Shown in pieces: positions 1 to 41,340 of a stretch of 41,340 nt of DNA (position 1 is the first letter of the stretch; the number at the start of each line of letters is the position of its first letter). A program made the position numbers and the translations under genes. Where the stretch lies: positions 1-41,340 of the forward strand of contig DVKJ01000040.1 of NCBI GenBank assembly GCA_018716065.1, given 5' to 3'. Source of the stretch: Candidatus Pelethosoma merdigallinarum. Its GTDB lineage: Bacteria; Bacillota_I; Bacilli_A; RF39; UBA660. The notes under the pieces are model-generated. The model did not search any database, was not told the origin of the DNA, and saw nothing but the letters and a program-made list of their open reading frames with translations.

Positions 1-132
1 TATTAAAGGTATATTCTGCCTTGAACATAAAATATGAATTAAAGGCACCAACAATAACTGAGCTAAATAAACTATTAAGTAGTATAAAATATAGTAATAT
101 AATATGTGACTAGTTGGAATCTCAAATAAAAG

Positions 133-177
133 CATCGTTAACCCCTTGAATTTATTAGGAAAAACGATGTTTTTTTA
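133..177 (+). terminator. Probable intrinsic terminator of the upstream gene
   Basis: CATCGTT (133-139) / AACGATG (163-169) inverted repeat followed by a T-run. Confidence 0.6.
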
Positions 178-256
178 CATCTTGAAGTGCAAAACTCGGG
201 TTATAACACATTTACATGGTTTTGTGATAAAATAAAATTGTCGAAAGGAAGATACT

Positions 257-2425
257 ATGAAAAAAGTGGAACTCTTGTCACCAGTTGGGAATAGGGAATG
301 TTTTTACGCCGCTATCCGTGCAGGGTGTGATGCGGTTTATTTAGGTGGATATTTATTTGGCGCACGTAGTTACGCAGGTAATTTCTCGAATGAAGAATTA
401 GAAGAAGTTGTTAAAATCGCTCATATTCATGGTGTACGTGTGTATGTGACAGTCAACACTATTGTTTATGAATCCGAAACGCAAATGTTTTTTGACTATG
501 TTGATTTCTTGTATCGCATTAATGTAGATGCTTTAATCATTCAAGATTTAGGAATGATGGATGTGATTCATCAAATGTACCCTGATTTTGAACTTCATGC
601 TTCTACACAAATGCACGCTCATAATCTTGAATGTGTTCAAGTTTTAGAAGAAGAAGGACTTTCTAGAGTGGTTCTTGCTCGTGAGACTTCCATTGATCAG
701 ATCCAGAATATTCGTAAGAACACAAAAGTGGAACTTGAAATATTCGTGCATGGTGCGTTATGTATTAGCTATTCTGGACAATGTTTAATGAGTAAAATGA
801 TTGGTGGACGTAGTGGAAATCGTGGAACTTGTGCAGGAAGTTGTCGTCTTCCTTATGAACTTTTGGATCACACACGAGAAAAGCGAGTCAATAAAGAAGA
901 TTATGTACTAAGTATGAAAGATTTAAACGCTCTTGAACATTTACAAGAGCTTTTAGAGATCGGTGTTGATAGTTTAAAAATCGAAGGACGAATGAAACGA
1001 CCAGAATATGTTTACTTAGTGACTTCTATTTATCGGAAAGCTATCGATTCTTTTTATGCATCTGGTAAAGTTCAAGTTACGGAACAAGATCAAAAAGAAT
1101 TAAAGAAAATATATCATCGCTACTTTACCAAAGGCTTTCTCTTTCATGAAGATAATCAGAAGATTACAAATGAATATCGTCCCAATCATATGGGAATTCC
1201 CATTGGGAAAGTGATTCAAAAAAAGAAAAACAAAGTAGTTATTCAATTATCGGATTCCATTCATATTCAAGATGGTATTCGTATTGTAGGAAAAGAAGAT
1301 GTGGGATTTACCATAAATCAATTTTATATTGGAAATCGATTAGTAAAAGAAGCCTTTAAAGGAGCTGCTATCACAGTAGAAGTAAAACATGGACAAGCAA
1401 TCGAAGTAGGTAGTAAAGTGATGAAAACAACCGATGTGAAACAACTAGAAACGATTCAAAAAGCAATGAAAGAATATATTCGTCGTATTCCAATTGAAGG
1501 AAAATTAGTTGGAAAAATAGGAACTCCCTTAACGTTACAAATTAATGATGGGAAGCATCAAATTCAAGTTCAGAGTAAAGTAAATTTAGAAAAAGCGAAA
1601 ACGGAACCTCTTACAGTGGAACAAATCAAAAAACAATTGAATCGTTTAAAAGATACGTGTTACGAATGGAAAAAACTAGATATTGAAGTCGAACCAGATT
1701 CTTTTATGACCATGGGTGTGTTAAATCAATTACGTAGAGAAGGAATGGAACAATTAAATGAAAAAAGAATAGGGAAACGGGAAGGGCAAAAACAAGAATA
1801 TGTAGGAACCTGTCCTGAAGTTCCAATAACAAATAATCATACTGTTCAAATTCAAACCGAACAACAGTATCAAGAAGTAAAAGGAAAATACGATGCGATA
1901 TACGTAGATGATTTTTCCTTGTATCAAAAATTATCTAGTGATCCTAAAGTCATTTATCGCCTAGAACGAGCAGGTACTCATTATCCACCAATGAAAACCG
2001 CTTTGATTACTGAATTAGGTGGTTTAGGAAAGTATCAAAATACAATATCTGATACCTCTTTTAATGTTGTAAATTCTTATACACTTGCCTTTTTATATCG
2101 TCATGGAGTAAAACGTGTTACTTTATCGTATGAATTAGAAGAAAATCAAGTAGAAGAAATGATTCAAGCTTTTCAAAAACGCTATCACTTCTCACCCAAT
2201 GTAGAAGTCGTTATTGATAGTTATCCGGAAATCTTAATCAGTAAATTTGATTTATTAAAAAAGTATCATTTATCAACTCCTGCGTATTTAAAAGATCGTA
2301 AAGGTGCTTATTATAAAGTAACGAACAATCATGGACTCACACATATTTATCATTCTGATAAAATAAAATTAAATGAAGATCGTTTACGAAAAATCGGAGT
2401 TACTAATTTTTGTATTCACAAATAG
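257..2425 (+). CDS. U32 family peptidase (collagenase-like, RlhA/YhbU type)
   Basis: 722-aa ORF; N-terminus KVELLSPVGNRECFYAAIRAGCDAVYLGG and the GGRSGNRGTCAGSCRLPYEL...SLKIEGRMKRPEYV motifs are typical of U32 peptidases. Confidence 0.92.
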   Translation: MKKVELLSPVGNRECFYAAIRAGCDAVYLGGYLFGARSYAGNFSNEELEEVVKIAHIHGVRVYVTVNTIVYESETQMFFDYVDFLYRINVDALIIQDLGMMDVIHQMYPDFELHASTQMHAHNLECVQVLEEEGLSRVVLARETSIDQIQNIRKNTKVELEIFVHGALCISYSGQCLMSKMIGGRSGNRGTCAGSCRLPYELLDHTREKRVNKEDYVLSMKDLNALEHLQELLEIGVDSLKIEGRMKRPEYVYLVTSIYRKAIDSFYASGKVQVTEQDQKELKKIYHRYFTKGFLFHEDNQKITNEYRPNHMGIPIGKVIQKKKNKVVIQLSDSIHIQDGIRIVGKEDVGFTINQFYIGNRLVKEAFKGAAITVEVKHGQAIEVGSKVMKTTDVKQLETIQKAMKEYIRRIPIEGKLVGKIGTPLTLQINDGKHQIQVQSKVNLEKAKTEPLTVEQIKKQLNRLKDTCYEWKKLDIEVEPDSFMTMGVLNQLRREGMEQLNEKRIGKREGQKQEYVGTCPEVPITNNHTVQIQTEQQYQEVKGKYDAIYVDDFSLYQKLSSDPKVIYRLERAGTHYPPMKTALITELGGLGKYQNTISDTSFNVVNSYTLAFLYRHGVKRVTLSYELEENQVEEMIQAFQKRYHFSPNVEVVIDSYPEILISKFDLLKKYHLSTPAYLKDRKGAYYKVTNNHGLTHIYHSDKIKLNEDRLRKIGVTNFCIHK

Positions 2426-2485
2426 TATCTTCTTCCAAAAAAGTATGATATAATGATTTTATATTTAAAGAACGAGGGTGAAACA

Positions 2486-3919
2486 ATGAGTAATGTAAAA
2501 AACGATGCCATTTGCTCTATGGATAAAGATTTCGCACAATGGTATACAGATGTATGTCGAAAAGCAGAATTAATGGATTATAGTAGTGTCAAAGGGTTTA
2601 TTATTTATCGTCCTTATGGATATGCAATTTGGGAAAATATTCAAAAAGAACTAGATCAAAAATTTAAAGCATCTGGTCATGAGAATGTATATATGCCTAT
2701 GTTGATACCAACTTCTTTACTACAAAAAGAAGCGGATCACGTAGAAGGATTTGCGCCAGAATGTGCGGTTGTTACCAAGGGTGGATTAGAGGATTTAGAA
2801 GAACCACTAGTCATTCGTCCAACGAGTGAAACGTTATTCTGTGAACACTATGCAAAAATCGTAAATTCTTATCGCGATTTACCAAAAAAATATAACCAAT
2901 GGTGTAGTGTTGTCCGTTGGGAAAAAACAACAAGACCATTCTTACGTGGAAGTGAATTCTTATGGCAAGAAGGTCATACCATTCATGCGACGGAAGAAGA
3001 AGCAAAAAGTGAAACCTTACAAATGTTACAAATTTATAAAGATACTTGTAAAGATTTACTTGCTATTCCAATGGTTACAGGTCTTAAAACGGAAAAAGAA
3101 AAGTTTGCCGGTGCCGAAGAAACTTATACCATTGAAGCCTTAATGCACGATGGAAAAGCTCTTCAATCGGGAACCAGCCATTATTTTGGTCAAGGATTTG
3201 CCAAAGCTTTTGATATGAAATTTTTAAACAAAGAAAATAAACAAGAATACGTATATCAAACTTCTTGGGGTGTATCTACCAGATTAATAGGTGCAGTTAT
3301 TATGGTTCACGGAGATAATAATGGATTAGTATTACCTCCAAGAGTCGCACCAACACAAATTGTAATTGTTCCCATTCGTCAACAACAAGAAGGGGTCTTA
3401 GAACAAGCTTATAAACTAGAAAAAGAATTAAAAGAACAAGGACTTCGTGTACGTGTAGATGCCTCTGATAAATCTCCTGGATGGAAATTTAGCGAAGCTG
3501 AAATGCGTGGAGTTCCACTTCGTATTGAATTAGGACCAAAAGATATTGAAAATAAACAATGTGTTGTTGTAAAACGTAATGATGGTGTAAAACAAACCAT
3601 GAGTTTAGATGATACATTAGCTCAAAAAATTCAAGATCTATTAGATCAAATGCATGATGAAATGTATGCCAAGGCAAAAAAACACTTAGAAGAACATATG
3701 ACACGTGTAAACACAATGGATGAATTTGTCGATGTTTTAGAAAATAAAACTGGATTTGTTCAAGCACCATGGTGTGGGGATACTGAATGTGAATTAAAAA
3801 TCAAAGAACAAACAACCGCAACGAGTCGTTGTATTACAGAAGAAGAAGTACACGATGAAACTTGTATTTGTTGTGGTAAAAAAGCAAAGAAGATTGTAAA
3901 CTTTGCAAAGAGTTATTAA
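2486..3919 (+). CDS. proS: Prolyl-tRNA synthetase (short ProS type); ORF track starts 11 codons upstream of the likely ATG
   Basis: Class II aaRS motifs ([45 protein letters not shown]); ATG at 2486 preceded by a purine-rich SD (aacgaggg). Confidence 0.95.
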
Positions 3920-3929
3920 CAATATACAT

Positions 3930-3976
3930 GGGGGGGGGTATCTGGTATTGATATTTTCCTTCTTTTTTTGTACAAT
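3930..3976 (+). promoter_or_regulatory. Poly-G promoter A: G9 (3930-3938), 9 nt, -35 TTGATA (3948-3953), 17-bp spacer, -10 TACAAT (3971-3976)
   Basis: Read directly; same architecture as 10227-10273 upstream of the paralogous gene. Confidence 0.8.
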
Positions 3977-4019
3977 GAAATCAAGATAAACTTGTATTAC
4001 AAAAAGGAAGGGAACAGAT

Positions 4020-6215
4020 ATGAGATTAAAAAGGAAAATAAAAAAGAAATGGAAAAATATCGGAACAAATCAAAAAATTATGTTTCTTTTTGTTGTGATA
4101 CTTTCTTTCATAACGGTAGGTTATGCCGTAATTAATCAAGCATTAAAAATAACTAGTTATGCAAGTATCGATAAAGGAGACGGCATGATATTTACCAGCA
4201 TTGGTATAAAAGCAAATAATGGAGCAACCATAGAGAAAGATGCCTCTATTAAAACGAAAACATTAGTGAATACCCAAGTAAGTTTTCAAAATGCAGGATC
4301 CATTACCTTTAACGTATCTGCCCAAAATCAGGGAACTACAGATGCGAAATTAATTGAAATCAAAGGATTAGAACAAAGTAACATCAAAGAACCAACATGT
4401 ATTCAAGTATCGGTACAGGATCACAATGTAGGAGACCTTGTTTATCCAAATCAAGTTAAAAAATTTACCATTACCATAACGAGTACATGTTCAACTTATT
4501 CAAGTAAAGAACTAGACTTACATTTTGTTTATGAAAAACAAGAAACGATTAATGGAGTGTTACCAGTCTATGATTTAGGAGATAAAACGAATGATTTATT
4601 AGATAACAGTACAGACGGCACTTATAATTATATGGATGGAACGTATCTAAAAGGAAATCAAGATTCTAACTATGTGTGGTTCGATGGTTTTTTATGGCGA
4701 ATTATGGGAAAGAATGCGGATGGCAGTATTCGTATGATTACGGAAGAAAATGTTACATCGATTCCATGGGGGGCACATGATACAGCTAAAGACTATGACA
4801 ATAGTTATGTAAATGATTGGTTGAATAATTATTTTTATCCAAAATTAGAACACAAAGATTTACTCGTAAATCAAACATGGTGTAGTGAAACAACAACGGA
4901 TGATGAATCTGCACGTACAACTTGTACAAACAATCTATCTAAAATACAAAAACCAGTAGGATTAATATCAATAGATGAGTATAATTTAGCAAGTGCAAGT
5001 TCAAGTTATTTAGTAAATTCACAATGGTTTTGGACATTTACACCACGTGGTACATCGTCTGTGTGGGATGTACTCGATAATGGAAATGCGGATATCTACG
5101 GTGTCGTGGCGGGTACGGGCGGTGTCCGCCCAGTTGTAGGAATTTCCTCTGGTGTGATCATTACCGGAGGCAATGGTGCTTTAACGGATCCATATATCAT
5201 TGAAGAATTAAGTGATGTAACAGGAAGCTTAAAAGATCATAGTCATGTAGGAGAATATGTAACGTATGCTGGAAGAAATTATCGAGTAGTAGAAACATCA
5301 AGTCAAGGAACAAAATTAATCTTAGATGGATATTATGATAGTAATAATGATGGAACAATAGCCAGTTCAGATAAAATGCAATACGGAACAAATTGTACGT
5401 TATGTACAACAATAAATGAGGATACATTTATCAATTGGATTAGTAATAATAATGAAACAGATAAAAACAAGCTAGTCTCAACCACATGGTATCGAGGAGG
5501 CTATTGGGAAGGAGAAGATTATAAAACAAACTTAGAAAGTACAGCTAATCCATATGAAGGAAGAGTAGGATTAATTAGAGTAGGAGAAATGTTATCGGGG
5601 CAAAGTGAAACAATTATTTCCAAATATCATACAACAAGTAATAGTGATACAAATGCTCAAACTTATTGGACAACTACGCCATATAGTGCATGGGATGCGT
5701 GGCGCGTAAACACTGCTGGTAATGCGTACCACTACAATGATACGGATATGCTTGCTATTCGTCCAGTTATCATGATTCATCCAGGTGTACCTATTACAGG
5801 AGGACAAGGAACACCAAATGAACCATATACATTAGGAGAAGCTCCACTAACAGCTGCTCAATATTTAATTAAAAATAAAGTAAGTAGTGATATTAACACG
5901 AGTCCAACGAATGGATTATTTGCGATTGGAAATAGTGGAGAATTAACAACATCATCTTCTCCAAGAGAATATCGATATATTGGTGCAAATCCAGATAACT
6001 ATATCCGATTTAATAATGAATTGTGGCGTATTATTGGAATCTTTGATGGGCAATTGAAAATCATTAGAAATGATTCCATAGGAAATATAGCCTGGGATAA
6101 TAATAGTATTAATGATTGGAGTACTGCTACATTACAAGTCTATTTAAATAATGATTATTATGAAATGATTCGTGTTGAAGACAAAAAAAGATTGATGAAT
6201 ATACATGGAAATTAG
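4020..6215 (+). CDS. Large surface protein: signal-anchor, TasA/camelysin-like N-terminal region and three DUF6273-like C-terminal domains, the third interrupted by a frameshift
   Basis: N-terminal TM (IMFLFVVILSFITVGYAVINQALKI); repeated modules with W-R-I/V, WTxTP and RP(V/T) motifs ending in G-G/T-x-G...PYxL; C-terminus diverges from paralog 10297-11631 after VYLNNDYY. Confidence 0.75.
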   Translation: MRLKRKIKKKWKNIGTNQKIMFLFVVILSFITVGYAVINQALKITSYASIDKGDGMIFTSIGIKANNGATIEKDASIKTKTLVNTQVSFQNAGSITFNVSAQNQGTTDAKLIEIKGLEQSNIKEPTCIQVSVQDHNVGDLVYPNQVKKFTITITSTCSTYSSKELDLHFVYEKQETINGVLPVYDLGDKTNDLLDNSTDGTYNYMDGTYLKGNQDSNYVWFDGFLWRIMGKNADGSIRMITEENVTSIPWGAHDTAKDYDNSYVNDWLNNYFYPKLEHKDLLVNQTWCSETTTDDESARTTCTNNLSKIQKPVGLISIDEYNLASASSSYLVNSQWFWTFTPRGTSSVWDVLDNGNADIYGVVAGTGGVRPVVGISSGVIITGGNGALTDPYIIEELSDVTGSLKDHSHVGEYVTYAGRNYRVVETSSQGTKLILDGYYDSNNDGTIASSDKMQYGTNCTLCTTINEDTFINWISNNNETDKNKLVSTTWYRGGYWEGEDYKTNLESTANPYEGRVGLIRVGEMLSGQSETIISKYHTTSNSDTNAQTYWTTTPYSAWDAWRVNTAGNAYHYNDTDMLAIRPVIMIHPGVPITGGQGTPNEPYTLGEAPLTAAQYLIKNKVSSDINTSPTNGLFAIGNSGELTTSSSPREYRYIGANPDNYIRFNNELWRIIGIFDGQLKIIRNDSIGNIAWDNNSINDWSTATLQVYLNNDYYEMIRVEDKKRLMNIHGN

Positions 6216-6649
6216 GTGGAAGTTCTACTTTTAATGATGTAACAACACAAATGTTCTATGAAAGAGAGCGAGGAACAGAAGTATATGAAGGGAGACCAAT
6301 CGAATGGGCTGGGGAAATCGCTTTAATGTATCCGAGTGATTATGGATTTTCAACCAGTGGAGGAAGTACAAACAATCGAAATGCCTGTTTAGCAAGTGCG
6401 TTATATAATTGGAATAATGTTGAAGATTGTTATAAGAATGATTGGTTATATAATAAGGATTATCAATGGACATTGACTACGCTTACCATGTATTATTATC
6501 ATGCTTTTACTATTATTTCGAGTGGTTTTGTTAGTCATGATACAGGTGTATATCACCCATTTGGAGTGAGACCCACCCTTTTTCTCCAGCCTACTGTAGA
6601 AATGGCTTCAGGTACAGGGACAAGTTCTGATCCTTATATTTTGAAATAA
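6190..6649 (+). pseudogene. Out-of-frame continuation of the 4020-6215 surface protein (C-terminal part of DUF6273-like domain 3)
   Basis: Reading KIDEYTWKLGGSSTFNDVTTQMFYERERGT...ASGTGTSSDPYILK in the next frame matches paralog KIDGDYIWKLGGSNSSNDVTAQMFYERERGT...; adding one A to A7 at 6183-6189 restores the frame. Confidence 0.8.
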
Positions 6650-6672
6650 GTGTTTATAAAAAACACTTTTTC
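6648..6672 (+). terminator. Intrinsic terminator
   Basis: AAGTGTTT-ataaa-AAACACTT then T-run. Confidence 0.7.
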
Positions 6673-6729
6673 TTTTGAAAAAATGACAGAATAGGAAAAT
6701 TCATGATACAATAATGAAGGTGATGCTAG

Positions 6730-7668
6730 ATGAAGACTATTTATAAAATGAATGATTTGGGTAAGATGGAAAAGAGTGAAACTTTTGAAACGAATAATTG
6801 GGTTCATTTAACGAGTCCAAGTGAAAGTGAGATTGATGAAATTAGTTCTACTTTTCACATTCAAAAACGTTTATTATTAAAACTATTAGATCGTAGTGAA
6901 TTACCACGAATTGAAGTGTCTCATAATAATGTTTTAGTCGTTATTGATCTTCCTTATACCGTAGAATATGCAAAAAAGAAGAAATATCGCGTTATGCCTT
7001 TAGGAATTATCTTAATGAAAAATGGTATGATTACAATTGCTAATCAGGAGCACCCTCTAATTTTAGATGTGAAACAAAATCCGCCAGTCGATTTATCCTT
7101 AGAAAATAAGAAAAATTTTCTACTATATTTAATAGGGAAGAGTGTAGAATATTATTTAAAATATTTAAATGAAATTCAAGAAGATATTCGTGCGAAAGAA
7201 GCAATTCTTGTAAAAGCAACCAATAATAAAGAATTGGTTCATATGCTTACACTAGAAAAAAGTTTAGTTTATTTCATCACTTCTTTAAAAGGAAATCAAG
7301 TGGTATTGGAAAAACTAGAAACATTACCTATTATTTCTTTAGAAGAAAAAGAATTAGAGCTATTACGTGATGTTAAAATTGAAACGAATCAAGCCATTGA
7401 AATGACAAATATTTATCGTGAAATCTTGGATAGTACAATGGATACTTATGGTACGGTTATTTCGAATAATTTAAATGATGTTATGAAGTTTTTAACTTCT
7501 ATTACCTTAGTTATTTCTATACCAACCATGATTGCGTCCTTTTTGGGAATGAACGTCCCTCTGGGAGAAGTTGGTGTAAATCCATTATCCTTTTTATTCT
7601 TAGTTCTTCTTTCGATTATAGTTTCTGTTGTTTTGATTGTTATTTTACATAGGAAGAATTTGTTATAA
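6730..7668 (+). CDS. corA: CorA-family magnesium/divalent cation transporter
   Basis: 312 aa; two C-terminal TMs with the GMNVPLG (GMN) motif. Confidence 0.88.
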   Translation: MKTIYKMNDLGKMEKSETFETNNWVHLTSPSESEIDEISSTFHIQKRLLLKLLDRSELPRIEVSHNNVLVVIDLPYTVEYAKKKKYRVMPLGIILMKNGMITIANQEHPLILDVKQNPPVDLSLENKKNFLLYLIGKSVEYYLKYLNEIQEDIRAKEAILVKATNNKELVHMLTLEKSLVYFITSLKGNQVVLEKLETLPIISLEEKELELLRDVKIETNQAIEMTNIYREILDSTMDTYGTVISNNLNDVMKFLTSITLVISIPTMIASFLGMNVPLGEVGVNPLSFLFLVLLSIIVSVVLIVILHRKNLL

Positions 7669-8264
7669 TGAAAGTATTAATATCTAGTACTTTTTCAGAA
7701 GTGAAAGAAGAAGATTATATTATTCATAAAGAATTTAAAGAACAAAACGTTTCCATTCCATTTGAAAAACAAGTATTTAAACATTGTTTATTTGAAAATG
7801 TGAATTGGGATAGTGAGATTTATCGTGTAGAATTTGAGGATTGTGAATTTAAAAACTGTGATCTATCCAATTTGGATTTTAGTAATATTTGTATCCAAGA
7901 TTGTTCTTTTAAAGATTGTAAAATGATAGGAAGTAATTTTAGTGAAAGTGTATTAAAGAAAGTAATATTTCAAGATTGTATTTTAAAATATAGTAATTTT
8001 TCATTTACTAGATTAGAAGAGGTTACGATTAAAAATGCTTATTTGGTAGGTAGTAGTTTTAATGAAACAAGATTTAAAAAGACTACAATTACAGATAGTC
8101 ATTTAGAAGAATGTGAGTTTTTCCATACTTCTTTAAAAAATATGGATTTTACAACCAATCAAATTACAGGAATTAAAACAACGATGGATGCTTTACAAGG
8201 ATTAAAAATTAATGAATTTCAAGCATTAGAACTGATTCATCTTTTAGGTGTTATTGTTATATAG
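7668..8264 (+). CDS. Pentapeptide-repeat protein
   Basis: Repeated FxxCxFKNCDLSNLDFSN / CSFKDCKMIGSNFSES pattern; TAATG overlap with the preceding corA stop. Confidence 0.85.
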   Translation: MKVLISSTFSEVKEEDYIIHKEFKEQNVSIPFEKQVFKHCLFENVNWDSEIYRVEFEDCEFKNCDLSNLDFSNICIQDCSFKDCKMIGSNFSESVLKKVIFQDCILKYSNFSFTRLEEVTIKNAYLVGSSFNETRFKKTTITDSHLEECEFFHTSLKNMDFTTNQITGIKTTMDALQGLKINEFQALELIHLLGVIVI

Positions 8265-8276
8265 GAAGGTGATAGA

Positions 8277-9401
8277 ATGATTTATTTGGATTATAGTGCG
8301 ACGACACCGGTCGCAACAGAGGTATTGGATACGTTTGTAAAAACATCAAAAAATTATATAGGGAATCCTAATTCTTTACACACACTTGGTGTAAAGTCAA
8401 AAAAACTAATGGATCAAGCAACGCTTCAAATAACGCAGTTGTTAGGAGTTCAAAAGAACGAATTAATTTATACTAGTGGGGCAACGGAATCAAATAATTT
8501 AGCAATTAAAGGAATTGTAGGAAAGTATCCCAATCGTGGGAAACAAATTATTACAACTTCTTTAGAACATTCTTCCATTTTAGAACCTCTACACCAATTA
8601 GAAAATCAAGGTTATCACATTCGTTATGTTCATCTTTTACAAGATGGTACAGTAGATCTTGTTCATTTAAAAAAACTATTAGAGGAAGAAGATACAGTTC
8701 TTGTTAGTATTGCGATGACGAGTAGTGAAGTAGGTATTCTTCAGCCGATTGAAGAGATCGGAGAAATCATAAAAGAATATCCAAAGTGTTTCTTTCATTC
8801 CGATATTACGCAAGCTCTTGGAAAAGTTCCAGTATCTTTACAGAATGTAGATTTAGCTAGTTTTTCTGCTCATAAATTTTATGGATTAAAAGGAATTGGT
8901 GGACTTGTAAAAAAAGAAAAAGTGGAGTTAAAACCTTTATTTGATGGAGGAAAAAGTACAACGAGATACCGTAGTGGAACACCCGCACTTGCCCTTATTA
9001 CCTCTTTAGCCAAAGCTCTTCGATTAAGTTTAGAAACGATAAATGTAGAATATGTAAAACAGTTAAATGATAAAATACAAATGAAATTAAAAGAAATACT
9101 TGATGTTCATATAAATAGTACTTCACAAAGTATTCCGCACATTTTAAATATCAGTGTTCATGGGGTGAAACCGGAAACTTTGTTACACGCATTAGAAGAA
9201 AAAGATATTTATATTTCTACCATGAGTGCTTGTTCAAGTTCTCAAAGTGAATCTTTAGCTGTTAAAAGTGTGACTCATAATACACTGGATGCGACTACCA
9301 GTATTCGTATTAGTTTATCGGTTCATACCACTCAAGAAGAAGTGGATACCTTTCTTAAGGTATTCAAAGAAGTTATATCAAAATTGAGGTTGAGATCATG
9401 A
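8277..9401 (+). CDS. Cysteine desulfurase, NifS/IscS-like class V aminotransferase
   Basis: MIYLDYSATTPVATEVL, TSGATESNNLAIKG, SFSAHKFYGLKGIGGL (PLP lysine), RSGTPA. Confidence 0.93.
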   Translation: MIYLDYSATTPVATEVLDTFVKTSKNYIGNPNSLHTLGVKSKKLMDQATLQITQLLGVQKNELIYTSGATESNNLAIKGIVGKYPNRGKQIITTSLEHSSILEPLHQLENQGYHIRYVHLLQDGTVDLVHLKKLLEEEDTVLVSIAMTSSEVGILQPIEEIGEIIKEYPKCFFHSDITQALGKVPVSLQNVDLASFSAHKFYGLKGIGGLVKKEKVELKPLFDGGKSTTRYRSGTPALALITSLAKALRLSLETINVEYVKQLNDKIQMKLKEILDVHINSTSQSIPHILNISVHGVKPETLLHALEEKDIYISTMSACSSSQSESLAVKSVTHNTLDATTSIRISLSVHTTQEEVDTFLKVFKEVISKLRLRS

Positions 9402-9970
9402 GAAAAATATTATTTACGATTTTATGTTTCTTTTGTCTTTTATCTATGACCCAAGCAAAAGAAAAAGTTGATGTTTATTTATTTTATGGAGACGGATGTC
9501 CTCATTGTAAAGCTGAAAAAGAATTGTTTTCGAAGATGAAAGATTCGGACATTGAAATCCATGAATTGGAAGTATGGGAGAATGAAGAAAATCAAAAGTT
9601 TTTAGAAAACGTTATTGAAACAATGGATTTATCAGTATCAGGAGTTCCTGTTACGATTATTGGTTCTTCTTATATAACTGGTTATATGGAAGAGTACGAA
9701 TATACCATTAAAAGAATGATTGATACTTGTAAAAAAGAAAATTGTAAAGATTATGTTTCGTTAATTAAAAAAGGAGAGACAGACGTTCCTAAAGCAGAAA
9801 AAGTAGGAGTATCCATGGATGATCGTGTTCAATATAGTATTCAATATTCCTTCTTTGATTGGAATGATAAGTATTTAATTGGAGCTTTGATTATTGCCTT
9901 TTTATACTTTTTGTTTATCTGTTTTAAAATCTTTCGAAAAAGGCGTAAAAAACAATTGACTAATCATTAA
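9398..9970 (+). CDS. Membrane-anchored thioredoxin-like protein (CPHC)
   Basis: N-terminal signal, VYLFYGDGCPHCKAEKELF, VSGVPVTIIG cis-Pro motif, C-terminal TM. Confidence 0.8.
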   Translation: MRKILFTILCFFCLLSMTQAKEKVDVYLFYGDGCPHCKAEKELFSKMKDSDIEIHELEVWENEENQKFLENVIETMDLSVSGVPVTIIGSSYITGYMEEYEYTIKRMIDTCKKENCKDYVSLIKKGETDVPKAEKVGVSMDDRVQYSIQYSFFDWNDKYLIGALIIAFLYFLFICFKIFRKRRKKQLTNH

Positions 9971-9984
9971 AAACTACTTATAAT
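9956..9984 (+). promoter_or_regulatory. Promoter of the small ORF at 10010: TTGACT (9956-9961), 17-bp spacer, TATAAT (9979-9984)
   Basis: Near-consensus sigma-A hexamers with 17-bp spacing. Confidence 0.65.
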
Positions 9985-10009
9985 AAGACCTTAATTGGAG
10001 GTCTTAACC

Positions 10010-10213
10010 ATGGAAGAAGTAAAATTAAAAGAATTCGCGACACTTGTTTTTGATGCAAGAAAAAAATTAGATTATGTATCTTTAATGAAAGCTCGTAATT
10101 ATCACGAATCAATGACCGTAACTCAAAAAATGTATCCTGTTTATATCAAATTATTTCGTGAACTTAACTATTTGATTGATCAATATAATTTGGAGTTTTC
10201 AAAAATTCACTAG
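10010..10213 (+). CDS. Small conserved-looking hypothetical protein (67 aa)
   Basis: ATG at 10010 with GGAGG SD at 9997-10001; the ORF-track start at 9995 is TTG just upstream of the SD. Confidence 0.65.
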   Translation: MEEVKLKEFATLVFDARKKLDYVSLMKARNYHESMTVTQKMYPVYIKLFRELNYLIDQYNLEFSKIH

Positions 10214-10226
10214 TATTTATATGCAT

Positions 10227-10273
10227 GGGGGGGGGTATTTGGTCTTGACAAATACTTCTCTTTTTTGTACAAT
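10227..10273 (+). promoter_or_regulatory. Poly-G promoter B: G9 (10227-10235), 9 nt, -35 TTGACA (10245-10250), 17-bp spacer, -10 TACAAT (10268-10273)
   Basis: Read directly; matches poly-G promoter A in tract length, spacing and flanking bases. Confidence 0.8.
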
Positions 10274-10296
10274 GATATAAGAATAGGAGTGAATTT

Positions 10297-11631
10297 ATGA
10301 GAACACGACAAAAACAAAGAATAATCATTGGAACACTATGTGCGGTAATTATAGGACTAGCTGTAGGGTATGCGGTACTAAGTCAACAATTAACTATCAA
10401 CGGAACAGGAGGAATCGCATCGGATTTTAATGTTTTATTTACAGATATTGTGGAAGGAACGATGAATGGGGCGACAACAATAAATAAACAAATTACAGAT
10501 TCTACCACGGCAACATTCACGATTGACCTTAAATCGCCTGGATCCAATGGTGAATATTTGATTACGGTAGAGAATCGAGGAACGATTGATGCGATGGTAG
10601 AGAGTATTAGTGGAATTGATGAGGCCAATCAAGCCGCACCAACTGATATTACTTTTAGTATTTCAGATATCGCAGTAAATGATAAGCTTCCAGCAAAAGA
10701 ATCTAAAGTGTTTAAGGTAAAGGTAGACTGGAGTAGTGCATCAACTTCTATTCCAAGTACGAATAAAAATTTAACACTAAAAATTAACTTTGTGCAAGAT
10801 GCAAGTAGTACACCAACGCCTAAAACTGCGGCAGAATATTTAATTAATAATAAGTTGAGTAGTGATATTAATACAAGTCCAACGAATGGTTTATTTGCGA
10901 TTGATAATCAAGGAGAATTAACCACATCAGATTCTCCAAGAGAGTATCGTTACATTGGATCCGATCCAGATAACTATATCCAATTTAACAATGAATTATG
11001 GAGAATCATAGGAATCTTTAATGGTCAATTGAAGATTATTAGAAACGAATCATTAGGTAAAATGGTATGGGATAGTAATGACATTAATGATTGGAGTAAA
11101 GCATCCTTACAAGTCTACCTAAATAACGATTATTACGGAACGATCGATCCAGAAAACCAGTCCAAGATAGATGGTGATTATATATGGAAACTAGGAGGAA
11201 GTAATTCTTCTAATGATGTAACAGCTCAAATGTTTTATGAAAGGGAAAGAGGAACAACGGTATACAGTGGAAACCCAACAGAATGGGCAGGAAGTATTGC
11301 CTTAATGTATCCAAGTGATTATGGATTTTCAACCAGTGGAGGAAGTACAACAAATCGAAGTAGTTGTCTAGCAACAGTATTATATGGTTGGAGTGATGCA
11401 GAAGATTGTTATACAAATAGTTGGTTATATGATAGTTCAACTATGCAGTGGACACTAACCCATGTTGCGTCATATTCAGAGAGCGTGTTCGGTGTGTACT
11501 ATTCCGGTTATGTGCTTTCCAGCATGATTGCGTACGATTCGAATGCGGTTCGCCCTACATTATATCTCTTGTCTGATGTAGAAATTGCTTCTGGTACAGG
11601 TACAAGTTCTGATCCGTATATCTTGAAATAA
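10297..11631 (+). CDS. Surface protein: signal-anchor, TasA/camelysin-like region and one DUF6273-like C-terminal domain; intact paralog of 4020-6649
   Basis: RIIIGTLCAVIIGLAVGYAVLSQQLTINGTGG N-terminus; NELWRIIGIFNGQLKIIRN...VRPTLYL...GTGTSSDPYILK C-terminus. Confidence 0.8.
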   Translation: MRTRQKQRIIIGTLCAVIIGLAVGYAVLSQQLTINGTGGIASDFNVLFTDIVEGTMNGATTINKQITDSTTATFTIDLKSPGSNGEYLITVENRGTIDAMVESISGIDEANQAAPTDITFSISDIAVNDKLPAKESKVFKVKVDWSSASTSIPSTNKNLTLKINFVQDASSTPTPKTAAEYLINNKLSSDINTSPTNGLFAIDNQGELTTSDSPREYRYIGSDPDNYIQFNNELWRIIGIFNGQLKIIRNESLGKMVWDSNDINDWSKASLQVYLNNDYYGTIDPENQSKIDGDYIWKLGGSNSSNDVTAQMFYERERGTTVYSGNPTEWAGSIALMYPSDYGFSTSGGSTTNRSSCLATVLYGWSDAEDCYTNSWLYDSSTMQWTLTHVASYSESVFGVYYSGYVLSSMIAYDSNAVRPTLYLLSDVEIASGTGTSSDPYILK

Positions 11632-11659
11632 ATAAAGTGAGAAAAAAATAGTTTGAAAG

Positions 11660-11682
11660 AAGTGTTTACGACACTTTTTTCT
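11660..11682 (+). terminator. Intrinsic terminator
   Basis: AAGTGT-ttacg-ACACTT plus T-run. Confidence 0.7.
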
Positions 11683-11838
11683 TTAATTTGAACAAAAAAC
11701 ATTTGTATTTACATATAATTAATGGTATAATGTATATGCTTTCTAAAAAACACATGTAATGGATTTAAATGCCTAGTGCCAATTTGGTGGTGTTTAAAGT
11801 TGAAGTTACAGAGGAATAACAAAAGGAGGAAGATAAAT

Positions 11839-12903
11839 ATGGCAGTAGTGTCAATGAGTTATTTATTAGAGGCAGGGGTTCATTTTGGACACCAAACCAA
11901 ACGTTGGAACCCAAAAATGAAAGAATATATTTATGCTGCAAAAGATGGTATTTATATTCTTGATTTAGCAAAAACAACGGAAAAATTGGAAGAAGCTTAT
12001 GAAGCGTTAAAAGGAATTGCTTCAAATGGGGGAAAAGTATTATTTGTAGGTACTAGAAAACAAGCCCAAGAAGCCGTTCGTGAGGAAGCGATTCGTTCTA
12101 ATTCATATTATGTAACGGAACGTTGGTTAGGAGGTACTTTAACAAACTTCCGTACCATTCGTAAACGTGTAAAACGTTTAGAACAAATTGAAAAAATGGA
12201 ACAAGATGGTACTTTTGATTTATTACCTAAAAAAGAAGTAATTAAATTAAAGAAAGAATATGACAAATTAAACAATTTATTATGTGGTATTCGTGAAATG
12301 TATAAATTACCAGATGCTTTATACATTGTAGATCCATCTAAAGAGGATATTGCGATTCGTGAAGCTCGTAAATTAGGAATTCCAGTATTTGGTATTGTCG
12401 ATACAAACTGTGATCCTGATATGGTTGATTATGTCATTCCTGGAAACGATGATGCGATTCGTGCGGTTAAACTAATTACAGGAGTTATGGCTAATGCGGT
12501 TGTAGAAGCTACAAATGGAGATTTAGTAGATTATGTAACAGAAGATGATTCTAAAAAAGGTTTAAAAGCAGAAGATATCATGAAAAAAGCAGTTGATTCT
12601 GTAAAACGTAAAGAAGAACGTCGTGGTGGAAGATTTAATCGTGGTAATGATCGTAAAGGATTCCGTAAACCATTTGGAAGAAACAACAAAAATGAAAATA
12701 AAGAAAGCAAAACTTCTAAACCAGAAGTAAAAGAAAATAAAGAAGTTAAGAAAGAAACTCCAAAAGAAGTAAAGGCAGAAAAGAAAGAAAGCGTTGATTT
12801 ATCAACTTTAAAAGTTGCTGAATTACGTGAAATGGCAAAAGAAAAGAACATCAAAGGTTATTCAACAATGAAAAAATCAGAATTATTAGATGCTTTAAAA
12901 TAA
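11839..12903 (+). CDS. rpsB: 30S ribosomal protein S2 with a long C-terminal Lys/Glu-rich and Rho_N/SAP-like extension
   Basis: [27 protein letters not shown] core; ATG at 11839 after AAAGGAGGA; extension ends [34 protein letters not shown]. Confidence 0.95.
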
Positions 12904-12924
12904 GCTTTAGGAGGAGATATAGAT

Positions 12925-13803
12925 ATGGTTACTGCTAGTTTAGTAAAAGAATTAAGAGAAAAAACAGGAGCAGGTATGTTAGATTGTAAAAAAGCTTTAG
13001 AAGCAAACAATGGTGACATTAATGCATCTGTTGATTGGTTAAGAGAAAAAGGTATTTCAAAAGCTGCTGGAAAAGCAGATCGTATTGCTGCTGAAGGATT
13101 GGCTTCTATTTTAGTAGAAGGTAATACTGCGGCTATCGTAGAAGTAAACTCTGAAACGGATTTCGTTGCTAAAAATGAAGAGTTTAAAGGTTTAGTACAA
13201 GCTCTATTAAAAAGCATTATTGAAAATGATGTAAAAACAGTAGAAGAAGTACTTGCTTTACCTTATGAAGATGGAACTCTTAACGATTATATTATTAATA
13301 AAACGGCAACGATTGGTGAAAAATTAAGTTTCCGTCGTTTCGCACGTGTTACAAAAAGTGACAGTGAAAACTTTGGAGAATATATTCACATGGGTGGAAA
13401 GATTGCTGTATTAACAGTTGTTGATGGAGCAACTTCTGAAGTAGCTCGTGATGTTGCTATGCACGCAGCTGCTATGCGCCCAAAATATGTATCACGTAAT
13501 GATGTTCCAACCGAAGAAGTAGAACATGAAAAAGCAATCTTAAAAGAACAAGCAATGGCAGAAGGAAAACCTGCAGAAATTGCTGAAAAAATGGTTATGG
13601 GTCGTGTAAATAAATTCTTTAAAGAAATTTGTTTATTAGAACAACCATTTGTAAAAGATAGTGATGTAAATGTTGAAACTTATGTTAAAAATAATGGTGG
13701 AAGCATTCAATCTATGATTCGTTTCGAAGTTGGAGAAGGAATGGAAAAACGTGAAGAAAACTTCGCAGAAGAGGTTATGAAACAACAACAAGCTAGTAAA
13801 TAA
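12925..13803 (+). CDS. tsf: Elongation factor Ts
   Basis: [42 protein letters not shown]; follows rpsB. Confidence 0.97.
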
Positions 13804-13828
13804 GAAGTATGTAACAATACTTCTTTTT
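13803..13828 (+). terminator. Intrinsic terminator after tsf
   Basis: AGAAGTAT/ATACTTCT plus T-run. Confidence 0.75.
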
Positions 13829-13851
13829 GTTTCCAATAGGAGGAGAAAAAT

Positions 13852-14199
13852 ATGGAAAATGATACATTAGAACATTTATTTTTAGGTTGTTTACAAGTAG
13901 AAGATCAATTTCAAAGAGTAGTTGTTTGTAGTGTCAGTGAAGAGGGAGTTATGGATCTTAGAACCAATAAAAAATATCCATGGCCTCATTTATCTCGTAG
14001 GGAAAGCGAAGTCATTAGAGGAATTGTTTATTATCCTCGTACGGAGATTAAAGAATTAGTAAGCTTATCTATGCTTCAAAAGTATCTAGGAAAAAAATTA
14101 AATCGAAAAAATCGTGTAGAAATGATTGATGATTTAGTGAATATTTATGATGAAATGATGCATCCAAAAGGAAAACAAAAAATAAAAAAAATAGTGTGA
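13852..14199 (+). CDS. Hypothetical protein (115 aa)
   Basis: ORF with AGGAGGAG SD immediately upstream. Confidence 0.6.
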   Translation: MENDTLEHLFLGCLQVEDQFQRVVVCSVSEEGVMDLRTNKKYPWPHLSRRESEVIRGIVYYPRTEIKELVSLSMLQKYLGKKLNRKNRVEMIDDLVNIYDEMMHPKGKQKIKKIV

Positions 14200-14208
14200 A
14201 AATTAGTA

Positions 14209-14265
14209 TTGACAAAATTATTTTTATGAATTATACTGATAATGAAGTAGTAATCATTACTACTT
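14209..14265 (+). promoter_or_regulatory. Fur/PerR-type promoter-operator: TTGACA (14209-14214), 17-bp spacer, TATACT (14232-14237), perfect 21-bp palindrome AAGTAGTAAT-C-ATTACTACTT (14245-14265)
   Basis: Read directly; positioned between -10 and start of the Fur-family gene. Confidence 0.75.
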
Positions 14266-14276
14266 AGAGGTGACAT

Positions 14277-14663
14277 ATGAAATATTCTCATCAACGTGAA
14301 GAGATCCTTACGATCATAAAAGCCTCTCAGGGTCATATGAGTGCGACTGATGTGTATAGAAAAGTCAAAAATGTAATCCCAAATATCAGTTTAGGTACTG
14401 TCTATCGTAATTTAAACGCACTTGCAGATCATGGATTTATTCGAAGGATCATCATGCCTCATGAGAGTGATTTGTATGATTATAATATAGAATCTCATTC
14501 ACATTTATATTGTTTAAAATGTAAACAATTATTTGATTTGAATCCCGATGTAGATAAAAAAATGAAGCATTTGGTAGAGAAAACGACCGGTCATCGTATC
14601 ACAAAATCAAGTGTTGTTTTTGAGGGCATATGTCATCGCTGTGTTTTGGAGGAAGAAGGTTAA
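14277..14663 (+). CDS. Fur-family transcriptional regulator, probably PerR-like
   Basis: [55 protein letters not shown]-terminal CHRC. Confidence 0.88.
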
Positions 14664-14665
14664 GA

Positions 14666-15205
14666 ATGGAATTAAAAGGAACAAAAACAGAACAAAATTT
14701 AATGACAGCCTTTGCAGGTGAAAGTCAAGCACGTAACAAATATACTTATTATGCAAGTAAAGCTAAAAAAGATGGTTATCAACAATTAGCTGCCATTTTT
14801 GAAGAAACTGCTAATAATGAAAAAGAACATGCTAAATTATGGTTTAAATTAGTTAATGGAGGAGAAATTCCAGGAACATTAGATAATTTAAAAGATGCAG
14901 CTTCTGGTGAAAATTATGAACATACAGATATGTATCCTACATTTGCCAAAGTTGCTCGTGAGGAAGGATTTGATCATATCGCATTCTTATTTGAAAGTGT
15001 TGCTAAAATTGAAGAACAACACGAAGCTAGATATCGTGCAATGATTGAAAATATTAATAACGAACGTGTATTTAAGAGAGACGAAGAACACTTCTGGATT
15101 TGTCGTAACTGTGGACATGTTCATTATGGCGTAGAAGCTCCTGAAGTATGTCCTGTATGTGCACATCCACAAGCTTACTTTGAATTACGTTCAGAAAACT
15201 ATTAA
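14666..15205 (+). CDS. Rubrerythrin
   Basis: [59 protein letters not shown]-terminal rubredoxin [10 protein letters not shown]...[14 protein letters not shown] at 14666. Confidence 0.96.
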
Positions 15206-15207
15206 TC

Positions 15208-15231
15208 AAAAAAGTACTTCGGTACTTTTTT
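15208..15231 (+). terminator. Intrinsic terminator with TTCG tetraloop
   Basis: AAAAAAGTAC-TTCG-GTACTTTTTT. Confidence 0.85.
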
Positions 15232-15260
15232 GTGCTATAATGGAATCAGTGGGTGATATT

Positions 15261-15923
15261 ATGGCAAAAATTATGATTGTAGAAGATGATCAAACGTTAC
15301 GTGAAGAAGTCAAAAGTTTACTAGATCATCATGGTTATGAAACGATAACCCTTACCAATTTTACAGATCCTGTAGAAGAAATTCTATCGTCAAACCCTGA
15401 TTTAGTTTTATTAGATATTACATTACCTACTTTAAGTGGGGAACAAATATTAAAAGAAATTCGTAAAAAATCAGATGTTTTTGTTATTATGTTGACAAGT
15501 AAAAATACAGAAATGGATGAAGTATTAAGTATGAGTTATGGAGCGGATGATTACATTAGTAAACCTTACCATCCCACCATTTTACTTTTACATATTGAAT
15601 CCATACTAAAGAGAAGAGAACATCATGAAGATACATTAAAGTACCAAGATGTCATCGTGAATCCTTTAAAAAGTACTTTAGAACGAAAAGGACAAACATT
15701 ATTGTTATCCAAAAACGAACTTGGTATATTTGTCTATTTATTAAAACATGTGGGAACGATTGTTACTCGTGATGATTTAATGAATTATTTATGGGATACG
15801 AATGTCTTTATTGACGATAATACTTTAACGGTTAATATGAATCGTTTACGTAAAAAGTTAGAGGAAATCGGTTTAGAAAATGTGATTGAAACAAGAAGAG
15901 GACAAGGTTATATTTTATTATGA
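15261..15923 (+). CDS. OmpR-family response regulator (BceR-like)
   Basis: MAKIMIVEDDQTLREEV receiver, winged-helix C-terminus; ORF-track start lies inside rubrerythrin, likely ATG is 15261. Confidence 0.9.
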   Translation: MAKIMIVEDDQTLREEVKSLLDHHGYETITLTNFTDPVEEILSSNPDLVLLDITLPTLSGEQILKEIRKKSDVFVIMLTSKNTEMDEVLSMSYGADDYISKPYHPTILLLHIESILKRREHHEDTLKYQDVIVNPLKSTLERKGQTLLLSKNELGIFVYLLKHVGTIVTRDDLMNYLWDTNVFIDDNTLTVNMNRLRKKLEEIGLENVIETRRGQGYILL

Positions 15924-16933
15924 GAATAAAAGATCATATCAAAGATAAAATCGTAGAGATTACTTTATTACTTGGTTTTGGAATTCTTGCTGGATTTTTA
16001 TTAATTGTTTTTCAAGTAACGCCAACACTCATTTATTTATTAGGTATTCTTTATGTGCTTGTTTTACTTTCTCTTTTTACGTATGAATATCTTCGTCGTA
16101 CTTTCTTTTATCGTACCTTTTTAAATGCTTTAGAACAGCTAGATAAGAAATATTTAGCTTTTGAATTAATGCCTAAACCGAAATTTTATGATGGTAAAAT
16201 ATTGTATCAAGCTCTATATGAAGCTAGTAAGGCCATGAATGAATATGTTCGTCTTTATGAAAAAAATACGATTGATTTTAAAGAATATATTGAATTATGG
16301 GTTCATGAAATCAAAATTCCTCTATCAACTTGTATTTTAATGATGCATAATCATCCCGAGTTAAAAAAACTAGCTCCAGAAATACGTCGTATCGAAGAAG
16401 ATATTGATCAAGTATTGTATTATGCTCGTAGTAATGCGACGGAAAAAGATTATTTAATTAAAAAGACTTCTTTAGAAGATGTGGTTAATACGGTAATTCG
16501 AAAACATAAAGAAAATATTTTATTACGTAACATTCAAATTGAGATACAGAATGTAGATGTAGAAGTTTTTAGTGATGCGAAATGGTTAGATTTTATGTTA
16601 GGCCAAATATTATCTAATAGTATTAAATATAGTAAAGAAAAAGATGCGAAGATTTGTTTAAGCACGATTAATCATAAAGATGATACCACTTTAGTGATCG
16701 AAGATAATGGTATTGGTATTAAACCTTCAGATCTTCCCCGTATCTTTGATAAATCCTTTACGGGAGAAAATGGTCGTATTGGGGCTAGTTCAACTGGAAT
16801 GGGACTTTATTTATGTAAAAAATTAGCTTCTAAATTAGGTTTAAAAATAGAGGCACAATCAAAAGAAGGGGAGTATACAAAAATTTATATACACTTTCCG
16901 AAAGAAGAATTTTATCAAGGTACGAGAGACTAA
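15920..16933 (+). CDS. Intramembrane-sensing histidine kinase (BceS-like)
   Basis: Two N-terminal TMs with short loop; ELWVHEIKIPLS H-box; DNGIGIKPSDLPRIFDKSFTGENGR ATPase motifs; ATGA overlap with the regulator. Confidence 0.9.
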   Translation: MRIKDHIKDKIVEITLLLGFGILAGFLLIVFQVTPTLIYLLGILYVLVLLSLFTYEYLRRTFFYRTFLNALEQLDKKYLAFELMPKPKFYDGKILYQALYEASKAMNEYVRLYEKNTIDFKEYIELWVHEIKIPLSTCILMMHNHPELKKLAPEIRRIEEDIDQVLYYARSNATEKDYLIKKTSLEDVVNTVIRKHKENILLRNIQIEIQNVDVEVFSDAKWLDFMLGQILSNSIKYSKEKDAKICLSTINHKDDTTLVIEDNGIGIKPSDLPRIFDKSFTGENGRIGASSTGMGLYLCKKLASKLGLKIEAQSKEGEYTKIYIHFPKEEFYQGTRD

Positions 16934-17019
16934 ACTTACAGAAGTGTAAGTTTTTGTTATTAAAATCAATGAAATATTTAAAAAAATTCCTCTATAATGA
17001 AGGGGAAGGGAGAAAGATT

Positions 17020-17787
17020 ATGGAAACAATTTTAAAAATAGAAGATATTGAAAAATATTATGGCAATCGTTCAAATTTAACGAAAGCGATTGATGGAATC
17101 TCACTAGAAGTCGAACATGGTGAATTTGTGGCGATTATGGGAGCGAGTGGAAGTGGTAAGACAACTTTGCTAAATGTCATCTCTACCATTGATCGTGTAA
17201 CAAGTGGTCACATTTATGTTGGAGGAGTAGATATTACAACTCTTAAAGGAAATGATTTAAATCGTTTTCGTAGAGAAGAATTAGGTTTTATCTTTCAAGA
17301 TTTTAACCTTTTAGATACTTTAACGGCTTATGAAAATATTGCTTTAGCGTTATCGATTCAAAATGTAAAACCAAAAGAAATTGACGTGCGTGTTCGTAGT
17401 ATCGCTCAAAAACTAGGTATTAGTAAGGTATTATCAAAATATCCTTATCAAATGAGTGGGGGACAGAAACAACGTGTCGCAAGTGCGAGAGCTTTAATTA
17501 CGAATCCTAAATTAGTACTTGCCGATGAACCTACGGGAGCGTTAGATAGTAAAAGTGCGAAATTATTACTTGAACGTTTTAGTGAATTAAATCAAGAATT
17601 ACAAGCGACTATTTTAATGGTTACTCATGATGCTTTTACAGCCAGTTATGCATCACGTGTGGTCTTCATTAAAGACGGAAAAATATTTAATGAATTAAAA
17701 CGTGGAGATCAAACACGTAAAGAGTTCTTTGATCAAATCATCGATGTAGTCACACTACTTGGAGGGGATTTGAATGAAGCTCTTTAA
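17020..17787 (+). CDS. ABC transporter ATP-binding protein (BceA/MacB-like)
   Basis: GASGSGKTTLL Walker A, MSGGQKQRVASARAL signature, LVLADEPTGALD; likely ATG at 17020 with GGGAGAAAG SD. Confidence 0.92.
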   Translation: METILKIEDIEKYYGNRSNLTKAIDGISLEVEHGEFVAIMGASGSGKTTLLNVISTIDRVTSGHIYVGGVDITTLKGNDLNRFRREELGFIFQDFNLLDTLTAYENIALALSIQNVKPKEIDVRVRSIAQKLGISKVLSKYPYQMSGGQKQRVASARALITNPKLVLADEPTGALDSKSAKLLLERFSELNQELQATILMVTHDAFTASYASRVVFIKDGKIFNELKRGDQTRKEFFDQIIDVVTLLGGDLNEAL

Positions 17788-19846
17788 GTTATCAATAAAG
17801 AATATTAAAAAAAGTTTTAAAGATTATGCGATTTACTTTTTTACCCTAATCTTAGGTGTATCTATCTTTTACTTATTTAATTCGATTGATAGTCAAACCG
17901 CCATGATGAATATTACAGAATCTACTCGTGAGATTATTGATCTTATGATTAATATGTTATCAGGAGTTAGTGTCTTTGTATCTTTTGTCTTAGGTTTTCT
18001 AATTATTTATGCCTCTCGTTTCTTAATGAAACGTCGTCATAAAGAATTTGGTATTTATATGACACTAGGTATGGGAAAAGGCCAAATCTCAAAAATCTTA
18101 TTATTTGAAACCATCTTAATTGGGTGTGTTTCCTTAGTAGTTGGTTCTGGTATTGGAATTTTACTTTCCCAACTCATGAGTGTTTTTGTCGCTAATATGT
18201 TTGAAGTAGATATGACAGAATTTACCTTTGTTTTTTCTTCATCTGCTTTAATTAAAACCATTATTTACTTTGGTATTATGTATGTACTCGTTATGATTTT
18301 TAATACCATTCAAGTTGGTAAATGTAAATTAATTGATTTATTATATGCGAATAAGAAATCAGAAAAGGTACATATGAAAAATCCTTGGGTTTGTACGATT
18401 GTCTTTATTCTTGGTGCAGGTTTACTAGGATATGCATACTACTTAGTAACCGCTGGTGTAAATCAAATTCAAGATCCAGGCGATATTTTCCCACCAATCA
18501 TTATGGGAGTCGTATCTACCTTCTTAATTATTTGGTCTTTATCCGGTTTAATTTTAAAAATTGTCATGTCAATGAAAGGACTTTATTATAAAGGATTAAA
18601 TAGTTTTACCTTAAGACAAATTAGTAGTAAAATTAATACTACGGTATTCTCTATGGGAATGATTTGTTTAATGCTATTTATTACGATTTGTGTTTTATCA
18701 AGTTCTTTATCTTTAAAAAATTCTCTAACAAAGAATTTAAAAGAACTTGCACCGGTTGATATCGAGTTAAGTAAAACGGTTGATATGCCAGATTCTTACA
18801 TGGAAGATTATGGCTATACACAAGAAGAAATTGATGCCTCTCATTATACGGTGATGGAAACATTAGAGCGTATTGGGTTTGATGCGGATAAAAAGTTAAA
18901 AGATGTGGTTGATATTTATACCTATGCGAATTCAGAATTAACGGTTCGTACTTTACTTGGAAGTGCCTATGATCAAGTATATCAAACATATCCTCATCTT
19001 TATTATGATTCTGCCGAAGAGTTTATAAAGATTAGTGATTATAATAAAGTAGCTAGGTCTTATGGTCATGAAACTTATGAATTAGAAGATGATGAATACA
19101 TGATTGTTGCGGATTTTGATAGTTGGATTAGTATTCATAATCTGGCTTTGAAACAGGGTGTAGCAATTGAAGTAGGGGGTAAAACCTTAACACCAAAATA
19201 TTCCGAATGTAAAAATGGATTTATTCGTATTTCTTCTAATCATATCAATGCAGGAATATTTGTTTTACCTGACAATATTGATTTTACTGGATTTGATAAA
19301 AAGAATTTTGTCATTGGTAACTATAACGCTGTTGATAAAGAAGGAAAACAACAAATAGAGAATGAATTGACTTCAGAAGAGAATTATCAAACGTTATCAA
19401 ATCAACATTTAAATTTAAGTGCTAGTAGTAAAATATCAATTTATGAAGCCAGTGTTGGTTTAGGAGCTTTAGTCACATTCATTGGGCTTTATTTAGGAAT
19501 TATCTTCTTAATGTCTAGTGCGGCGATTCTTGCTTTAAAAGAATTATCAGAAAGTACTGATAATAAAGAAAGATTCTTAATGTTACGAAAACTAGGAGTC
19601 GATGAGAAGATGATTCATCGAGCTTTATTTAGACAAATCGCGATCTTCTTCTTATTCCCACTTCTTCTAGCCATCATTCATTCCTATTTTGGAATTCAAT
19701 TTGCCAATTATTTATTAGCTGGTATGGGAATTGATGGATTATTAGAATCCATTATTATGACAGCTATCTTCTTAATCTGTATCTATGGAGGTTATTTCCT
19801 TATTACATATTTCTGTAGTAAAAGTATTATTAGTCATAAAGAATAA
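17774..19846 (+). CDS. FtsX-domain ABC permease (BceB-like)
   Basis: 690 aa, multi-TM with a large extracytoplasmic loop; overlaps the preceding ATPase gene. Confidence 0.9.
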   Translation: MKLFKLSIKNIKKSFKDYAIYFFTLILGVSIFYLFNSIDSQTAMMNITESTREIIDLMINMLSGVSVFVSFVLGFLIIYASRFLMKRRHKEFGIYMTLGMGKGQISKILLFETILIGCVSLVVGSGIGILLSQLMSVFVANMFEVDMTEFTFVFSSSALIKTIIYFGIMYVLVMIFNTIQVGKCKLIDLLYANKKSEKVHMKNPWVCTIVFILGAGLLGYAYYLVTAGVNQIQDPGDIFPPIIMGVVSTFLIIWSLSGLILKIVMSMKGLYYKGLNSFTLRQISSKINTTVFSMGMICLMLFITICVLSSSLSLKNSLTKNLKELAPVDIELSKTVDMPDSYMEDYGYTQEEIDASHYTVMETLERIGFDADKKLKDVVDIYTYANSELTVRTLLGSAYDQVYQTYPHLYYDSAEEFIKISDYNKVARSYGHETYELEDDEYMIVADFDSWISIHNLALKQGVAIEVGGKTLTPKYSECKNGFIRISSNHINAGIFVLPDNIDFTGFDKKNFVIGNYNAVDKEGKQQIENELTSEENYQTLSNQHLNLSASSKISIYEASVGLGALVTFIGLYLGIIFLMSSAAILALKELSESTDNKERFLMLRKLGVDEKMIHRALFRQIAIFFLFPLLLAIIHSYFGIQFANYLLAGMGIDGLLESIIMTAIFLICIYGGYFLITYFCSKSIISHKE

Positions 19847-19872
19847 AAATAGAAGAGTGATCTTCTATTTTT
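19845..19872. terminator. Bidirectional terminator between convergent genes
   Basis: Perfect AAAAATAGAAGA-GTGA-TCTTCTATTTTT. Confidence 0.85.
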
Positions 19873-20572
19873 CGTTATCGATTTTATCTATGATTGTGTT
19901 ATATTCATTTAAAAGATGATCGTTGGTGAATATTAGCGTATCGTTTTCAATCGTCCATTCAGAAGCATTCCCTTTTAAAAAGCCAATTGCTTCATCATAA
20001 ACATTTAATATATTTGTTAAATCACTAAAAATATCTTGTAGTTCTTTATCCGTACGTAACTCTTCAAAGTCTCCCATAAGATCTTGATTATAAATATCTA
20101 CATAAACAGAATCTAACTCTAAATTTTTAATATAAGAATCTTTTCTGGTGTCTGTCATTAAATCTTTGTATTCTTTTTCAATTTCTTCTAAAGAATCTCT
20201 TTTTTCTTTTAAATATTCGTTTGTCTTAGTAAATTGAGGCCCATCTAATTGATAATTCTCTACTGTTAGGACTTGAACCAATGATTCATCTTGTGACCAC
20301 TCTGTAAATGTACTAGTTAGAGTTACAAAATCACGAACATAACTTTTGGCAGCTTGTTCAATTTTTCCATAGTCTCCTTTCGTTACTGTTTTATTCAAGT
20401 GTTCATTGATTTTGTCCATATCGAGTTCTTCCACATCCAGTAATTCATAAACGTTATTCATTTCTTGTAGTAACTTGGTGTTTTCAATATAGCTAGTAAC
20501 AAATAGATATCCAAACCATACAACAAATAAACCAACTAAAACACCAACAATCATACCGATTTTCTTTTTCAT
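19865..20572 (-). CDS. Membrane-anchored hypothetical protein (235 aa)
   Basis: N-terminal TM KKKIGMIVGVLVGLFVVWFGYLFVTSYI, then a soluble acidic domain. Confidence 0.65.
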   Translation of the reverse strand: MKKKIGMIVGVLVGLFVVWFGYLFVTSYIENTKLLQEMNNVYELLDVEELDMDKINEHLNKTVTKGDYGKIEQAAKSYVRDFVTLTSTFTEWSQDESLVQVLTVENYQLDGPQFTKTNEYLKEKRDSLEEIEKEYKDLMTDTRKDSYIKNLELDSVYVDIYNQDLMGDFEELRTDKELQDIFSDLTNILNVYDEAIGFLKGNASEWTIENDTLIFTNDHLLNEYNTIIDKIDNEK

Positions 20573-20584
20573 TTTCTTCCTCCT

Positions 20585-20980
20585 TTAATTATTAAATCGT
20601 AATAAATATCCATCTGGATCTTGAATTAAGAATTCTTGATCTTCACATAGTGTCCCATCAACCATATAAGAATGAGTTTCTACATCTAAGAAGAGGGGAT
20701 ACCCTTTTTTCTTGATTCTTTTAGCCATTTTTTTTACATCAGATACCGTCATAGAAAGATTGATACCACGACCAAAAGGATATTCTAAAGGTCCTGTATT
20801 CCAATGTTCATTAATTTCCTCAATCATGAGTTGATTTTCCTCTAACTCTAAAAAAGCAAATTTATCATTTTTTCGTTCATATACAATGTGAAATCCTAAA
20901 TCCGTATAGAACTTCATACTATTTTGAATATTAGAAACACTAAGTTCTGGAATTAAAGAATTAAATTTCATTTCGACCAC
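20585..20980 (-). CDS. VOC-family (glyoxalase/bleomycin resistance-like) protein
   Basis: LIPELSVSNIQNSMKFYTDLGFHIVYER...QDPDGYLLRF. Confidence 0.88.
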   Translation of the reverse strand: MVEMKFNSLIPELSVSNIQNSMKFYTDLGFHIVYERKNDKFAFLELEENQLMIEEINEHWNTGPLEYPFGRGINLSMTVSDVKKMAKRIKKKGYPLFLDVETHSYMVDGTLCEDQEFLIQDPDGYLLRFNN

Positions 20981-21083
20981 CTTAGTATTATTATATCATC
21001 TCTTTCACATATTTTTAACTTTTTTAAAAATTATACTTGTCAAACGTTTAGAGATATGATATTATTATACTGTTACGTGTTAT

Positions 21084-21160
21084 GGCGATGTAGCTCAGTT
21101 GGCTAGAGCACCTGGTTCATACCCAGTAGGTCGGTGGTTCGAATCCACTCGTCGCTACCA
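21084..21160 (+). tRNA. tRNA-Met (anticodon CAT, elongator-like), CCA encoded
   Basis: Cloverleaf GGCGATG-TA-GCTCAGTTGGCTAGAGC-A-CCTGGTTCATACCCAGT-AGGTC-GGTGGTTCGAATCCACT-CGTCGCTACCA. Confidence 0.93.
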
Positions 21161-21300
21161 ATTTTGATTATTATACTAGGTTTTAAGCTTAGTTTTTTTT
21201 TATTGGGAATATCTAAGATAAGTATTCCCATCTTTTTTATTTTAAGAATAAATGGTATAATTATCTAAACAGCAAATAGTAATTTGAAAGTGAGATAATT

Positions 21301-22005
21301 ATGAAAAAAATATTTGAAAAGAATGAAACTTTATTTTGTATATTATTAATAGTATTCTATATAATAGTAAATTCATATTGTATACAAAATTTTGGAATAG
21401 AAGATTATAGAAGTACAATTATAAACACAATATTTTCGTTAGTGTTAATTTTTGTGATAGTAAAACTAAAAAGAGTTTCTTATTATGGACTAACAAAAGT
21501 AAGAAATTTAAAAAGATATTTATATTTTATACCATTATTATTGATTATATCAGTTAATCTATGGAATGGTATTAACATCAATAATACACCAAACGAAATA
21601 ATATTTTATATTTTAACAATGCTTAATGTTGGCTTTTTAGAAGAAGTTATCTTTAGAGGTTTTTTATTTAAAATGATGGAAAAAGATAATGTTAACAGAG
21701 CAATAATTATAAGTGCCATTACTTTTGGGATAGGTCATATTGTTAACTTATTAAATGGTTCAAATTTAATTCCAACTTTAATGCAAATATCTTATGCAAT
21801 TTCAATAGGATATTTATTTGTTATTATATTTTATAAAAGTAAATCTCTTATTCCTTGTATCATAACCCATTGTTTAGTAAATTCACTTTCTATATTTAAT
21901 GTTGAAAATACAGTATCATTATATGTATCATCTATGTTTTTAACAATAGTACCATTAGTTTATGCAATTTATATAAATAAAAGCATAAAAAAACAAGACA
22001 TATAA
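21301..22005 (+). CDS. CPBP-family intramembrane metalloprotease
   Basis: EEVIFRGFLFKMM and GIGHIVN...IPCIITHCLVNSL motifs in a multi-TM protein. Confidence 0.88.
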   Translation: MKKIFEKNETLFCILLIVFYIIVNSYCIQNFGIEDYRSTIINTIFSLVLIFVIVKLKRVSYYGLTKVRNLKRYLYFIPLLLIISVNLWNGININNTPNEIIFYILTMLNVGFLEEVIFRGFLFKMMEKDNVNRAIIISAITFGIGHIVNLLNGSNLIPTLMQISYAISIGYLFVIIFYKSKSLIPCIITHCLVNSLSIFNVENTVSLYVSSMFLTIVPLVYAIYINKSIKKQDI

Positions 22006-22274
22006 ATTACAATTTATCGATTAAATATTTATAAAAAATTACTTATATTTGTTCAAACTTAATTAAGTTTTACAAATGTTGAAAAGTCTTAGAAATAAAG
22101 GCTTTTTTTGATGCTTTATACTATATCATTAATTAGATCTTTTTAATAATACCGTCTATTATAGAGCAAATACCAATGTTCTTACAAGATGATAACCTAA
22201 CAGTAAGTTATATGAGTTTACTGCTGATGCATTCCTTTATTTATAAGTATTTGTACAAGCGTAGGTATAACTTG

Positions 22275-22622
22275 TTAGAAAAATTCATCAATTAAATTTT
22301 CTATGTATTTTTCTTGATATTTTATAATTTCTTTATCTGTCATTTCAGACGTTAATTTTTTTCTAAAATTCAGTTGTTCGTAATAATTCTTTTTTACTTT
22401 TTCCATACGATCTAGCTTATCATTGACCGAATTCATATATATACAATAGAGTATCGAAATAGCCAACTCAATCACTGGAAAGTTTATTTTTTCGTGATTT
22501 AAAATAACATATAAAGGCCAAAACATAAGGAGTGTAGCTATTCCCCTTCCTAAATTAAATAGTGTTTTTTTCATTTTATTCTCTCCTAACTGTTTGTCAA
22601 TCTCTTTTTTTCCTTTTTTCAA
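22275..22622 (-). CDS. Small two-TM hypothetical protein; more likely start is the internal MKKTLFNLG
   Basis: SD TTAGGAGAG precedes ATGAAAAAAACACTATTT on the minus strand; hydrophobic segments. Confidence 0.55.
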   Translation of the reverse strand: MKKGKKEIDKQLGENKMKKTLFNLGRGIATLLMFWPLYVILNHEKINFPVIELAISILYCIYMNSVNDKLDRMEKVKKNYYEQLNFRKKLTSEMTDKEIIKYQEKYIENLIDEFF

Positions 22623-22745
22623 TAATAAGTTTCACATATTCTTTATCTTCATCAGTTAAAAAATCTTTATATTTAGAAAAAAGTGGTTCTAATTCATCAA
22701 AAGAATTTTCTTGTTCATTTAATTGTAAATTATTTCTTTATCCAT
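22597..22745 (-). pseudogene. Small gene with an apparent one-base deletion (MDKE-x-NLQLNEQENSFDELEPLFSKYKDFLTDEDKEYVKLIIEKRKKRD)
   Basis: Minus-strand reading from ATG at 22745 breaks after MDKE and continues open in a shifted frame to a TGA at 22597-22599; overlaps the start of the next gene in operon style. Confidence 0.45.
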
Positions 22746-22786
22746 ATATTAAAATTGACATTATTTCTAAAAGATTATATAATTAT

Positions 22787-22815
22787 GTAGGGGTCGGGTT
22801 AAAACCAACTCCTAC
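22787..22815. repeat. REP-like palindrome GTAGGGGTCGGGTTAAAACCAACTCCTAC
   Basis: Imperfect palindrome resembling GTAGGGGCGGGTTT...CCGCCCCTAC elements seen in gut Firmicutes; locally GC-rich. Confidence 0.55.
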
Positions 22816-23012
22816 GAGTTACTTTTTTAGTTTTTCTGGTTAGCAACTGAAAACTTAAAGTAACTTTTATTTTCTATAGTCTTATAGAAAAGGGCAATTC
22901 GTCCATCTCCTTGATTACATATTAAGTATATTATATCTGGCACACGATATCAATGTTTTTTTGTAATTAAGGATTTTTAATATGCTAATATTTTAGATAT
23001 GATCTTATAAAG

Positions 23013-23040
23013 AGTCTTGTTATAACGAACAAGACTTTTT
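23013..23040 (+). terminator. Intrinsic terminator
   Basis: AGTCTTGTT-ATAACG-AACAAGACT plus T-run. Confidence 0.75.
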
Positions 23041-23052
23041 ATGTTAAAATAA

Positions 23053-23081
23053 TTGACAAACGTACGTTCGTGTGATAGTAT
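23053..23081 (+). promoter_or_regulatory. Promoter TTGACA-N17-TAGTAT with an embedded LexA/DinR-like box CAAACGTACGTTCG (23057-23070)
   Basis: One mismatch to the Bacillus SOS-box consensus CGAACRNRYGTTYG; hexamers correctly spaced. Confidence 0.65.
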
Positions 23082-23180
23082 ATCAAATAATGATAATTAA
23101 AAATGGAAATTAGGAACTGAATAAAGATTATTTGTTCTCCATTTCAAAATCATGTTATAATCGGTTTGAGAGGTAGTAAA

Positions 23181-23714
23181 ATGAGAAGTAAATTAACATA
23201 TCATGGGCGTCATAGAATGAGTGAACGAGTTGCTAGAGTACAAAACAAAGTTTCTTTAGTAGGGAGAGCTTCTAGGTTAGGTAAGACAAAGAATATGTAT
23301 TTTGGAAAATTCCATCAATTTTTAGATAGTAAATCAAAGAATGGGAAAATAAAAGTTTATCAAGAATACATTTACATTTTAACAAAAAATTCTAGGAAAC
23401 TAATTACCGTTTATCCTGTACCTAGAAAGTATTTACCAACGGAACAATATGAAATTACGAAAGAATTATATACGAAAACGATGAAGATAAATAGTCATGT
23501 GAATGAAGAAGTGATCATTACTACAAAGGATGGAATGGCTATTCGAGGTACGATAAAGAAAGAGTTTATTCCAACAAAGATGAGATTTGTTTCTTTTCAT
23601 ACAGGTGTTCAAAGTATTTCATTTCCGATTGACGATATTGTCGAAATTGTTTCACTGACTTCGATTGAGACTACTTTACTTGAAGAGATAGAAAAGAGAA
23701 AAAATAATGATTAA
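23181..23714 (+). CDS. YolD-like protein
   Basis: MRSKLTYHGRHRMSERVA...; C-terminal YolD-like region INSHVNEEVIITTKDGMAIRGTIKKEF...SISFPIDDIVEIVSL. Confidence 0.7.
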   Translation: MRSKLTYHGRHRMSERVARVQNKVSLVGRASRLGKTKNMYFGKFHQFLDSKSKNGKIKVYQEYIYILTKNSRKLITVYPVPRKYLPTEQYEITKELYTKTMKINSHVNEEVIITTKDGMAIRGTIKKEFIPTKMRFVSFHTGVQSISFPIDDIVEIVSLTSIETTLLEEIEKRKNND

Positions 23715-23908
23715 GACACTTTCAAAATAAGATTTAGAAAGAACTTCTGAAAGAGTCAAAAAGGATAAGAAAATAGTAGAGAAGACATTCTTATCATCTT
23801 CTGCTTTAAAACAGTTCCCACTCAATCAAGATAAAGTCATTTTTTCTATGAAAATCTGTTTGATCGATTTAACAAACGGGACTAATTTGAGAATTGTATA
23901 TAAATAGG
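23708..23908 (+). pseudogene. Degraded, truncated paralog of the 27389-28015 protein
   Basis: MIKTLSK*DLERTSERVKKDKKIVEKTFLSSSALKQFPLNQDKVIFSMKICLIDLTNGTNL vs SNKDLERAAERVKSDKKYGREGILIASALKQFPLNHDKAIVSMKICLIDLTNGTNL; in-frame stop and truncated end. Confidence 0.85.
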
Positions 23909-24294
23909 GTACATTTAAAAACATATAATTTGGAAATGATAAAACTTATGAAGGAAAAATCAAAAAAACTAAAGATAAAATTGACATAAAAGTTATTGAT
24001 GATTTTGGATATGATAATGAAAAATATAAAAAATTAAAATTGAAAACAGATAAGATAAAATTTAAAGTCGTTCCCAAAAGTAAGATTTTAAGATTATTTA
24101 TAAAATAAAGAAGTTGTTTTATTAGTTTAGGTATAATAATTTATATTATTTTAACAGGCGTTGATAGAATTGCATGCAAAGTATCTGATTATGTATATAT
24201 TCCAATAGTGATAATTGAATTTATAAAAGATAAAAATAAATAGTAATTTTGTATAAGAAAAATTTATAATAAATTGAAAGAGAGGTAAATGGTT

Positions 24295-24483
24295 ATGGAT
24301 AAAAAATTGATAAATAAATTATTAACAATAGGAAGCGTAATTTTATTGGTGTTAGCCATGATATTTATTTGCTTATGCCTTTTTTTAGATGAAAAAAATA
24401 ATGTATATTTATTTATTTCATTATTTAGTCTTATCTTGTCAAGTTTATTTAATATTATAAAAAGACAATATACAAAAGATTAA
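24295..24483 (+). CDS. Small membrane protein
   Basis: Two hydrophobic segments, AGAGAGG SD region upstream. Confidence 0.5.
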   Translation: MDKKLINKLLTIGSVILLVLAMIFICLCLFLDEKNNVYLFISLFSLILSSLFNIIKRQYTKD

Positions 24484-24667
24484 AAAATTATAATTTATAG
24501 ATTTATGAAGATGATTTAAAGAAATAAAGAAATATTGTTGAAAAGATAAGAATTGCTCGTATGAAGTTGATCATATCAAAATAACGAAAAATTATTATAG
24601 TTATACAATCATTCCAGTTTACATCATAAAATAAGTTATTATTCTTTAATTATAGTTTATATAAAAT

Positions 24668-24692
24668 AAAAGTCACAAAACTGTGACTTTTT
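24668..24692 (+). terminator. Intrinsic terminator
   Basis: AAAAGTCACA-AAAC-TGTGACTTTT. Confidence 0.75.
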
Positions 24693-24791
24693 AAAGTATC
24701 TATAGTAAAATAGATGAAGAAAATTATATTTTTAAATTTAATAATAATGGGGAACCATGTTTTGCAGTGAATACCTTTTTTATTTTGAATA

Positions 24792-25475
24792 CTACTTCTT
24801 TAAACATTTATTAGATTTACACTCAAAAACCTTAATTAAAAATTGTTCCACATATCTTTTTATTTTCTGTAATTCATATCCTCTTGCTTGACATGTATTC
24901 CAATTTCTTCTTTTTGCATTTTCAATATTTATTGTTGTATCATCAACAAATAATATATTTTCAGGTTGCAGTTGTAAATTTTGTTCTACTAAAACAAATG
25001 CTTCTTCAGTGTCTTTTCTAAGGTGTGTTAAATATGATAACCATACATAATCGAATTTAGATAAATTAACTTGTTTATCCAGTATTGGATAGGCACTATA
25101 TATTAAATCGGAAAATATACCAATCAAGCATCTTTCTTTTAATGAATGAGCATATGCAACTACATCCTTATAATATCCCACACTAAGATGTTCTTCGATA
25201 AATTTGTTTGTAAATTCTTCTAAAGTTGTTTCAAATTTGCCTAATGTTTCTATTCTTTGTAACCATTTTATTTTACTATTTTCATCGTTTTGTCTACTAA
25301 TAAATATGCCATTTTCATCTACTAATGTTTTAACGTAAATTTCCCATGCCTCTTCATCACTTAAATTATGGGCAAAGCTTTTAATTGTTCTAATAATTGC
25401 CTCTTTATCGTTATTAACATCGGGAAATTTATTCATTATAACACCACCCCAATCAAATATCACTATTTTATCCAT
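24792..25475 (-). CDS. HAD-family hydrolase
   Basis: MDKIVIFDWGGVIMN (motif I), ENILFVDDTTINIENAKRRNW (motif IV). Confidence 0.88.
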   Translation of the reverse strand: MDKIVIFDWGGVIMNKFPDVNNDKEAIIRTIKSFAHNLSDEEAWEIYVKTLVDENGIFISRQNDENSKIKWLQRIETLGKFETTLEEFTNKFIEEHLSVGYYKDVVAYAHSLKERCLIGIFSDLIYSAYPILDKQVNLSKFDYVWLSYLTHLRKDTEEAFVLVEQNLQLQPENILFVDDTTINIENAKRRNWNTCQARGYELQKIKRYVEQFLIKVFECKSNKCLKK

Positions 25476-25750
25476 CGATAATCGCCTCCATTTAAATATA
25501 TATCATCTGCAATACAAATATAATATCATTAAAAATGAGAATTTAGCAAATTGTAATTAGATCAATGTTTTTTGCTAATTGATTATGATCTTTAGTTATA
25601 TTAGTTTATATTTACTATATATAAACTGTTTTAAAAATTAAAGTGCAAAATTATTGAGTTTTCTTAAATTTAAATTACATTTGAATAAAAAAGATGAAAG
25701 ATTAGAGCTTTAACAATAATATTTACTAAACTTATGATATAATATATATG

Positions 25751-25852
25751 TATATGGGGTACTTGTGAAGGATTAACGATGTGTTGGCAAAGCCAGTAAG
25801 CATATTTTATATGTGAGCATTCATCTCGCCTGGGGTATCCCATTATTTTTTT
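25751..25852 (+). ncRNA. Candidate structured small RNA or 5' leader of unknown class
   Basis: Extended -10 TGATATAAT (25735-25743); closing 9-bp helix ATGGGGTAC (25754-25762)/GTATCCCAT (25835-25843); internal hairpins TGGC-AAA-GCCA and CATAT-TTT-ATATG; T-run after the closing helix. Confidence 0.5.
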
Positions 25853-26125
25853 ATTTAATTTCTAAATTAAAAAGATCTATAGTATGCTTATATTTTGAAA
25901 GTGATAAAAAAGAGTAAAATATTTTCGATACATAGGGAATTAATGATTGGTATAAATTAACATTTGAAATTTTGAACTGAGTTTTAGAGTAGAATAATGT
26001 GCATAAGTTATTTCGCTAGATGCGTTAAGATATTTAGTTAATTATTATTTGTCCGTGCTAATTTGTTATTAACTAGACTTTGTGTCTGGTTTTATTTTGT
26101 TCTTTTTACCTTTTTAATTTTAAAT

Positions 26126-26164
26126 ATAAATGTTATAATTGTTTTAATAGGTGTACAAATAGTA
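26126..26164 (+). repeat. Copy 1 of an exact 39-bp direct repeat carrying a promoter -10
   Basis: ATAAATGTTATAATTGTTTTAATAGGTGTACAAATAGTA identical to 26779-26817. Confidence 0.9.
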
Positions 26165-26185
26165 ACTTTGGAAGTAGGATGTAAT

Positions 26186-26746
26186 GTGGGAATTATAGAA
26201 ATATTATTAACAAGTTTAGGAGTATCAATGGATTCTTTTGCAGTATCTATAAGTAAAGGTTTATCAATGAAAGAATTTGATAAGAAAAAGGGACTAATTA
26301 TTGGATTATATTTTGGATTATTTCAAGGACTTACGCCATTAATAGGTTATTTACTCGGAACTACATTTCAAAATTTAATAACAAACATTGATCATTGGAT
26401 AGCGTTTTTATTACTCGGATTTATAGGCGGTAACATGTTAAAAGAAGGATTATCCGAAGAAAGCGAAAAACACAATGATAAAGTAAATTTTAAAACGATG
26501 CTACCATTAGCCATCGCAATAAGTATTGATGCATTAGCAGTAGGAATTACTTTTGCTTTTCTAAATGTAAATATATTATTTGCTATTTTATCAATTGGAA
26601 TCATAACATTTGTAATGTCATATATAGGTGTTAAAATCGGAAACAAATTTGGAAATAAATATGAAAAGAAAGCACAAATGTTAGGTGGGACAATCTTAAT
26701 TTTAATTGGGTTAAAAATATTATTAGAGCATTTAGGAATATTTTAA
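26186..26746 (+). CDS. mntP: MntP-like manganese efflux pump (likely GTG start at 26186)
   Basis: LLTSLGVSMDSFAVSISKGLSMK...ISIDALAVGITFAF duplicated DxxAVxI motifs. Confidence 0.9.
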   Translation: MGIIEILLTSLGVSMDSFAVSISKGLSMKEFDKKKGLIIGLYFGLFQGLTPLIGYLLGTTFQNLITNIDHWIAFLLLGFIGGNMLKEGLSEESEKHNDKVNFKTMLPLAIAISIDALAVGITFAFLNVNILFAILSIGIITFVMSYIGVKIGNKFGNKYEKKAQMLGGTILILIGLKILLEHLGIF

Positions 26747-26778
26747 CAAAAGACATTTCATCGTTTAATGATCAAATA

Positions 26779-26817
26779 ATAAATGTTATAATTGTTTTAA
26801 TAGGTGTACAAATAGTA
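26779..26817 (+). repeat. Copy 2 of the exact 39-bp direct repeat
   Basis: Identical to 26126-26164. Confidence 0.9.
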
Positions 26818-26838
26818 GTTTGAAAGTGAGAAATAAAT

Positions 26839-27039
26839 ATGAATAAAGAGAAAACTGGAATATTGATGATGATACTCGGAAATGTATTGTATTTATCATA
26901 TATTTTTTTCTGTGGTAATGAAACCACACCATTTGGTGAATTTAGTTCAGGATTATTACTAGGATTATCAATAGGAATTAATTTAACAGGAATAATTTTA
27001 TTAGTACTATATGTTTCAAAAAATGAAAAAAACAAATGA
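26839..27039 (+). CDS. Small two-TM membrane protein
   Basis: Hydrophobic ORF with promoter repeat and GAAAGTGAG SD upstream. Confidence 0.6.
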   Translation: MNKEKTGILMMILGNVLYLSYIFFCGNETTPFGEFSSGLLLGLSIGINLTGIILLVLYVSKNEKNK

Positions 27040-27068
27040 TTTTTATAAGAAATGTTAGGAGGTAGTGT

Positions 27069-27263
27069 ATGTTAATTACAGGAATTTTAATTACGATAGT
27101 TGCCATTTTTATGATGATGAATCCTCAGTTCTTTATGAAACTTAAAAGCCCTAGAATTCCCGATAAATGGTTAAAAAATCCAAAAATGAAAAATGTTCTT
27201 AGAGTATGGGGTGGCATTTTTGTAATAGTTGGGATTTTATTAATTGTTTTTTCAATTATTTAA
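27069..27263 (+). CDS. Small two-TM membrane protein
   Basis: Hydrophobic ORF, TTAGGAGGTAG SD. Confidence 0.65.
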   Translation: MLITGILITIVAIFMMMNPQFFMKLKSPRIPDKWLKNPKMKNVLRVWGGIFVIVGILLIVFSII

Positions 27264-27280
27264 CAATTAAAATCGTATTT

Positions 27281-27306
27281 ACTAGATAGAAATATCTAGT
27301 TTTTTG
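27281..27306 (+). terminator. Terminator-family copy: ACTAGATAGAAATATCTAGT plus T-run
   Basis: 20-mer identical to 29788-29807. Confidence 0.85.
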
Positions 27307-27388
27307 TATCAGAATCTTTTTCTTATAACTATGAAATGTTATAATGAAATTAATAATTAGATCGGAGAATAAGGAAAGTTGTGATAAT

Positions 27389-28015
27389 ATGACTGTAAAA
27401 CGAATTTCAAACAAAGATTTAGAAAGAGCTGCAGAAAGAGTCAAAAGTGATAAAAAATATGGTAGAGAAGGAATTCTTATCGCTTCGGCTTTAAAACAGT
27501 TTCCATTGAATCATGATAAAGCAATCGTCTCAATGAAAATTTGTTTGATAGATTTAACAAATGGAACTAATTTAATGAGAAATTTAGGTAAAGATGGAGG
27601 CATTTATGATTTGGCAGAAAAAATCACAAAAGTTGATTTCGATAAACGAGTATCTTGTGGTGATTTAAGTTTAGTCAATGAATTAGCCAAATGGACAAAA
27701 GAAAAACTTGGTAAAAATTTATTCTCGTTTATTAGTAAATATTGTTTGTATCATAATGTACATTGTTATAATAGAGATGACTTTGTAATTTATGACTCGG
27801 TATTGGCAACGCAAATGTATCAATATATTTCTAAAGAAGATTATCAAATGTTGACAGGACATACTCTATATAAAAACAGTATAAAAAAATATAAAAATAA
27901 TTTTCAATATGAAGAATACAAAAAAGTCATCGACTTTATTTTGAAAGAAAATAAGATATCTGTAGAAAAACCTCATCGAAAGATCGATTGGTTGATCTGG
28001 TATGAAAATCGTTAA
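27389..28015 (+). CDS. Uncharacterised protein with an OGG-fold-like motif (SKYCLYHN...DDFVIYDS)
   Basis: Alignment with the 23708 remnant supports the start at MTVKRIS; motif recognition only for function. Confidence 0.55.
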   Translation: MTVKRISNKDLERAAERVKSDKKYGREGILIASALKQFPLNHDKAIVSMKICLIDLTNGTNLMRNLGKDGGIYDLAEKITKVDFDKRVSCGDLSLVNELAKWTKEKLGKNLFSFISKYCLYHNVHCYNRDDFVIYDSVLATQMYQYISKEDYQMLTGHTLYKNSIKKYKNNFQYEEYKKVIDFILKENKISVEKPHRKIDWLIWYENR

Positions 28016-28176
28016 GTTTATTTGAATAAGGAATATAGAAAGGGAATCATTATTAAAATTTTATTTAAAAGTTAACTAAAAAGGCAAAAGATTTATTTAT
28101 TTTGTGAACCCTTGAACTGTTTCCTGTTAGAAATAACTTTTACATTATAAAATGTTAGTGTGAAAGGAGAACATTT

Positions 28177-28890
28177 ATGAATCAAGAAAAAATAGGAAAA
28201 TTTATTGCTGAATGCAGAAAAAAGGAAAATATGACACAACAGGAATTAGCGGAAAAATTAAATGTATCAGATCGCACGGTTGGAAATTGGGAAAATGGAA
28301 GAAACATGCCTGACTTATCTTTATTTACACCTTTGTGTAAGGAACTACACATTTCATTAAATGATTTGATGAGTGGCGAGAAAGTGAAGGAAAAAGAATA
28401 TCACGAAAGATTAGAAGAGAATATGATTCATACCATAGATTATACGAATCAAAAAATAGAAAAGAAAAATAATCTTATCGGTTTAATATTCATCGTATTT
28501 GGAGTTTTAATTGCCATTACTGCAGTTGCTATATTTCCTAGTGAAAGTAGTTGGGGGAGTATTTATTCCATTTTTGGAGGAATTGTATCTTTAATAGGGG
28601 TTAGTCGGTTTACGAAACGATTAACTCATGGAAAAAGATTAATTTGTAACTTTGGCTATTTTGTATTATTTGTATTGGTATTAATAGCTATTGATTACAT
28701 TAGCGTGATTAACATTCATCAAGCACCGAGATTTTCAATTGTAAAAGTTTCAGGAGATAAAGCGGTATACTATGACACTCCATTTTATGATGTTATTCGA
28801 TGTCATGTAAATGAGGATCATGAAACGTTTAAAGTCATTAAAAATCAAAAATATAATTCTGATAATATAGAGCGTTTTTGTAAAAGATAA
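28177..28890 (+). CDS. XRE-family HTH regulator with C-terminal membrane segments
   Basis: IGKFIAECRKKENMTQQELAEKLNVSDRTVGNWENGRNMPDLSLF HTH, then hydrophobic segments. Confidence 0.88.
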   Translation: MNQEKIGKFIAECRKKENMTQQELAEKLNVSDRTVGNWENGRNMPDLSLFTPLCKELHISLNDLMSGEKVKEKEYHERLEENMIHTIDYTNQKIEKKNNLIGLIFIVFGVLIAITAVAIFPSESSWGSIYSIFGGIVSLIGVSRFTKRLTHGKRLICNFGYFVLFVLVLIAIDYISVINIHQAPRFSIVKVSGDKAVYYDTPFYDVIRCHVNEDHETFKVIKNQKYNSDNIERFCKR

Positions 28891-28943
28891 CATATATAGT
28901 GTGAAAGCGTGATATACTAGAGATAGTAAGGAGATGGTGGAAT

Positions 28944-29749
28944 ATGAGTTTAACCATAAATATATATTATACTGGAAAGAATGGTAGTGCGAAAGCATTT
29001 GCTAAAGAAATGATTTCTACTGGAATTGTTGATGCGGTACGTAATGAAAAAGGAAATGAAAGATATGAGTATTTTTATCCTGAAGATGACCCAGAAACGG
29101 TATTGTTAATCGATTGTTGGGAAAATCAAGAAGCTTTAGATTTGCACCATAAATCACCAATGATGAAACAAATCTCAGAGTTAAGAAAGAAGTATCACTT
29201 AAGTATGAAAGTAGAACAATATACAAGTTTTTCAAAAGACAATCAAGATTTTGAAACGGTGATTCGAAAGAGAACTGCAACAAGAAAATTTCAAGATAAA
29301 AAAGTAGAGGAAGAAAAGATAAATAAAATAGTGAAGCAGGAAGATTAGCCCCAACGGCTAAAAATAAACAACCACAAAAAATTTATGTGGCTAGGTCTAA
29401 AGAAGCTTTAGATAAAATAGATCAAGTAAGTCCATGTCGCTATGGAGCGCCTATTGTTTTAATTGTGTGTAGTGATAAAGATGTTGCTTGTGTGCTAGAT
29501 GATTACTCAACTTATGAAATGGATGCTTGTATCGTCGCAACCCATATGATGTTAGAGGCCACGAATATTGGTCTTGATAATATATGGATTGAAAGGTTTA
29601 ATAAACAGGAATTGAAAAAACAGTTTCATCTAGAGGACCATATAGAACCTATTTGTTTAATATCAATCGGATATAAAGCAGAAGATTGCCCTGATAATCC
29701 ATTTCACCATCAGAGAAAAGACTTAAAAGATACGGTTAAATTCATATAA
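28944..29749 (+). pseudogene. Nitroreductase with N-terminal antibiotic-biosynthesis-monooxygenase-like domain, split by an apparent one-base deletion near 29332
   Basis: ORF1 ends ...KINKIVKQED*; shifted frame reads AGRLAPTAKNKQPQKIYVA, the expected nitroreductase continuation. Confidence 0.8.
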
Positions 29750-29787
29750 TGAAGTTTATCTTCTGTATTTTTAAGAATAAACATATG

Positions 29788-29814
29788 ACTAGATAGAAAT
29801 ATCTAGTTTTTTTG
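29788..29814 (+). terminator. Terminator-family copy: ACTAGATAGAAATATCTAGT plus T-run
   Basis: Identical 20-mer to 27281-27300. Confidence 0.85.
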
Positions 29815-29892
29815 TATGAAGAGTCTTTTTTTCGCAGAAGTGAAGTGTTATAATGAAGGTGATATAAATACGATATTTAAAGGGAATGAGAT

Positions 29893-30564
29893 ATGAAAAA
29901 ATATTATTTGTTTGAAATGAATATGAAAAGTATAAATATTCTTGCGGTGATTTTATTATTAATTTTATTTATTGTGACACCTATTATAAATCCGAGTTAT
30001 AGTATGATAGATATTGATTTAGGTTTGTTCTTGATTACTGTTATTCCGTATTTTATTCTTCACGAAATTATTCATAGTATTGCTTATGTACTATGGGGTG
30101 CTGACTTTAAAAAGATTACTTATGGTGCACATTTAGAAAAAGGTATTTTGTGTTGCCTATGTAAACAAAATATCTCTAAAAGAAATGTTCTAGCCTCTCT
30201 TCTCGCCCCATTTATTGTGATTGGAGCCATCACTTATATCTTAGGTATGGTAACATCGAATAATCTACTGATTCTTTTATCGATTGCCAATATGTCTGGG
30301 AGTGCTGGCGATTTAGTGATGTTTTATAGTTTGATTCATATAAAAAATTTTGAATTTAGTGAGTATGATAATCCTTTAGCCTTTGGATTATATACGAGTG
30401 AAGATTTAAGTCGAAAAAAACGATGGGGTTTAAACTATATTGGTGAAGCTCATCAATTAGAAAAGACAGTAACCAGAAAAGTGACGATCAGTAAACCTAG
30501 TCTGATTTTTTTCCTTATTATTTTGCTTTTATTGATATTTAAATTCATAAAATATATCATATAA
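29893..30564 (+). CDS. DUF3267-like zincin membrane protein
   Basis: ILHEIIHSIAYVLWGADFKKITYGAHLEKGILCCLCKQ (HExxH) in a multi-TM protein. Confidence 0.78.
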   Translation: MKKYYLFEMNMKSINILAVILLLILFIVTPIINPSYSMIDIDLGLFLITVIPYFILHEIIHSIAYVLWGADFKKITYGAHLEKGILCCLCKQNISKRNVLASLLAPFIVIGAITYILGMVTSNNLLILLSIANMSGSAGDLVMFYSLIHIKNFEFSEYDNPLAFGLYTSEDLSRKKRWGLNYIGEAHQLEKTVTRKVTISKPSLIFFLIILLLLIFKFIKYII

Positions 30565-30585
30565 TCTGAATAATAAATATGGAGT

Positions 30586-30996
30586 GTGATGGTTTTGAAA
30601 AAATATATTCAAGCAATAGGTATATGGTTTTTGATTATACCGGTTGCGATTTTAAATGGTGGTCTACGTGAACATGTTTTAGTTAAATTAGGCGATATCG
30701 CTTTACCATTGAGTGGAATTATTTTAAGCATTTTCATCTTTTTCATTGCGTATTTATTCATACCTAGAATTAAAAATTGTACATCAAAAGATTATATTGT
30801 ATTTGGTGTTATTTGGTTTATCTTAACTAATTTATTTGATTTGTTTATGTATATTAGTGAGGGTGGAGATATTCGCGATTTATTAAAGTCTTATAATTTC
30901 CTTGATGGTAATCTATGGATTTTAGTCGTTATTACTGCCTTGTTGTCACCATTGTTAATTGTAAAAATAAATAAAAGGGGATGTAAAAATGTATAA
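30586..30996 (+). CDS. Hypothetical four-TM membrane protein
   Basis: Hydrophobic ORF of 136 aa. Confidence 0.6.
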   Translation: MMVLKKYIQAIGIWFLIIPVAILNGGLREHVLVKLGDIALPLSGIILSIFIFFIAYLFIPRIKNCTSKDYIVFGVIWFILTNLFDLFMYISEGGDIRDLLKSYNFLDGNLWILVVITALLSPLLIVKINKRGCKNV

Positions 30997-31150
30997 AACG
31001 GTTGTGATTGAATATTCACCAAAAGCAGATGATATGGCAAAGAAAATAGAAACCAAAGCAAATGAGATGTCGCAAGCAGGATATGAATTCATCACTATGT
31101 CGATTACAGGAACAGCCAAAGCAATTTTAGTGTTTAAAAAGAGTTCGTAG
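30989..31150 (+). CDS. Small DUF4177-like protein (53 aa), not in the ORF track
   Basis: MYKTVVIEYSPKADDMAKKIETKANEMSQAGYEFITMSITGTAKAILVFKKSS; AAGGGGATG SD upstream. Confidence 0.7.
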   Translation: MYKTVVIEYSPKADDMAKKIETKANEMSQAGYEFITMSITGTAKAILVFKKSS

Positions 31151-31164
31151 AAAGAAAATATAAT

Positions 31165-31266
31165 ATGAATTTTGTAATTGGAATCGTGATTGGGATTAGT
31201 ATTGTGGTAGGAGTATGGATACTAATGAATGATTGTAAAAAAAGGAATTTTTTAATGACTAGATGA
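31165..31266 (+). CDS. Tiny single-TM protein (33 aa), not in the ORF track
   Basis: MNFVIGIVIGISIVVGVWILMNDCKKRNFLMTR; stop lies inside the terminator hairpin. Confidence 0.4.
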   Translation: MNFVIGIVIGISIVVGVWILMNDCKKRNFLMTR

Positions 31267-31282
31267 AAATATCTAGTCATTT
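31258..31282 (+). terminator. Terminator-family copy: ACTAGATGAAAATATCTAGT
   Basis: Inverted repeat near-identical to 27281-27300. Confidence 0.7.
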
Positions 31283-31329
31283 TTGAATTTTACATGATAT
31301 AATGAAGTAGAAGATAGTGGGAGTGTTTT

Positions 31330-32427
31330 ATGATGAAAAAAATTTATAAGAAATGTTTGTTATTATTAATAACGATGAGTTTGGTTGTAATCGGGGATGT
31401 TCATGCGGCTTATAATCCATATAGTTCATCTGGGCCTTATGGAACGAATTGTACATGGTATGCGTGGCAACAAGCTTATGAAAAAGCAGGTGTTGCTTTA
31501 CCAGGATGGGGTAATGCGAAAGATTGGTATACTGATGCTCAAAATGCTGGATATAGTGTAGGAACCACACCTCAAGCGAATTCCATCATTGTTTGGGGTG
31601 GATGGACACCTTATGGTCATGTTGGATACGTAGAAAGAGTCGAGGGGAATACGCTATATGTTTGGGATTCTACAGGACCATGTATTGACGAAAGTGATCC
31701 GGCTTATATCGAGTGTATGAAAGATAGTATGTACGAAGATACCGATCGTATTTGTAAACAAAATGCTAGAAAAGGTGCTTGTCAATATACGATATCGCCG
31801 GATCAATATGGGATCACAGGATATATTTATTTAAATGTTGCTCCTCAAACAACCTATACGGCACCATCAACCACCCCAACGGTAACAGAACCAGAGGTAG
31901 TAGAAGTACCAAAGTCTAATAACACTAATTTAAGTAATATCGAGCTTAGTGATGGAACTATAGAGTTTAATAAAGATGTTTTGGAGTATAAAATAAAAGT
32001 CAAAAATAAAGTAAACAAAATCACAGTGAATGCCCTTGCAGAAGATGAAAAGGCAACCATTGATGGTATAGGTGAACATGATTTGAAAGTAGGATTGAAT
32101 GAACTAAAAATAACGGTTAAAGCGGAAGATGGTAGTGTAAAAGAATATGTTCTTAAAGTAACAAGAGAAAAGAAAAAAGTAGTTAAAAAGGAAGAAAAAA
32201 AAGAAGAAACGAAAGAAAATCAAATACCAATGATTTATGGTATTGGTGTAGGTATTCTTGGTGTAGTTTTGATAACGGCTGGATCCATTTTGATCTATAA
32301 AAAGAAAAAAAGAAAGAAATCAAAAAGTGATAAAACAGAAAAAGAAAAAATCGAGACACAAGTGATAAAGGAATCTGAGAAACAAAGTGATACTCAAAAG
32401 CAAACTGAACAGAAGAAACAGGACTAG
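31330..32427 (+). CDS. Secreted/membrane-tethered CHAP-domain peptidoglycan hydrolase-like protein with cadherin-like beta-sandwich domain
   Basis: Signal peptide; GTNCTWYAWQQAYEKAG...GHVGYVERVEG CHAP motifs; NTNLSNIELSDGTIEFNKDVLEYKIKVKNKVNKITVNA...LKVTRE; C-terminal TM plus Lys-rich tail. Confidence 0.85.
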   Translation: MMKKIYKKCLLLLITMSLVVIGDVHAAYNPYSSSGPYGTNCTWYAWQQAYEKAGVALPGWGNAKDWYTDAQNAGYSVGTTPQANSIIVWGGWTPYGHVGYVERVEGNTLYVWDSTGPCIDESDPAYIECMKDSMYEDTDRICKQNARKGACQYTISPDQYGITGYIYLNVAPQTTYTAPSTTPTVTEPEVVEVPKSNNTNLSNIELSDGTIEFNKDVLEYKIKVKNKVNKITVNALAEDEKATIDGIGEHDLKVGLNELKITVKAEDGSVKEYVLKVTREKKKVVKKEEKKEETKENQIPMIYGIGVGILGVVLITAGSILIYKKKKRKKSKSDKTEKEKIETQVIKESEKQSDTQKQTEQKKQD

Positions 32428-32447
32428 ATAGAAACATCTAGTCTTTT
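32423..32447 (+). terminator. Terminator-family copy: ACTAGATAGAAACATCTAGT plus T-run
   Basis: Near-identical 20-mer to 27281-27300. Confidence 0.8.
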
Positions 32448-32516
32448 TGTGCCAATTACTTTTGTGGATAGAATTTTGATGATATAATAAAAACATCATA
32501 GGAGAGGGGAGAGAAT

Positions 32517-33317
32517 ATGAAACAAGTGGTTAAAGAAGGAACCAATCAAATTATTGGGAATGTTATTTTAAAAAATGCGGAAATTATCTTTAAAGGAACA
32601 GATAATGTTTTTTACTGTAAAAACAAATTGATTTTAGAAAATTGCAAAGTTCGTTTTACAGGGAATCATTCTTTAATTTATATTGATGAGAATGATTATC
32701 CAATGTCTTTAAATATGCGTGTAGGAAATGATTCGGTAATTTATATAGGAAAAGATTGTTATGTTAATCGTACGAGTCATTTATATGCGACGGAAAGAAA
32801 AAATATTATTATTGGGAATCAACTTTTATTATCATTTGAAACTTATTTTAGAACTGCAGACCCTCATATCATTTATGATTGTAATCTTTCAAAAAGAGTT
32901 AATGAGAGTAAAAGTATTTTAATCGGAGATCGAGTATGGATTGGTCAACAATCTTTATTATTAAAAGGAACTGTGATTGGCTCTGGTGGTATTCTTGGTG
33001 GACATACCGTGATTGCGAATAAAAGAGTTCCATCTAATACTTTATTTGCTGGTAATCCTGCTTGCAAGGTAAAAGAACACGTCTTCTTTGGGTATCACTA
33101 TTCTACTCATGATTTTACAGAAGAACAAGAACAACAAAGCCTTTTGTACCAAGAGGAAGATAAGAAACAGTTTGTCTATGAGAAAGATAAATATACTTGT
33201 TCTTTAGAACAAATCGATCAACACTTACAACACCTTTCATGTGTTCAAGATAAAATCAATTATATCGAAGAAAATATCATTAAAAATAAACATAAAAATC
33301 GTTTTTATCTTTCTTAA
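32517..33317 (+). CDS. Hexapeptide-repeat acyltransferase
   Basis: SILIGDRVWIGQQSLLLKGTVIGSGGILGGHTVIANKRVPSNTLFAGNPACKVKE. Confidence 0.85.
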   Translation: MKQVVKEGTNQIIGNVILKNAEIIFKGTDNVFYCKNKLILENCKVRFTGNHSLIYIDENDYPMSLNMRVGNDSVIYIGKDCYVNRTSHLYATERKNIIIGNQLLLSFETYFRTADPHIIYDCNLSKRVNESKSILIGDRVWIGQQSLLLKGTVIGSGGILGGHTVIANKRVPSNTLFAGNPACKVKEHVFFGYHYSTHDFTEEQEQQSLLYQEEDKKQFVYEKDKYTCSLEQIDQHLQHLSCVQDKINYIEENIIKNKHKNRFYLS

Positions 33318-33350
33318 TGTGATATAATTTCTATATAGAGGAGAATGAAA

Positions 33351-33916
33351 ATGAGAAAAATATTAAAACAACGGAAGCTATTTTTCCCATGCCAGTCCTT
33401 ATGATTGCGACTTATAATGAGGATGGAAGTGTTGATGTGATGAATGCGGCTTGGGGAATGATGTTAGAAAGAAATCAAGTGGTACTTAATCTAACTGAAA
33501 CCCATAAAACAGTACAAAACATCAAGTCTAGAAAAGCATTTACCGTAAGTATTGCTGATGCAAATCATGTGGTAGAAGCAGACTATTTTGGTGTGGTGTC
33601 TGGAAATAATACCCCTCATAAGTTTGAAAATAGTGGGATGACCGCAACAAAATCTAGTTTGGTAGACGCACCGATTATTAATGAATTTCCTATTTGTATG
33701 GAATGTGAATTTATCGAGTATCAAGACCAAGAATATGGTTGTGGAGTTGTTGGTAAAGTAGTTAATGTTAGTGCGGATGAACATGTGATGAAAGATGATA
33801 AAATCGATATTTCTTTAGTGAATGCGATTGCGTTTGATCCTTTTACTCATGGTTATTACAAAATAGGAGAAAGAGTAGGTAATGCCTTTAAAGATGGTTT
33901 ACAATTAAAAAAATAA
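33351..33916 (+). pseudogene. Flavin reductase/flavoredoxin-like protein with an apparent frameshift at the fifth codon
   Basis: MPVLMIATYNEDGSVDVMNAAWG...; the coding frame stays open upstream (NIKTTEAIFP) but meets the ATG only if one A is added to the A5 run at 33356-33360. Confidence 0.7.
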
Positions 33917-34004
33917 AACAAAAAAATAACGGTTATATTTTCCTATAAGAAAATATAACTTGCTTTATAGTGGCTTTTATGATATATTAAAGAAGGTGAT
34001 ACAT

Positions 34005-35201
34005 ATGATTAAAAGAGAAAAATATCTAGCTAAAATAAGAGAATTTTATGATGTAGATTTAATCAAAGTTATAACGGGGATTAGAAGATGTGGTAAATCT
34101 GTATTATTAAAGCAAATAATGGATGAATTAGAAGAACAGGGTATTTCTAAAGATCATATTCTATATATTAATTTTGAAGATGTTACGTACTCTTTTATTG
34201 AAAATTATTTGGATTTAAATCAATATGTTCAAGAAAAGATTCAGGATCAACAAAAGTATTATTTGTTTTTTGATGAAATTCAAATGGTCGATCAATGGGA
34301 GAGAACGATTAATTCTTTTAAAACCACTTTAAATGCTTCTATTTTTGTAACAGGATCAAATTCCAAATTATTATCTGGTGAATTGGCTACATTATTATCT
34401 GGTCGTTATGTTTCTTTTCAAATTATGCCCTTTTCATTTCAAGAGGTTGTAAATTTGAAAAAAATTGAAGATCCACAAGACTTAGAAAAAGCCTTTAATG
34501 ATTACTTATTGTGGGGAGGAATGCCACAAAGGTTTGAGTTACACTCTTTAGATGCGATGAAGACCTACTTATCTGACGTTTTTGATGCGATTGTTTTAAA
34601 GGACATCATTAAGAGAAACAGTATAAAAAATGTGACATTATTTCAAAGAATTATGGAATATTTGGTGACGAATCCAAGTCAAACTTTTTCTCCTTCTAAT
34701 ATGATAAAAGAATTTGAAAAAGAAAATATTCCTGTTTCTTCTAAAACCATTTATGAATGTTTAGATTATGCGGAGTCGGCTTTATTGATGTCTAGAGTAT
34801 CTACCTATGATATTCGAGGTAAGCGTATATTATCTCGAAAAGATAAATACTACTTAATGGATTTAGGATTGGGTCAAATTTTAAATATTAATAAACGCAC
34901 ACAATTCGGTACGTATTTAGAAAATATCGTTTATAATGAATTAATATATCGTGGATATCATGTAAGTGTTGGAAATAATAACGGAAAAGAAATTGATTTT
35001 ATTGCTACAAAACATAATCAAAAGGAGTATTATCAAGTCGCTTATACTCTCGCACATTCGGAAACTGAAAAAAGAGAGTTTGAGGCTTTAGATTACATTA
35101 ACGACAATTATCCAAAATATGTGATTTCAATAGATAGGTTAGATTATTCTCAGAATGGAATTATTCATAAAAATATTATCGATTGGTTATTGGAACAATA
35201 A
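34005..35201 (+). CDS. AAA/DUF4143 ATP-binding protein
   Basis: MIKREKYLAKIREFYDVDLIKVITGIRRCGKSVLLKQI Walker A, YLFFDEIQMV Walker B, C-terminal EIDFIATK. Confidence 0.9.
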   Translation: MIKREKYLAKIREFYDVDLIKVITGIRRCGKSVLLKQIMDELEEQGISKDHILYINFEDVTYSFIENYLDLNQYVQEKIQDQQKYYLFFDEIQMVDQWERTINSFKTTLNASIFVTGSNSKLLSGELATLLSGRYVSFQIMPFSFQEVVNLKKIEDPQDLEKAFNDYLLWGGMPQRFELHSLDAMKTYLSDVFDAIVLKDIIKRNSIKNVTLFQRIMEYLVTNPSQTFSPSNMIKEFEKENIPVSSKTIYECLDYAESALLMSRVSTYDIRGKRILSRKDKYYLMDLGLGQILNINKRTQFGTYLENIVYNELIYRGYHVSVGNNNGKEIDFIATKHNQKEYYQVAYTLAHSETEKREFEALDYINDNYPKYVISIDRLDYSQNGIIHKNIIDWLLEQ

Positions 35202-35275
35202 AGCGCAAAAAACTGGATTTTATTGTCTAGTTTTTTTGTGGTTATGATATAATGGGATAAGAATAGAGGATGTTT

Positions 35276-36403
35276 ATGATAGAGTTTAAAAATGTAACTA
35301 AAAATTATAAAAAGAAAAAAGTATTACATCGTATTTCATTAAAAATTAATCAAGGAGAACTTGTGTGTTTAATCGGTGAAAGTGGTTGTGGGAAGACAAC
35401 GACTTTAAAAATGATTAATCGTTTGATTGAACCTACGAGTGGTAAGATTTTATTAAATGGCAAAGATATTAAGGAAATGAATGTCATTCAATTACGTCGT
35501 AATATGGGATATGTGATTCAACAAACAGGTTTATTTCCTCATATGACGGTGCGTGAGAATATTCAATTGATTTCCAAATTAAATAAAGTAGATTCTAAAG
35601 TGATAGAAAAGCGTACGTTAGAAATGATGGAAATGATTGGTTTAGATCCTAAGGAATTTTTAGACCGTTATCCAACGGAATTATCTGGTGGACAACAACA
35701 GAGAATTGGTGTAGCACGTGCGTTTATGACCAATCCAGAAATTATTTTAATGGATGAACCTTTTAGTGCGTTAGATCCAATGACTCGTAGTTCCCTTCAA
35801 GATGAATTACTTCATTTACAACAAGAGTTCAAAAAAACGATTGTCTTTGTAACACATGATATGGATGAAGCAATCAAACTTGCGGATAAGATTTGTATTA
35901 TGGATGGTGGAAAAGTGATTCAATATGATACGCCAGAAATGATTTTGAAACATCCGAAGAATGATTTTGTCCGTAACTTTGTCGGAGCGAAACGTATTTG
36001 GGACTCACCAGAACTAATTAAAGTAAAAGATATTATGAATCCGAAACCGATTATGTGTTCTAAAAATCTTTCTTTGTTTCAATGTATTACAAGAATGAAA
36101 AGTATGAAAGTAGATACACTCATGGTTGTTGATGAACATAAAAAATTCTTAGGTTGTTTATTTGCTTCGCAGTTAACAGAAAATAGTGATCTTCATGCTC
36201 CAGCCATTCAGTTTATGGAACCTCATACAGTCACATTGCAAGAAAGTGATTCGATTGTGGATGCTTTAAAGATCGTTGAGGAAAAGAAATTCTTTACCTT
36301 ACCAGTCGTAAATCATCAAAATCAATTAGTTGGTTTAGTTACACGTAGTAGTTTGATTACTTCACTAAGCCAACAATTTATTCAAGGAGGTGAAGAAGCA
36401 TGA
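35276..36403 (+). CDS. OpuCA-like glycine betaine/choline/carnitine ABC transporter ATP-binding protein with tandem CBS domains
   Basis: GESGCGKTTTLKMINRLIEPTSG, ELSGGQQQRIGVARAF; C-terminal CBS-like repeats. Confidence 0.92.
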   Translation: MIEFKNVTKNYKKKKVLHRISLKINQGELVCLIGESGCGKTTTLKMINRLIEPTSGKILLNGKDIKEMNVIQLRRNMGYVIQQTGLFPHMTVRENIQLISKLNKVDSKVIEKRTLEMMEMIGLDPKEFLDRYPTELSGGQQQRIGVARAFMTNPEIILMDEPFSALDPMTRSSLQDELLHLQQEFKKTIVFVTHDMDEAIKLADKICIMDGGKVIQYDTPEMILKHPKNDFVRNFVGAKRIWDSPELIKVKDIMNPKPIMCSKNLSLFQCITRMKSMKVDTLMVVDEHKKFLGCLFASQLTENSDLHAPAIQFMEPHTVTLQESDSIVDALKIVEEKKFFTLPVVNHQNQLVGLVTRSSLITSLSQQFIQGGEEA

Positions 36404-37962
36404 GTTTTTTTACCTATGTCATGAATAATTATGATCAAATTTTAAGTTTGTTAGTGGAACATATAAAATTAACTTCGATTGCGGTACTATTCGCGATTAT
36501 CATCGGTGTTCCTATTGGTATTATTATTAGTTATGTAAAGAAATTAAATAAACCAGTATTAGGTGTTGCGAGTGTCATTCAAGCAATTCCTAGTATGGCT
36601 TTATTAGGATTTGCGATTCCCTTTTTAGGAATTGGAACTCTTCCTGCCATTGTGATGGTAGTATTATATTCCTTACTTCCTATCATAAAGAATACTTATA
36701 CGGGAATTAATAGTATTGATTCTAATATGTTAGAAGCCGCAACAGGAATAGGACTTACACGTTGGCAAGTATTATATAAAGTACAAATTCCTTTAGCTTT
36801 ACCGGTTATTATGGCTGGTATTCGTATCTCAGTGGTTACGGCCGTTGGATTAATGACGATGGCAGCCTTTATTGGTGGTGGCGGACTTGGTTTCTTAGTG
36901 TTCTCTGGAATTCGTACTGTTAATAACAATCAAATTTTAGCTGGTGCGATTCCTGCTTGTTTACTAGCCCTTTTTGTCGATTATATTGTCGGGTTAATCG
37001 AAAAATTAGTGACGCCAATTAGTCTTCAAAAAACAAACGACTTTAATAAAAAAATGTTAATGAAAAAACGTCGTCATCAAAAATGGATTTTGTTGGTTAC
37101 CGCTCTTATTTTAGGAATCTTATTTTTAGTAACTAGTATTGATTTTAGTTCTAATCAAAAAGAGATTACGGTTGGTAGTAAAGATTTTACTGAACAAAAT
37201 ATTTTGTGTCATATGGTAAGTGATGCGATTGAAGAAAATACGGATATTAAGGTCAATCGTCAGTGTAACTTAGGAGGAACACAAATTTGTTTTAGTGCTT
37301 TACAAAATCATAATATTGACTTATACATTGATTACACAGGAACGGTTTATGGTGACACTTTAAAATATAAACCAATTAGTGATATTGAAGAGGTTTATAA
37401 TACGGTAAAAAAAGATTTAAAACAAAAATACGGAATTGAAGTATTAGATCAAATGGGATTTAATAATACTTATGCGCTTGCGGTACGTAAAGATACAGCT
37501 GATAAATATCACTTAACGACTATGAGTGATTTGGCACGTGTATCGAATCAATTAGTGATTTCACCAAGCTTAGAGTTTATTAACCGTGAAGATGGTCTTG
37601 TAGGGGCAACAAATACTTATCAATTTCATTTTAAAGATGTGATTGGTATTGATGGTAGTCCAAGATATACGGCACTTGCGAATGGGAATAGTGATGTCAT
37701 TGATGCCTTTTCAACGGATGGTCTTCTTAAAAAGTTTAATTTAATATTATTAGAAGACGATAAGTCTTTCTTTCCACCATATTATGCGATTCCTTTAGTT
37801 GATGAAGAGACTTTAAAAGAATATCCAGAACTAGAAGAAGTGTTAAATGAATTAGGAACGAAGTTAAATAATGAAATTATGAGTGAACTGAATTACGAAG
37901 TCGATGAACTTGGACGTAATCCGGAAGATGTTGCGAAAAACTTTCTTAAAAGCATCCAGTAA
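36400..37962 (+). CDS. Fused permease/substrate-binding protein (OpuCB-OpuCC type)
   Basis: N-terminal permease (AATGIGLTRWQVLYKVQIPLALPVIMAGIR) fused to binding domain (KEITVGSKDFTEQNILCHMVSDAIE...DLYIDYTGTVYGDTL). Confidence 0.92.
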   Translation: MSFFTYVMNNYDQILSLLVEHIKLTSIAVLFAIIIGVPIGIIISYVKKLNKPVLGVASVIQAIPSMALLGFAIPFLGIGTLPAIVMVVLYSLLPIIKNTYTGINSIDSNMLEAATGIGLTRWQVLYKVQIPLALPVIMAGIRISVVTAVGLMTMAAFIGGGGLGFLVFSGIRTVNNNQILAGAIPACLLALFVDYIVGLIEKLVTPISLQKTNDFNKKMLMKKRRHQKWILLVTALILGILFLVTSIDFSSNQKEITVGSKDFTEQNILCHMVSDAIEENTDIKVNRQCNLGGTQICFSALQNHNIDLYIDYTGTVYGDTLKYKPISDIEEVYNTVKKDLKQKYGIEVLDQMGFNNTYALAVRKDTADKYHLTTMSDLARVSNQLVISPSLEFINREDGLVGATNTYQFHFKDVIGIDGSPRYTALANGNSDVIDAFSTDGLLKKFNLILLEDDKSFFPPYYAIPLVDEETLKEYPELEEVLNELGTKLNNEIMSELNYEVDELGRNPEDVAKNFLKSIQ

Positions 37963-37974
37963 GGGTGCTTTTTT
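37949..37974 (+). terminator. Intrinsic terminator
   Basis: AAGCATCC-AGTAA-GGGTGCTT plus T-run. Confidence 0.8.
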
Positions 37975-38058
37975 GTGTAATTTATTAATTGTTCTTGACA
38001 AGTCTTAAAACATCATGTAGTATAAGTTCGACCATAGTAATAGAAAGTAGGTGTAAAA

Positions 38059-40017
38059 ATGACAGAAGAAGTACAATATTTAGATTATACTTTAGAAAAG
38101 TATGATGAAGTGATTGAAGATTCTAAATTAAAACTTAAGAATTTACGGAAACTATATGCACACAATTATGATGCGATGTTGGACGAAAAAGAAAGATTGG
38201 AACATGACATTGAAGTCATTGAAAAAGCAAAGAATAGTCCTTATTTTGCTCGTATTGATTTTGAAAGTAAAAATCATTTTGAAAAGTGTTATATTGGTAA
38301 AAAAGGTGTGATTGATTATGATCACAATATCATTACCGTTGATTGGCGCGCTCCTATTGCTAGTCTTTATTATGATTCTAATGTTGGTTCATGTCAGTAT
38401 GAAGCACCAGAAGGCATGATTCAAGGACAGTTGAAGTTGAAGAGACAGTATACGATTGAGAAAAAGAAATTAATCCAATTTAATGATGTAGATACGGTGA
38501 GTAATGATGAACTATTAAAACCATATTTAGATGTATCGGCAGATGTTCGTCTAAAAAATATTGTTTCTACAATTCAAAGTGAACAAAATCAAATTATTCG
38601 TGAAAAATTAGGACAAGATATGGTTATTCAAGGAGTGGCTGGAAGTGGAAAAACAACCGTTGCGCTTCATCGTATTGCTTATTTAGTTTATAATTATCGT
38701 AATCTTTTTAAAGCGAAAGATTATATGGTCATTGGACCTAATAAATTTTTTGTTAATTATATTTCTGATATATTACCTGATTTAGATGTCAATGGAGTTA
38801 TAGAATCTACCTTAGATGAATTATGTCTTAATTATGTAAAAGAAAACTTTAACATTTATCACTCATTAGATATTTTAAAAGATGATGATGAAGAATCGGC
38901 ATTTAAAACATCCATGAGGATGAAAAAAAGAATCGATGACTATTTTCGAAAACTAGAAGTGATTCCTCTTAAAGATTTTTGTATTTCTAATAAAAAAATG
39001 ATCGATCGAAAGGTTATTTTATCGATGTACAAAGAAATAGATAAAAAAAGATACAAAAGTGTGCAAGCACAAGTGGAACGAATGATTTTATTGTTAGAAA
39101 AATATATCGATCAACATATCAATACCATAATTAGTCAGTTTATAAAAGAAGGAGAAAGTCAAAAGTTAATTAAAGAAATCAAAGAAAACAGGACTTCTCA
39201 CTTGAAAAAGTATTTTACGGTAATGAATAAGAAGATTAAAATGATCTATATAGATATTTTAACTGATTTAGGATGGAATACTAGCAAAATAAAAAAGAAC
39301 GAGGTTCAAATCGAAGATCTTCCGTCTCTTTTGTATATAAAATATAAACTGAATGGAAGTGAAGACTATCACCATTACAAACATATTGTCATTGATGAGG
39401 CTCAAGATTATGGAGCATTTACTTTTTATGCATTAAAGAAAATGTTTCAAAATGCATCTTTTAGTATTTATGGTGATCTTGCACAAAGTTTATATGCTTA
39501 TCGTAGTTTAAGTGATTGGACGGAACTACAAAATATTTTTCCTGCATTAGAAATTGTACGTTTAAATAAAAGTTATCGTACAACCATAGAAATCATGGAA
39601 GAAGCCAATAAAATTAATCAACTTTTAGGTTTGGATCAAGCAATTCCTGTCATCCGTCATGGTGAAGAAGTAGAGTATGTAAGTGATAACATTATAAAAT
39701 TAACCAAGCAAATTAGTCATCAATATAAAACGATTGCGATTATCACCAAAAATCAAGAACAAGCTAATCATTTATATCAACAATTAAAGGATCATTTAGA
39801 TGTCACTTTAATTGATTCTTCTCATTTAACTTATAATAGTAGTATTAATATCATTCCTAGTTATTTATCAAAAGGGTTAGAGTTTGATGCAGTAATCATT
39901 GATCAAATAGGTCAATATAATAAGGATTATGTTTTAGATATGAAATTATTATATGTTTCCATGACGCGAGCCCTTCACAAATTATATATGGTAGAAAGCA
40001 AATTAGATAACGAATAA
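38059..40017 (+). CDS. HelD-like UvrD-family helicase/ATPase
   Basis: Coiled-coil N-terminus, DMVIQGVAGSGKTTVALHRIAYL, HIVIDEAQDYGAF, LLYVSMTRALHKLYMV. Confidence 0.88.
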   Translation: MTEEVQYLDYTLEKYDEVIEDSKLKLKNLRKLYAHNYDAMLDEKERLEHDIEVIEKAKNSPYFARIDFESKNHFEKCYIGKKGVIDYDHNIITVDWRAPIASLYYDSNVGSCQYEAPEGMIQGQLKLKRQYTIEKKKLIQFNDVDTVSNDELLKPYLDVSADVRLKNIVSTIQSEQNQIIREKLGQDMVIQGVAGSGKTTVALHRIAYLVYNYRNLFKAKDYMVIGPNKFFVNYISDILPDLDVNGVIESTLDELCLNYVKENFNIYHSLDILKDDDEESAFKTSMRMKKRIDDYFRKLEVIPLKDFCISNKKMIDRKVILSMYKEIDKKRYKSVQAQVERMILLLEKYIDQHINTIISQFIKEGESQKLIKEIKENRTSHLKKYFTVMNKKIKMIYIDILTDLGWNTSKIKKNEVQIEDLPSLLYIKYKLNGSEDYHHYKHIVIDEAQDYGAFTFYALKKMFQNASFSIYGDLAQSLYAYRSLSDWTELQNIFPALEIVRLNKSYRTTIEIMEEANKINQLLGLDQAIPVIRHGEEVEYVSDNIIKLTKQISHQYKTIAIITKNQEQANHLYQQLKDHLDVTLIDSSHLTYNSSINIIPSYLSKGLEFDAVIIDQIGQYNKDYVLDMKLLYVSMTRALHKLYMVESKLDNE

Positions 40018-40159
40018 TATTAAAATTGATTCGTCTATTATAGAATAGAAACATTTTATGTCATAACTCTCTCAGAAAGGTTTCAAAGTGAAAGAGTGTC
40101 ATATCTAGTTTTTCATTCTTCAAAACGAACGGTTATGGATGTGAATCGTTTCAATCAGG

Positions 40160-40185
40160 AAGTAGGTAAATAAGCCTACTTTTTT
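40160..40185 (+). terminator. Intrinsic terminator
   Basis: AAGTAGG-taaataag-CCTACTT plus T-run. Confidence 0.75.
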
Positions 40186-40248
40186 GATATTTCTTTGTTA
40201 TAATCATGCCAATATTTGTTATAATAAAGAAGTAGAAAGAGTGATAAA

Positions 40249-41160
40249 ATGAAGAATAAAGTTGTAATTATTGGTTGTGGAAGTGTAGGTATGAGCTATG
40301 CTTATGCATTAATTAACCAAAAAACATTTGTAACTGATTTGGTATTAATTGATATTGATCATAAAAGAATGGAAGGAGAGGCCATGGATTTAAGCCATGG
40401 TATTCCTTTCGCACCTTCTAAAATAAATATTAAAGCAGGTTCTTATGAAGATTGCAATGATGCCAAAATCGTTTGTATTTGTGCAGGAGCGAATCAAAAG
40501 CCAGGCGAAACAAGATTAGATCTAATTAAACGAAATTATGATATTTTTAAAGGGATTATTCCTGAAGTCATGAAGAGTGGTTTTCATGGAATCTTTTTAG
40601 TGGCCACCAACCCTGTTGATGCGATGACTTATTTTACCTATCGTTTATCAGGATTACCTTCTAATCAAGTCATTGGTTCAGGAACTACCTTAGATACATC
40701 TAGATTACGTTATTTAATTAGTGAACGTTTACAAGTCAACGCTAAAAATGTTCATGCGTATGTTTTAGGAGAACATGGCGATAGTGAATTTGTACCTTGG
40801 AGTAGGGCAAGTGTAGGTTTACAAGATATTCAAGAATATATTTCACAAGAAGAACTAGATCAGCTTTGTGATGAAGTACGTAATGCGGCTTATGAAGTGA
40901 TTGAACGAAAAGGTGTTACGAATTATGGTATTGGAATGTGTTTAGTACGTATTACGAATGCGATTCTTGGTGGTGAAAACTCTATTTTATGTGTATCTAG
41001 TTATCACGAACAAGAAAATGTTTATATAAGTACCCCAAGTATTTTAGATCAATCAGGAATTCGTGAACAAGTCGTATTCCCATTAACAAAAGAAGAAGAA
41101 ACCCAGTTACACCATTCTATGGACATTATTCGTAAGTCTATAGAGTCGATTGAAAAATAA
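40249..41160 (+). CDS. ldh: L-lactate dehydrogenase
   Basis: VVIIGCGSVGMSYAYALI, VATNPVDAMTYFTYRLSGLPSNQVIGSGTTLDTSRLRYL, YVLGEHGDSEFVPWS. Confidence 0.94.
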   Translation: MKNKVVIIGCGSVGMSYAYALINQKTFVTDLVLIDIDHKRMEGEAMDLSHGIPFAPSKINIKAGSYEDCNDAKIVCICAGANQKPGETRLDLIKRNYDIFKGIIPEVMKSGFHGIFLVATNPVDAMTYFTYRLSGLPSNQVIGSGTTLDTSRLRYLISERLQVNAKNVHAYVLGEHGDSEFVPWSRASVGLQDIQEYISQEELDQLCDEVRNAAYEVIERKGVTNYGIGMCLVRITNAILGGENSILCVSSYHEQENVYISTPSILDQSGIREQVVFPLTKEEETQLHHSMDIIRKSIESIEK

Positions 41161-41173
41161 AGGTTATGTTTAC

Positions 41174-41212
41174 AAGATGATAAGTTTGTATATATTTATC
41201 ATCTTTTTTTTC
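41174..41212 (+). terminator. Intrinsic terminator after ldh
   Basis: GATGATAA/TTATCATC plus T-run. Confidence 0.8.
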
Positions 41213-41340
41213 GTGAATTTTTAAACTAAATGCAGTTTTAAAAAACAAAATTTAATTTACAAGACTTATTACCGGTTTAGAATAGGCAACCGGAAATAAG
41301 TCTTTTAATTTCCTCTAATACTAGATTGCACTAATTAAAT

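Follow-up and report, generated by a model that had tools for sequence, protein, structure and literature searches.

In Neisseria, the phase-variable promoters of porA and opc carry a homopolymer in the spacer between the -35 and -10 elements. In Mycoplasma gallisepticum, exactly 12 repeats mark the active vlhA gene (PMC6258824), and in the gut Gram-positive Bifidobacterium breve slippage of a G-tract governs a surface structure, the pilus (PMC9187656). We found no paper in the open-access literature on phase variation in RF39-type bacteria, and none on poly-G promoters in Firmicutes MAGs.

The window analysed here is a stretch of 41,340 nucleotides from Candidatus Pelethosoma merdigallinarum, contig 23 of an assembly of 66 contigs (1.32 Mb, 91% complete). 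A preliminary description had proposed that two tracts of nine G (G9) belong to a promoter family common to two paralogous surface-protein genes, and that changes in G number switch each gene independently. The architecture is as described at both sites, with G9 placed 9 nt from the -35 element (TTGATA or TTGACA), 17-nt spacers and a TACAAT -10 element. The features are as follows.

2453-3919, + strand: proS, proline--tRNA ligase (TIGR00408, 630 bits), upstream and co-directional, its stop codon 10 nt before G9
3930-3938, + strand: site 1 G9 tract, 5' arm of the hairpin
3930-3962, + strand: site 1 hairpin, GGGGGGGGGTATC-tggtatt-GATATTTTCCTTC, 13 bp with a 7-nt loop, RNA fold -13.9 kcal/mol
3948-3953, + strand: site 1 -35 element TTGATA, overlapping the hairpin loop and 3' arm
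3963-3969, + strand: site 1 T7 run, directly 3' of the stem and within the promoter spacer
3971-3976, + strand: site 1 -10 element TACAAT, spacer 17
4020-6215, + strand: SipW-type exported surface protein, 731 aa, DUF6273 (PF19789, 1.5e-8)
10010-10213, + strand: small ORF upstream of site 2, its stop 13 nt before G9
10227-10235, + strand: site 2 G9 tract, 5' arm of the hairpin
10228-10262, + strand: site 2 hairpin, TATTTG-gtcttga-CAAATA, lengthened by G8 pairing with CTTCTCTT
10245-10250, + strand: site 2 -35 element TTGACA
10268-10273, + strand: site 2 -10 element TACAAT, spacer 17
10297-11631, + strand: SipW-type exported surface protein, 444 aa, DUF6273 (PF19789, 3.7e-5)

At site 1 the RNA folds as G9-TATC/loop/GATA-TTTTCCTTC with the T7 run immediately after; this hairpin was scored as a terminator by a rule-based scan and has p=0.03 in within-block shuffles. 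The hairpin of site 2 reaches -15.5 kcal/mol (p=0.002, within-block shuffles), or -18.5 kcal/mol with z -4.6 when the flanks are included, and its T-run, which extends to 10266, is partly paired in the hairpin. The two downstream proteins are indeed related, both having DUF6273 and N-termini with 31% identity (E 1.4e-7). The tracts are also as exceptional as had been claimed, since only one further run in the window, a G6 at 4768, reaches six G; GGGGGG has 9 matches against a shuffled mean of 2.2, and none of 100 shuffles reaches 9.

These two promoters belong to a much larger family, which extends the claim to about 20 loci. When all G-runs of at least 7 in the genome are listed, there are 17 pure G9 tracts, every one inside the same block, and four runs outside it, all G7; the listing contains no pure G8, G10 or longer run in the 1.32 Mb, and an oriented control pattern has 0 matches in the genome, which places the family far outside chance expectation. 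The proposed link with related surface genes holds for 16 of the 17 pure copies, which precede SipW-type exported proteins, the exception being a remnant block without a gene and without a -10 element (L009, G000:C20:288). The N-termini of the proteins encoded behind the blocks resemble MRTRQKQRIIIGTLCAVIIGLAVGYAVLSQ or MRLKRKIKKKWKNIG...FITVGYAVINQ, and the genome has about 25 such surface-protein paralogues. They have a short signal peptide ending in G-x-S/G-Y/F-A, the form expected at the sequence level for SipW-dependent export, and a SipW-class signal peptidase is encoded beside family members (TIGR02228 over cut-off at G000:C47:23740-24102). No NCBIfam or Pfam model for curated TasA/SipW-cognate families matches the window proteins, which match DUF6273 only. 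A search for further strains of the species gave relatives at 27-55% only, of which the one at 55% (L161) lacks a G-run; among named loci the nearest come from uncultured Bacilli or Mycoplasmatota MAGs. Six IMG/VR matches that might have been viral relatives of the block turned out to be one unrelated sequence. One subclass of copies (L002, L010, L018, L035, L049 and L092) has about 130 conserved nucleotides upstream of G9 (TTAACAAATCGCA.. followed by CCTTTAAAATAAAGG). Another locus (L015, G000:C29 about 10620-11536) is a chimera of two subfamilies, in which the N-terminus from one and the body from the other are in different frames. Together with L009 and the deletion copy L054 described below, it shows apparent signs of recombination among copies.

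The length of the tract is strikingly constant. It is nine in 17 of 17 pure copies, and three further copies carry an A within the run (GGGGGGAGG once, GGAGGGGGG twice) with the total still at nine. The sole 8-mer (L054, G000:C4:8224) is in a deletion copy, where the promoter is joined to mid-gene sequence. In a congener (G002), the pure tracts number four and are all G9, one of them at the orthologous proS position, and an A-interrupted copy, GGGGGAGGG, also keeps a total of nine. At the proS locus the two species thus have 9 and 9 G and share neither the remainder of the block nor the surface gene. Directly after the proS stop codon (locus 3919-6215 in the window, L096 in the congener), the window encodes the protein of 731 aa (MRLKRK..) and the congener one of about 447 aa (MRTRQKQ..), each with its own G9 block, which reads as cassette exchange at one locus. 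By contrast, the T-run in the spacer varies from 5 to 10 across the same 22 blocks in which G is fixed. Promoter spacers remain at 16-19, mostly 17-18, with a constant 8-9 nt between G9 and -35. Given the frequency of nine in a sister genus (9/15), 21 of 21 tracts at nine would arise by chance about 2 times in 100,000, a figure that is indicative only because the copies are not independent. Homopolymers normally accumulate indels faster than substitutions, so that A substitutions without indels in G9 point to selection on its length.

These observations leave the proposed slipped-strand switching of the window tracts unsupported. The preliminary description had itself named a length fixed at nine as evidence against it, and nine is what we find as far as the assemblies show, the genome being a population consensus in which minority tract lengths would be invisible. 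Both window sites have the mononucleotide tract of at least 8 at a promoter that is typical of slipped-strand promoters, and in the assembly data they lack length variation among copies or strains. For this last reason we do not class them as phase-variable, and phase variation at these two sites is disfavoured.

What is conserved together with tract length is a potential RNA structure. The blocks share the layout G9-stem-loop-stem-Y9-T-run, with the -35 element overlapping loop and 3' arm and the promoter spacer occupied by the T-run, and in 22 copies a stem-loop of -11 to -18.5 kcal/mol directly precedes a run of T5-T10. When G9, -35 and the T-run were held fixed and only the bases on either side were shuffled, the native energy was better than the shuffles at p<=0.031 in 21 of the 22 G9-type copies analysed; these p-values are not independent, as the copies are paralogues with shared ancestry, and RNA energies are model values. 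The weak hairpin is that of L016 (p 0.285), and L007 does not fit the layout and could not be split for the shuffle test. There are at least five inner stem sequences (TATC/GATA, TATTTG/CAAATA, TTATTG/CAATAA, TATTG/CAATA and TATATGA/TCATATA). In one register, two positions show compensatory double changes, with 100% of cells paired and 0 in slid controls (7 sequences). The A interruptions of the tract lie opposite U in all cases, of which there are only four. In a paralogue without poly-G (C54:35757), the corresponding position is taken by a Watson-Crick stem, GAGGG/CCCTC (p 0.066, -12.1 kcal/mol). At the congener locus L088 a promoter persists after loss of both the G-run and the hairpin, hence the element is not essential for the existence of a promoter. 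We rejected a cruciform or single-strand DNA hairpin, since DNA folding is weak. We also rejected a fixed operator dyad, because the axis of the inner-stem dyad shifts relative to -35 between copies and its sequence changes.

Our preferred reading, to which we give even odds, is that each block joins a sigma-70-type promoter to an RNA hairpin resembling an intrinsic terminator. As G can pair with either C or U, G9 would be a universal 5' arm for whichever nine pyrimidines come after the inner stem. RNA polymerase coming from the upstream gene would halt at the T-run, which would release the upstream transcript and double as the 3' half of the spacer; the surface gene would then be initiated just downstream by a new polymerase. 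We infer from the sequence that the block terminates transcription, that its promoter is active, and that pairing, not a protein, is what maintains G9. Several results are consistent with this. The upstream gene is co-directional in every copy where it is visible, and for about a dozen copies 6-49 nt separate its stop codon from G9 without an intervening terminator or hairpin. In the rule-based scan, site 1 was the only + strand terminator within 3500-11000. Others count against it. The stems are not GC-rich Watson-Crick stems: they have 3-5 G-C pairs in 13-15 bp, the rest being mostly G-U and A-U, and pairing of the G arm mostly by G-U is unusual for a terminator. Only 16 of 26 blocks reached a strict terminator score in the rule-based scan, the other 10 having bulges of one nt or tails too short for it. 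Finally, a distinct hairpin already precedes the block in at least five copies (L002, L004, L008, L009 and L011); termination by the block would be unneeded there, which is why we hold the fused reading no higher.

Relatives present a different picture. An unbiased search found G-runs of at least 8 in 127 of 197 family genomes, from which eight rich genomes were then listed. In many of them the run lies inside the promoter spacer, as in TTGCAA-N9-G8..10-TATAAT (G138), TTGACA-N9/10-G8..11-TATNNT (G137) and TTGACG-T-G9-TAGTTT-TATAAT (G085). Among the copies listed, spacers range from 17 to 21 across G137, G138, G100 and G063: from 17 to 21 in G137, at 17 (1), 18 (3) and 19 (16) in G138, and at 17 (1), 19 (5) and 20 (3) in G100; few spacer-type copies are at the optimal 17 bp. 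Likewise among the copies listed, G085 has spacer 16 in 29 of 32 and G9 in 27 of 32, and G008 has G8 in nearly all block copies. The downstream genes encode short signal peptides ending in GxSYA or GxSFA. Tract length varies in G137, G138, G100 and G257, as expected under slipped-strand mispairing, and runs of at least 10 are prone to assembly error, so that part of this spread may be technical. In the sister genus g3, runs of 11, 9, 9 and 5 G stand on flanks of 60 nt that differ at 0-2 positions, a second set has 10 and 9 G on flanks without mismatch, and both a second terminator and the surface gene lie downstream of the run. Across the class, TTGAC-N-G8-N-TATAAT occurs in 21 of 297 genomes, and its reversed control in 0. 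Mismatch-repair loss was rejected as a driver of slippage, since 55 of the 59 family genomes, this one included, have a mutS match above cut-off.

Some copies in relatives have features of their own. In g3 (L136-L150), G8-G11 falls in a possible small leader ORF (M-R-N..VSQKLPWGG..), and a strong hairpin, AAGTTGTTTTC..GGAAACAACTTTTTT, follows the run just upstream of the surface gene, which gives it an attenuator-like look. In G186 (L186), a LexA-box-like dyad, CGAACGTATGTTCG, adjoins a fixed G8, followed by a hairpin with a T-run and then the surface gene. In G212 (L198, L206, L214 and L222), about 18 near-identical copies of TTCTAATG9TTACTTACGCC lie upstream of one repeated gene; these G9-containing copies are probably a recent repeat family.

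The idea of phase-variable poly-G promoters therefore gains support in relatives, with their variable spacer runs and the 5/9/11 and 9/10 G of the sister genus, and not in the genus of the window. Length-variable poly-G in relatives makes phase variation plausible at the level of the clade. Judging from these patterns, some genera carry a slippage-promoter signature and others a frozen run, and the window's genus is in the frozen group.

Three other explanations of the window's G9 have to be weighed against the fused promoter and terminator. The tract could still act by slippage, turning each surface gene on or off through the spacing of an upstream contact or the strength of the hairpin, all loci being at nine in the assembled majority. 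In relatives, poly-G promoters in front of the same protein class vary in length, the on-state of vlhA in M. gallisepticum is a fixed-number repeat located about 40 nt ahead of the start (PMC6258824), and a MAG consensus conceals minority lengths. Yet pure and interrupted tracts all total nine, down to the orthologous proS locus, mutS is present in the genome, and the run lies outside promoter spacers that are all near optimal; we consider this explanation unlikely, if worth keeping in view. A fixed-length site for a dedicated regulator of the surface regulon, similar to the HAP activator proposed at (GAA)12 in vlhA, would explain the exact length and the constant 8-9 nt to -35, and would fit the other genomes with a single length (G085 and G008). 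Against such a site, the tract admits an A at three different positions and the run changes place relative to the promoter among genera; it also leaves the conserved pairing unaccounted for, and no regulator was found, which together make it improbable.

The block might alternatively serve mainly as homology for cassette exchange among surface genes, with gene conversion maintaining G9. Two species have different surface genes after one and the same proS stop, and the chimeric, deleted and gene-less copies (L015, L054 and L009) fit such exchange. But conversion would homogenise G9 and flanks alike, whereas the flanks diverge strongly among copies while G9 is constant, and the pairing is kept through sequence change; we give this explanation very little credence. 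The fused promoter and terminator is the reading that we retain.

Under it, the block of the window's genus probably descends from poly-G promoters with the run inside the spacer, as in other genera of the family, where these promoters of ancestral type may be phase-variable. More broadly, and with slightly less confidence than in the fused reading, we suggest that this family, with parts of the class, of uncultured gut Bacilli with reduced genomes controls its exported surface coat through multi-copy poly-G promoters. Several genera would use them as slippage switches with just one or a few copies at the 17-bp on-spacing at any moment, and the window's genus would have frozen the run and reused it as a terminator arm in the promoter. 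If so, a large and almost uncultured gut lineage has surface-coat switching comparable to that of Neisseria or mycoplasmas. Sequence alone would reveal it, with the on and off states given directly by promoter tract lengths in metagenomic reads. The window's genus would then illustrate how a hypermutable tract is frozen into a structural element, in which the stop for one gene and the start for the next share the same 45 bases.

Compared with known systems, the block combines familiar parts in an unfamiliar way. It shares with porA and opc of Neisseria a homopolymeric G/C tract at surface-protein promoters, with a variable run inside the spacer in family relatives, but in the window a run of invariant length nine precedes -35, in a multi-copy family with a hairpin. 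The B. breve pilus switch differs in that its tract is in coding sequence and acts by frameshift (PMC9187656), and not at a promoter as here. As in vlhA of M. gallisepticum, many paralogous surface genes have a repeat upstream of each promoter whose exact number matters; there, however, the repeat is a trinucleotide, (GAA)n, of variable number, with no sigma-70 consensus reported, whereas in the window the number is invariant and the hairpin conserved (PMC6258824). Finally, like an intrinsic (Rho-independent) terminator, the block has a stem, a loop and a T-run within 6-49 nt of the upstream stop codon; unlike one, its 5' arm is a G homopolymer that pairs largely by G-U, and the promoter of the next gene lies inside the element.
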